Of a stretch of DNA of 48,614 nt, positions 1-48,614 are shown in pieces; positions within the stretch are counted from its first letter, which is position 1, and each line of letters begins with the position of its first letter. Origin of the DNA: Bacteroides sp. (GTDB taxonomy: Bacteria; Bacillota; Clostridia; Oscillospirales; Ruminococcaceae); assembly GCA_023663265.1 (NCBI GenBank), contig JAMPHV010000011.1:1-48614 (forward strand), in the 5' to 3' direction. The notes below the pieces were generated by a model. The model was not told the DNA's origin and searched no databases. It saw only the letters and a program-made list of their open reading frames with translations. The translations under genes were made by a program, and so were the position numbers.

Positions 1-2594
1 GCGTCCGTCACCTCGGTGTGACCCGCTGCGGCAATTTCCTCTGTTTTGGTTTCGGCGCAGTTATCGCGCTTGCAGGCGAACGTTTTAACGCCCTTTTGGG
101 TGCAGGTCGGCGCTGTTGTGACCTCGCCCTCGTTCCAATCGTGACCGAGCGCGGGAACGGTTTCCTGTTTTGTCAAGACCGCCTTGCAGACGGAGCAGTG
201 CGAACCCTCGGTCAAGCCCGTTTCGGTACAGGTCGCCGCGACCGCCGCGTCCGTTTCCTCGGTGTGACCCTTTGCGGGTATCGTCAAATCGGCAAGCTGA
301 TTTGTTCCCGCGTCATCACCGTAATCATTGCCGCACTTTTCACAGTGCCAATATTCAACCGTTCCCGCGTTCAAGCAGTCCGCGTCAACCTTTTCGTGGT
401 GCGTGAGCGAATGAACGTGGTCGAGTTTCGGGATAGTTTCCGTTCTGGTTTCTTGGCAATTCGCGCAAGTAAAGGTTTTCACTCCCTCGCTGTCCTCTGT
501 CGCGGTAGTTGTCACAACACCGTCACCCCAATCGTGACCCGTTGCGGGAACTGTCGTCTGCGCTGTTATGACCGTATCGCATACGGAGCAATGCTTGCCC
601 TCGGTCAAGCCCGTTTCGGTACAAGTCGGGGCTTTAGCCGCGTCGGTTACCTCGGTGTGACCTTTTGCTGAAACGGTAGTCTGCGTCTTTGTAATTGCGC
701 CGCAAACGGAGCATTTTTTGCCCTCGGTAAGTCCCGTTTTCGTACAAGTCGCCGCCACCGTGGGAATGATTACCTCGGTGTGCCCCTTTGCGGCGATGAC
801 CGTTTTATCAAGCGTAGTCTCGGTCTTGCTTGCGCTGTCGCTGAAATATTTCCTGCAAGTAGAACAGTACCAATATGCGGTGTTGCCCTTTTCGGTACAG
901 GTCGCGGCTTTTGCTTTTGTTTCCGTGAGAGTATGCCCCGTCGCCGCTATATCTTCCGTTTTGGTTTGTCCGCAAACCGTACAAGTATACGTTTTAACGC
1001 CCTTTGCCGTGCAAGTTGCGGCTTTCGTTATCGTACCGCTGTTCCAAGTGTGAGCCGCCTTTGTATCGGTCGCGCCGCAGTTTTTACATTTGTGCCAATG
1101 ATTGTTTTCGTCTTTAGACCAATCCTCCGAAAAAGTGTGTCCTGCCTTAATAACGGTATCGTCCGCAGTAATCTCCGTCGTGCCGTTTTCGTCCGAGAAC
1201 ATTTTATTGCATACCGAACAAGTCCAGTACGCGCTGTTCCCATCAGCGGTACAGGTCGGGTCTTTTGCCGCCGTCTCCGTAAGACTGTGAGAACCAATCA
1301 GCTTTATCGCACCGTCCGAAAAAACTACGGTATAGCCCTTATCGGATGTAAAGCTGTTGATTATGTCGCTCTTCGCCGTAGTGTCCGTTACCGATTGAGG
1401 AGTATTACAGTCAGGGCTTGAATTTGTAGTAACGCCAATTTTACTGCTTTTAGAAAAATTACTTCCTATGGTGATAATTTTGCCTGTATGAAGATGTAAA
1501 TTGCTGTTGCTCCCGTTTAAGGTATTGTCGGTAATCGTCACGTTTCCGTCGATTGTAAAAGTTCCGTTATTGAACACCCCGCCGCCTTTAAATGTACACG
1601 TATTACCCGAAATACTGCCTCCGCTCATCGTGAGCGTTCCGTTATTGTTATACAAACCGCCTCCGTATTCGGCGCTCGCATTATCTGAAATACTGCCGTT
1701 CTTCATTATGAATGTTCCTTTACTGGCAAGGGATATTCCGCCGCCGTACCCCTCGGTCGTACCAATCCCGCTCGTATTACCCGAAATAATGCCGTCGTTC
1801 ATTGTGAACGTTCCGTTGTTGATACATAAACCGCCGCCGGCCCCCGTGGTCGTATTACTCGAAATACTGCCGCCGTTCATTGTAAATGCTCCGCCGCCGG
1901 TAATGTATACTCCGCCGCCGTAATTCTGCGCTTTATTGCCCGAAACACTGCCGCCGTTCATTGTAAAAGATTCTGTTGCGGAATATACCCCGCCGGCGGT
2001 GTAACTCGTCTCATTGTTCGAAACACTACCGCCGTGCATTATAAACGTACCTAAATTGAATACCCCGCCGCCGGAACGCGCACTGTTGCCCGAAATCGCT
2101 CCGCCATACATAATGAACGTTCCGTTTTGTTCAATGTAAACCGCGCCACCCGAGTATTTATCGTTGGACGGCTTGCCGCCTGTCAGCTTGCTGCCGCTTT
2201 TACAGTCGGAAAGAGTGAGACTGCCGCCGTCTTTAATAAAAAATATACGCGCGGTACTATTTGAGTCTCCCGTATATTTAATGGTATGCCCGTTAAGGCA
2301 AATGGTAATGTCGGCGGTTATCAGGGTTTGCGTCGTCACATTAACGTCGCCGCTGAGATAATAATTCCCCGCGCTCGTCGGCAGGGAATTTGTACTTGTC
2401 CACTCCGTCCACTGAAAGCTTGTATGTGCCGCATGGTTCGGGTCGGGGCAGACCGCTCCCTCACATATTGCGTGTATGTGAGGCATCGTCACCGCCTCCA
2501 CCGCCAATCTCTGCGGCACGTCAAACACGACCGCCGCCGACATGACCGCCAACGCCGTGCCCAGCGCCGTGATCCTTCTTAAAATTCCTTTCAT
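1..2594 (-). CDS. Large secreted surface protein, beta-helix-like repeats then CxxC repeats (3' end outside window)
   Basis: Open from the ATG at 2594 to the window edge, 864 codons, no stop. The N terminus (MKGILRRITALGTALAVMSA) is a signal peptide. Around residues 40-110 is a domain with ITICLNGHTI, typical of the start of such repeat proteins. About residues 140-340 hold repeats of the type TFTMNGGSISGNTxxxGGGV, which suggests a right-handed beta-helix. From about residue 400 the sequence is made of roughly ten repeats with the pattern CTxxGxxxxxCxxCxxxxxxxIxAxGHT; one contains ENNHWHKCKNCG. The cysteine pairs could bind zinc; this is inference. The RBS is GGGGTG, 6 nt upstream. No enzymatic domain is visible. 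A cell-surface or adhesive role is likely from architecture alone. The C-terminal anchor, if any, lies outside the window. Confidence 0.85.
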   Translation of the reverse strand, partial: MKGILRRITALGTALAVMSAAVVFDVPQRLAVEAVTMPHIHAICEGAVCPDPNHAAHTSFQWTEWTSTNSLPTSAGNYYLSGDVNVTTQTLITADITICLNGHTIKYTGDSNSTARIFFIKDGGSLTLSDCKSGSKLTGGKPSNDKYSGGAVYIEQNGTFIMYGGAISGNSARSGGGVFNLGTFIMHGGSVSNNETSYTAGGVYSATESFTMNGGSVSGNKAQNYGGGVYITGGGAFTMNGGSISSNTTTGAGGGLCINNGTFTMNDGIISGNTSGIGTTEGYGGGISLASKGTFIMKNGSISDNASAEYGGGLYNNNGTLTMSGGSISGNTCTFKGGGVFNNGTFTIDGNVTITDNTLNGSNSNLHLHTGKIITIGSNFSKSSKIGVTTNSSPDCNTPQSVTDTTAKSDIINSFTSDKGYTVVFSDGAIKLIGSHSLTETAAKDPTCTADGNSAYWTCSVCNKMFSDENGTTEITADDTVIKAGHTFSEDWSKDENNHWHKCKNCGATDTKAAHTWNSGTITKAATCTAKGVKTYTCTVCGQTKTEDIAATGHTLTETKAKAATCTEKGNTAYWYCSTCRKYFSDSASKTETTLDKTVIAAKGHTEVIIPTVAATCTKTGLTEGKKCSVCGAITKTQTTVSAKGHTEVTDAAKAPTCTETGLTEGKHCSVCDTVITAQTTVPATGHDWGDGVVTTTATEDSEGVKTFTCANCQETRTETIPKLDHVHSLTHHEKVDADCLNAGTVEYWHCEKCGNDYGDDAGTNQLADLTIPAKGHTEETDAAVAATCTETGLTEGSHCSVCKAVLTKQETVPALGHDWNEGEVTTAPTCTQKGVKTFACKRDNCAETKTEEIAAAGHTEVTD

Positions 2595-2615
2595 AAGATT
2601 CACCCCTAACTAAAG

Positions 2616-2642
2616 CGTCGTCGGATTTGACCGACGCTTCCT
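2616..2642 (-). promoter_or_regulatory. Hairpin in the 5' UTR of the surface-protein gene
   Basis: AAGCGTCG at the left and CGACGCTT at the right are perfect complements, and an overlapping register (CGTCGG/CCGACG) is also possible. The hairpin lies between the predicted transcript start (about 2666) and the RBS. There is no U-tract on the minus strand, so it is not a classical terminator there; it may stabilise the mRNA or modulate translation. Confidence 0.4.
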
Positions 2643-2672
2643 TATTTTAATTATTGCAAAGCATTATTTTTC

Positions 2673-2701
2673 ATTTTAGCTTATACGCAGTGAAATGTCA
2701 A
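2673..2701 (-). promoter_or_regulatory. Sigma-A promoter of the surface-protein gene
   Basis: Read on the minus strand: TTGACA (2701-2696), 17-nt spacer, TAAAAT (2678-2673). The -35 is perfect and the -10 has five of six matches. The start would be near 2666, giving a 5' UTR of about 70 nt. Confidence 0.75.
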
Positions 2702-2706
2702 CCTCG

Positions 2707-2737
2707 TTGCGTGAAAGACCCGATTTTTTGCGTGAAA
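2707..2737 (-). repeat. Two direct repeats directly upstream of the -35 (candidate activator site)
   Basis: TTGCGTGAAA occurs at 2707-2716 and again at 2728-2737, an exact 10-bp direct repeat with a 21-bp period (two helical turns). It starts 6 bp upstream of the minus-strand -35. This geometry is like that of response-regulator sites, for example LytTR-family direct repeats, but the family of the binding protein is unknown. Confidence 0.5.
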
Positions 2738-2879
2738 CGGCAAAATTTTTTTAACGTAAGCTTCAAAACGATTGTCTGTGTAAAAATATTCTAAGGCGTT
2801 TTGTTAAAGCTGCATAAATTTACCTTTATTTTTCCCGAAAAATTCTACGCGTGTTTTTTGAAAAAATTCGGGATTTTTC

Positions 2880-2908
2880 TTGTAATGTGCGCCGAGTTGT
2901 AGTATAAT
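2880..2908 (+). promoter_or_regulatory. Sigma-A promoter of the S10-spc-alpha cluster
   Basis: TTGTAA (2880-2885), 17-nt spacer, TATAAT (2903-2908). The transcript would start near 2915 and carry a leader of about 375 nt before rpsJ. It is divergent from the surface-protein promoter 180 bp away. Confidence 0.7.
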
Positions 2909-2914
2909 ATTTAC

Positions 2915-3291
2915 TGCACGACTGCGGACGTCTTGTCCGAACAGGTGCGGCAACTGCTTGATAATGCGTTGATGCCGAAGGTTGCGGTAGCTTTTATCGG
3001 TAATTTCGGCGGAGTATGTTCGGTTTAAAATCGGGCGAAGGGCGCATTACGCCGATTTGCCTGATCTTATAAGGTCCGTTCGGGGAACGGGGAAGGACCT
3101 GCAAAAGCAGATACCCCCCACACGGCTTCCGCCGAGCGTGTTTTATGGGACAAGGTGAAACACTCGGCAGCGTGTGCTTTGCGGTAAAGCCAAAAACGGG
3201 GCTTGCGCCGCGGGCGCGTTTAAAAATGCGCTTGTCACTGCATTTATGCAGGTGCTTTCAGAACAAATCATTTGGAAAGGAGTTTACGAAA
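2915..3291 (+). other. Long structured leader upstream of rpsJ; no gene seen
   Basis: No convincing ORF. An in-frame ATG at 3145 would extend rpsJ, but it has no RBS and codes for a non-conserved extension. Inverted repeats: 2925-2939 (CGGAC/GTCCG); 3073-3101 (AGGTCC/GGACCT with an inner CGTTC/GAACG); 3131-3167 (GCCGA plus GTGTTT against AAACAC plus TCGGC, 2-nt bulge); 3236-3254 (CAC-TGCAT/ATGCA-GTG). Long leaders of r-protein operons often bind a product of the operon; which protein would bind here is not visible. Confidence 0.45.
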
Positions 3292-3603
3292 GTGGCAGTT
3301 AAGGAAAAGGTTCGCGTTAAGGTAAAGGGCTACGACCATACCATAGTTGACGCCGCGGCGGCTAAGATTGTCGAGACCGCTAAGCGCACAGGTTCGAGAG
3401 TAGCGGGTCCCGTGCCCCTTCCCACCGATAAGGAAGTCGTTACCATTCTCCGTGCCGTACACAAGTACAAGGACAGCCGTGAACAGTTCGAGCAGAGGAC
3501 CCACAAGCGTCTTATCGACGTCATCAGACCCACCAATAAGACGATTGAAGCTCTCCAAAGCCTCGAGCTTCCCGCGGGCGTTGAAATTTCCATGGATATC
3601 TGA
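3292..3603 (+). CDS. rpsJ: Ribosomal protein S10 (uS10)
   Basis: Small-subunit head protein, also NusE, the partner of NusB in antitermination. 103 aa, the standard length. The start is GTG at 3292, preceded by GGAAAGGAG, giving [16 protein letters not shown]; an upstream ATG at 3145 in the same frame is rejected because it would add 49 non-conserved residues without an RBS. The S10 segment [16 protein letters not shown] and the C-terminal [13 protein letters not shown] are present. First gene of the cluster, 167 nt before rplC. Confidence 0.97.
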
Positions 3604-3695
3604 GACCTTCACGGAATTTCAGGAATGTGTTAAGTAAGCGGCAAAGCTTAAGTCGTATATAAAAAAGTATATGCGGGGATCGCCGTTTACCTCTA

Positions 3696-3721
3696 ACCAA
3701 GGCAGATACGCTGCACTTGGT
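3696..3721 (+). promoter_or_regulatory. Hairpin in the rpsJ-rplC gap
   Basis: ACCAAG-GCAG pairs with CTGC-(A)-CTTGGT around a 5-nt loop; ten base pairs with a single bulge. A second small stem (GTTGTG/CACAAC) follows just before the rplC RBS. There is no U-tract, so it is not an obvious terminator. Confidence 0.4.
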
Positions 3722-3770
3722 CATGTTGTGGAATGCACAACCAATAACCAATGGAAGGAAAGGTCAACAA

Positions 3771-4403
3771 ATGACAAAAGGTTTAATCGCTAAGAAAATC
3801 GGTATGACGCAGATTTTCGACGAGAACGGCAAGGTCGTTCCCGTAACGGTCGTTGAAGCGGGTCCTTGCGTTGTGGTCCAGAAGAAGACCGTTGAAAACG
3901 ACGGCTACGACGCAGTTCAGCTCGGCTTCGGCGACGTTTCCCCCAAGGGCGTGAACAAGCCCGAGCAGGGACATTTCAAGAAGAACGACGTGGCGTTCAA
4001 GAGATTCTTAAAGGAATTCAGACTGAACGACACGGGCGCGGTAAACGTGGGAGACGTTCTTAAGGCCGATGTGTTCGCCGCGGGCGACGTTATCGACGTT
4101 AAGGGCACCAGCAAGGGCAAGGGCTTCCAGGGCGCTATCAAGCGTCATAATCAGCACAGACTTAAGGAGACCCACGGCTCGGGTCCTGTCGCAAGACAGG
4201 CGGGCTCCATGGGCGCCTGCTCCAGCCCCTCGAGAATATTCAAGGGCAAGGGCATGGCAGGTCATATGGGCGCAGAGACCGTTACCGTTCAGAATTTGGT
4301 AGTGGTAAAGGTCGACGCGGAAAATAATCTTATCGCAATCAAGGGCGCGGTCCCCGGTCCCAAGGGCGGACTGGTATGCCTCACCGATGCGGTCAAGGCT
4401 TAA
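3771..4403 (+). CDS. rplC: Ribosomal protein L3 (uL3)
   Basis: Early-assembly 23S rRNA-binding protein reaching the peptidyl-transferase region. 210 aa. The start is the ATG at 3771 after GGAAGGAAAGG, giving [16 protein letters not shown], the family's usual N terminus; an ATG at 3717 adds 18 non-conserved residues. The central loop carries [20 protein letters not shown] and [10 protein letters not shown], the L3 signature that contacts the peptidyl-transferase centre. Followed after 16 nt by rplD. Confidence 0.97.
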
Positions 4404-4419
4404 GGGAGGAGGATTTATA

Positions 4420-5043
4420 ATGGCAAAGGTATCGGTTTATGATATGAACGGCAATACAGTCTCCGAGCTTGAGCTTAACGATGCGGTGTTCGGCATCGAA
4501 CCCAGCGAGTACGCCATGCATCAGGCAGTGGTAAATTACCTGGCGAATCAGCGTCACGGCACTCAGTCCACACTGACCAGAACAGAGGTCAGCGGCGGCG
4601 GCAGAAAGCCCTGGAGACAAAAGGGCACAGGTCACGCAAGACAAGGCTCCACCAGAAGCCCTCAGTGGCGTCACGGCGGCGTTGCTCTTGGACCCAAGCC
4701 CAGAAGCTACAAATACACGCTTAATAAAAAGGTAAAGAGACTGGCTCTCCTTTCCGCTCTGTCTTCCAAGGCACAGGAGAACGAGATCGTTGTTGTGGAC
4801 AGCATTAAGACCGACGAGTTCAAGACAAAGAACATCGTTAGTATGCTTAAGGCTCTGAACGTGGACGGAAAGGCTCTTATCGTTCTTGACAGCGTTGACA
4901 AAAAGGTGATCAAGAGCGCGGCTAACATTCCCGGCGTTAAGACCACGCAGGTGGGCACTCTTAACGTTTACGACATTCTTAATTGCAGCAAGTTCGTTGT
5001 CGTTAAGGACGCGGTAGCAAAAATCGAGGAGGTATATGCATAA
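4420..5043 (+). CDS. rplD: Ribosomal protein L4 (uL4)
   Basis: Lines the peptide exit tunnel; in E. coli it also represses the S10 operon. 207 aa, starting at the ATG at 4420 after GGGAGGAGG, giving [12 protein letters not shown]. The tunnel loop [20 protein letters not shown] and the following [10 protein letters not shown] are intact. Its stop TAA overlaps the rplW ATG (TAATG), which suggests translational coupling. Whether L4 regulates this operon, as in gamma-proteobacteria, cannot be told from the sequence. Confidence 0.97.
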
Positions 5044-5342
5044 TGGAAAAGACAGTTCAGGATATCATTATCCGCCCCATTATCACCGAGGCTTCCATGG
5101 ACGCGCTTGCCGACAGAAAGTATACCTTTAGGGTTGCGAAGAGCGCCAACAAGATCGAGATCAAGAAGGCTGTTGAGCAGCTTTTCAAGGACGTTAAGGT
5201 CGAAAAGGTCAACACCATGAACGTTCGCGGAAGAAAGAAGAGAATGGGCAGAAACGAGGGCTATACCACCGCGTGGAAAAAGGCTATCGTTACAATAACC
5301 CCCGATTCAAAGACCATCGAGTTCTTCGACGGCATGATTTAA
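5043..5342 (+). CDS. rplW: Ribosomal protein L23 (uL23)
   Basis: Sits at the tunnel exit and is the docking point for trigger factor and SRP. 99 aa, typical. The N-terminal [12 protein letters not shown] and the C-terminal [20 protein letters not shown] match the family. The start overlaps the rplD stop by one base. 17 nt separate it from rplB. Confidence 0.97.
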
Positions 5343-5359
5343 GTAAGGAGTTGAATTAA

Positions 5360-6193
5360 ATGGCTATCAAAACCTATAAGCCCGTGACCCCCGGTCGCAG
5401 AGGCATGACTGTTATTGATTACAGCGGTTTGTCAAAGGTTGCTCCCGAAAAGAGTCTGCTTGAAACCGTCAAGAAGCACTCGGGACGCAACAGCTACGGC
5501 AGAATCACCGTAAGACATAAGGGCGGCGGAAACAGAAGAAAGTACAGAGTGATCGATTTCAAGAGAAATAAACTCGGCATGGATGCCGAGGTCATGACCC
5601 TCGAGTACGACCCCAACAGGACCGCTTTCATCGCTCTTGTTAAATACGAGGACGGAGAGAAAAGATATATCATTGCTCCCGAAGGACTTAAGGTAGGCGA
5701 CAAGGTAAGAGCCGGCGCCGACGCCGACATCAAGCCCGGAAACGCGCTTCCCATGATAAATATCCCCGTGGGCACCGTTATCCACAACGTCGAGCTTCAC
5801 CCCGGCAAGGGCGCGCAGCTTGTGCGCTCCGCAGGCAATATGGCTCAGCTCATGGCTAAGGAAAACGGCTACGCGATGGTAAGACTTCCCAGCGGCGAGC
5901 TTCGCAACGTTCCCGAAAACTGCATGGCTACGATAGGCGTTGTTTCCAACGCGGATCACTCCAATGTAAACCTCGGCAAAGCGGGACGCACTCGTCATAT
6001 GGGCGTAAGACCCACCGTAAGAGGCTCCGTTATGAACCCCAACGACCACCCTCACGGCGGCGGCGAAGGCAAATCGCCCGTTGGACGTCCCGGTCCTGTT
6101 ACCCCTTGGGGCAAGCCCGCCATGGGTTACAAGACCCGCAAGGCAAAGAACAGCACCAACAAGTTCATCGTCAAGAGAAGAAACGGCAAGTAA
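5360..6193 (+). CDS. rplB: Ribosomal protein L2 (uL2)
   Basis: Largest 23S-binding protein, needed for subunit association and peptidyl-transferase assembly. 277 aa, the usual length. The start [18 protein letters not shown] follows GTAAGGAG. The C-terminal signature [19 protein letters not shown], with the histidine important for peptidyl transfer, is complete. A 175-nt gap with a perfect hairpin separates it from rpsS, unusual inside this operon. Confidence 0.97.
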
Positions 6194-6304
6194 GCCGAAA
6201 TCTGAATTATTAAAAACTCTTAATTATACCGCAATTGTTAATAAGCACCGCTTTTCGCAGCTCAAAGCATCGGGCTGATGAAGAAAGTGTCCGTAAAAAA
6301 GGAC

Positions 6305-6331
6305 ATGTATTGCCGCAAAGCGGCAATACAT
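6305..6331 (+). promoter_or_regulatory. Perfect 12-bp hairpin in the rplB-rpsS gap
   Basis: ATGTATTGCCGC (6305-6316) and GCGGCAATACAT (6320-6331) are perfect complements with an AAA loop. No run of T follows, so it is not a classical intrinsic terminator. It lies 37 nt before the rpsS start and could be an RNA processing or stability element, or a remnant of a small palindromic repeat. A minor stem TGTCC/GGACA precedes it. Confidence 0.5.
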
Positions 6332-6368
6332 AGGTGAATTAACTTGCAATTGAAAGGATATTATTAAC

Positions 6369-6644
6369 ATGAGCAGAAGCATCAAGAAGGGACCGTACGT
6401 GCAGGAGGCGCTCTATAAAAGAGTGCTCGCCATGAACGAAGCAGGCGAAAAGAAGGTTCTTAAGACCTGGAGCCGTTCAAGCACGATCTTTCCCGATTTC
6501 GTAGGACACACATTCGCAGTACACGACGGCAGAAAACACGTTCCCGTTTATGTTACCGAGGATATGGTAGGTCATAAGCTGGGCGAATTTGCTCCCACCA
6601 GAACCTTTAAGGGTCACGTGGGAAGCAAGACCACTAAGAAGTAA
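6369..6644 (+). CDS. rpsS: Ribosomal protein S19 (uS19)
   Basis: Small-subunit head protein, pairs with S13 near the A site. 91 aa, typical, starting [12 protein letters not shown] after GAAAGGA. The conserved core [20 protein letters not shown] and the C-terminal [14 protein letters not shown] are intact. 13 nt upstream of rplV, separated by GGAGG. Confidence 0.97.
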
Positions 6645-6657
6645 GGAGGAGTAACGT

Positions 6658-6993
6658 ATGGAGGCAAGAGCAGAACTCAAACACGTTCGTATTTCGCCCC
6701 GCAAGGTGAAGATCGTGCTTGACCTTATCAGAAACAAGCCCTGCGACGTGGCTATGGCTACGTTAAAGCTGACGCCCAAGGCTGCCAGCGAGCCGCTTAT
6801 GAAGCTTCTCAAGTCCGCTATGGCAAACGCGGAGAATAACCACAACATGGACGTCGGAAGCTGCTATGTTTCCGAGTGCTGGTGCGGAGAGGGTGTTACG
6901 CTGAAAAGAATAAGACCCGCCGCCAAGGGAAGCGCTCACCGCATTTTAAAAAGAACATCCAACATCGTTTTGGTTGTCAAGGAAGCAGAATAA
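6658..6993 (+). CDS. rplV: Ribosomal protein L22 (uL22)
   Basis: Binds all 23S domains; its extended hairpin lines the exit tunnel, the site of some macrolide-resistance changes. 111 aa, starting MEARAELKHVRISPRKVK after AAGGAGG. The C-terminal hairpin has LKRIRPAAKGSAHRILKRTS, no deletion or insertion seen. 12 nt before rpsC. Confidence 0.97.
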   Translation: MEARAELKHVRISPRKVKIVLDLIRNKPCDVAMATLKLTPKAASEPLMKLLKSAMANAENNHNMDVGSCYVSECWCGEGVTLKRIRPAAKGSAHRILKRTSNIVLVVKEAE

Positions 6994-7005
6994 GGGAGGA
7001 TAACA

Positions 7006-7770
7006 ATGGGACAAAAGGTTAATCCACACGGTCTTAGAGTGGGTGTTATCAAGGATTGGGATTCTCGCTGGTATGCGGGTAAGGCAACCTTCGGCGACAC
7101 ATTGGTTGAAGACTTTAGGATACGTGAGTATTTGAAGAAAAAGCTCTATAAGGCGGGTATCCCCGATATCGAGATCGAGCGCGACGCCGCAAGAGTTAAG
7201 ATTCACATTCACTGCGCACAGCCCGGTATGGTTATCGGACAGAAGGGCGCGGAGATAGAAAAGCTCAGGACCGAGCTTGAAAAGATGACGAACGGCAAGC
7301 CCGTAAACATCAACATTATCGAGGTAAAGAACCGCGATATGAACGCTCAGCTCATTGCGGAGAACATCGCTTCTCAGCTTGAGGGACGCGTAAGCTTCAG
7401 AAGAGCAATGAAGTCCTGCATCGGGCGCACCATGAAGTGCGGCGCAAAGGGCATTAAGACGCAGGTAAGCGGAAGACTCGGCGGCGCCGAGATCGCCCGT
7501 ACCGAAAGCTATCATGAAGGGACAATTCCCCTGCAAACGCTTCGCGCCGACATCGATTACGGCGTAGCAAGAGCAAACACCACCTACGGCATTATCGGCG
7601 TTAAGGTTTGGCTGTACAAGGGCGAGGTCCTCAAGGGCGAGATCGGCAAGGAAAGAAAGCCCGAAAAGCCCGCAAGAAAAGCAAGAGATAACCGCGATAA
7701 TCGCGAAAACCGCGGGGAAAGAAGAAATTCCAGACCCAGAGCAGAGAAAAAAGAAGGGGGTAACGAGTAA
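7006..7770 (+). CDS. rpsC: Ribosomal protein S3 (uS3), extended C terminus
   Basis: Forms the mRNA entry pore with S4 and S5. 254 aa, against roughly 210-235 in most Firmicutes; the extra part is a charged tail (about residues 220-254) of RDNRDNREN-type, Arg/Asn/Glu-rich low complexity. The start [20 protein letters not shown] and the KH domain [15 protein letters not shown] are standard. Its TAA overlaps the rplP ATG, so the two are likely coupled. Confidence 0.97.
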
Positions 7771-8192
7771 TGCTCCTTCCAAAGAGAGTTAAGCACCGCA
7801 GAGTGCAGAGAGGTCGTATGACCGGTAAAGCAACACGTGGTAACGTAGTATGCTACGGTGATTTCGGCTTGCAGGCGTTGGAGCCCGCATGGATAACCAG
7901 CAACCAGATCGAGGCAGCCCGTATCGCAATGACGCGTTATATAAAGCGCGGCGGTCAGGTATGGATCAAGATATTCCCCGATATGCCCGTGACCAAGAAG
8001 CCTATGGGTACCCGTATGGGTTCCGGTAAGGGCGCTCCCGAATACTGGGTAGCTGTGGTAAAGCCTGGCAGGGTAATGTTTGAAATTGCAGGAGTAAGCG
8101 AGGAAATTGCGAGAGAGGCTATGCGTCTCGCAATGCACAAGCTTCCCATCAAGTGCAAGTTCGTTAAGAAGGAAGAAGGAGGCGAGCAGTAA
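7770..8192 (+). CDS. rplP: Ribosomal protein L16 (uL16)
   Basis: Late-assembly 50S protein that positions A-site tRNA. 140 aa. The N terminus [19 protein letters not shown] and the segment [20 protein letters not shown] are the family signatures; the arginine in GTRMGSGKG is the one hydroxylated in some bacteria. The stop overlaps the rpmC start (TAATG). Confidence 0.97.
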
Positions 8193-8395
8193 TGAAGGCT
8201 GTAAAGGAAATCAGAGAGCTGAGCGAGGCGGAGCTTAACACAAGAGAAACCGAGCTTAAACAGGAACTGTTCAACCTCCGTTTTCAGCTTGCCGTCAACC
8301 GTCTTGAAAACCCCATGAGGATCAAAGCGGTCAAGAAGGAAATCGCAGTTGTAAAAACGATTCGCCGCCAGCGCGAAATCGAAGCCAATAAGTAA
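8192..8395 (+). CDS. rpmC: Ribosomal protein L29 (uL29)
   Basis: Small two-helix protein beside L23 at the tunnel exit. 67 aa, typical. The conserved core is [17 protein letters not shown] followed by [18 protein letters not shown]. It starts on the last base of the rplP stop. Confidence 0.96.
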
Positions 8396-8412
8396 GAGGG
8401 GAGGAACGAACT

Positions 8413-8673
8413 TTGGAAAACACAAGAAACCTTAGGAAGACAAGAGTTGGCGTTGTAGTAAGCAACAAGATGGACAAAACAGTTGTTGTAGCATTAAAGG
8501 ACAATGTTCGCCACCCCTTGTACAAGAAGATCATCAAGCGCACGATCAAGCTTAAAGCTCACGACGAGGAAAACACCTGCAACGTAGGCGATAAGGTAAG
8601 GATCATGGAAACAAGACCTCTTTCCAAGGACAAGAGGTGGAGACTTGTTGAAGTGCTTGAAAGAAGCAAGTAA
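8413..8673 (+). CDS. rpsQ: Ribosomal protein S17 (uS17), TTG start
   Basis: Primary 16S-binding OB-fold protein. 86 aa. The only sensible start is TTG at 8413, after GAGGGGAGG, giving [20 protein letters not shown]. The core [19 protein letters not shown] and the C-terminal [18 protein letters not shown] match the family. The same kind of start is used by rpsE and infA here. Confidence 0.96.
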
Positions 8674-8697
8674 TCATAACGGAAGGAGTAAAAACCA

Positions 8698-9066
8698 ATG
8701 ATACAAATGCAGACACGCCTTAAAGTGGCTGATAACACAGGCGCGAAAGAGCTTATGTGCATCAGAGTGTTAGGCGGCACGCGCAGAAAGTACGCCAATA
8801 TCGGCGACGTAGTTGTGGCTTCCGTTAAGAAGGCAGCTCCCGGCGGCACGGTCAAGAAGGGCGACGTTGTAAAATGCGTTATCGTCCGCAGCGCTACCGG
8901 CGTAAGACGCGACGACGGCACCTATATCCGTTTCGACGAAAACGCGGCTGTTTTAATCAAGGAAGACAAAAACCCCAGAGGGACCCGTATTTTCGGACCT
9001 GTGGCAAGAGAGCTCCGTGATAAGGAATATATGAAGATCCTTTCCCTTGCTCCCGAAGTACTTTAA
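8698..9066 (+). CDS. rplN: Ribosomal protein L14 (uL14)
   Basis: Forms part of the subunit interface (bridges B5 and B8). 122 aa, exactly the family length. [20 protein letters not shown] at the N terminus and [20 protein letters not shown] at the C terminus are diagnostic. RBS GGAAGGAG. 18 nt before rplX. Confidence 0.97.
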
Positions 9067-9084
9067 GCAGAAGGAGGAGCAGGA

Positions 9085-9399
9085 ATGAATACTTTACACG
9101 TTAAAAAAGGCGACGAAGTAATGATTATCTCCGGCAAGGACAAAGGCAAAAAAGGCAAAGTGCTGGAAGTGTCCCCCTCCGAAGGCAAGGTAATCGTCGA
9201 AGGCAGAAATATGGTAACGAAGCACGTTAAGCCAAGAAGACAAGGCGAGCTCGGCGGCATCGTAAAGGCAGAGGGTCCTCTTTACGCCTGCAAGGTAATG
9301 CCCGTTTGCCCCAAGTGCAACAAGGCTACCAGAGTCGGACATAAGATCGACGGCGACAAAAAGGTAAGAGTTTGCAGGCACTGCGGTGCGGAACTCTAA
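9085..9399 (+). CDS. rplX: Ribosomal protein L24 (uL24), zinc-ribbon form
   Basis: 50S assembly initiator with a KOW domain at residues 6-33 (DEVMIISGKDKGKKGKVLEV). 104 aa. The C-terminal part has two cysteine pairs, CPKC (about 73-76) and CRHC (about 98-101), so this copy probably binds zinc; that is inference from spacing. 65 nt upstream of rplE. Confidence 0.96.
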   Translation: MNTLHVKKGDEVMIISGKDKGKKGKVLEVSPSEGKVIVEGRNMVTKHVKPRRQGELGGIVKAEGPLYACKVMPVCPKCNKATRVGHKIDGDKKVRVCRHCGAEL

Positions 9400-9464
9400 T
9401 GAACTTAGGCGGAGCGGCAGGATAAAGCAGCTTCCTGCTTCCGCCCGTAAGGAGAATGAAAAAT

Positions 9465-10004
9465 ATGTCAACAATGAAAACCTACTATAAGGAAAACGTT
9501 GCTCCCGCACTTTTCAAGAAGTTTGGCTACAAGAGCGTTATGCAGGTTCCGAAGCTTGACAAGATCGTTGTTAACGTAGCCTGCGGCGAAGCTAAGGACG
9601 ATCACAAGAAGGTTGACGCGATAATGGCGGACCTTTCCGCCATAACAGGTCAGAAGCCCGTCATCTGCAAGGCTAAGAAGGCCATCGCAAACTTCAAGCT
9701 TCGCGAGGGCAACATTATCGGCGTTAAGGTCACCCTGAGAGGCGAAGCCATGTACGAGTTTTTGGACCGTTTCTTTAACGTTGCACTGCCCCGCGTGCGC
9801 GACTTCAGAGGGATCAACCCCAACAGCTTTGACGGCAGAGGCAATTACAGCGTAGGCGTCAAGGAGCAGTTGATCTTCCCCGAGATCGATTACGAAAAGA
9901 TCGATCAGATTCGCGGAATGGATATCAACTTTGTGACCACAGCCAACACAGACGAGGAAGCGAGAGAGCTGCTGACCCTCATGGGCGCGCCCTTCTCCAA
10001 GTAA
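9465..10004 (+). CDS. rplE: Ribosomal protein L5 (uL5)
   Basis: Binds 5S rRNA in the central protuberance. The chosen start is the ATG at 9465, 10 nt after AAGGAG, giving 179 aa, the family length; an ATG at 9456 sits only 1 nt after the RBS and is less likely. The segments [20 protein letters not shown] and [18 protein letters not shown] are the L5 signature. Followed by the zinc-type S14 gene. Confidence 0.96.
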
Positions 10005-10021
10005 GAAAGGAAGCAATTCAA

Positions 10022-10207
10022 ATGGCAAAGAAATCAATGATTGCGAAGCAGCAGCGTCCTGCAAAGTTCTCCACAAGAGCTTATAACAGATGTAAGCTTT
10101 GCGGCAGACCTCATGCTTACCTCCGTAAGTATGGCATTTGCAGAATTTGCTTCAGAGAGCTTGCTTACAAGGGACAGATACCCGGAGTCAAGAAAGCAAG
10201 CTGGTAA
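10022..10207 (+). CDS. rpsN: Ribosomal protein S14, zinc-binding type Z
   Basis: Small-subunit head protein. 61 aa, the short C+ form. Cys24, Cys27, Cys40 and Cys43 (CKLC and CRIC) form the zinc site. [20 protein letters not shown] opens it. The longer zinc-free paralogue that some Firmicutes also carry is not in this window. Confidence 0.97.
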
Positions 10208-10238
10208 ATTTAAATAAGTAACAGGAGGACGCATAAAG

Positions 10239-10637
10239 ATGCAGATCACCGATACAATCGCAGATATGCTCACAAGAATACGCAATGCAAACTCTGCGAA
10301 GCACCCGTCTGTTGATATCCCCTGCTCCAACATGAAGAAGCAGATCGCGCAGATCCTTGTGGACGAAGGCTACATCAAGAATTTCCGCGTTATCGAGGAC
10401 AACAAGCAGGGCATCATCAGAATCACATTGAAATACACCGAAAATAAGCAGCAGGTCATTACGGGACTGCGCAGAGTCAGCAAGCCCGGTTTAAGAATTT
10501 ATTCAAACAGCAAGGATATGCCCAAGGTAATGAAGGGTCTCGGAATCGCGATCGTTTCCACCTCCAAGGGCGTTATGACCGACAGAGCGGCAAGAGCGGC
10601 TCACGTAGGCGGCGAAGTCCTTGCGTTTGTATGGTAA
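10239..10637 (+). CDS. rpsH: Ribosomal protein S8 (uS8)
   Basis: Binds helix 21 of 16S rRNA; in E. coli it represses the spc operon by binding near rplE. 132 aa. It opens [20 protein letters not shown] and has the C-terminal core [20 protein letters not shown], both diagnostic. RBS GGAGG. 13 nt before rplF. Confidence 0.97.
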
Positions 10638-10650
10638 GGAGGAACAGGAT

Positions 10651-11196
10651 ATGTCAAGAATCGGAAGAAAGCCTATTGCTGTTCCTGCCGGCGTCGAGGT
10701 CAAGGTTGACGGCTGCGCGGTTACAGTAAAAGGACCCAAGGGCACTCTCACAAAGGAGTTCAAGCCTCAAATGACCGTAACGGTAGACGGAGCCGAGGTA
10801 CATGTTACCCGTCCCGACGATGAAGCGGAAAACCGTGCGCTCCACGGACTTACAAGAACCCTTATCGCCAATATGATCGAGGGCGTTACAAACGGATTTT
10901 CCAAGACCTTGGAGATCAATGGCGTCGGCTACAGATGTCAGAAGCAGGGCAAGGACCTGAATCTTACTCTCGGCTTCTCCCACCCCGTTGTAATATCCGA
11001 CACGGAGGATATCACCATTGAAGCTCCTCAGCCCAACCAGATCATTATCAAGGGCATCGACAAGCAGAAGGTCGGTCAGTTTGCGGCAGAGGTACGCGGC
11101 ATACGTCCTCCCGAGCCTTATAAGGGCAAGGGCATCAAGTACGCCGACGAGGTGATCCGCCGCAAGGAAGGCAAAGCCGCTAAGGGCAAGAAGTAA
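10651..11196 (+). CDS. rplF: Ribosomal protein L6 (uL6)
   Basis: Two-domain protein near the factor-binding site. 181 aa from the ATG at 10651 (after AAGGAGG), [17 protein letters not shown]. An upstream ATG at 10631 is out of frame, and one at 10621 in frame lies inside rpsH and lacks support. The C-terminal signature [19 protein letters not shown] is intact. Confidence 0.97.
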
Positions 11197-11213
11197 GGGA
11201 GGCGTAAAAAAGA

Positions 11214-11573
11214 ATGAAAAAGATAATCGATAAAAAAGAAAACAGGATCAAGCGTCATAAGAGAGTCCGCGGTAAGATAAGCGGAACCTCCGCCTGCCCC
11301 CGTCTTAACGTTTTCCGTTCCGCAAAGCACATTTATGCCCAGCTTATCGATGATACGGCAGGCGTGACCCTTTGCTCCGCGTCCACAATGGATAAGGGCT
11401 TCGAGGGCTTCGGCGGCAACACGGAGGCAGCGAAAAAGATCGGTCTCACCCTTGCCGAAAGAGCAAAGGAAAAGGGAATAGCCGACGTAGTATTCGACCG
11501 TTCGGGCTATGTATATCACGGCAGAGTAGCGGCGCTCGCCGAGGGCGCTCGTGAAGGCGGACTGAATTTCTAA
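11214..11573 (+). CDS. rplR: Ribosomal protein L18 (uL18)
   Basis: 5S rRNA-binding protein of the central protuberance. 119 aa. The Arg/Lys-rich start [20 protein letters not shown] and the core [18 protein letters not shown] match the family, ending in GREGGLNF-like REGGLNF. RBS GGGAGG. Confidence 0.96.
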
Positions 11574-11589
11574 GAAGGAGGAAAAAACT

Positions 11590-12090
11590 TTGGCACTTAT
11601 AGACGCATCAAAACTGGAGCTTTCCGAAAAAGTCGTTGCCATTAACAGAGTAAGCAAGACCGTTCAGGGCGGACGCATTATGAAGTTCAGCGCGCTGGTC
11701 GTTGTAGGCGACGGAAACGGCATCGTAGGCTTTGGCATGGGTAAGTCAAACGAAGTTCCCGACGCTATCCGCAAGGGAATCGAGGACGCAAAGAAGAATC
11801 TTGTGAAGATATCTCTTAAGGGCACCACCATTCCCCATGAAGTGATCGGCAAGTTCGGCGCAGGCGCGGTTCTTATGAAGCCCGCCCCCGAAGGTACCGG
11901 CGTTATCGCCGGCGGTCCCGTTCGTTCCGTGATCGAAATGGCGGGAATAAAGAACATCAGAACAAAGTCTCTGCGTTCCAATAATCCCTGCAACGTGGTA
12001 AGAGCTACCATGGCAGGTTTGACATCTCTCAGAGATGCCGAGCAGGTTGCAGCATTAAGAGGCAAGACTGTTAAGGAAATCTTCAACTGA
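11590..12090 (+). CDS. rpsE: Ribosomal protein S5 (uS5), TTG start
   Basis: Helps unwind mRNA at the entry pore and control decoding fidelity. 166 aa from a TTG at 11590, 8 nt after AAGGAGG, giving [20 protein letters not shown]. The conserved [20 protein letters not shown] and [20 protein letters not shown] are present. 22 nt before rpmD. Confidence 0.96.
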
Positions 12091-12112
12091 TCTTTTAAAG
12101 GAGAACATTGAA

Positions 12113-12289
12113 ATGGCAAAGAAAATAAAGCTTGTCAAGTCATTGATCGGCCGCAAGGACAGTCATATCGCCACGGCAAATTCCCTCGGTCTTCGCAAGA
12201 TAGGCGATACCACAGTCCAGCCCGACAATGCGGCAACTAACGGCAAAATCAAGACCATCGGCTACTTGCTTGAGGTCGCAGACGAATAA
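12113..12289 (+). CDS. rpmD: Ribosomal protein L30 (uL30)
   Basis: 58 aa, short but at family length. The ATG at 12113 follows AAAGGAG. It reads MAKKIKLVKSLIGRKDSHIA and continues with a conserved SLGLRKIGDTTVQPDN, ending in VADE and TAA at 12289. It stands between rpsE and rplO as in nearly all bacteria. The next 102 nt contain a branched inverted-repeat structure. Confidence 0.95.
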   Translation: MAKKIKLVKSLIGRKDSHIATANSLGLRKIGDTTVQPDNAATNGKIKTIGYLLEVADE

Positions 12290-12301
12290 TTTAGAATCAA
12301 G

Positions 12302-12370
12302 AGAGGTGCGAAGCGCGGACAATATCGGAGACATTGTTCGTATTCCTGCCCTAAAGCAAAGGGCGCCTCT
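12302..12370 (+). promoter_or_regulatory. Predicted three-helix RNA element between rpmD and rplO
   Basis: Closing helix 12302-12309 (AGAGGTGC) with 12363-12370 (GCGCCTCT). Inside it are an 8-bp helix 12316-12323 with 12333-12340 (CGGACAAT/ATTGTTCG, one G-U) and a short helix around 12349-12352/12360-12363. It ends just before the rplO RBS (GGAAAGGAG). No U-tract. A cis-acting RNA is plausible but unproven. Confidence 0.45.
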
Positions 12371-12391
12371 ATTGGAAAGGAGAGCTTATAA

Positions 12392-12838
12392 ATGAAGCTA
12401 CACGAATTATCCCCCGCACCCGGTTCCAACAGGGAAGTTAAGCGTATCGGACGCGGTCACGGTTCAGGCTGGGGCAAGACGTCCGGCAAGGGTCATAAGG
12501 GTCAGTGGGCTCGTTCGGGCGGCGGCGTTAAGCCGGGCTTCGAGGGCGGTCAGACCAAGCTTGCCATGCGTATCCCCAAGCGCGGATTCAACAACAAGAA
12601 TTTTGCTACCGTTTATGCTACAGTAAACGTATCGGACCTTGAAGCAAAGTTTGATAACGGCGCAGTGATCGATGAAGCGGCTATCGTAGAAGCAGGACTT
12701 CTCAAAAAGACCTTTGACGGCGTTAAGGTTCTCGGCAGAGGCGAGATCACCAAGTCATTGACAGTTAAGGCAGCCAAGTTTTCCGAGAGCGCAAGATCCA
12801 AGATTGAAAGCGCAGGCGGAAAGGCTGAGGTGATCTGA
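12392..12838 (+). CDS. rplO: Ribosomal protein L15 (uL15)
   Basis: Late-stage 50S assembly protein. 148 aa. The Gly/Arg-rich N terminus ([20 protein letters not shown]) and the signature about residues 105-140 are present. The TGA at its end overlaps the secY ATG (TGATG), suggesting coupling, as in many bacteria. Confidence 0.97.
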
Positions 12839-14148
12839 TGTTTGAAGTTTTCCGAAACGCTTGGAAGCTTCCCGATTTGCGGAAAAAAATATTTTATACT
12901 CTGCTGATAATTCTGATATTCCGTTTGGGAGCAAGTATATTCGTTCCCTTTTTGGATACCGATAAAATTTCAACGGTATTGGGAATGGACAACGGCAACG
13001 GAAGTCTGTTTTCCTACTGGGATCAGATGACAGGCGGCTCCTTAAGCAACGGCACCCTGTTCGCAATGTCCATTACTCCCTATATCAACGCCTCGATCAT
13101 CATTCAGCTCCTTACAGTGGCAATCAAACCGCTGGAGCGTTTGGCAAAAGAGGGCGACGAGGGCAGAAAAAAGATCAACAGGATCAACAAGTTCGTTGCG
13201 CTGGGCTTGGCGATTTTCCAGGCTGTGGCGTTCTATATCACGCTTCGCAACGGCGGAGTCGTGCATTATACGGACGGCTTTGAGGGAGTGCTTGCGGCTG
13301 TCGCCATCGTAGGCTGCTTTGTGGCGGGCGCTTCTCTTATCATCTGGCTGGGCGATCAGATCAGCGAAAAGGGTATAGGAAACGGTATTTCCATGATACT
13401 CTTCGCGGGTATCGTTTCGCGTATTCCGAGCGACGTTATCGGCTTGTTCAGAACTATACAGACAGATATCAAAAACGCGATCTTCGTTCCGATCATCCTT
13501 GTAATATACGTTGCAATGATAACGCTGGTCGTTCTTATGACCAACGCGGAAAGAAAGATCCCCGTTCAGTACGCCAAGCGCGTTGTGGGAAGAAAAATGT
13601 ACGGCGGTCAGTCCTCCTACATTCCCATAAAGGTAGCGATGTCGGGCGTTATGCCTATCATCTTCGCGATGTCCATTATGTCTCTTCCCTCGACCATTTG
13701 CTTCTTCTTCGGTATCAACGGCGACGGCACCAGCGGTCATAACTTCTGGGAGGGCTTCGTAAGACTGTTCAGCACCTCAAGCTGGCTTTACGCGGTTCTT
13801 TACTTCCTCCTTATAATCGGCTTTAACTACTTCTACGTAGCTATCCAGTATAACCCGATACAGATCGCCAACGACCTTAAGAAGAACAACGGCGCTATCC
13901 CCGGCTACAGACCCGGACAGCCTACGGCGGACTTTATCAACAACTCGCTGTCGAAGATCACCCTTATCGGCGCTATCTTCCTCGGCTTCATAGCAATTTT
14001 CCCGATCATTTTCCAGAACATCAGCGGTATCCAGGGACTTTCTCTCGGCGGCACGACCATTCTTATCGTGGTAGGCGTTTCGCTCGAGACCGTGCGTTCG
14101 CTGGAAAGCCAAATGATGATGCGTCATCACAAGGGATTCCTGGAATAA
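12838..14148 (+). CDS. secY: Preprotein translocase channel subunit SecY
   Basis: Pore-forming subunit of the Sec translocon in the plasma membrane; with SecE, SecG and SecA it exports the signal-peptide proteins encoded at both ends of this window. 436 aa with ten hydrophobic segments, standard. Signatures: GGSLSNGTLFAMSITPYINA near residue 70, LIIWLGDQISEKGIGNGISM near 170, and RRVVG-type QYAKRVVGRKMYGGQSSYIP near 245. It starts on the last base of rplO's stop. Confidence 0.97.
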   Translation: MFEVFRNAWKLPDLRKKIFYTLLIILIFRLGASIFVPFLDTDKISTVLGMDNGNGSLFSYWDQMTGGSLSNGTLFAMSITPYINASIIIQLLTVAIKPLERLAKEGDEGRKKINRINKFVALGLAIFQAVAFYITLRNGGVVHYTDGFEGVLAAVAIVGCFVAGASLIIWLGDQISEKGIGNGISMILFAGIVSRIPSDVIGLFRTIQTDIKNAIFVPIILVIYVAMITLVVLMTNAERKIPVQYAKRVVGRKMYGGQSSYIPIKVAMSGVMPIIFAMSIMSLPSTICFFFGINGDGTSGHNFWEGFVRLFSTSSWLYAVLYFLLIIGFNYFYVAIQYNPIQIANDLKKNNGAIPGYRPGQPTADFINNSLSKITLIGAIFLGFIAIFPIIFQNISGIQGLSLGGTTILIVVGVSLETVRSLESQMMMRHHKGFLE

Positions 14149-14173
14149 ACAGTTTTAAAAGGAGTATTGCATT

Positions 14174-14806
14174 ATGAATCTTATATTTTTGGGCGCGCCC
14201 GGCGCAGGCAAGGGCACGCAGGCGGAGATCGTATGCGACAAGCTCGGTATTCCCGCCATCTCTACGGGCAATATGCTGCGTGAAGCCGTAAAGAACGGCA
14301 CTCCCGCGGGTCTTGCCGCAAAGGAACACATGGATAAGGGCGATTTGGTCCCCGACGATATCGTTATAGGTATCTTAAAGGACAGAATCGCACAGGACGA
14401 CTGCAAAAATGGCTTTATCCTCGACGGCTTCCCCAGAACGGTGGAGCAGGCGGAGACTCTCGAAGAAATGGGAGTAAAGATCGATAAGGTCATCGAAATA
14501 AGCGTTCCCGATGAAAAAATAATTGCGCGTATGTCGGGCAGAAGAGTCTGCGAGGGCTGCGGCGCCTCCTATCATTTGGAGCACAAGCCTACAAAGGTCG
14601 AGGGCGTTTGCGACGCCTGCGGCGCAAAGGTGGTCCAGCGCGCAGACGACAAGCCCGAGACGGTTTTGTCCAGATTGGAGACCTACCGCGAAAAGACAGC
14701 CCCGTTAAAGGGCTATTACGAGAACAAGGGCGTGCTTGTAACGGTTAACGGGCAGAACGAGATAGCCGATACCGCTAAGCTCACCTTGGCGGCGATCGAG
14801 GGATAA
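14174..14806 (+). CDS. adk: Adenylate kinase, zinc-lid form
   Basis: Cytoplasmic enzyme converting ATP + AMP to 2 ADP. 210 aa. The P-loop GAPGAGKGTQ is at residues 7-16, the AMP-binding DGFPRT at 84-89. The lid carries Cys126, Cys129, Cys146 and Cys149 (CEGC and CDAC), the structural zinc site of Gram-positive adenylate kinases. The secY-adk-map order is the classic spc-operon end. The map ATG follows one base after the stop. Confidence 0.97.
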   Translation: MNLIFLGAPGAGKGTQAEIVCDKLGIPAISTGNMLREAVKNGTPAGLAAKEHMDKGDLVPDDIVIGILKDRIAQDDCKNGFILDGFPRTVEQAETLEEMGVKIDKVIEISVPDEKIIARMSGRRVCEGCGASYHLEHKPTKVEGVCDACGAKVVQRADDKPETVLSRLETYREKTAPLKGYYENKGVLVTVNGQNEIADTAKLTLAAIEG

Positions 14807-14807
14807 A

Positions 14808-15563
14808 ATGATACAGGTAAAATCCGTTAAGGAGATTCCAAAGATGATAAAGGCGGGCGAGCTTGCGGCGCAGGCGCTGGAGCTTGCGGGCAAAAACGCC
14901 GCGGCGGGGATCTCCACATGGGAGCTGGACAGGATCGTTAACGATTTCATTGTTTCTAAGGGCGGGCACTCCCCCTGTAAGGGCTACGGCGGATTCCCGG
15001 GACACAACTGTTTTTCGGTAAACGAGGAGCTTATTCATGGGATACCCTCAAAGAAAAAAATTCTTAAAGAGGGGGATATAATTTCCTGCGACATAGTCGC
15101 CGAGCTGGACGGTTATATGGGCGACAACACCAGGACCTTCCGTATCGGAGCCGTAAGCGATGAAACGGAAAGACTGCTTCGGATCACCGAGGAGGCTCTT
15201 TACAAGGGTATCGAGCAGGCGGTCAAGGGAAACAGAGTAGGCGATATAAGCAATGCTGTTCAGACGCACGTTGAGGGCGCGGGCTACTGCGTCGTCAAGA
15301 AATACATCGGTCACGGCGTGGGTCGGGAAATGCACGAGGACCCCGAGGTCCCGAATTTCGGAAAACCCGGAAGAGGTCCGAGGCTGATCCCGGGTATGAC
15401 TATCGCTATTGAGCCAATGGTAAATCAAAGCACCGAAAAGGTCAACATCTTAAGCGACAACTGGACGGTGGTGGAGGGCAACGGAAAAATGTCCGCTCAC
15501 TTTGAGCATACTATTTTGATAACCGAAGGCAAGCCGATGATTTTAACGCTGACAAGCCATTGA
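14808..15563 (+). CDS. map: Methionine aminopeptidase type I
   Basis: Removes the N-terminal Met from nascent proteins. 251 aa. Metal ligands expected by family are seen: Asp95 and Asp106 (CDIVAELDGYMGD), the His in GHGVGREMHEDP, and the Glu residues in IAIEPMVN and SAHFEHTILITE; His78 lies in HGIP. Spaced one base from adk and with only a weak RBS, so it may be coupled to adk. 30 nt before the KOW gene. Confidence 0.96.
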   Translation: MIQVKSVKEIPKMIKAGELAAQALELAGKNAAAGISTWELDRIVNDFIVSKGGHSPCKGYGGFPGHNCFSVNEELIHGIPSKKKILKEGDIISCDIVAELDGYMGDNTRTFRIGAVSDETERLLRITEEALYKGIEQAVKGNRVGDISNAVQTHVEGAGYCVVKKYIGHGVGREMHEDPEVPNFGKPGRGPRLIPGMTIAIEPMVNQSTEKVNILSDNWTVVEGNGKMSAHFEHTILITEGKPMILTLTSH

Positions 15564-15593
15564 CAAAGCCGAAATTTACGGTAACTTGAATTT

Positions 15594-15854
15594 ATGGAGT
15601 TTAAAACAGGATACGTGGTCATCAGCAGGGCGGGACGCGACAAGGGCTATTTTATGGCAGTGGTCGGAGTTGACGAGGAAAAGGATATCGTTATCGTCGC
15701 CGACGGAAAGGAACGTCCTCTTGACAGACCGAAACGAAAAAATCCCAAGCATCTGCAAAAAACCGATTATACGATAGATTTGGAGCAGATGACGGATAAA
15801 AAGCTGAGAACGTTTCTCAGAGGATTATCCGAAAAAACATCGCCATGGAAATGA
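15594..15854 (+). CDS. KOW-domain RNA-binding protein (L14e/L6e/L27e-like)
   Basis: 86 aa basic protein. The KOW-like beta-barrel is at residues 5-45 (KTGYVVISRAGRDKGYFMAV), followed by a Lys/Arg-rich stretch RPKRKNPKHLQKTDY. Genes of this kind sit between map and infA in many Clostridia and resemble archaeal/eukaryotic L14e. A ribosome-associated role is likely but not established from the sequence. The RBS is poor; no gene symbol is given. Confidence 0.85.
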   Translation: MEFKTGYVVISRAGRDKGYFMAVVGVDEEKDIVIVADGKERPLDRPKRKNPKHLQKTDYTIDLEQMTDKKLRTFLRGLSEKTSPWK

Positions 15855-15903
15855 TCAAGCCGCTGAGCATTCGCAAAAAACGGCAAAATTTTTAAAGGAA
15901 ATA

Positions 15904-15912
15904 TGTTATAAT
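15904..15912 (+). promoter_or_regulatory. Extended -10 promoter upstream of infA
   Basis: TG-T-TATAAT at 15904-15912, an extended -10 element with no good -35. It lies in a 126-nt gap, about 70 nt before infA, so infA and downstream genes may also be transcribed independently of the main promoter. Confidence 0.5.
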
Positions 15913-15980
15913 GAATAACAATAAATTCTTTAAACCGACCAAGGCGGCTGAAATAACCCAATGAAAGGAATGATCATAAC

Positions 15981-16199
15981 TTGTCCAAAGAAGATGTAAT
16001 CGAAGTGGAAGGCATAATACAGGAAGCGTTGCCCAACGCAATGTTTAATGTCAAGCTCTCCAACGGTCACGTTATTCTGGCTCATGTAAGCGGTAAGCTG
16101 CGTATGAATTATATTCGTATTCTCCCCGGCGACAAGGTAACGGTTGAAATGTCACCTTACGATCTGACCAAGGGAAGAATTACATGGAGAGCCAAGTAG
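15981..16199 (+). CDS. infA: Translation initiation factor IF-1, TTG start
   Basis: OB-fold protein that occupies the A site during initiation. 72 aa, family length. The start is TTG at 15981 after [30 protein letters not shown]. The core [20 protein letters not shown] and [19 protein letters not shown] are complete. Third gene in the window with a TTG start; in E. coli infA itself starts with ATG. Confidence 0.97.
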
Positions 16200-16253
16200 G
16201 AACAATCGTTCCGAAACGCAAGACCGTTGTATGTCAGAAAGGAAGATCAGGAA

Positions 16254-16367
16254 ATGAAAGTAAGACCTTCAGTAAAGCCTATGTGCGACAAGTGCAAGGT
16301 AATCAAGCGCAAGGGCAGGGTCATGGTAATCTGTAAGGACCCCAAGCATAAGCAAAGACAGGGCTGA
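16254..16367 (+). CDS. rpmJ: Ribosomal protein L36 (bL36), zinc-binding
   Basis: 37 aa, [20 protein letters not shown]. Zinc ligands Cys11, Cys14, Cys27 and His32 are present. It lies between infA and rpsM, the usual place; the RBS is GGAAGATCAGG-like and the ATG is at 16254. Confidence 0.96.
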
Positions 16368-16384
16368 GCTGCCCGTGATTAAAC

Positions 16385-16403
16385 GAAGGAGAAAGGCTCC
16401 TTC
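16385..16403 (+). promoter_or_regulatory. Hairpin upstream of rpsM
   Basis: GAAGGAG (16385-16391) pairs with CTCCTTC (16397-16403), loop AAAGG. It contains an RBS-like GGAG that would be hidden, with the functional GGAAAGGAAAGG following. Role unknown. Confidence 0.35.
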
Positions 16404-16426
16404 ATTGGAAAGGAAAGGTTTAAAGT

Positions 16427-16795
16427 ATGGCAAGAATTGCTGGTGTGGATCTGCCTAAGGAAAAGCGCGTTGAGATCGGCTTGACCTATGTGTACGGTAT
16501 CGGCAGAAAATCCGCAAATGACATTCTCGCAGCGGCAGGCGTTGACCCCAACGTTCGCGTAAAGGACTTGACCGAGGATCAGGAAGCAAAGATCCGCGAG
16601 GTCATCGACGCAAACTACCGCGTGGAGGGCGACCTTCGCCGTGAGGTCGCGCTGAACATCAAGCGTTTGGTCGAGATAAACTGCTATCGCGGCGTTCGTC
16701 ATCGCAAGGGTCTCCCCGTAAGAGGTCAGAGGACCAAGACCAACGCAAGAACACGCAAGGGACCCGCAAAAACCATCGCTAACAAGAAGAAGTAA
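16427..16795 (+). CDS. rpsM: Ribosomal protein S13 (uS13)
   Basis: Contacts P-site tRNA and the 50S (bridges B1a/B1b). 122 aa. It opens [20 protein letters not shown] and ends with the basic tail [19 protein letters not shown]. First alpha-operon r-protein after rpmJ. 24 nt before rpsK. Confidence 0.97.
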
Positions 16796-16819
16796 TTATT
16801 ACAGAAAGGAAGCTAATAC

Positions 16820-17224
16820 ATGGCAGGCAACAAAGCTAATGTTAAAAAGGCAGGACTTCGCCGCCGCGACCGCAAGAACATCGAAAACGGCTCCGCGCAT
16901 ATCCAGTCCACTTTTAACAATACGATCGTTACTATCACCGACCTTCAGGGCAACACCCTTTCATGGGCAAGCGCGGGCGGACTTGGTTTCAGAGGCAACA
17001 GAAAGTCCACTCCCTTCGCTGCGCAGTCTGCGGCTGAAACAGCGGCAAAGGCGGCTATGGTTCACGGCTTGAAGACCGTCGAGGTTTACGTCAAGGGACC
17101 CGGCGCAGGACGTGAAGCGGCTATCAGAGCGCTTTCCGCGGCAGGTCTTGAGGTGAGAATGATCAAGGATGTGACACCCATTCCTCATAACGGCTGCCGT
17201 CCTCCCAAGAGAAGACGCGTATAG
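16820..17224 (+). CDS. rpsK: Ribosomal protein S11 (uS11)
   Basis: Platform protein near the E site. 134 aa. [20 protein letters not shown] and the C-terminal [19 protein letters not shown] are the family signature; the asparagine of HNGCRPPK is the residue that is isomerised in some bacteria. 109 nt of structured sequence follow before rpsD. Confidence 0.97.
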
Positions 17225-17229
17225 CTTGA

Positions 17230-17311
17230 CCGAGCGTCGTTGCTCGGCGTCGGAACAGGGATTCCGATACAACATCAATAAACGTCGGGAAGCCGATCGC
17301 TCGGTTTCCCC
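17230..17311 (+). promoter_or_regulatory. Three hairpins in the rpsK-rpsD gap (candidate S4 leader)
   Basis: CCGAGC/GCTCGG (17230-17247), CGGAA/TTCCG (17251-17266), and GGGAA plus CCGA against TCGG plus TTCCC (17287-17310). They fill the gap up to the rpsD RBS (GAGAGAAAGGA). S4 binds mRNA structures to repress r-protein genes in E. coli and B. subtilis, but identity with a known S4 leader is not demonstrated here. Confidence 0.4.
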
Positions 17312-17333
17312 GAGAGAAAGGAAATTTTTAATA

Positions 17334-17930
17334 ATGGCAGTAGATAGAACACCTGTGCTTAAGAGATGCAAGGCACTGGGAATAAGCCCCGCGGTTTTGG
17401 GCTACAGCAAGGAAACAACGAGAAAGGGCAACGGAAATCCCCGCAAGAAGGTTTCCGAGTACGGAATGCAGCTTAAGGAAAAGCAGAAGCTGAAATTCAT
17501 TTACGGCGTTCTTGAAAAGCAGTTCCATCATTATTATGAAACGGCTATCAAGGAAGAGGGCGTTGCGGGCGAAAACCTCATAAAGCTCCTCGAATCCCGT
17601 CTTGATAACGTCGTATTCAGAATGGGACTCGCAATAACCCGCCGTGAATCCCGTCAGCTCGTAGGTCACGGTCATTTCACCGTAAACGGCAAGAGAGTTG
17701 ACATTCCCTCCTACAGAGTAAAAGCGGGCGACGTTATCGCGCTTTCCGAGAAGAGCAAGAAGAGCCCTAAGTTTGCACAAATTACGGAAGCTACCAACGG
17801 CAGACTTATTCCCGTTTGGCTGGATGTAAACAAGGAAGCGTCCAGCGCAGTTGTTACACGTCTTCCTCAGAGAGACGAGCTCGACTTTGAGATCGAAGAG
17901 CAGCTCGTAATCGAATTGTATTCTAAATAA
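17334..17930 (+). CDS. rpsD: Ribosomal protein S4 (uS4)
   Basis: Primary 16S-binding protein nucleating the body of the 30S; often an autoregulator. 198 aa from the ATG at 17334 after GAAAGGAAA (MAVDRTPVLKRCKALGISPA); a longer in-frame start at 17226 has no RBS and would cover the hairpin region. No CxxC zinc site at the N terminus, so a zinc-free form. The S4 domain is at about 90-150 (LESRLDNVVFRMGLAITRRE, RQLVGHGHFTVNGKRVDIPS). Confidence 0.96.
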   Translation: MAVDRTPVLKRCKALGISPAVLGYSKETTRKGNGNPRKKVSEYGMQLKEKQKLKFIYGVLEKQFHHYYETAIKEEGVAGENLIKLLESRLDNVVFRMGLAITRRESRQLVGHGHFTVNGKRVDIPSYRVKAGDVIALSEKSKKSPKFAQITEATNGRLIPVWLDVNKEASSAVVTRLPQRDELDFEIEEQLVIELYSK

Positions 17931-18395
17931 CAGTCTTATATTCGGCTGTTGGTTGCAATTTTGGAAGAACGAAACAATGGTGCGGTTATTTTTAATTTAC
18001 AATAAGGCTTTTATCGTAATTTAAAATTAATCGGGGTGATAAAAATTACCCGATATTTCCTGCCCATACGGTGGAGTTTTAAGAAATAAGAACGAGGCTG
18101 TCGTATAACAAGAACGTTGTTCCCATAGGCTCGGCGCAGGTCTTTTCGGCAAAATTTTCCGCACGCCGTTCCTATAAGAACAGGTTCAAAGCCACAAACA
18201 AAGATTTAGTCCGGCACTGCGTTTACTTTATATACGTCCGATGAAGGTCGGCAAGCGTTATATAAGGGCATAAATTTGCCGAGTAAGCGCTTTTCCCGAA
18301 TTATTAAGGGAAAATTGCGGATCAAAGGTCCGCAGGGTGCTTGGGCGCACTTTGACGCAAAGCGGCAAGGTGCTAAACAGCAGGAGGGTTACAGA
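17931..18395 (+). other. 465-nt rpsD-rpoA gap with a long imperfect hairpin; no gene seen
   Basis: An in-frame extension of rpoA from 18276 has no RBS, and no other credible ORF is present. The main structure is 18119-18181: GTTC-(cc)-ATAGG and GGCG on the left pair with CGCC and CCTAT-(aa)-GAAC on the right, with an inner CGG/CCG. The GTTC arm at 18119 could instead pair with GAAC at 18112, and GAAC at 18178 with GTTC at 18184, so two exclusive folds are possible. A weaker stem is at 18031-18054. No good promoter was found. Confidence 0.4.
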
Positions 18396-19352
18396 ATGCT
18401 TGAAAAAATTGAAAAGCCGGAAATAGAAACCGTAAAGCTCAAGCCCGACGGTAAATACGGAATGTTTACCTTAGAGCCGTTGGAGTGCGGTTTCGGCAAC
18501 ACGCTGGGCAACAGTCTCAGACGTGTATTGCTCTCCTCTTTGCCCGGAGTTGCGGTTACAAGCGTTAAGATCGACGGGGTACAGCATGAATTTTCCACTA
18601 TCCCCGGAGTTAAGGAAGACGTAACCGAAATAATTCTGAATATTAAAGGTTTAATAGCTAAAATGTACGGCGAAAGCCCCAAGACGGTTTACATTGAAGC
18701 AAACGGCGAATGCGAGGTGTTGGCGGGCGACATCAAGACCGACAGCGAGATCGAGATACTCGATCCCGGTATGCACATCGCCACACTTACAGCAGGCGCA
18801 AAGCTCTATATGGAGCTTACTTTTGACAGAGGCAGAGGTTATGTAAGTGCTGAAAAGAACAAGTCAAAAATGGTACAGCCCCCGATCGGAGTGATTGCGG
18901 TTGACAGCATTTACACACCTGTTCTTAAGGTAAATTATTCTGTTGAAAACACTCGAGTAGGACAGCGCACCGACTTCGACAAGCTTATCATCGAGGTCTG
19001 GACGGACGGAACGATCTCCGCTAAGGAAGCGGTAAGCTATGCCGCCAAGGTACTTTGCGAGCATCTGCAATTATTTGTGGAGCTTTCCGACGAAGCTAAC
19101 CAACCCGAGCTTATGGTTGAAAAGGACGACAAGAGCAAGGACAAGATACTTGAAATGACTATCGAGGATTTGGAGCTGTCTGTGCGTTCCTTCAACTGCC
19201 TAAAGCGCGCTAACATCAATACCGTGGACGACCTTATAACCAAGTCGCCCGAGGAAATGATGAAGGTACGTAATTTGGGCAAAAAATCCTTTGACGAGGT
19301 AAGAGCCAAGCTCAATTCTTTGGGCTTTGACCTTGCGGAGCCCGAGGAATAA
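18396..19352 (+). CDS. rpoA: RNA polymerase alpha subunit
   Basis: Dimerises to scaffold beta and beta-prime; the C-terminal domain binds UP elements and activators. 318 aa from the ATG at 18396 (RBS CAGGAGGG). The start at 18276 of the longer frame adds 40 non-conserved basic residues. N-terminal domain about 1-230 ([20 protein letters not shown]); C-terminal domain about 250-315 with [20 protein letters not shown] and the HhH-like [12 protein letters not shown]. Confidence 0.97.
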
Positions 19353-19489
19353 GATTTTTAACGCCCTCGGCGGATATTTGTATCGGCTGACGGCAGCGGG
19401 GAACCGTCTTCAAGGGACAATGCGCGCGTCTTTTCGGCAAGGTATTTGAAGACAGGCTCCGAACTCTGTACGGAAAGGAGCATAAGCCA

Positions 19490-19825
19490 ATGAGAAAACT
19501 GGGAAGAACCAGCGATCATAGAAAAGCAATGCTTAGAGCTATGGTAACGTTCCTGCTTGAAAACGGCAAGATCGAAACCACGGTCACAAGAGCAAAGGAA
19601 GTAAGAAGCGAGGCTGAGAAGATGATCACCCTCGGCAAAAACGGGGACCTTCACAGCAAGCGCCAGGTATTCGCTTACATCACCAAGGAGGAGGTCAGCA
19701 AAAAGCTGTTTGACGAGATATCCCCCAAGTATAAGGATGTAAAGGGCGGATATACCAGGATCATCAAGGTAGGTCCCAGACGCGGAGACGCGGCTGAAAT
19801 GGCTATTATCGAGCTGGTCTTATAA
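19490..19825 (+). CDS. rplQ: Ribosomal protein L17 (bL17)
   Basis: Exit-tunnel rim protein. 111 aa: [20 protein letters not shown], the standard start, and a standard C terminus [20 protein letters not shown]. Last gene of the cluster. The ecfA-ecfT-truA-rplM-rpsI block that follows in many Firmicutes is absent here; a terminator comes instead. Confidence 0.97.
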
Positions 19826-19848
19826 TTGGTTTGTATCAATCAGGAACG

Positions 19849-19885
19849 GATCGCCGAGTGATCGGCGGTCTGTTTTTGTTTTTTT
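19849..19885 (+). terminator. Intrinsic terminator of the ribosomal cluster
   Basis: GATCGCCG pairs with CGGCGGTC (one G-U), loop AGTGAT, followed by TGTTTTTGTTTTTTT. It lies 23 nt after the rplQ stop. Confidence 0.85.
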
Positions 19886-19889
19886 AGAG

Positions 19890-19917
19890 TTGACTTTGGG
19901 AAATAAAGTGATACATT
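19890..19917 (+). promoter_or_regulatory. Possible promoter of the 51-aa gene
   Basis: TTGACT (19890-19895), 16-nt spacer, TACATT (19912-19917). The predicted start would fall inside or right at the GGGAGG ribosome-binding site, which weakens the call. Confidence 0.35.
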
Positions 19918-19935
19918 TTAGGGAGGTAATATGAA

Positions 19936-20091
19936 ATGTCGGAAAGGGAGCTTTTTATCAATGATAATGTAGTTATACCAGACTACATTAAGTCAATGTC
20001 GCTTGAAGAAATAGAAACGGAAATTGCGCGGCTCGAAGCGGAAGCTGCAAAGGAAAAAGAAAGAATTTTAAAATCCGCAAAAAAGGCATAG
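19936..20091 (+). CDS. Small acidic/basic coiled-coil protein, 51 aa
   Basis: MSERELFINDNVVIPDYIKS, then a Glu/Lys/Ala-rich helix (residues 22-51, ETEIARLEAEAAKEKERILK) with heptad-like spacing, so probably a coiled coil. Strong RBS GGGAGG 9 nt upstream and a terminator 13 nt downstream, so a single-gene transcript flanked by terminators. An ATG 5 bases earlier gives only a 13-codon frame. No recognised family, no membrane segment. The clean RBS and terminator make a real gene likely; its function is unknown. Confidence 0.7.
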   Translation: MSERELFINDNVVIPDYIKSMSLEEIETEIARLEAEAAKEKERILKSAKKA

Positions 20092-20104
20092 CTCGGATAT
20101 ATGT

Positions 20105-20131
20105 GCGTCTGCGTCAAGCGGGCGCTTTTTT
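20105..20131 (+). terminator. Intrinsic terminator of the 51-aa gene
   Basis: GCGTCTGC pairs with GCGGGCGC (two G-U pairs), loop GTCAA, then TTTTTT. A second T-run follows at 20138-20144. Confidence 0.75.
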
Positions 20132-20151
20132 GTAATATTTTTTTCACATGG

Positions 20152-20180
20152 TTGACATATTATATAAAAATTGGTATAAT
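20152..20180 (+). promoter_or_regulatory. Strong sigma-A promoter of the glycosyltransferase pair
   Basis: TTGACA (20152-20157), 17-nt spacer, TATAAT (20175-20180): consensus at both hexamers. The start near 20187 lies after the ATG at 20148, so that ATG cannot be the start of the downstream gene. Confidence 0.85.
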
Positions 20181-20243
20181 AAAAAAGTATACGGACATGA
20201 TATATTATTACTCTATGCTATTTTCCGAAAAGTGGTGATCATA

Positions 20244-21206
20244 TTGGAGCATTTGCTGTCGCTGGTGGTTCCCTGCTATAATGAAGAAGAAAACATACGT
20301 CGGTTTTATGAGGCTGTTTCGGAGCAGTATGAGCGTCTCGAGGGCTTGGGCGTAAAAACAGAAATAATATTTGTGGACGACGGCTCCTCCGACAAAACGG
20401 TCGATGAGGTTTACGCGCTTAGGTCTTACGCTCCCGAGGTAAAGCTTGTGGAGCTGTCAAGAAATTTCGGAAAGGAAGCGGCGATGTATGCGGGCTTGGT
20501 CGAGTCGTCGGGCGATCTGACGGCGATAATAGACGCGGACATGCAGGACCCGCCCTCGCTGCTGTGCGAAATGGCGGAGCCGATAATACGGGGAGAATAC
20601 GACTGCGTGGCGACAAGACGCGTTTCAAGAAAGGGCGAGCCTCCGATACGTTCATTTTTTGCAAGGCGCTTTTATAAATTGATGAACAGGCTTTCCGATG
20701 TGCAGCTTATGGACGGAGCAAGAGATTTTCGGGTAATGAGCCGCGAAATGGTGGAGGCAATACTTGCGGTATCGGAGCGCAACCGTTTCTCGAAAGGGAT
20801 ATTCGCATGGGTCGGATTTAAGACCAAGTGGCTGGAATATGAAAATATCGAGCGCGCGGCGGGAGAGACGAAATGGTCGTTTTTTAAGCTGTTTGTTTAT
20901 GCGGTGGACGGAATGATAGCCTTTTCGACTAAGCCGTTGGCTATGACATCCTTTGTGGGGCTGCTCTTCTGTTTTATATCCCTGCTTCTGATAATTCTTA
21001 TTATTGTCCGAAAGCTTATATTCGGCGATCCCGTTGACGGTTGGCCCTCTATGGCATGCATTGTTTTTTTCGTGGCGGGAATACAGCTTTTTTGTATAGG
21101 GATAGTGGGACTTTATGTTTCAAAGACGTATACCGAATCGAAAAGGAGACCTGTTTTTATTAAGAGACAGCCGCGCAGAAAAAAAGAGGATAAAGAAAAT
21201 CAATAA
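20244..21206 (+). CDS. Polyprenyl-phosphate glycosyltransferase, GT2 (GtrB/DPM1-like)
   Basis: Transfers a sugar from a nucleotide donor to a membrane lipid phosphate at the cytoplasmic face. About 320 aa from a TTG at 20244 (GGTGAT 5 nt upstream); the longer frame from 20148 starts before the promoter and is refuted. Residues 6-14 SLVVPCYNEEEN-type nucleotide site, DDGSSD at 45-50, DADMQD at 97-102 (metal site), and ERAAGETKWSFFKL near 203-216 are the DPM1/GtrB signature. Two membrane helices at about 232-256 and 269-294, then a basic tail. The next gene is a GT-C enzyme, the type that uses such lipid-linked sugars. The sugar is unknown. Confidence 0.9.
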   Translation: MEHLLSLVVPCYNEEENIRRFYEAVSEQYERLEGLGVKTEIIFVDDGSSDKTVDEVYALRSYAPEVKLVELSRNFGKEAAMYAGLVESSGDLTAIIDADMQDPPSLLCEMAEPIIRGEYDCVATRRVSRKGEPPIRSFFARRFYKLMNRLSDVQLMDGARDFRVMSREMVEAILAVSERNRFSKGIFAWVGFKTKWLEYENIERAAGETKWSFFKLFVYAVDGMIAFSTKPLAMTSFVGLLFCFISLLLIILIIVRKLIFGDPVDGWPSMACIVFFVAGIQLFCIGIVGLYVSKTYTESKRRPVFIKRQPRRKKEDKENQ

Positions 21207-21251
21207 AGGAAAAACGGTATCGGTGAATGAAGACAAAAGAAAAAGCTCGTA

Positions 21252-21277
21252 ATATATATATATATATATATATATAT
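21252..21277 (+). repeat. (AT)13 microsatellite, candidate phase-variation tract
   Basis: Thirteen uninterrupted AT units. They lie inside the likely 5' coding end of the next gene. From the ATG at 21227 (reading MKTKEKARN, then alternating Ile/Tyr) the frame stops at 21287. Removing one unit or adding two would connect that start to the main frame through a hydrophobic stretch. Confidence 0.75.
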
Positions 21278-21312
21278 CATTATTTTTAATTATTGCATTA
21301 TGTAATATTGTA

Positions 21313-23007
21313 ATGTTTTTTGCTTTTGAGAGCAAAAAACAGCCGCATTTGGATGAAGTGTTGTCATACGGTCTTTCAAACAGCTTTGAGAAACCGTTTT
21401 TATTTATTTGGGATATAGGCTTGGGGGAACCGGGTTCCGAATCGAGGACGTATATACTTGAAGAGGGGGAAGAGGACCCTTTTTACACAGATAAAGGCAA
21501 TTTCTTTTACGAACAGTGGCACAGCGGCGCGGAATTCAAGGATTATCTGACCGTACAGGGGGGCGAGCGATTCAATTATTCAAGCGTGTACTATAATCAA
21601 ACCTGCGACGTACATCCGCCGCTGTATTATTTTATTCTGCACACGGTGTGTTCTTTTTTCCCAAATACCTTTTCAAAATGGTTCAGCGCCTCTATAAACC
21701 TTTTGTTTTATTCCTTATCGCTGTTTACTCTGTTTTTTATCGGAAGGCGTGTTTTGAGATCGGATAAAAAGGCGCTGCTGGCGGTCGCCGTGTGGGGACT
21801 GTCAAGGGCGGGAATAAGCAACGCCGTATTTTTGCGAATGTATATGCTTATGACCTTTCTTGTCCTGCTGTTGGTATACCTAAATATCGTTTTGATCGAA
21901 AAATACAGCGTAAAATATCTTGTGTTGATATTCGCGGTCAATATAATGGGCTTTCTGACCCAGTATTATTTCTATATTTTTTCGTTTTTTCTGACAGGGT
22001 CGGTATGCGTTTATATGCTGTTAAAAAAGCGAATAAAACAGCTTATACCGTATTCTTTATCCGTGCTTGGAGCCGTGGCGGCGGCGCTTGCTTTTTATCC
22101 CGCAGCGCTGACGCACCTTACAAACGGGGTGTACACGGAGAACACAACAAACGGACTGACGAATTTATTCGGAAAAAATGAGCTTTTGGTATATCTTTTG
22201 CAGGATTTTACGGGACTTGCGACTTATGATAATTCGCTGCTTGCCGATCTGCTTCCCGCTGCGTTGATCATATTGCTGCTGCTTTTTTGGATTCGTATAT
22301 GCAAAAGGGATATAAACAAAAAAGAAAAGCTTACGGAGCTGATCCGCAGTCTGCCCGCCGACTATACGATCCTAACGGTATCAACGGCGCTTTCGGCTTG
22401 GGTCACCTTGGCTCTTTGCCCGTATATGCCGTTTTTCTGTGACAGATACATATTTGCTCAGCTTCCGTTATTCTCTCTGCTGTTTACGGATATAATATGC
22501 TTTGTATGCAATAAGGCGGCGGGAAAGCTTAAGAAAGGAAAATACGGCTTTATATCCGCCGTGGCGGCGCTTGCCGTTTTTACGGTATTGAGCGACACTT
22601 TAAACGAAAACAGATTTCTGGGTATAACGCGCAATTCGCCCGAGACAGAGCAAAAGGTCGAGAGTATAGTTGACGGCGGGATAATTTATTATGTCGCGGA
22701 CAAGGAATACAGGATACATATATTTGCTCCGCTTTTAATGAATACGGCAAAGGTTTATGCCGCGCATGAGCTCGATGATTCACTGATCGGCAGGATCAAC
22801 GATAACGAGATAAACGCCGAAACGGTATATTTGATGTTTGAGGCAGTTTCGGAATACAAAAACGGAGCTTATATATCTTTAAACAAGGCAAGCATAGATT
22901 TCGCTTTGAGCGAGGGATTACACTGCGATTTTGAATTTGTGGACGATTTTTACTACGGAAATAATAAGAGCGGCGATTTGTACCACTTGTACAAGGTGAA
23001 CTATTAA
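21313..23007 (+). CDS. GT-C membrane glycosyltransferase (PMT/GT39-like), N terminus out of frame here
   Basis: 564 aa from the first ATG of the open frame, 9-11 hydrophobic segments. LDEVLSYG (about residue 13-20) is the acidic catalytic motif in the first outside loop, and DVHPPLYYF (about 100) is typical of PMT_2-type enzymes, which move sugar from a lipid carrier onto an acceptor outside the membrane. Such proteins begin with a short cytoplasmic tail and a membrane helix before LDE, but this ATG lacks that helix and an RBS. In the same frame just upstream lies SLFLIIALCNIV, and further up, across the (AT)13 tract, the ATG at 21227. The probable true gene is 21227-23007, interrupted by a frame change, off in this copy or a sequencing error. 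20 nt after the GT2 gene: same operon. Confidence 0.8.
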   Translation: MFFAFESKKQPHLDEVLSYGLSNSFEKPFLFIWDIGLGEPGSESRTYILEEGEEDPFYTDKGNFFYEQWHSGAEFKDYLTVQGGERFNYSSVYYNQTCDVHPPLYYFILHTVCSFFPNTFSKWFSASINLLFYSLSLFTLFFIGRRVLRSDKKALLAVAVWGLSRAGISNAVFLRMYMLMTFLVLLLVYLNIVLIEKYSVKYLVLIFAVNIMGFLTQYYFYIFSFFLTGSVCVYMLLKKRIKQLIPYSLSVLGAVAAALAFYPAALTHLTNGVYTENTTNGLTNLFGKNELLVYLLQDFTGLATYDNSLLADLLPAALIILLLLFWIRICKRDINKKEKLTELIRSLPADYTILTVSTALSAWVTLALCPYMPFFCDRYIFAQLPLFSLLFTDIICFVCNKAAGKLKKGKYGFISAVAALAVFTVLSDTLNENRFLGITRNSPETEQKVESIVDGGIIYYVADKEYRIHIFAPLLMNTAKVYAAHELDDSLIGRINDNEINAETVYLMFEAVSEYKNGAYISLNKASIDFALSEGLHCDFEFVDDFYYGNNKSGDLYHLYKVNY

Positions 23008-23043
23008 GAGGGTGTAAAAAAACTATCCCAAAACTAAGAAATT

Positions 23044-23068
23044 GATAATTGACAATTGATAATTGTCA
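23044..23068 (+). repeat. AT-rich palindrome preceding a terminator (dispersed unit, copy A)
   Basis: AATTGACAATT, 3-nt loop, AATTGTCAATT: a perfect 11-bp inverted repeat. A related sequence (TATCAATTATCAATTGTCAATT) precedes the terminator at 40649, so palindrome plus terminator form a repeated unit. Confidence 0.6.
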
Positions 23069-23079
23069 ATTATTATAAC

Positions 23080-23114
23080 AAAAAAACGACCTGTTTCCGA
23101 CAGGTCGTTTTTTT
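23080..23114. terminator. Bidirectional terminator after the GT-C gene (copy A)
   Basis: AAAAAACGACCTGT, loop TTCCG, ACAGGTCGTTTTTTT: stem of 14 bp with A-run before and T-run after, so usable in both directions. Same core as 40649-40679 and 48418-48451. Confidence 0.85.
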
Positions 23115-23140
23115 ACAGCCCCTTTTTATTTTATCCCAAC

Positions 23141-23170
23141 TGAATAATTTCCCCGAAACAAGAGAAACTA
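23141..23170 (+). promoter_or_regulatory. Candidate sigma-G/F-type promoter of the spoVA operon
   Basis: TGAATA (23141-23146), 17-nt spacer, GAAACTA (23164-23170). The -35 fits the forespore consensus and the -10 partly fits CATnnTA. There is no sigma-A promoter as good. The start would be about 36 nt before the spoVAC ATG. Confidence 0.4.
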
Positions 23171-23212
23171 AAGCAAGATCAACGAAATAATCGAAAGGTA
23201 AGGAACGCACAA

Positions 23213-23659
23213 ATGAAAATGACCAATACGGAATACGACAAGCTTGCAAAAAAACATTCGCCCAACACGAAGCTTTATCTGACGCTGCCAAAGGCGTTTG
23301 TGATAGGCGGGCTGATATGCTGTCTGGGGCAGGCGCTTTTTAACCTTTACACCTACTGGGGACTTTCCGAAATGAACGCCCGCTCGGTGACGTCGATAAC
23401 GCTTATATTTTTGAGCGCGCTGCTTACGGGGCTTAAGCTGTACGATAAGATAGCCAAGCACGGCGGCGCGGGTACGCTGGTCCCGATCACGGGCTTCGCC
23501 AACTCGGTGGTCGCCCCCGCCTTGGAGTTTAAGACAGAGGGCTTTATTTTGGGGACAGCCGCAAAAATGTTTATCATAGCGGGTCCCGTTATCGTTTACG
23601 GAATTTTGACCTCCGTGCTTTACGGAATTATTTTATACGTTTTTCAGATAATGCAGTGA
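23213..23659 (+). CDS. spoVAC: Stage V sporulation protein AC
   Basis: Membrane channel component for dipicolinic acid uptake into the forespore and release at germination. 148 aa, four hydrophobic segments. GHGGAGTLVPITGFANSVVA-type core (KHGGAGTLVPITGFANSVVA, about 83-102) and AALEFK-type APALEFKTEGFILG are typical of the family. RBS AAGGA 8 nt upstream of the ATG. First of three genes; spoVAA, AB and AF are not present, as in many Clostridia. Confidence 0.95.
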   Translation: MKMTNTEYDKLAKKHSPNTKLYLTLPKAFVIGGLICCLGQALFNLYTYWGLSEMNARSVTSITLIFLSALLTGLKLYDKIAKHGGAGTLVPITGFANSVVAPALEFKTEGFILGTAAKMFIIAGPVIVYGILTSVLYGIILYVFQIMQ

Positions 23660-23672
23660 AAGGAAAAAAACA

Positions 23673-24683
23673 ATGTCCAATCTTATAAAAGACGGTACCG
23701 TAAATCTGAGCACAGCTCCGAGTATTGCCTCCTACGCCGCCGCGGTGGGGAAAAAGGAGGGCGAGGGTCCGCTGGCGAGCTGTTTTGATTATATAGCCGA
23801 GGACGTGACACTCGGAGAAAACAGTTGGGAAAAAAGCGAGAGCAAGCTTCAGCAGTACGCCTTCACCAACGCCTTGAGCAAGGGGAATTTTTCCGAGAGC
23901 GATATGGATTTTCTCTTCGCGGGCGATCTGCTGAATCAGTGCGTAGCCTCGGCTTACGGCGCAAGAGATACGAGCATACCGTTTTTCGGCTTGTTCGGCG
24001 CCTGTTCCACCATGGCGGAAAGTCTGTCGCTGGCTTCGATCTTTGTGGACAGCGGCACCGCAGTGAACGCCGCCGCCGTTACATCATCGCACTTTTGTTC
24101 AGCCGAAAGGCAGTTTCGTCTTCCCGTAAACTACGGCGGTCAGCGCACGCCCACCGCCCAGTGGACGGCGACCGCCGCGGGCTGCGCGATCGTTTCGCCG
24201 CACGGCGCTCCGCCCTACGTCAAGGCGGTAACGGTAGGAAAAATAAAGGATATGGGCGTTACGGACGCCAACAATATGGGCGCGGCAATGGCGACCGCCG
24301 CCTATGATACGATTTCGCGCCACCTTTCAAACACAAATCAGAGCATCGACGCATTCGATCTGATCCTTACGGGAGATTTGGGGCAGGTGGGCAGCGATAT
24401 ACTGATCGAGCTTTTTCAAAAGGACAACGTGGATATCTCGGGAAAGCACAACGACTGCGGTCTTATGCTTTACGACCTTAAAGGTCAGGACGTGCATGCG
24501 GGCGGCTCGGGCTGCGGGTGCAGCGCGTCGGTGCTTTGCGGTCACATTCTTCCCGAGATCGCCAAGGGGAATATAAAAAACGTTCTCTTTGCCGCAACGG
24601 GAGCGCTTATGTCGCCCACAATAGTTCAGCAGGGCGAAAGCATTCCCGGGATAAGCCACGCGGTCCATATCTCATCGTTCTGA
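23673..24683 (+). CDS. spoVAD: Stage V sporulation protein AD
   Basis: Thiolase-fold protein that binds dipicolinic acid and sits on the outside of the inner forespore membrane. 336 aa, no membrane segment. DFLFAGDLLNQCVASAYGAR and LFGACSTMAESLSLASI are the conserved segments, ending in SHAVHISSF. 13 nt after spoVAC and 12 nt before spoVAE, so one operon. Expression in the forespore is expected from family knowledge. Confidence 0.96.
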   Translation: MSNLIKDGTVNLSTAPSIASYAAAVGKKEGEGPLASCFDYIAEDVTLGENSWEKSESKLQQYAFTNALSKGNFSESDMDFLFAGDLLNQCVASAYGARDTSIPFFGLFGACSTMAESLSLASIFVDSGTAVNAAAVTSSHFCSAERQFRLPVNYGGQRTPTAQWTATAAGCAIVSPHGAPPYVKAVTVGKIKDMGVTDANNMGAAMATAAYDTISRHLSNTNQSIDAFDLILTGDLGQVGSDILIELFQKDNVDISGKHNDCGLMLYDLKGQDVHAGGSGCGCSASVLCGHILPEIAKGNIKNVLFAATGALMSPTIVQQGESIPGISHAVHISSF

Positions 24684-24695
24684 AAGGAAAATCTT

Positions 24696-25067
24696 ATGGA
24701 AAGCTTTATGGAATATTTTTGGGCTTTTGTGATAGGCGGAGGCTTCTGTCTCATAGGACAGCTTCTGATCGACCTTACCAAGCTTACCCCCGCGCGCATA
24801 CTTGTTATATACGTCATTGCGGGAGTGGTGCTGGGCGGCTGCGGCGTTTACGAACCGTTGGTGGAATTTGCGGGTGCGGGAGCTACCGTGCCGCTGACGG
24901 GCTTCGGCTACGCTCTTTCCAAGGGTGTAAAGACTGCCGTTCAAGAGGACGGGCTTCTCGGAGCCTTTACGGGAGGCTTTACGGCGGGCGCGGCGGGTCT
25001 TACCGCAGCGGTGGTGTTCGGGCTTATCGTGGCGCGGTGCTTTAAGCGCGGAGATAAGATGAGTTAA
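24696..25067 (+). CDS. spoVAE: Stage V sporulation protein AE (AEb type)
   Basis: Small membrane protein completing the DPA channel set. 123 aa with four hydrophobic segments; GAGATVPLTGFGYALSKGVK (about 57-76) mirrors the matching part of SpoVAC, showing the two are homologous. It ends one base from the convergent beta-mannosidase stop, so no terminator fits between the genes, and the two transcripts must overlap. Confidence 0.95.
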   Translation: MESFMEYFWAFVIGGGFCLIGQLLIDLTKLTPARILVIYVIAGVVLGGCGVYEPLVEFAGAGATVPLTGFGYALSKGVKTAVQEDGLLGAFTGGFTAGAAGLTAAVVFGLIVARCFKRGDKMS

Positions 25068-25068
25068 G

Positions 25069-27537
25069 TCAAGTGTTCATTCCGAGATCGAAGCAGCTCA
25101 TGACTCCCAATCTTCTTCTGAAGCCGTCCGACGTCAAAGGCTTTGTAAGGCTGTCCTTGCCGACGGTCACGGTGTAGCTGCCGCTGAAATCAAAGAAGTT
25201 GTCCGAGAAAACGCAGTCGCAGTCCTTAAGGTCCAGCATTACCCCTTTGGCAAAGGCGCGGCTTTTGAGCTTAAGTATATAGCTCCTGCCGGTCTCCTCG
25301 ATGGCAAGTGAAAAATCGGGGGGCAAAAACTCGAACGCCTTGGGGCGGACGAAAATAGAGGTGCCTCTTGAAAGCTCCCTATCGTCTGCGGAAAAGCTGT
25401 ATTCGAGAAAGCAGGAACGCTTGTTTTCCTTGGAGCTCAGCTCCGCGGAAAGATCGAGGGAAGCCGCGAGACGGGAGGCAAGGGGCTCGACCTCCGCCTC
25501 ACATTCGCCGCTCTTTATTCTTCCGCCGCTGTTTTTACGCAGCGACCACCTAAGGGTCCCCTTGACTTTTTCGGTCGTTTCGTTGGAGATGTGTAATTGA
25601 ACGTCGTTCAAGCTTTCGTCAAGGCAGGAAACGAGAACGGGGGCGTAAAAACGCTTCGCCGCGTAGTAAAGCGCTTTTTCCCGCCCGAAGTAGTCCACCG
25701 CCGACCAGGAGATAACGGGGTCGCTGTCGTTAAACTGCCAAAAAAGACTGCCCATGCACTTTCCTCTTTTTCTCCGCATATGTTCTGCGTTGAGCCGTAT
25801 GGATTCCGCCTGCACGAGCTGGGTAGCGTAGATCATTTCTTCAAAGCTTTTCGGGGTGCGGCACATCTGAGCCACGTAAAACAACAGCTTTTCGTTGCCC
25901 ATTGTGCATTTTTGGTGCGCCTCCATAACGGGAGAGCACAGGTCAAGGTCCTTTTTTCGGGCAAAGGCGTTTATTGTTTTTATCGAGGGGAGGGATTCAA
26001 AGCCAAATTCCGAGCAGAAGGGAAAATCAAATTTCCGAAATTCCTCCAGCGGCTTGAAGCCGTGCCATACAGCCCAAAAATGCTGGTCGCCCCTGCCGCT
26101 GTCGGAGCTGCCCTTAAAGCACTCTCCGCCGTACAGTCCTCCGCCCGAGGAGGGGGAGGAGGGCCAGTAGAAGCGATCGGGGTCGTATTCCTTTAAGGCG
26201 GCGGGGATTATTTTTTCAAAGAGCTCAACGTAATCTCTCTTGGCTTCCTCGTCCTCGGGAACGCCCCAGCCCTCCCACATGCTTTCTATCTCGTTGTTTC
26301 CGCACCACAGACCGAGGCAGGCGTGGCTGCGGATACGTTTTATATTGTCCCTCAGCTCCGCCTTTATCGAAGCGGCAAGCTGGGGGGTGAGCCTGTACGC
26401 GGCGCAGGCAAACATAAAGTCCTGCCACAGCACCAAGCCCGATTCGTCGCAGCAGTCCAAAAAATGATCGTCGGGGTATACGCCGCCGCCCCATATCCTT
26501 ATGCAGTTGAAGTTGGCTTTTATGCACTGTCTGAGCATGGTCTCGGTGCGTTTCTCGGTGATATTGGGCAGTATCTGATCCTCGGGGATAAGGTCCGCGC
26601 CCATGGCAAAAATTTCCGTTCCGTTGCAGACGAAGCAGAATTTCCCGCTCTTTTCGTCGCTGCGCACGGTAAGCTCGCGGAAGCCGATCCTTTCCTCCAG
26701 CCTGTCTATTACCCTGTCTTCCTCAAGGAGAGTAAAGCGCACCCGTTGGAGCGGCTGTTTTCCGTAGCCCCTCACGTTCCACAAGGGGGGATTCTCTATC
26801 TCGAAGGTCAGCTTGCCGCATTGATGAACGGGCTTTCTTGAAACAAGGCTTCTGCCGTCGGACAGCTCGATCTCGGTGAGAAGCTGAACGGGCTTTATCA
26901 CAAACGCCCTAAGCTCGGGGGTAACGGTGAGGGTAAGCTTTTTGAAGCCGTCCTTAAATTCCTGCTTATAATAAGCTCCGCTTATCTCGCAGACCGATTT
27001 TCCCACCAGCTCCGCCTTGCGCCAAACGCCCATATCGGGAAGCTGCATTCCCCAGTCCCAGCCGTACATATAGTGCGCTTTGCGGATATGCTGGTAGCCG
27101 GGGACCGTTCCCTCTACGCCGTAAAGCGGACGCTCCCTAAATTTCTCCTCGGCATGGACAAGAGGAGAAAATATCTTTATCCTCAAGACGTTCAAGCCTT
27201 TTTTCAGCAGATTTTTCACGTCGTGCTCGTAGGTAACGAACATATTGTCGGCGGTGAACAGAATATCATTGTTTAAGTAGACCTCCGCGACGGTGTCCAC
27301 GCCGTGGAGCCGCAAAAACACCTTGTCCTCCTTAAACAGCTCTCCCTCCGGCTCAAACTCGCAGATGAACTCGCAGTCCCGTCGGCTGAGCTCCAATGCT
27401 TCGTACTGGTTTTCGCCGTAATAGGGATCGTCGAGCTTTCCGTTTGAAAGGAGAGTTTGATACATTGAAACGGGGAAGCCCTTGCAGGGAAGAGTTTCGC
27501 CGTTATATTTCATTTTCCAGTTTTTATTGAGAAGCAT
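25069..27537 (-). CDS. Beta-mannosidase, GH2 family
   Basis: Removes terminal beta-1,4-mannose from mannan oligosaccharides or N-glycan cores. 822 aa, no signal peptide, so cytoplasmic; substrates must be imported. N-terminal sugar-binding and Ig-like domains precede the TIM barrel (about 290-650). CIRIWGGGVYPDDHFLDCCD is the GH2 mannosidase segment. Catalytic residues: Glu416 in WCGNNEIE (acid/base) and Glu510 in SEFGFES (nucleophile). RBS AAGGA 9 nt upstream, own promoter. It shares no visible operon partner; no mannoside transporter is in the window. Confidence 0.92.
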   Translation of the reverse strand: MLLNKNWKMKYNGETLPCKGFPVSMYQTLLSNGKLDDPYYGENQYEALELSRRDCEFICEFEPEGELFKEDKVFLRLHGVDTVAEVYLNNDILFTADNMFVTYEHDVKNLLKKGLNVLRIKIFSPLVHAEEKFRERPLYGVEGTVPGYQHIRKAHYMYGWDWGMQLPDMGVWRKAELVGKSVCEISGAYYKQEFKDGFKKLTLTVTPELRAFVIKPVQLLTEIELSDGRSLVSRKPVHQCGKLTFEIENPPLWNVRGYGKQPLQRVRFTLLEEDRVIDRLEERIGFRELTVRSDEKSGKFCFVCNGTEIFAMGADLIPEDQILPNITEKRTETMLRQCIKANFNCIRIWGGGVYPDDHFLDCCDESGLVLWQDFMFACAAYRLTPQLAASIKAELRDNIKRIRSHACLGLWCGNNEIESMWEGWGVPEDEEAKRDYVELFEKIIPAALKEYDPDRFYWPSSPSSGGGLYGGECFKGSSDSGRGDQHFWAVWHGFKPLEEFRKFDFPFCSEFGFESLPSIKTINAFARKKDLDLCSPVMEAHQKCTMGNEKLLFYVAQMCRTPKSFEEMIYATQLVQAESIRLNAEHMRRKRGKCMGSLFWQFNDSDPVISWSAVDYFGREKALYYAAKRFYAPVLVSCLDESLNDVQLHISNETTEKVKGTLRWSLRKNSGGRIKSGECEAEVEPLASRLAASLDLSAELSSKENKRSCFLEYSFSADDRELSRGTSIFVRPKAFEFLPPDFSLAIEETGRSYILKLKSRAFAKGVMLDLKDCDCVFSDNFFDFSGSYTVTVGKDSLTKPLTSDGFRRRLGVMSCFDLGMNT

Positions 27538-27573
27538 GGCGGTGATCCTTTCTTATGAAGCGTTTCTTTATCA

Positions 27574-27602
27574 ATTATAAAGCATTTTAGAGGGATAGTC
27601 AA
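27574..27602 (-). promoter_or_regulatory. Sigma-A promoter of the beta-mannosidase gene
   Basis: On the minus strand: TTGACT (27602-27597), 17-nt spacer, TATAAT (27579-27574). About 37 nt from the ATG. Confidence 0.8.
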
Positions 27603-27642
27603 CAGCAACGGCAGGAATTTGTCAAAAAAATACGTAAAAATA

Positions 27643-27671
27643 TTGCATTTTGGCGTCAAAGGTGCTATAAT
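27643..27671 (+). promoter_or_regulatory. Sigma-A promoter of asnS
   Basis: TTGCAT (27643-27648), 17-nt spacer, TATAAT (27666-27671). The start near 27678 is 66 nt before the asnS ATG, too short a leader for a T-box, and none was seen. Confidence 0.7.
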
Positions 27672-27743
27672 AAACTTAAATATGATTGTTTACCGTAATT
27701 TTAATTGACTACTGCAACGTATAAAGAGAAAGGAAAAAGGAAA

Positions 27744-29135
27744 ATGCAGAGAATTTTAATATCGGAGCTATACAGAAATACCCCCGAAAACGGCGCGGAG
27801 CTCACGGTGAGCGGCTGGGTAAGGACGGTAAGAGGAAGCAAGGCGTTCGGCTTTATGGAGCTTTCGGACGGCAGCGGATTTAAGGGCGTTCAGGTGGTTT
27901 TCGAGGAGGAAAGGGTCGATAACTTTAAGGAGCTGAGCAAGCTGGGCGTGGGCAGCGCGGTGACCGTCAAGGGGACGCTGCTCTTGACCCCCGAGGCTAA
28001 GCAGCCCTTTGAAATACATGCCGACAAGGTGGAGACAGAGGGATTGGCTCCCTCCGATTATCCCCTGCAGAAGAAAAGGCACACTCTTGAGTATCTGCGC
28101 ACCATCTCTCATTTGAGGGCGAGGACCAATACCATAGGAGCCGTGCTCAGAGTAAGGAGCGCAGCGGCTTACGCCATACACAGCTTTTTTAATCAAAGAG
28201 GCTTTGTTTACGTGAACACGCCCATAATAACCGCCAGCGACTGCGAGGGCGCGGGCGAAATGTTCAGAGTTACCACTCTTGACCCTGCCGACCCTCCGAG
28301 AACGGAGAGCGGGGCGGTGGATTACAGCAAGGACTTTTTCGGAAAGCCCGCCAGCCTTACCGTATCGGGACAGCTCGAGGGCGAGGCAATGGCGATGGCG
28401 TTCGGACAGATATACACCTTCGGTCCCACCTTCCGCGCGGAAAACTCCAACACCACTAGGCACGCGGCGGAATTTTGGATGATCGAGCCCGAGATAGCCT
28501 TTGCGGACCTGCAGGACGATATGGACCTCGCAAGAGATATGATAAAATACGTTCTTAACGAGGTGTTGACCCTTTGTCCCGATGAAATGAGGTTCTTTAA
28601 CGATTTTTACGACAAGGAGCTTATACAGAGGCTAAAGGACATTATAAACAGCGACTTCGCCAAGGTGACCTATACCGAGGCGATAGAAATATTGGAGAAG
28701 CATAAGGATAAGTTCAAGTACCCCGTAAAGTGGGGAGTTGACCTCCAAACGGAGCACGAAAGATTTTTGACCGAGCAGGTGTACAAAAAGCCCCTTTTCG
28801 TGACCGATTATCCCAAGGAGATAAAGGCGTTTTATATGCGGCTCAACGACGACGGAAAAACCGTCGCGGCGGTCGATCTGCTGGTGCCCGGAGTGGGCGA
28901 GATAATCGGCGGAAGTCAGCGCGAGGAAAGGCTTGACGTGCTGCTCGCCCGTATGAGGGAGCTGGGCTTAAGAGAGGAGGACTACGGCTGGTACCTCGAT
29001 CTCAGAAGATACGGCGGCACCAAGCACGCGGGCTTCGGTCTCGGCTTCGAGCGGCTGATAATGTATATGACCTCCGTGGGCAATATACGCGACGTGCTGC
29101 CTTTCCCCAGAACCGTGGGGAACGCGGAGTATTGA
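27744..29135 (+). CDS. asnS: Asparaginyl-tRNA synthetase
   Basis: Class IIb synthetase charging tRNA-Asn. 463 aa from the ATG at 27744 (RBS AAAGGAAAAAGG), [20 protein letters not shown]; the earlier in-frame ATG at 27705 adds 13 unlike residues. OB-fold anticodon-binding domain at about 18-105 ([20 protein letters not shown]). Motif 2 [20 protein letters not shown] identifies it as AsnRS rather than AspRS, and motif 3 is [14 protein letters not shown] near the C terminus. Confidence 0.96.
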
Positions 29136-29183
29136 TCCACCTTTTTGATCGTCCGTCAAATCAGGACGTTTATCTATATCGGC

Positions 29184-29222
29184 TATAATACCAATTGAAG
29201 CGCGCTTCCCGACCTGCGCTTC
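29184..29222 (+). promoter_or_regulatory. Candidate -10 and 5' hairpin before the giant surface-protein gene
   Basis: TATAAT at 29184-29189 has no good -35 at 17 bp (TCAGGA). It is followed by GAAGCGC/GCGCTTC (29197-29222 region), a 7-bp hairpin that would sit at the 5' end of the transcript. In the same gap a weak stem CGTCC/GGACG follows the asnS stop. An unusual or activator-dependent promoter is possible. Confidence 0.3.
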
Positions 29223-29247
29223 AAAAGGGAAAGGAATGGTTATCCCA

Positions 29248-32200
29248 ATGAAAAAGTTCATTTCGTTACTTGTTGCTTTTGCCATTACGCTTAACTTTAT
29301 TTGCGTTCAAGTGGCGGCGGAAGATGAAAATTATTCGGGCGATTCCGCAAGCGGAACCTATAAATGGTCCTTTGACCCCGCAAGCGGAACCCTACAGTTT
29401 GATATTTACGGAAACGGTCTTTGGGTCGATAGTTTTTCTTCGCCCGACGAGGTTCCGTGGGCTCCTTTCCGCGAGCTTATAACAAATGTGTACACGGGAA
29501 CAAATAATATCTGGGAGATAGGCTCCTACGCGTTTTACGGCTGCACGCAGCTGACTCAGATACCGTTTTTAGGGTACACCGCCAACACGATAAAGATCGG
29601 CGACCACGCCTTTGAGGACTGCTCCGGCTTTACCGATCTTGACATATATCAGGACGTGGAGCTTGGGAATTATGTTTTCAAGGGTTGCGACAATCTTTCC
29701 TCCGTAAGGCTGGGCGACGGTGTAAGAGATATGGGTATAGGCGTGTTCAAGGATTGTACCGCTCTGACCTCGGCAGATATCGACAGCAGCTTTATTACCG
29801 AGGTGGGAGACGGAACGTTCGAGGGCTGCACCTCTCTCGCGGACGTCGATATCCCGAGCGGGACCGCGTCTATAGGTATCGAAGCCTTTAAGGACTGTAA
29901 AAATCTTCCCTCCGTCGACCTCCCGAGAAGCCTCGGCAGCATCGGCACGGGCGCGTTCAGCGGCTGCGAAAGCCTCGACGGCGTAAGAGTTCCCGACAGC
30001 GTGACCGAAATGGGAACCAACGTTTTTGAAAACTGCTCTTCTCTTGCCGAGCTTGTCCTGCCCGCGGGCATTACCGAGATCGGGGACAGTATGTTTTACG
30101 GCGACGCGGCTTTGGCGAGCATCGAGATTCCCGAGGGAGTTACCAAAATAGGAGATTTTGCCTTTTACGGCTGCGCCTCGCTGACGGAAGCGAAGCTTCC
30201 CGCAGGAGTTACCGAGATAGGCAACTCGGCGTTTTACGCCTGCACGGGCATTACCGAGATGATACTTCCCGCCTCTGTTCTGACGGTGGGCGACTTTGCC
30301 TTTAACGGGTGCAGCAATCTGAAAGCCGTGTTTGTTCCCGAGGGAGCGGCCATTGAGGGCTCCAATATGGTTTCCATGGAAACCACCTATCACGTTACCT
30401 ACAAGGATACCGCGGACGGCGTTGAGATAGTTTCCATAGCGGGCGGCACGAGCGCCGCCGACAAGGTGAATATTCCCTCGGAGATAAACGGAAAGCCGGT
30501 TACCGCCGTTGATTCGGCTTACCACGGCTTGGTGTCGCAGGATCACAGTCACGTAATAGTCGGCGGAGTTTGTACGATATGCGGTCAGTCGGGCGGCGAA
30601 AGCGGGACCGCGAGCTGGTCCATAACCGAGGACGGCACGCTTGTAATAAGCCCGATCGGAGCCGACGGCGGCAGAATGGCGGATTACACCGATACCGCTC
30701 TGCCCGATTGGTACAGCAGAAAGGACGAAATAAAAAAGCTTCAGATAAGAAGCGGCGTTACATATCTCGGAAACTACGCCTTTAAGGATTTAAATATCGA
30801 AGAAATAATTATCCCCTCGGGCGTTATGACCATGGGCAACAACGTTTTCAACGGCGTTCAGACGGCAAACACCACCGTGTGGATACCCGAAAGCGTTAAC
30901 TCGGTAGGCGAAAAGCTTTTCGAGGGCAGCAACATAACCATGGTGCTTTATCCCTCATCTCTCGAGGCGGCGCACGGCTTGCCCGAGAACGCGGTAAAAG
31001 CAAAATACGTTGACGACGGCGACGTTATAAGAATAACAGAGGTAGACGACAAGGGCTATACGGGAACAACATATACCTTCCCTCCCGCGGATTTGCAGGG
31101 CAAGCCCGTTATACCCGGCACTCACAACCATAATTTTGACAGCGAATACGGCTCCTGCACCATATGCGGCATAACGGGCGGCAATATAGGGAAAGCCGAT
31201 TCCAAGGACGCGTATTGGTACTGGTCGGACGAAAACTCAACTCTTTTCGTTCTCGCCAAGGAGGGCGTGACAAGCCCCGCAATAAAGGATTTCACCGCTC
31301 CCGTGGTGGTAAGCCCTCCCTCCGAGACCGAGGGGAGCAACCCGTGGGTAAGGCTGCTTAAGGAAACGGGAAAGGACGTTTTAAATCTCAGCATCAGCGG
31401 AAAGATCACCGAAATAGGCGATTACGCTTTCCAGGGGCTTACGAAAATAACCAAGGCGACCATTCCCCAGGCGGCAAAAATAATAGGCGATCACGCCTTT
31501 GAGGACTGCCGTCTTTTGGAAGAGGTGACCTTCCCCGACGGCGTTACGGAAATAGGCGAATCCGCCTTTAAAAACTGCAACAAAATTTACGGCATACAGC
31601 TTCCCGAAAGCGTCACGACTATCGGAAAGGACGCGTTCATGGGCTGCTCCCAGCTTAATCAGATCGCATATCCGAGCGGCGCGAGCGCTTCCGTAGCCGA
31701 CTCGGGCGCGACCATACCCGGAGAGACGTTTAAGTTAGAATACCGCGCCTATGCCTCCGACCCCGACAACAAGGTCGAGATCACAAAAATACTTCCCGGT
31801 ATCGGCAACACCTTTGTTACCGTTCCCGAATATATCTGCGGCAAGGAGGTCGTTTTCGTTGAGGAAAGCTCCCGCGAGCTGGTCAACAAAAACACCTGCC
31901 CTCACAAGTTTATCGACCCCAACACCAATATCTGCCTGATATGCGGAAACATTCAGGGCGACGCCAGCGAGGACCTGGACGGAGCGGTGGAATGGAAGTT
32001 TGAAAACGGAGTTCTTACGATTTGGGGAAGCGGCAGGATGCAGGACTTCACCAACACCAAGAACCCCCCTTGGGAGGCGCATCTTCCCAATATTTACGAG
32101 ATAGTTATAGCGGACGGAGTTCGGTCTATCGGCGCGTACGCCTTTGACGGCGCGCAGAATCTTACCTCCGTTTCGATCCCGAACAGCGTTACCGAGATAG

Positions 32201-35200
32201 GCGGTCATGCCTTTGCGCACTGTATCGGGCTTAAGGAGATAACCATACCTCATACCGTCGCCAAGTTAGGCAGCGACGTGTTCGAGGGCTACTCCGACAT
32301 TCTCAAGGTGACCATGCCGCACAGTCTGTATTCCGCTTATAAGGATATACTCTTTACAACGGGCGGCACAAACGCCGTGGTGCTTTTCTATGACGGCACG
32401 CAGATCGTCGGCGCCAGCATCGAGGGGACCTATAACGGTCCGAGAGTGCTTATGCCAAGCGGGTTCGAGCTGTCCGATACCCACGAGCACTGCTTCAAGC
32501 TCAGCGACAGGACCTGTATTCTCTGCGGCACTATCGGCGGCTTCTGCGGCACTCCCGAGCAGAGACCCTATGCGGAATGGGCTTTCGACACGCTGAACGG
32601 AGAGCTTAAGATAAGCGGCGAGGGAGCCGTTACCTCTACCCCGTGGATCGATCTTTACAAGAATCAGATAAGAAGAGTGGAGATAGGGGACGAGATCACT
32701 TCTCTGTGCGACAATGCTTTTAAGGACTGCGCAAACCTTTCCTATGTGACCATAGGAAATTATTCAAAGATGGAAAGCATCGGCGCAAGCGCTTTCAGCG
32801 GCTGCACAAAGCTTACCGATATCCTGCTGCCGCCCAATCTCAGGACCTTGGGGAGCAAGGCGTTTGAAAATACGGGGCTCAGCGGAATGATCGTTCTGCC
32901 CAACAACGTTGCAAGCGTTGCCGCGGATTCCTTTGCGGGCTGCGGCGGTATCACCGCTCTTGCGGCGCACAATAATCTTGCCGTAAGCACCGATCCCTCC
33001 CAATGGGAGCTTCCCAACGAGACAGCGGCTATTTTGGCTTACGACGGCAACGTTATCAAGGGAATATATGTTCCCAACGGTCACGAAAACGTTACGGTAA
33101 ATATCCCCTCTCAGATACTGGAGTGGAAGATAACCGATATAAGCAACAGCCAGGAAAGCACCAACGGAGACAGCCATTCCAAGATAATCGGCGTTGTGCT
33201 CCCCGACAGCATCACCGCTATCAACGACAACGCTTTTTCGGGCTTCACAAACCTCAGTCAGCTCAATATACCCTCGGGTGTTCAGTATATCGGAAGAGCG
33301 GCATTTTCTCATACCGCATTGGTAAGCGTCAACATTCCCGACGGGATCACCGAGATACCCTACGAGGCTTTTCTCGATTGTCCCAATCTTAAAAACGTAA
33401 GGCTTCCCGAGGGTCTGCAGGCTATCCGAAGCAGCGCCTTTGAGTCCTGCAACCAGCTGGAGGAGCTTACGATACCCGAATCGGTAACGCTTATCGGCGA
33501 TCTGGTATTTGCGGGCTGCACAAGTCTCGGCAAGCTTGTTATACCCTTCGGAGTGCAGGAGATACTTTCCAACTCCTTTGCGGGCTGCTCGGGTCTCGAG
33601 GTGCTGGAAATACCCAAGCACTGCTTCAACGACGCTCTTGAACAGACCCTGGCTCCCAACCTTACCACCGTTATCGTTTACGACAGAATGTCAAGAGACG
33701 AAAGCAACGAGTTTGCGGAATACTATCCCGATCCCAACGGCGTTCCCGTGATAACGGGCGCGGTTTTGGGCAAGGAGGAGCGCTGGGACAACGACAACCT
33801 TGTCCGCTATCCCGTATGGAGCGGTCACGAGGACTGCTTCAACAGCAAGCGCAGATGCGTGCTTTGCGGACGGCAGGGCGGTATGTGCGGCAACAGCGCC
33901 ACATGGATATACAAGGACAACGAATACACCATAGTTATCACAGGCACGGGCGAAATGTGGGATATGATCGAGGGCGACAACCACTACGACGAAATGTGGT
34001 ACACCCTTAAGGACAGGGTCCAGAGAGTCGAAATAAACAGCGGTCTCGAATCCATAGGAGCCAACGCCTTTGCGGACTGCACGGACCTTAACACCGTCAT
34101 TGTTCCCGACACGGTAAGGACGATAGGCAGGAACGCTTTCGGAAGCAGCGAAAAGCTCGACACCGTTTCCATAGGAACGTCAAGCGCGCTGACCGAGATA
34201 GGCGAGGAAGCCTTTATAAACTGTACCGCTCTTGAAAACATCTCCCTGCCCCAGTCCCTTGAAACGGTAGGGAGCAAGGCGTTCAAGGACTGCACGGGTC
34301 TTAAGAGCATAACGATCCCCAATCTTGTAAGCTTTATCGGCTCCGAGGCGTTTAAGGGCTGCACAAGGCTTTCCGCAGCCAAGCTTCCCATATCCTTGAC
34401 CACCTTCGGCAATGAAGCATTTGCCTACTGCACTTCTCTTACCGAGATAGTGGTGCCGGTGGGAGTTACGGGCGGAACGGCTATATTCAAGGAGTGCAGA
34501 AACATCAAGTACGCGGTGATCCCTCAAAGCTTCAATGTGGAAAACTTCAACAACGAGGACCCCGCCGACCAGTCTCCGAGGACCGTTATCAAGTATAACG
34601 CCGATAACAGTATCGCAAGAATCACGGAGGCGAAGACCACTCTCACAAACGAGACCATAGTTATTCCCTCCGAGATCATGAACAACACGGTAAGAGAGAT
34701 ATCGAGAAACGCATTCTCCTATAACAGCACCTATAACGGAGAAAGCGCCAACGTTCAGCTTCCCGATACCCTTACCACCATTGACGATTACGCCTTTAAG
34801 GGCTGCACTTGGCTCAAGGAAATAAATATCCCCGACGTTAACGAGGTATCGAGTGGAGTTACCCATATAGGAAGGCAGGCGTTCGAGGGCTGCACCACGC
34901 TGACGGAGGTCGTAATACCCGACAGCGTAGAGTATTTGGGCAAGGAAGCCTTCCAAATGTGCACCAATTTGGAAAGCGTAACTCTTTCCGATTCTGTCAC
35001 GGTTTTGAGAGAATCGCTGTTCAACGGCTGCGCCAAGTTGGACCATGTCATCGTGCCCGACAGCGTAAAGGAGATAGAGGAGAAGGTCTTCGAGGACTGC
35101 GTGCGGCTTAAGTACGTCGTTCTTCCTTTCGGTATGAGGATCGACAGCACTATCAACTTTACCGCCTTTGACGGCTGCACCGAGCTTGCGGCTCTGTTCG

Positions 35201-38200
35201 CTCCCACCGCCGACGGAGATATCGACGACGAGACCGACGACGCGGAGGCGATAGTTACGGAGCGTGAGGCAAGGCAGAATAAGCTCCGCATTGCGGTTTA
35301 CAACAATAATAAGGAAGTATTTAAGGTAACGGACGGCACCACCACCGACCCGAGAAGCAGCCTGGAGGAGGTCCTTGAAATGCCCGAGGGCTTCACCCTG
35401 AGGCTTGATCCTCCTCACGTTGAATGCTTCAATATCCATAACCAGTGTATCCTTTGCGGCGACATGGGCGGCTGGTGCGGCGAGGACGCACAGTGGAAGC
35501 TGGATTCCGCAGGCACCCTCACCGTATGGGGCACAGGCGAGATCGACCACGACAACGCCAAGTACTACGGCACATGGGATAATTTCAGAAGCAGGATAAT
35601 GCGCTTGGAGATAGGCGAGGGCATTACCGTTATCGACGACAATGCCTTCAAGAGCTGCCGCCTTATCAGCGCACAGCTTCCCTCTACCCTTGAGGAAATA
35701 GGCGACCACGCTTTCAGCGACTGTATCGCACTCACCGAGATAAGCATTCCCAACAGCGTTATAAGCATAGGGGTCGGCGCCTTTGAGGGCGACCTTACCT
35801 TAAGGTCGGCGGAGCTGCCCAACAGCATAAGCCGCTTAAACAGCGACACCTTCAAGGGCTGTATCTCACTGGGCACAGTGAAGCTCCCCGAGGATTTAAG
35901 ATACGTTGAAACTGGCGTATTCAGCGGCTGCACGGCGCTTACCACAATAGAGCTGCCCTTGAATACCACCCGCGTTTCGGAGGAAGCGTTCAAGGACTGC
36001 GTAAACCTTACTTATATAGTAGCGCCCGACAGGTGCAATTATACCTTTGACGGCGACGAATTTGTCAATGCCACCTACTTCAAGTACAGATTAAAGGGCA
36101 GCGGCGTTGAGATCACCTATGCAAGACCCGGAAAAAATATCCACCACCTGGTGGTACCGAGAGAGATCGCGGGTTATCCCGTTGTAGCGATAGGCGACAA
36201 CGCTTTCTCACCCGAATACTCAAGCTATGCGAGAGCGCTCAGCGACGACGGAGAGGACGGACTTGTTTCCGTCGTTCTTCCCGACACCGTCACAGCGATA
36301 GGAAAGGAAGCGTATAAGGATAACGTTCAGCTTCAGAGAATAGTATTCGAGGGCAGAGTTACGACGATCGGCGATTCTGCGTTTGAAAACTGCGTTGCTC
36401 TTGTGGAGGCTGCGCTTCCCGATTCGGTAGTATCTATAGGAAACAGAGCGTTTTACAATTGCGTGAGCCTAAGGACCATACCTCTTTACGAGGGACTTGA
36501 AACAATAGGCAGCCAAGCCTTTGAGGGCTGCAGTTTTGACAGATCGGTCATCATTGTTCCGAGCACTGTTCGCGAAATGGGCGAAAACGCTTTCGGAAGC
36601 GTGGCGAATACCGCCGTTATAGCAATATCGGAGGGACTTGCCGAAAACTACGATTATTCGGGCGACAACTGCGGATATTTGGTATACCGCGTTATGAGCG
36701 ACGGCGTCAAGTCCGTCATGAAAGCCAAGTTAGGCGACGGCATGACGACTATCACCGTGCCAAATGTGATGAACGTTCACCCGAATCACGAGCATTGCTG
36801 GGTAAACGGTCCCAACAGCCTGTGCGCGCTTTGCAATTTTGCGGGCGGAAGCTGCGGCGGCGATGAGACCGTAGACGGAAACAACGCGTTCTGGAGAATA
36901 GACAGGAATACGGGGACGCTCTATATCGAGGGAAGCGGAGAGCTGAGGGATTATTTGGGCGACGAGACCGCTCCCTGGCTTGCACCCGAGCTCAGAGACA
37001 CCATTAGAGCAATAGTGATAGAGGACGGTATCACAAGCGTTTCCGCAAACGCATTCCTGCACTGTGAAAACGTTAAGACCGCTTCCATTCCCGATTCCGT
37101 TTCGGAAATAGGCGAAAACGCGTTCCTGGGCTGCACCTCTCTCACCGAGATAAGCATACCCGAGGGCGTGACCGAGATCAAGGAGAACACCTTTAACGGC
37201 TGTTCGGCGCTTAAAAACGCGGACCTGCCCGATTCCGTCGGATATATCGCTTCGGGCGCCTTTGTCGGCTGCGGTTCCCTTTCCTGCATAGAATTGGGCG
37301 ACAACGACGTTCTGATAGCGGACGACGCTTTCAGCGGAACGCTGGATTATATCGCGGCGGGCAACAACGCCAAGATAAATCTCGGAAACTACAATATATT
37401 CAGATATGTGCCCGTTGAAAACGGCGTCAAGATAGTAAAGGCACAGCTTGGCGGAAACAGGTCCGAGCTTAAGTTCCCCGCCGCCGTTGACGGAAAGCCC
37501 GTTGTGGCTGTGGGCGGAAACGTTGTGGACGGCTACACGGCGGGAATAAAGCAGATAACGCTTCAAGAGGGTATCGGGGAAATAGAGGGCGGCGCCTTTA
37601 AGGGCTGCACCGATCTTACTTATCTTACTCTTCCGAAATCCTTGAAAACAATAGGCAGCGGAGCGTTTTCCGAGTGTACCTCGCTGACCTCCCTCAATCT
37701 CAATAACGGATTGGAGACTATCGGAGCGAACGCGTTCAGCGGCTGCGACAGTCTGATCAAGGTAAAGCTTCCTCATACCGTTACGGAGGCGGGCAACGGA
37801 GCTTTCTCGGACTGCGGAAGACTGGAAACTATCTACGCGTCCGAAAAAACCGTTATCAACCGTAATTATTTCCCCGAAACAACTCTTGTAAGATACAACG
37901 ATCAGGAGCACATAATAAGGGCAAGCTTGGGCAGCGGAAGAAGCACAATCGACAAGAACGGCATGGAGGTAGACCCCGACCACGAGCATTGCTGGTATCA
38001 GGGCGTGTGTCTGCTGTGCAACGACAGCGGCGGACTTTGCGGAAGCGGTCTTTTGTGGTCGCTTAACGACGGAGTGCTTGTAATAGAGCGCCGCGAGGGA
38101 CTCGGAGCTACGGACAGCGACACGGGCGAAATGTACGATTTCGGCAGCGCCAACCCAACGCCTTGGGGAGACAGAGCGGGAGAGATCACCAAGCTTATTA

Positions 38201-40548
38201 TCAGAGAGGGAACCGCCTCTATCGGAGCAAACGCTTTCAGAGACTGTCCCAATCTTACCGATATAAGCGAAGCCTTCCCCTCCACCGTTACAAGGATAGG
38301 CGAGAACGCGTTTAGAAATTGTATCGGGCTCAGCGGCGAGCTTACTCTTGCGGAAAATATCACCGAGGTGGGCGCAAACGCCTTTGCTGAATGTCCCGGG
38401 CTCACAAAGCTCACGCTTTCGGATAAGACCGCTCCCTTGAACGTATCCTCAAATACGGCGGTCATCAAGTATCACACCGAGGGCGAAAATGCCGTTATAA
38501 CCGAGATAGCTCCCGCCGAGGGCAGGAAAACGGACATACCCGACGCGATATTGGGTCACAAGGTTGTAAAGGTAGAAAAGGCTTACAGAAAATACGTTTC
38601 CGATAAGCATACTCATTATCACACCGCCGAGGACGGCAACCGCTGCACCCTTTGCGACAGGATAAGCGGCGAGTGCGGTCCCAACACAAGCTGGTACATC
38701 GACGAGGAAAACGGACGTCTTATCATAGACGGCAGCGGCATAATGTATGATTATGACGACGCTGACGCTCCCTGGACGCAGTACGCGGAGATGATCGACA
38801 GCATCGTTATCAGAGAGGGCGTGACCTCTATCGGCAGCAACGCTTTCGTTAACTGCGGAAGCTTTGACGAGATAACGCTTCCTCAAAGCATTGTTTCGAT
38901 CGGCGACAATGCGTTTGCGGGCTGTACCGTGCGCAGAATGTATATCCCCTCCCACATCAGTCAGGCGGACAGAGACAAGCTCAGCCCCGATATCGAAAAG
39001 GTGTTCTACACCGTGGGTAATTACGAAAACGGCGGGCAGTATGCGGATATAACGAGGATCGATCTGCCCGAGGGCGTTGAAACGATAGTTATCCCCAAGA
39101 CCATAAACTGCATACCCGTAAGGCAGGTTTACGCCGATTTCAGAAAATTTGTTTCACAGGAGGGTCACGAGCATATTTACTCGGGATCGGATACCGACGA
39201 ATGTCACAGCTCCGAGTGCCTTATCTGCGGAAAGGTGACCTACATTCATGTTTGGGAGGACGGCTGGAGCAGCGATGAAAACGGTCACTGGCACGACTGT
39301 GAAAGAGGCGATTACAGCCCCGTAAGGGACGGCGACCTTGACGGCAGCGGCTACGGCGACCATGACTGGACAGAGGTTGACAGGAAGGACCCTACCCGCA
39401 CTGAGGAGGGCTGGGTGCTTTACCGCTGCGACGTTTGCGGAAGAGAAAAGAGAGAGGTGCTTGAAAAGCTTAGCTCGGGCGGTCCTACTTCTCCCGGATC
39501 GGGCGACGATACGGGAACAGGCTCCAAGCCGCCTGTTGTGACAGGCAGCGGAAGCGGGGGCGGCGGAGGCTATGTATCTCCTTCACCGACGCCGGGCGGC
39601 GGGAGCACCACAACGCCTCCGACAACAAGCGGAGGCACCGCGGATACTCCCTCTACTGGCAGCGGCGGCGCTTCGACAGCGTCTCCTTATACTCAGCCTT
39701 GGGAGAACACGCAGACCGCGCCTCCCGTTACCAATCCGCCGAGCGGAAACAGGCTCCCGAACGAATCGAATTTCGGCGGAACCTATAATTTGAGTATGGA
39801 ACAGGCTAACAACGCGCTGAACGCCTCCGTGGCAAATAATACCGATCAGATTCTTTCCTCCGTGCTTACACAGGAGGAGCTTGACAGATTGGTCAACGGC
39901 ACCTCCAATGTTCAGATCATTCTGTCGGTCACTGAGGGAGACGGCACGGTAAGCCTTAAGGATCGCGCTATAATCAGCGCGGCATTGGGCGAGTATAAGC
40001 TGGGCGAGTATTTGGATATCAGCCTTTACAAGGTAATAGACGGCGTTCGCGAGAGAATAACTCACACAAGCTCGCCGATCACCATTACCGTTGATATCCC
40101 GAGCAGCTTAAGGAACGGCGGCAGACGCTTCCGAATGATAAGAGCGCACGACGGCGCGGCGGCTGTTCTTAGGGATATGGACAACAATTCCAATACCATC
40201 ACCATATCCACAGACCGCTTCTCCCCTTACGCTATCGCTTATACCGACTCGGTACACGTCAGCGAGGATTACGACCCGCCGATGAATACGGGCGACACGG
40301 GAATTTCCGCTTTTGTTTTGGTAACGATGGCGTCCGGACTTACGGCGGTCGGCATGATCTACTTTAATCACGCCTCCGACGTGGTGGTTGAGCAGGAGAG
40401 AAGAAGAAAAATAGCAAGGCTTGTGGCTTTCGGCAAAAAAGGCAGGCTTCAAAAATATTTGGCGATCCCCTTGATCTTTATTGTAACGCTTTACTATCAA
40501 GGAATAGAGGGCATACAGAAGAACAAGAAGGACACGGCTGAGGACTAA
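29248..40548 (+). CDS. Giant secreted BspA-like leucine-rich-repeat protein, 3766 aa
   Basis: Starts best at the ATG at 29248 (RBS GGGAAAGGA 12 nt upstream; an ATG at 29236 touches the RBS) with signal peptide MKKFISLLVAFAITLNFICV. Most of it is LRR_5/BspA repeats of the type IGxxAFxGCxxLxxVxIPxSVxxIG, several dozen copies in blocks. Ten linker modules with HxH (or HxD/E) then CxxC divide the blocks, at about 30541, 31122, 31897, 32479, 33826, 35416, 36784, 37981, 38608 and 39166. A Pro/Thr/Gly-rich linker (about 39473-39760) leads to a roughly 150-aa conserved-looking C-terminal domain, then MNTGDTG, a membrane helix, a basic stretch and a second helix. BspA proteins act in adhesion; that role here is inferred. 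No frameshift seen over 11.3 kb. Confidence 0.93.
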   Translation: MKKFISLLVAFAITLNFICVQVAAEDENYSGDSASGTYKWSFDPASGTLQFDIYGNGLWVDSFSSPDEVPWAPFRELITNVYTGTNNIWEIGSYAFYGCTQLTQIPFLGYTANTIKIGDHAFEDCSGFTDLDIYQDVELGNYVFKGCDNLSSVRLGDGVRDMGIGVFKDCTALTSADIDSSFITEVGDGTFEGCTSLADVDIPSGTASIGIEAFKDCKNLPSVDLPRSLGSIGTGAFSGCESLDGVRVPDSVTEMGTNVFENCSSLAELVLPAGITEIGDSMFYGDAALASIEIPEGVTKIGDFAFYGCASLTEAKLPAGVTEIGNSAFYACTGITEMILPASVLTVGDFAFNGCSNLKAVFVPEGAAIEGSNMVSMETTYHVTYKDTADGVEIVSIAGGTSAADKVNIPSEINGKPVTAVDSAYHGLVSQDHSHVIVGGVCTICGQSGGESGTASWSITEDGTLVISPIGADGGRMADYTDTALPDWYSRKDEIKKLQIRSGVTYLGNYAFKDLNIEEIIIPSGVMTMGNNVFNGVQTANTTVWIPESVNSVGEKLFEGSNITMVLYPSSLEAAHGLPENAVKAKYVDDGDVIRITEVDDKGYTGTTYTFPPADLQGKPVIPGTHNHNFDSEYGSCTICGITGGNIGKADSKDAYWYWSDENSTLFVLAKEGVTSPAIKDFTAPVVVSPPSETEGSNPWVRLLKETGKDVLNLSISGKITEIGDYAFQGLTKITKATIPQAAKIIGDHAFEDCRLLEEVTFPDGVTEIGESAFKNCNKIYGIQLPESVTTIGKDAFMGCSQLNQIAYPSGASASVADSGATIPGETFKLEYRAYASDPDNKVEITKILPGIGNTFVTVPEYICGKEVVFVEESSRELVNKNTCPHKFIDPNTNICLICGNIQGDASEDLDGAVEWKFENGVLTIWGSGRMQDFTNTKNPPWEAHLPNIYEIVIADGVRSIGAYAFDGAQNLTSVSIPNSVTEIGGHAFAHCIGLKEITIPHTVAKLGSDVFEGYSDILKVTMPHSLYSAYKDILFTTGGTNAVVLFYDGTQIVGASIEGTYNGPRVLMPSGFELSDTHEHCFKLSDRTCILCGTIGGFCGTPEQRPYAEWAFDTLNGELKISGEGAVTSTPWIDLYKNQIRRVEIGDEITSLCDNAFKDCANLSYVTIGNYSKMESIGASAFSGCTKLTDILLPPNLRTLGSKAFENTGLSGMIVLPNNVASVAADSFAGCGGITALAAHNNLAVSTDPSQWELPNETAAILAYDGNVIKGIYVPNGHENVTVNIPSQILEWKITDISNSQESTNGDSHSKIIGVVLPDSITAINDNAFSGFTNLSQLNIPSGVQYIGRAAFSHTALVSVNIPDGITEIPYEAFLDCPNLKNVRLPEGLQAIRSSAFESCNQLEELTIPESVTLIGDLVFAGCTSLGKLVIPFGVQEILSNSFAGCSGLEVLEIPKHCFNDALEQTLAPNLTTVIVYDRMSRDESNEFAEYYPDPNGVPVITGAVLGKEERWDNDNLVRYPVWSGHEDCFNSKRRCVLCGRQGGMCGNSATWIYKDNEYTIVITGTGEMWDMIEGDNHYDEMWYTLKDRVQRVEINSGLESIGANAFADCTDLNTVIVPDTVRTIGRNAFGSSEKLDTVSIGTSSALTEIGEEAFINCTALENISLPQSLETVGSKAFKDCTGLKSITIPNLVSFIGSEAFKGCTRLSAAKLPISLTTFGNEAFAYCTSLTEIVVPVGVTGGTAIFKECRNIKYAVIPQSFNVENFNNEDPADQSPRTVIKYNADNSIARITEAKTTLTNETIVIPSEIMNNTVREISRNAFSYNSTYNGESANVQLPDTLTTIDDYAFKGCTWLKEINIPDVNEVSSGVTHIGRQAFEGCTTLTEVVIPDSVEYLGKEAFQMCTNLESVTLSDSVTVLRESLFNGCAKLDHVIVPDSVKEIEEKVFEDCVRLKYVVLPFGMRIDSTINFTAFDGCTELAALFAPTADGDIDDETDDAEAIVTEREARQNKLRIAVYNNNKEVFKVTDGTTTDPRSSLEEVLEMPEGFTLRLDPPHVECFNIHNQCILCGDMGGWCGEDAQWKLDSAGTLTVWGTGEIDHDNAKYYGTWDNFRSRIMRLEIGEGITVIDDNAFKSCRLISAQLPSTLEEIGDHAFSDCIALTEISIPNSVISIGVGAFEGDLTLRSAELPNSISRLNSDTFKGCISLGTVKLPEDLRYVETGVFSGCTALTTIELPLNTTRVSEEAFKDCVNLTYIVAPDRCNYTFDGDEFVNATYFKYRLKGSGVEITYARPGKNIHHLVVPREIAGYPVVAIGDNAFSPEYSSYARALSDDGEDGLVSVVLPDTVTAIGKEAYKDNVQLQRIVFEGRVTTIGDSAFENCVALVEAALPDSVVSIGNRAFYNCVSLRTIPLYEGLETIGSQAFEGCSFDRSVIIVPSTVREMGENAFGSVANTAVIAISEGLAENYDYSGDNCGYLVYRVMSDGVKSVMKAKLGDGMTTITVPNVMNVHPNHEHCWVNGPNSLCALCNFAGGSCGGDETVDGNNAFWRIDRNTGTLYIEGSGELRDYLGDETAPWLAPELRDTIRAIVIEDGITSVSANAFLHCENVKTASIPDSVSEIGENAFLGCTSLTEISIPEGVTEIKENTFNGCSALKNADLPDSVGYIASGAFVGCGSLSCIELGDNDVLIADDAFSGTLDYIAAGNNAKINLGNYNIFRYVPVENGVKIVKAQLGGNRSELKFPAAVDGKPVVAVGGNVVDGYTAGIKQITLQEGIGEIEGGAFKGCTDLTYLTLPKSLKTIGSGAFSECTSLTSLNLNNGLETIGANAFSGCDSLIKVKLPHTVTEAGNGAFSDCGRLETIYASEKTVINRNYFPETTLVRYNDQEHIIRASLGSGRSTIDKNGMEVDPDHEHCWYQGVCLLCNDSGGLCGSGLLWSLNDGVLVIERREGLGATDSDTGEMYDFGSANPTPWGDRAGEITKLIIREGTASIGANAFRDCPNLTDISEAFPSTVTRIGENAFRNCIGLSGELTLAENITEVGANAFAECPGLTKLTLSDKTAPLNVSSNTAVIKYHTEGENAVITEIAPAEGRKTDIPDAILGHKVVKVEKAYRKYVSDKHTHYHTAEDGNRCTLCDRISGECGPNTSWYIDEENGRLIIDGSGIMYDYDDADAPWTQYAEMIDSIVIREGVTSIGSNAFVNCGSFDEITLPQSIVSIGDNAFAGCTVRRMYIPSHISQADRDKLSPDIEKVFYTVGNYENGGQYADITRIDLPEGVETIVIPKTINCIPVRQVYADFRKFVSQEGHEHIYSGSDTDECHSSECLICGKVTYIHVWEDGWSSDENGHWHDCERGDYSPVRDGDLDGSGYGDHDWTEVDRKDPTRTEEGWVLYRCDVCGREKREVLEKLSSGGPTSPGSGDDTGTGSKPPVVTGSGSGGGGGYVSPSPTPGGGSTTTPPTTSGGTADTPSTGSGGASTASPYTQPWENTQTAPPVTNPPSGNRLPNESNFGGTYNLSMEQANNALNASVANNTDQILSSVLTQEELDRLVNGTSNVQIILSVTEGDGTVSLKDRAIISAALGEYKLGEYLDISLYKVIDGVRERITHTSSPITITVDIPSSLRNGGRRFRMIRAHDGAAAVLRDMDNNSNTITISTDRFSPYAIAYTDSVHVSEDYDPPMNTGDTGISAFVLVTMASGLTAVGMIYFNHASDVVVEQERRRKIARLVAFGKKGRLQKYLAIPLIFIVTLYYQGIEGIQKNKKDTAED

Positions 40549-40560
40549 GGACTAAATGAA

Positions 40561-40601
40561 CCGACCCGTCAAAACCAAAGAGGTTTTGACGGGTCGGTTT
40601 T
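40561..40601 (+). terminator. Strong terminator of the giant surface-protein gene
   Basis: CCGACCCGTCAAAACC, loop AAAGA, GGTTTTGACGGGTCGG: perfect 16-bp stem, then TTTT and a second T-run. 12 nt after the stop. Confidence 0.85.
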
Positions 40602-40615
40602 GCCTATTTTACCTA

Positions 40616-40640
40616 AATTATCAATTATCAATTGTCAATT
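40616..40640 (+). repeat. AT-rich repeat preceding a terminator (dispersed unit, copy B)
   Basis: AATTATCAATTATCAATTGTCAATT, close to the AATTGACAATTGATAATTGTCAATT at 23044-23068; both are followed by TATAACA and then the CGACC hairpin. Confidence 0.6.
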
Positions 40641-40648
40641 TATAACAC

Positions 40649-40679
40649 AAAACGACCCGTTTTCAAACAGGTCGTTTTT
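40649..40679. terminator. Bidirectional terminator between the giant gene and the DUF6033-type gene (copy B)
   Basis: AAAACGACC-C-GTTT, loop TC, AAAC-A-GGTCGTTTTT: 13 bp with one mismatch, A-run before and T-run after. It serves the minus-strand gene ending at 40708 and backs up the plus-strand terminator. Confidence 0.75.
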
Positions 40680-40707
40680 GACAGTCCTTTTTTGTTTTCC
40701 GAAAAAT

Positions 40708-41457
40708 TTATGCTAAAAAGTCAAACAGCGAGGGAGAGCTGTAAGCGTTCTCCTTTTCGTCCTCGACCTCGGACCAGTCGAAGCTCATAAGCTTGCTCAA
40801 CAGCTTCTTGGCACTGTCGGCTGTTACGGTTGTCGTCTTGGTTTTGGCTTCGTTCTTGGCGTCCTCTTTTTTCTCGGCGGCTTTCTTCTTCATGGATTCA
40901 TCAAGCTTCTCGTTTCTGTACTGAGTGCTTTTTTCCAGATCGGCGAAGAGAGTCATTTTCCCGTTGTTGTCAAAGGCGATGCCTATCTTGGAGATATCGT
41001 CTCTGATAAGGTCGTTGTCGTTGCTGCTCACTAAGGGAATCTCTCTGTCGATCTGCTCGGACATACGTACCGCTCCGTCGATGCAATCCATTTTTTCCTT
41101 CATATAGCTTTCGTCGTTCGCCATTTTCTCCAGCTCGTCGGGAGTCAACAAAACCGAAAATTCCCTTGTGCTGCCCGACATAATGCTCTTTGCTTCGTTG
41201 GCGCCGCTGAAATCCTGAACGAAGAAATCCATATTGCCGTACTTGCTTTGCAGCGTGTCAAGCACGGATTGCGCTTTTTTGGAGAGCTTTACGGATGAAG
41301 CGGAGGTTGACGAGGCTGACTCGGTTTTGTCCGCAACCGAGGTTTTGTTCGACCTTGCGGAGGCTGCGCGCTCCGTTTCTCTTCTCTGCATATAGGCGGC
41401 TTTGTTGGCGTAACCGCTGTAACGGCTTGTTGAAAAGCCTTTTCCTATGGTGTTCAT
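40708..41457 (-). CDS. DUF6033-type protein
   Basis: 249 aa, no signal peptide. Residues 1-60 are Ser/Ala-rich and low complexity; residues 60-195 form the folded part with FSVLLTPDELEKMANDESYM and GIAFDNNGKMTLFADLEKST, which resemble the DUF6033 family found in gut Clostridia; 195-225 is a Lys/Glu-rich helix. Function unknown. RBS AAGGA 10 nt upstream of ATG; upstream TATAAT at 41514-41509 (minus strand) without a good -35. The family name is from memory and should be treated as probable. Confidence 0.75.
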   Translation of the reverse strand: MNTIGKGFSTSRYSGYANKAAYMQRRETERAASARSNKTSVADKTESASSTSASSVKLSKKAQSVLDTLQSKYGNMDFFVQDFSGANEAKSIMSGSTREFSVLLTPDELEKMANDESYMKEKMDCIDGAVRMSEQIDREIPLVSSNDNDLIRDDISKIGIAFDNNGKMTLFADLEKSTQYRNEKLDESMKKKAAEKKEDAKNEAKTKTTTVTADSAKKLLSKLMSFDWSEVEDEKENAYSSPSLFDFLA

Positions 41458-41645
41458 GTTGACCGTTCCTTTCCTGATTGGAATATGTTTGCATAATATT
41501 GCTTATATATTATATCGGCAGCTTTTGGAAAAACTTTAGTTTTTTTTATATTTTTTCGCAAAAGCTATTGCAAAAAAGTAAAAAATATGAGAAAATAATA
41601 ACAGATTTAATTTTATCGGTCTGCAATTATGCCCGTAAGCGAATT

Positions 41646-41672
41646 TTGACGAAAAGAAACGCGCGGTATAAT
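41646..41672 (+). promoter_or_regulatory. Promoter of the glmU-prs operon
   Basis: TTGACG (41646-41651), 15-nt spacer, TATAAT (41667-41672). The spacer is shorter than the optimal 17. 28 nt before the glmU ATG, 5' UTR about 20 nt. Confidence 0.5.
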
Positions 41673-41699
41673 AACAGGCTCAAAGAAAGGTCGGCAGTT

Positions 41700-43082
41700 A
41701 TGAACAAAACAGCTTGTATCGTCCTTGCGGCGGGAGACGGAAAAAGAATGCAGTCGGTTAAGCCCAAGGTCCTTATGGAGGTCCTTTTTAAGCCGATGAT
41801 AGGCTGGGTGCTGGACAGCGCCGAAAAGCTTTCTCCCGAAGAGATCTGCGTAGTGGTAGGCAACGGGGAGGATAAGATCAAGGAATACCTCCAAAAAAGA
41901 GGAAGAGAATACAGCATTGCGAGACAGACCGTGCGCTTGGGCACAGGGCACGCTGTCATGCAGGCGGAGGAAACGCTTAAAAACTGCGAAAACGTTCTTG
42001 TGCTCTGCGGAGACGCTCCCTTTATGGACGACGAGACAATGCGCCGCGCGCTGAAAACGCACGTTGACGGCGGCTGCGGCGTTACCGTGATCGCTGCTTC
42101 TCCCGATAACCCCTTCGGCTACGGCAGGATAGTGAGGGACGAAAAGGGCGATCTGCTCAAGATAGTGGAGCAGAAGGACGCCTCCGTTGCCGAGCAGCAT
42201 ATAAGAGAAATAAATTCGGGGGCGTATTGGTTCAACAGCAGGGCTTTGCTGGAGGCGCTGCCCAAGCTTTCCGACAGCAACGCCTCCAAGGAATACTATC
42301 TTACAGACGCCGTGGCTCTTATAAAGGAGGCGGGTCACCGCGCCGCGGTTTGCACAGCCGCTCACAAGGCGGTGGTGCTGGGCGCCAACACCCGAAACGA
42401 CTTGTACAGCCTTAACTATTTTGCAAGAATGGCTGTTATAGGCGACCTGCTTCAAAAGGGCGTGGAATTTCCCTGCACGGACGGCATAATCATCGGAACG
42501 GACGTGGAGATAGGGCAGGATACCGTTATTCTTCCCAATACCGTTATAAGAGGAAGGTGCAAGATCGGCTGCGGCTGTGAAATAGGTCCCAACAGCCTTA
42601 TCGAGGACAGTGAGATCGGCGACGGGGTTGCCTTGAACAATGTTCAAGCGTACAAGAGCGTAGTGGAAAACGGCGCTGTAATAGGTCCATTCTCCCAGCT
42701 TCGCCCCAATTCGCACATCGGAAAAGGAGTTAAGATCGGCGACTTTGTTGAGGTCAAAAACTCCAATATCGGCGACAGAACCTCGGCGGCTCACCTTGCA
42801 TATATCGGCGACAGCGACGTGGGAGAGGGAGTTAACTTTGGCTGCGGCTGCATTACCGCCAACTATGACGGCATAAAGAAATTCCGCACCAAGATCGGGG
42901 ACAATGCCTTTATCGGCTGCAACACCAATCTCATAGCTCCCGTGGAGGTAGGCGAAAACGCCGCGACCGGCGCGGGCTCCACGATAACGAGAAACGTACC
43001 GCCAAACGCGCTGGTGGTAGAAAGAGCCGAGCCCAAGGTAGTGCAGAACTGGGAAAAAAATAAGCTCAGAAAAAGAAAATAA
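41700..43082 (+). CDS. glmU: Bifunctional UDP-GlcNAc pyrophosphorylase / GlcN-1-P acetyltransferase
   Basis: Makes UDP-GlcNAc for peptidoglycan and teichoic acids, in two steps. 460 aa from the ATG at 41700 after AAAGAAAGG; the earlier frame from 41478 starts before the promoter. Uridyltransferase domain about 1-230: LAAGDGKRMQSVKPKVLMEV and RLGTGHAVMQAEE, CGDAPF. Acetyltransferase domain about 250-455: left-handed beta-helix of hexapeptide repeats (IGDFVEVKNSNIGD, NFGCGCITANYDG). The GlmU signature G-x-G-T-R is DGKRM here. prs follows after 30 nt. Confidence 0.96.
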   Translation: MNKTACIVLAAGDGKRMQSVKPKVLMEVLFKPMIGWVLDSAEKLSPEEICVVVGNGEDKIKEYLQKRGREYSIARQTVRLGTGHAVMQAEETLKNCENVLVLCGDAPFMDDETMRRALKTHVDGGCGVTVIAASPDNPFGYGRIVRDEKGDLLKIVEQKDASVAEQHIREINSGAYWFNSRALLEALPKLSDSNASKEYYLTDAVALIKEAGHRAAVCTAAHKAVVLGANTRNDLYSLNYFARMAVIGDLLQKGVEFPCTDGIIIGTDVEIGQDTVILPNTVIRGRCKIGCGCEIGPNSLIEDSEIGDGVALNNVQAYKSVVENGAVIGPFSQLRPNSHIGKGVKIGDFVEVKNSNIGDRTSAAHLAYIGDSDVGEGVNFGCGCITANYDGIKKFRTKIGDNAFIGCNTNLIAPVEVGENAATGAGSTITRNVPPNALVVERAEPKVVQNWEKNKLRKRK

Positions 43083-43112
43083 ACAGGACCTCTCAAGGGA
43101 AAGGACGTTTAA

Positions 43113-44069
43113 ATGAATTTTCACGGTAAGGACATAAAAATTTTCTCCTGCTCCTCAAACAAGCCCTTGGCTCTCGACATTGCCAAGGACCTGGGGCTGC
43201 CGCTGGGCAACGCCGAGATAGGAGTTTTCAGCGACGGGGAAATAAGCTGCTCCATCAGCGAAAGCGTAAGAGGCTCGGACGTTTTTATCATACAGTCCAC
43301 GTCTTACCCCGTCAACGATAACCTTATGGAGCTTTTGATAATGATAGACGCTCTGAAGCGAGCCAGCGCGGCAAGCATAACCGCCGTTATCCCCTATTAC
43401 GGCTATGCCAGGCAGGACAGAAAGGCAAAGAGCCGCGACCCCATTTCCGCTAAGCTTACCGCAAACCTCATAACAACGGCGGGAGCGGACAGGGTGCTGA
43501 CCATGGACCTGCACAGCCCGCAGATACAAGGCTTTTTCGATATACCGCTGGATCATTTGCAGGGCGTTTCCGCCTTGGCACCTTATTTTAAAAAGCTGTT
43601 TTCGGGCAAGGAGGATAACCTGGTGTGCTTAAGCCCCGACGTGGGCTCCGTGGCAAGAGTAAGAAATTTCGCCTCAAGAATAGGGGTAGGCTTTGCGATA
43701 ATCGACAAGCGGCGGCAGAAAGCCAACGTTTGCGAGGTTATGAACATAATCGGAGACGTTAGCGGAAAATCGGTGCTTATAGTAGATGATATGGTAGACA
43801 CGGCGGGCACGCTCTGCAACGCCGCAAAGGCGGTGATAGAAGACGGCGGCGCCGAGGAGGTATACGCCTGCGCTACGCACGGAGTGCTGTCGGGTCCCGC
43901 CATTGAAAGGATCGAAGCCTCTCCGATCAAGGAGCTTGTTCTTTTGGATACTATCCTGCTGCCCGAGGAGAAGCGGATAGAAAAAATAAAGGTGTTAGGT
44001 ACTCACAGCCTTTTTGCACAAGCTATCGACCGTATTTATACCGATAAGCCCATCTCAATATTATACTGA
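43113..44069 (+). CDS. prs: Ribose-phosphate pyrophosphokinase
   Basis: Makes PRPP for nucleotide, His and Trp synthesis. 318 aa, standard length. [20 protein letters not shown], the metal and ATP-site [12 protein letters not shown] (His134), and PRPP loop [10 protein letters not shown] at about 224-233 are present; DKRRQKANV is the family's flexible loop. The glmU-prs pair is common in Firmicutes. An 11-bp direct repeat (ATTATACTGAA, period 28) lies at the stop codon. Confidence 0.97.
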
Positions 44070-44120
44070 AATTGAATTGTACATAGAATTATACTGAATG
44101 TAAAATAAAGGGAATCAAAA

Positions 44121-45302
44121 ATGGACTTCAACCAAAACGAAAAAGAAGAAGCCGTTTTACAGTCGGAGAATAGCGAGCCCGTTTCGGAAAACATATCTGA
44201 GGGCGCCGTCGGGAACGCCTGCGAAAACGGCGGAGAAAATAATGGCTTGGCGGCATACGTATCCGAGGGGGCGGCGCAGTCCTCCGATATGATGCGGAGA
44301 TACAAGGGGGACTGCTTTAAGCTCGGCTTTTATCTTACCGTGCTTTTGCTTTTGAGGATAATCGCGCAGGGCTTTTCGCCCATAGCCTCAAGACTGATCC
44401 ACTCTTTTACTCAGAATATCGACGCGATCTATGCGCTGACGCTGCTTTATTCCGCGCTGTTTTTACAGATAATCCCGTCCTTTTTGGGAGCCGTTATGCT
44501 TAAATACAGCCTTAAAAATATGGCGGGGGGCTTCCATGTCCCGAAAAACAGCAAAAAGGCGTTCGCAAATTTTCCCGCTATTTACGGAGCGGGAATGACT
44601 GTAAATCTTATCACCATGGGCGTTATTTTGCTGGTAACGGGCGGGGGAGATATCAACGACTCGATCAACAGCTTGGGAATAGCGCCTCCCTCTATCCTTT
44701 CGTCGCTTACACTGTTTGTTATGCTGGTGGTGATCGCTCCGCTGTTTGAGGAATTTGTTTTCCGAGGCGCGGTGATGAATCTGCTCAAGCCCTACGGCAG
44801 CGGTATAGCAGTATTTGTTTCCGCCTTTTGCTTCGGGGTCTTCCATGGGAATTTTCAGCAGTTTTTCTATGCCTTTGCCCTGGGAATACTTTTGGGGTAT
44901 ATTTCATACGCAACGGATTCCATGTTCTGCAACACCGTCCTTCATGCAATGTTCAATTCCATAAGCGGGATCATAATGATATTTGCTTCCACCGACGCGG
45001 TGCGCAGAAAAAGCATGGATCAGAACGCGGAGCTGTCGGACGGAGCGCAGCTCGTGCTGACCTTTTACGCCGTATTTATGATAATTGTGCTGCTTACCGC
45101 AATCATCGGCTTTATCGCAATGATAAAAAAGCTCGGAAAGATCAAAAGGTATAAGCTGCCGAAAAGGTGGGGCGAGGTGAGCAACGGAAGAAAAATGGCG
45201 ATTCTTATTTTTACTCTCCCCGTGCTGCTTTTCATACTCTTGATGACAGACGTTATGGGAGAAAACTATATAGCAGAGCTTATCGCAAGCGCCGTCGGCT
45301 GA
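44121..45302 (+). CDS. CPBP-family intramembrane metalloprotease (first of two)
   Basis: 393 aa. Acidic, probably disordered cytoplasmic region 1-60, then about seven to eight membrane helices. The CPBP motifs are complete: motif 1 EEFVFRG (Glu210, Glu211, Arg215), motif 2 FGVFHGNFQQ (His242) and motif 3 LHAMFN (His275, Asn279). Related proteases process or degrade membrane proteins; the target here is unknown. RBS AAAGGGAA. 45 nt before the second copy, possibly one operon with glmU-prs. Confidence 0.88.
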   Translation: MDFNQNEKEEAVLQSENSEPVSENISEGAVGNACENGGENNGLAAYVSEGAAQSSDMMRRYKGDCFKLGFYLTVLLLLRIIAQGFSPIASRLIHSFTQNIDAIYALTLLYSALFLQIIPSFLGAVMLKYSLKNMAGGFHVPKNSKKAFANFPAIYGAGMTVNLITMGVILLVTGGGDINDSINSLGIAPPSILSSLTLFVMLVVIAPLFEEFVFRGAVMNLLKPYGSGIAVFVSAFCFGVFHGNFQQFFYAFALGILLGYISYATDSMFCNTVLHAMFNSISGIIMIFASTDAVRRKSMDQNAELSDGAQLVLTFYAVFMIIVLLTAIIGFIAMIKKLGKIKRYKLPKRWGEVSNGRKMAILIFTLPVLLFILLMTDVMGENYIAELIASAVG

Positions 45303-45346
45303 GCCCTGCGCTCAGTCCAACTCCCACAGAAAGGTAAAACAGCCTT

Positions 45347-46387
45347 ATGTATATGAGCTATATTCCCGTTGACAAGCCGCAGCCGCCCTTTCAGCAGGAC
45401 CCCACGGGGGAGCTTAAGCGTTCGCTGGTGAAGCTTGCGGCTTTCGCACTGATAACGGTGATAAACAATAATTTTATTTATTATATCTTTTTTTATCCTG
45501 CCGTGCTGCTTTTGAGCTTGCTGCCCGAGGGTACGAGCGACACCGTGTACTATGCGGTGCAGTGGATAGTAAACGATATAAGCGTTTACCTTGTTCCGGG
45601 GCTGTCGGCATATCTGCTTTTCAGAAGCGATCTGAAGGCGCCCTTTCACTACAAAAAGCATTCTACTTATATGCCCGCCTTGACTGTTGTTCTTATATTT
45701 TTTTCATTGTGCTTTGCGGGCTCTCTCGCCACAATAATCACCAACGCCATTGCGGGAGTGTTGGATACGCTGTTCGGTACGGGCGAGATACCCGACGCAA
45801 TGGCGAGCACTCTGCCGCAGAACGGGAGCTTGGGCACATATATAGTGCTTATTCTCACCACCTCCGTGGCAGCGCCCGTATGCGAGGAGCTGATCTACAG
45901 GAGATTGCTTTTGCACCCGCTCAGAAAGCACGGCGACGGCTTCGCCATAGCGGTGACAGCCCTGCTCTTCGGCTTTGTTCACGGTAACTTCGATCAGCTT
46001 CCCTATGCCTTTGTGGTAGGTCTGCTGTTCGGTATCTTAGCGGTAAATTCAAGCTCGGCAAAGCCGACCATGCTGCTTCACACTCTCAATAATCTTTTGG
46101 TCACCGTCGGAAGCTATTCCGTCGCCATATTGGGGGAAAACAGCGTGACCACGACTATCGAAAACTGTATAGGCGGGTTTCTCAACTTAGCGTTTTGGAT
46201 AGGCATACCCGCCATTATTATAATTTTGGCGTCGGGCATGCACAGATCGGATTACGTTTTTCAGCTCTCCAAGGGCGAAAAGGCAAAAATCATTTTTACG
46301 ACCCCCGCCTCGTATATTTTTGCGGCGGGACTGGTGCTGATGATGATGAACGTGCAGCGGATAGTTTTTGACGCGCTTGGGATTTAG
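45347..46387 (+). CDS. CPBP-family intramembrane metalloprotease (second of two)
   Basis: 346 aa, about eight membrane helices and a short cytoplasmic N terminus. Motif 1 CEELIYRRLLL (Glu180, Glu181, Arg185), motif 2 FGFVHGNFDQLPYAF (His212), motif 3 LHTLNN (His245, Asn249). Same motif order as its upstream neighbour and same HGNF-x-Q wording, so a tandem duplication is likely. Start ATG 45347 (AAAGG 12 nt upstream); the ATG at 45353 is also possible. Confidence 0.88.
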   Translation: MYMSYIPVDKPQPPFQQDPTGELKRSLVKLAAFALITVINNNFIYYIFFYPAVLLLSLLPEGTSDTVYYAVQWIVNDISVYLVPGLSAYLLFRSDLKAPFHYKKHSTYMPALTVVLIFFSLCFAGSLATIITNAIAGVLDTLFGTGEIPDAMASTLPQNGSLGTYIVLILTTSVAAPVCEELIYRRLLLHPLRKHGDGFAIAVTALLFGFVHGNFDQLPYAFVVGLLFGILAVNSSSAKPTMLLHTLNNLLVTVGSYSVAILGENSVTTTIENCIGGFLNLAFWIGIPAIIIILASGMHRSDYVFQLSKGEKAKIIFTTPASYIFAAGLVLMMMNVQRIVFDALGI

Positions 46388-46395
46388 AAAAAGCC

Positions 46396-46424
46396 TTGCA
46401 ATATTTTCGCAAATATGATATTAT
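46396..46424 (+). promoter_or_regulatory. Sigma-A promoter of the last large gene
   Basis: TTGCAA (46396-46401), 17-nt spacer, TATTAT (46419-46424). It begins 9 nt after the CPBP stop, so the downstream gene has its own transcript start, about 46430, 48 nt before the ATG. Confidence 0.65.
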
Positions 46425-46477
46425 TATAATACCGTAAGCTTTTAAACAAACCTTGTAAACAGTAAAGGAAAAGGAAA

Positions 46478-48391
46478 ATGAACGAATTTGACCAAAACAG
46501 GGAGCAGTATCCCGAAAATTCACAGAGCGGCACGGAGGAAAACACGGCGGGGCAGGTGAGCTTTTACGAAAGCTCCGAATATATATCCCCCGTTTACGTT
46601 ACAAAAAAACGCGGAGTGAATCCGCTGGCGGTAATAATTCCGTCGGCAGCGGTGATAATAGCCGCCGTTGTCGCCTTTATACTGCTTATGCTCAATAAGC
46701 CCGTTTCCTACCGCCGGGCGGAAAAGAACTTTTTCGCCAATGCTTTTGCGGCGGCTGAACAAGCGGATAACGTCTTTCAAGGCTCGGGCTCGGAAAGGCT
46801 CACCGTTGATTTTTCGATGCCCTTAGGCGATATGATAGGGCTCGATCTGTCTCGGATAAAGCTCGAAGCGGACGTCGTAAGCGAAGAAGCTGCGGCGTAC
46901 AGCCTTATGAAGCTTATGCTCGGCGAGGAAGAGCTGACCGCCGAAATGTGGCTTGACCGCGCGGGCGGAAAAAATTACATTTTCCTGCCCGATATCTCCG
47001 ATATCTACGCCGTTACGGAATACGCGGCAAACGAGGGGAACGCCGCCGATTATACGGCTTATGCCGAGGGCTTGCAGGCTGTTATCGAAAAGACCTCCGA
47101 GGTGTATTTTGATATGGCGGGCGACCCCGAGGCGGAGAGAAACTGCGAGTTTACCGTTAACGGAACGGCATATACCGCCGACAAGGCAGTCATTGAGCTT
47201 AAAATAAGTCAGCTCGCGGTAATATACAAGACGTTCCTCGAAAATATGACGGAGGACCCGAGGACTGCGGATATGCTTTACAGGCTCGGCGAATATGATT
47301 CTCAAGAGGAAATGCGCGAGGATATTCAAGAGTTCGTTGACGAGCTGCAAGAAAGCATTGACGGAGAGTACGACGAAAGCTGCGGCTTTCGCATGACCGT
47401 TTATATGAAGAACGACACGGTTGTGGGCAGAGAGATAGTTATTTCCCGTTACGAGCTTGGCTCAGATACAACTGCGGAGATGTTCATTATTCCCTCTGAA
47501 AACGGCGAAAACGGTTACTTAAGTTATAAAGAGGAAAGCGACGAGGTTTTGTACGAGCTTACGCTGTCTTACATCGACGAAGCCGAGGGCGCGCTTCACA
47601 GCGGCAGGTTCAACGTAAACATTATCGACAGCGACAGCTATAATAAAATAACCTCGAGCGTCTTAGGTTCTTATTCCGATCTTGCGCTCACGGAGGAAGA
47701 CTTCGGAGGAGAATTGGACATTACGCTTGATTACAGCGAGGAAGCGGATATTCTCAGCTTAAACGATCAAAACAGCTTTAACGTTAAGGCGGTTTTGGGG
47801 AAAGAGGGGGAGAAGAAGACCGTAGGTATCACCGTTCCCAACATCTGCACCGTTGATCTTACCCTTGAACCCTCCGAGCTTGAATTTAAGGCTGTGCCTC
47901 AGCCCGAGCCCGATAAGCTTGCGGTGATGAACGGCGATTTCGATACCTCCGAAGCGGCGGAGCAGCTTATAGAGGACATTTTTGGCTGGTTTATCCCGAG
48001 CTATGCCGAGCCCGATCACGGTGCAAACGACTATCCCTATTTTCCCGAGGCGGCGGAGAACGAAGACGAAAATGAAAATATGCGCGACGACTTCAGCTTT
48101 GTTGAGGGAGACTGGGTCCCTAAAAAAATAGTGGCATTGGGGGAAGAATACGGCGTGGACGACGAGGAGCTCGGCGGATACTTAAAGTGGATCACCTATT
48201 CGTTTTCAAGCGACGGCGTATTGACCGTTACCGACGAAGAGTCGGATATGATCTTGACATATCGCTGTTACTTTGACAGCGAGGATAACGACCGTATATT
48301 GCTCGAAGAAGACGCTTATTCGTCGATACGCTACGACGAGGCTTCGGACAGTCTTGTGGTAAGCGATGAGGACGACGTGCTGGCTATATGA
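46478..48391 (+). CDS. Single-pass membrane protein with large acidic extracytoplasmic region, function unknown
   Basis: 637 aa, family not identified. N-terminal cytoplasmic part 1-50 (Glu/Gln/Ser-rich, ending in the basic VTKKRGVNP), one membrane helix about 52-72 (LAVIIPSAAVIIAAVVAFIL), then about 565 residues outside, rich in Glu and Asp. The segment NKPVSYRRAEKNFFANAFAA next to the membrane recurs in similar proteins of gut Clostridia. The last 100 residues form a possible separate domain (WVPKKIVALGEEYG...). No catalytic motif. Adjacent to two membrane proteases. RBS AAAGGAAAAGG. Confidence 0.8.
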   Translation: MNEFDQNREQYPENSQSGTEENTAGQVSFYESSEYISPVYVTKKRGVNPLAVIIPSAAVIIAAVVAFILLMLNKPVSYRRAEKNFFANAFAAAEQADNVFQGSGSERLTVDFSMPLGDMIGLDLSRIKLEADVVSEEAAAYSLMKLMLGEEELTAEMWLDRAGGKNYIFLPDISDIYAVTEYAANEGNAADYTAYAEGLQAVIEKTSEVYFDMAGDPEAERNCEFTVNGTAYTADKAVIELKISQLAVIYKTFLENMTEDPRTADMLYRLGEYDSQEEMREDIQEFVDELQESIDGEYDESCGFRMTVYMKNDTVVGREIVISRYELGSDTTAEMFIIPSENGENGYLSYKEESDEVLYELTLSYIDEAEGALHSGRFNVNIIDSDSYNKITSSVLGSYSDLALTEEDFGGELDITLDYSEEADILSLNDQNSFNVKAVLGKEGEKKTVGITVPNICTVDLTLEPSELEFKAVPQPEPDKLAVMNGDFDTSEAAEQLIEDIFGWFIPSYAEPDHGANDYPYFPEAAENEDENENMRDDFSFVEGDWVPKKIVALGEEYGVDDEELGGYLKWITYSFSSDGVLTVTDEESDMILTYRCYFDSEDNDRILLEEDAYSSIRYDEASDSLVVSDEDDVLAI

Positions 48392-48417
48392 TTTGAAAGA
48401 AAACAATAAGTGACTGT

Positions 48418-48451
48418 AAAAAAACGACCTGTCGAAAACGGGTCGTTTTTT
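48418..48451. terminator. Bidirectional terminator (copy C, inverted)
   Basis: AAAAAAA-CGACCTGT, loop CGAAA, ACGGGTCG-TTTTTT (one G-U). Its reverse complement matches copies A and B (CGACCCGTTTTC, then CAGGTCGTTTTT, then ACAGT), so the unit is in the opposite orientation. Confidence 0.85.
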
Positions 48452-48502
48452 GTTGTAATTTAAGCTTCCCCAAAATTCAAAGCAAAAAATGGAGAAATCG
48501 TT

Positions 48503-48595
48503 ATGACAAAAGTAAAAGGCACATCTTATACTCTTTCCAAATACAAAGATAGACAAATGAATATGGAGTATTTGGAAAGAGTGTTTCGGGTGTAA
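48503..48595 (+). CDS. Short ORF of 30 codons spanning an inverted repeat
   Basis: MTKVKGTSYTLSKYKDRQMN and ten further residues, stop TAA at 48593. RBS GGAG 8 nt upstream. It resembles nothing recognised; the coding sequence contains both arms of a 15-bp inverted repeat, so it may be a small gene, a transposase remnant or a chance frame. Confidence 0.35.
   Translation: MTKVKGTSYTLSKYKDRQMNMEYLERVFRV
48530..48582. repeat. Perfect 15-bp inverted repeat
   Basis: ACTCTTTCCAAATAC (48530-48544) and GTATTTGGAAAGAGT (48568-48582), spacer 23 nt. No U-tract. Part of it (TTCCAAATA) recurs at 48597. Possibly the end of a small mobile element cut by the window edge. Confidence 0.6.
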
Positions 48596-48614
48596 TTCCA
48601 AATAGAATTATGAA

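Follow-up and report, generated by a model that had tools for sequence, protein, structure and literature searches.

Here we report that a gene for a probable GT-C-like membrane glycosyltransferase in an uncultured Clostridia-type bacterium is interrupted by a perfect (AT)13 tract, which lies between its basic N-terminal codons and its first membrane helix and leaves the two in different frames. In a sister species the orthologue at this locus is intact and tract-free, the helix is conserved in homologues, and two further long dinucleotide runs lie inside genes of the same genome. Based on these observations, we suggest that the locus is likely to be a slipped-strand contingency gene, caught by the assembly in its OFF state, in which the tract would lengthen and shorten reversibly, the protein would transfer a sugar, and variation itself would be what selection favors.

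Anatomy of the locus and the frame break

The window, by which we mean the whole stretch of 48,614 nucleotides that was analyzed, carries in order the genes for ribosomal protein S4, RpoA and ribosomal protein L17, a GT2 glycosyltransferase gene, an open frame of 564 amino acids, spoVAC, spoVAD and a second SpoVAC/AEB-type gene. The features around the break are these:

20148..21206, + strand: GT2 glycosyltransferase gene, partner of the membrane protein (Pfam PF00535, E 9e-32)
20152..20180, + strand: sigma-70/A type promoter-like site, a pattern match only (12/12, with TG before the second hexamer)
21227..21289, + strand: ATG followed by the basic N-terminal peptide MKTKEKARN; the frame enters the repeat and then meets a stop
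21252..21277, + strand: perfect (AT)13 tract, read directly from the sequence
21278..21312, + strand: first membrane helix, sharing the long ORF's frame and located 5' of its first ATG
21313..23007, + strand: remaining open frame, candidate GT-C-like membrane glycosyltransferase, 564 aa
23080..23113, + strand: hairpin and T run 3' of the gene, a possible terminator (repeat family D12, by eye; absent from the list of the scan that gave the promoter-like site)

The original prediction set an ATG at 21227, encoding MKTKEKARN in a frame stopping at 21287, on one side of the (AT)13 tract and the first helix of the long ORF on the other, and re-reading the sequence confirmed this frame break right to the base. 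The ATG stands immediately 3' of an in-frame TGA, and its frame reads MKTKEKARN, (IY)4 and HYF before ending, after 20 codons, at the TAA of 21287-21289. The frame of the long ORF is bounded upstream by a TAA at 21250-21252 and is open from 21253; ahead of its first ATG, at 21313, it reads (YI)4-SLFLIIALCNIV, and across that ATG (YI)4-SLFLIIALCNIVMFFAFESKKQPHLDEV. A hydropathy window detects the helix in the sequence upstream of 21313, as had been claimed, its hydrophobic stretch extending slightly beyond that position. Coding sequence is thus present in a different frame on each side of the tract, and the arithmetic by which 12 or 15 units would join start and helix, and 13 or 14 would not, is correct.

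The ATG at 21313 has no AGGAGG-like sequence just ahead of it (by eye), in agreement with the prediction that it lacks a ribosome-binding site. That at 21227 has only AAAGGA, poorly placed 16 nt upstream, and so a weak ribosome site; the case for its use comes from homology, namely the MKT start in relatives, rather than from the ribosome site. A tract of this kind is expected 4e-11 times in a genome of this size under a first-order Markov model derived from the window. Its 13 units exceed the eight that the methods section of PMC5953494 gives as the dinucleotide length indicating phase variability, and it lies inside the reading frame, between start and first helix, where its length would alter expression. 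The structural half of the claim of a phase-variable locus accordingly stands firmly, on the frame break, the intact tract-free orthologue and the helix; its interpretation is partly supported overall.

An intact orthologue and a conserved helix

The closest relative, 61% identical, came from 60 genomes searched, the source genome among them and six with a match. It is the orthologue at the same locus of a sister species (G015; JAAVIG010000099.1, locus L013), where the order is rpoA, rplQ, GT2, the orthologue and three spoVA-type genes (by eye from the ORFs). This gene starts MKTNQHKRKAYLLLPLIIIVCNCLMLLIF in a single frame without a tract and opens MKTNQHKRKAYLLLPLIIIVCNCLMLLIFAGKKDFHIDEV, again all in one frame; its MKTNQHKRK followed by the helix is the counterpart of MKTKEKARN in the window, and the ATG at 21313 aligns to residue 25 of its product. 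A homologue from another family of the order (G048), which begins MKTQNQKRYLILLALVLVLAVQTVMMGYFGQKKAGYHVDEV and is followed by a GT2-type gene (by eye), has MKTQNQKRY and the helix in frame, likewise without a tract, so that the MKTKEKARN-like tail and in-frame helix that the prediction had said to look for are found in both. A homologue from a Lachnospiraceae metagenome-assembled genome begins MMRLIRKTQIRRCIVIFVVIVQAAFMFYY.

Across 295 genomes of the order, a profile search returned a match at E <= 1e-30 in 10, own included, and its match to the window copy begins at 21271 (model position 12), upstream of ATG 21313, the N-terminal columns of the profile deriving only from the three relatives. 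The first helix stands ahead of the D-E motif in all 11 intact homologues examined (L013, L007, L014 and L101-L108), a set that leaves aside the decayed copy of G001, two weak matches of 866-869 codons (L009 and L010, E about 5e-5) and L015 and L016, one of them cut by a contig end and one remote. Close homologues without the helix, which would have spoken against the prediction, were thus not encountered among these. No AT run of at least five units occurs in the 13 relatives' loci checked, which include two from G048 and the decayed G001 copy. Since the G015 orthologue is read in one frame without a tract and the helix is present in 11 of 11, the 13 units disrupt here a gene that is intact in other genomes.

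Gene loss does occur at this locus. In G001 the GT2 gene and remnants of the membrane gene lie at the same place, the latter decayed: its helix contains a frame break and a large part of its interior is deleted. In the genus, only 3 of the 71 genomes have the GT2 partner gene (E <= 1e-80).

The membrane protein and its GT2 partner

The label of GT-C enzyme given to the protein in the original prediction is based on topology, motif and partner gene, and finds no counterpart in family databases. Between seven and ten hydropathy helices were counted in five rows (the window protein counted two ways, and three relatives), an acidic D/E motif follows the first helix, and D38 and E39 are invariant in all four aligned sequences; the protein matched no Pfam family and no PDB sequence, and hence no GT-C family model or solved structure, and an NCBIfam search with it gave no glycosyltransferase match. 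We regard it, on sequence grounds, as a probable GT-C-like membrane glycosyltransferase.

The GT2 protein has hydrophobic stretches at its C-terminus (by eye). Its orthologues are annotated with shorter N termini, and its true start is probably near 20232, because the promoter-like site overlaps the listed start at 20148. That site, from a pattern scan that gave 14 sites in the region against 7.8 in shuffles, scores 12/12 ahead of GT2, and none is listed on the + strand at the tract, so that the two genes probably form one transcript.

In an NCBIfam search the GT2 protein resembles both PgfS and an undecaprenyl-phosphate aminoarabinose-type transferase, which suggests a polyprenyl-phosphate sugar donor. 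Streptococcus mutans pgfS-pgfM1 is a protein glycosylation pair (PMC5856776, in the part available), in which, as here, a GT-A type glycosyltransferase is encoded beside a multi-helix PMT-2-type membrane protein. The likeness rests on the GT2 protein, whose 295 bits against the PgfS model (NF047588, E 6e-88) lie under the 500-bit cut-off, and not on a comparison with PgfM1; unlike the S. mutans pair, that of the window has no epimerase gene alongside and carries the (AT)13 tract, whereas the available part of PMC5856776 describes no repeat control.

The slipped-strand contingency locus that we propose would work as follows. The two genes, GT2 and GT-C-like, would act as one unit, the GT2 product probably loading a sugar onto a lipid carrier and the membrane protein using that donor outside the membrane. 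With the tract standing after the codons for the basic N terminus and before the first membrane helix, AT units lost or gained in replication would shift the frame, and only some lengths would join start and helix; at 13 units, translation from the true start would end after 20 codons, which is the OFF state. Cells would in this way come to differ in one surface sugar.

Long dinucleotide runs in the genome and the genus

The source genome (2.39 Mb in 133 contigs) has two AT runs of at least six units, of 13 and 11, and none of 6 to 10; (AT)6 is expected about 0.05 times under the same kind of first-order Markov model from the window. No (AC) run of at least seven units was found in it. The search of this genome covered AT runs of at least six, GA runs of at least nine and AC runs of at least seven units. 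All three long runs that it found are intragenic, two out of frame and one in frame. Across the genus, the intragenic runs beside that of the window are these:

Source genome, contig C110, 5950-5971 (L076 5950-5971; L017 2451-2472): (AT)11, splitting a gene into two ORFs
Source genome, contig C33, 22700-22725 (L091 3701-3726): (GA)13, keeping the frame of a 754-aa gene that belongs to a glycan cluster
G009, contig C2 (L092 3000-3023): (GA)12, in frame in an HsdS-type gene
G092: AT run, out of frame (by eye), in a NeuD/PglB/VioB-type acetyltransferase gene (TIGR03570, E 3e-39, below cut-off) that sits between GT2 and ATP-grasp genes
G008: in-frame AT run; the gene that carries it matches GxDLY weakly and adjoins an SGNH gene and nucleotide-sugar genes
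G035: AT run at the 3' end of a cupin gene, ahead of a DegT-type (sugar) aminotransferase gene

The gene split on C110 is ILEI/SGNH/citrate-lyase-ligase-like: an ORF of 331 aa, which matches ILEI weakly and under the Pfam cut-off, ends at the run, and a 379-aa ORF with the citrate-lyase-ligase C-terminal domain begins at it. Both halves lie in one open frame of 643-706 codons in five tract-free homologues, one of them a paralogue on contig C48 of the same genome. In L093, L094 and L097 the half-matches abut, with NVYI-CG, CIYI-CG or NIYM-CG where the run sits; in L082, L087 and L098 the second half only is matched. The C110 gene adjoins a GH59 gene (Pfam), and its C48 paralogue adjoins glycoside-hydrolase-type genes (by eye).

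The 754-aa gene on C33 has no Pfam match, and the C-terminal part of its product gives a weak UDP-glucose dehydrogenase match (E 5e-10, far below cut-off). Its neighbors are a complete UDP-glucose dehydrogenase gene and, as judged by eye, two genes for large membrane proteins and one for a probable glycosyltransferase. The UDP-glucose dehydrogenase-like piece looks as if fused on, with the whole gene next door. The HsdS-type gene of G009 also has an N-terminal nucleotidyltransferase domain (Polbeta; MntA-like).

AT runs of at least nine units occur in 17 of the 71 genus genomes, and in 12 of the 41 with completeness of 90% or more and contamination of 5% or less. Among 147 genomes sampled order-wide, each with completeness of 90% or more, 13 have such runs, two of the 13 belonging to this genus; long AT runs are therefore present elsewhere as well, but commoner in the genus. 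At least 29 such runs were counted in the genus from overlapping matches, of which 28 were read, one or more runs of G024 falling outside these. Five of the 28 are intragenic (the window (AT)13, the C110 (AT)11 and one each in G092, G008 and G035) and 23 were judged intergenic, eight of which overlap an ORF taken as spurious or over-extended (L052, L053, L055, L060, L061, L062, L073 and L075). GA runs of at least nine units are found in 2 of the 71 genomes, on C33 of the source genome and in G009, and both are intragenic.

As a plain count, six of the seven intragenic runs are glycan- or carbohydrate-associated, the C110 and C33 genes by neighborhood only, and the seventh lies in a type I restriction specificity gene. 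Glycan and restriction-specificity genes are the usual targets of slipped-strand phase variation. The available parts of PMC5953494 and PMC2651432 agree with this. A length free to vary would be expected to give runs both in and out of frame, as are observed.

MutS and MutL matches are both present in the source genome, so that loss of mismatch repair is not needed for its long runs and was rejected as their cause. MutS is matched at E <= 1e-50 in 66 of the 71 genus genomes and in 16 of the 17 with AT runs. The exception, G019, has four AT runs and is one of the five genomes without a MutS match at that threshold; for it, mismatch-repair loss as the cause of the runs stays open.

Taken together, we propose tentatively, as a reading that may well hold but that we stop short of favoring, that this uncultured Clostridia-type genus carries dispersed AT and GA dinucleotide contingency genes that would randomize both its surface sugars and the specificity of type I restriction, much as in Neisseria or Campylobacter, with MutS present in most of the genomes, and that the window locus is one member of the set. 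This wider pattern of intragenic runs is a more interesting lead than the single locus.

In one genome (G062) AT runs of 10 and 12 units lie in similar regions (L052 466-485 and L053 3043-3068); the L053 run is about 100 bases upstream of a secreted-looking gene, and the tracts of this genome are possibly of promoter type.

Weighing the explanations

The decayed copy in G001, with its break in the helix and its large deletion, and the rarity of the partner gene (3 of 71) are what one would find if the window gene were a plain pseudogene, in which the repeat grew neutrally in an unneeded gene and the frame break is a step on the way to loss. We think this rather unlikely, as the 564 codons are free of stops, 61% identical to G015, and retain the residues invariant in the four aligned relatives, and as the two other long runs of the genome are intragenic too, one still in frame. 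Dinucleotide runs stutter during amplification and assembly, and the assembly, of 133 contigs, is probably metagenomic; the true tract might then have a fixed, in-frame length and the break be a sequencing or assembly error. This is very improbable: 26 bases fit well inside a single short read, the run is beyond chance length whatever its exact count and is absent from the orthologue, and the C110 run is likewise out of frame.

Equally hard to credit is a constant tract whose break is overcome by ribosomal or transcriptional slippage or by a start at ATG 21313, or which acts on transcription. A start at 21313 would lose the helix that all 11 intact homologues examined possess. A role in transcription has a precedent in the hif TA tracts of 9-11 units, which act in a promoter (PMC2651432, in the part available), and is opposed by the position of the tract in coding sequence and of the promoter-like site ahead of GT2. 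A promoter role was rejected, no promoter-like site being listed on the + strand at the tract.

The contingency reading, which we prefer, has evidence against it as well. Sampling was of one assembly per species, and the 23 of 28 AT runs judged intergenic imply that runs arise without regard to genes; the G001 decay, the scarcity of the GT2 partner gene, the G019 genome without a MutS match at E <= 1e-50 and the weak ribosome site at 21227 also count on this side. In Neisseria, dinucleotide tracts picked by PhasomeIt are constant in length between isolates (PMC5953494, in the part available), which by analogy may be taken as a fair warning for a switching reading here.

Relation to known systems

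Slipped-strand contingency genes are already known, and what the window would add is the same logic with a dinucleotide in coding sequence. Phase-variable glycosyltransferase or glycan-modification genes of this type are described in Haemophilus, Neisseria and Campylobacter in the available parts of PMC2651432, PMC5953494 and PMC6321876. There, as here, a simple repeat lies in a surface-glycan gene and its length sets the frame, several such loci occur per genome, and restriction-modification genes are also affected; unlike there, the present tract is an (AT)n in coding sequence, the host is a Clostridia-type bacterium with spoVA genes, and switching is predicted. Tetranucleotides are the prevailing repeats of Haemophilus, whose known TA tract has 9-11 units, lies in a promoter and controls fimbriae by phase variation (PMC2651432, same part). 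The hifA/hifB tract shares with ours the use of an AT/TA dinucleotide as the (here predicted) switching element; the change proposed for hif is in promoter spacing, whereas our tract lies between start codon and first helix. Among the literature matches listed, phase variation in gut commensals is mostly by DNA inversion, and none, by title and abstract opening, concerns simple-repeat switching in this Clostridia group.

If real, the switch would give an uncultured bacterium cheap variation of its coat against phages or immunity. Routine annotation would mis-start the window membrane gene and split the C110 gene.

Other features of the window

The hairpin at 23080-23113 is one of three related hairpins with T runs (D12), the others at 40647-40680 and 48418-48451, which may be terminators that share a sequence type; AATTGATAATTGAC repeats lie 5' of the first and AATTATC repeats 5' of the second. 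At 29236-40548 a 3770-aa ORF encodes a BspA-type leucine-rich repeat protein with 20 LRR_5 stretches, and at 44121-46387 two adjoining genes encode CAAX-type membrane proteases (Rce1-like).
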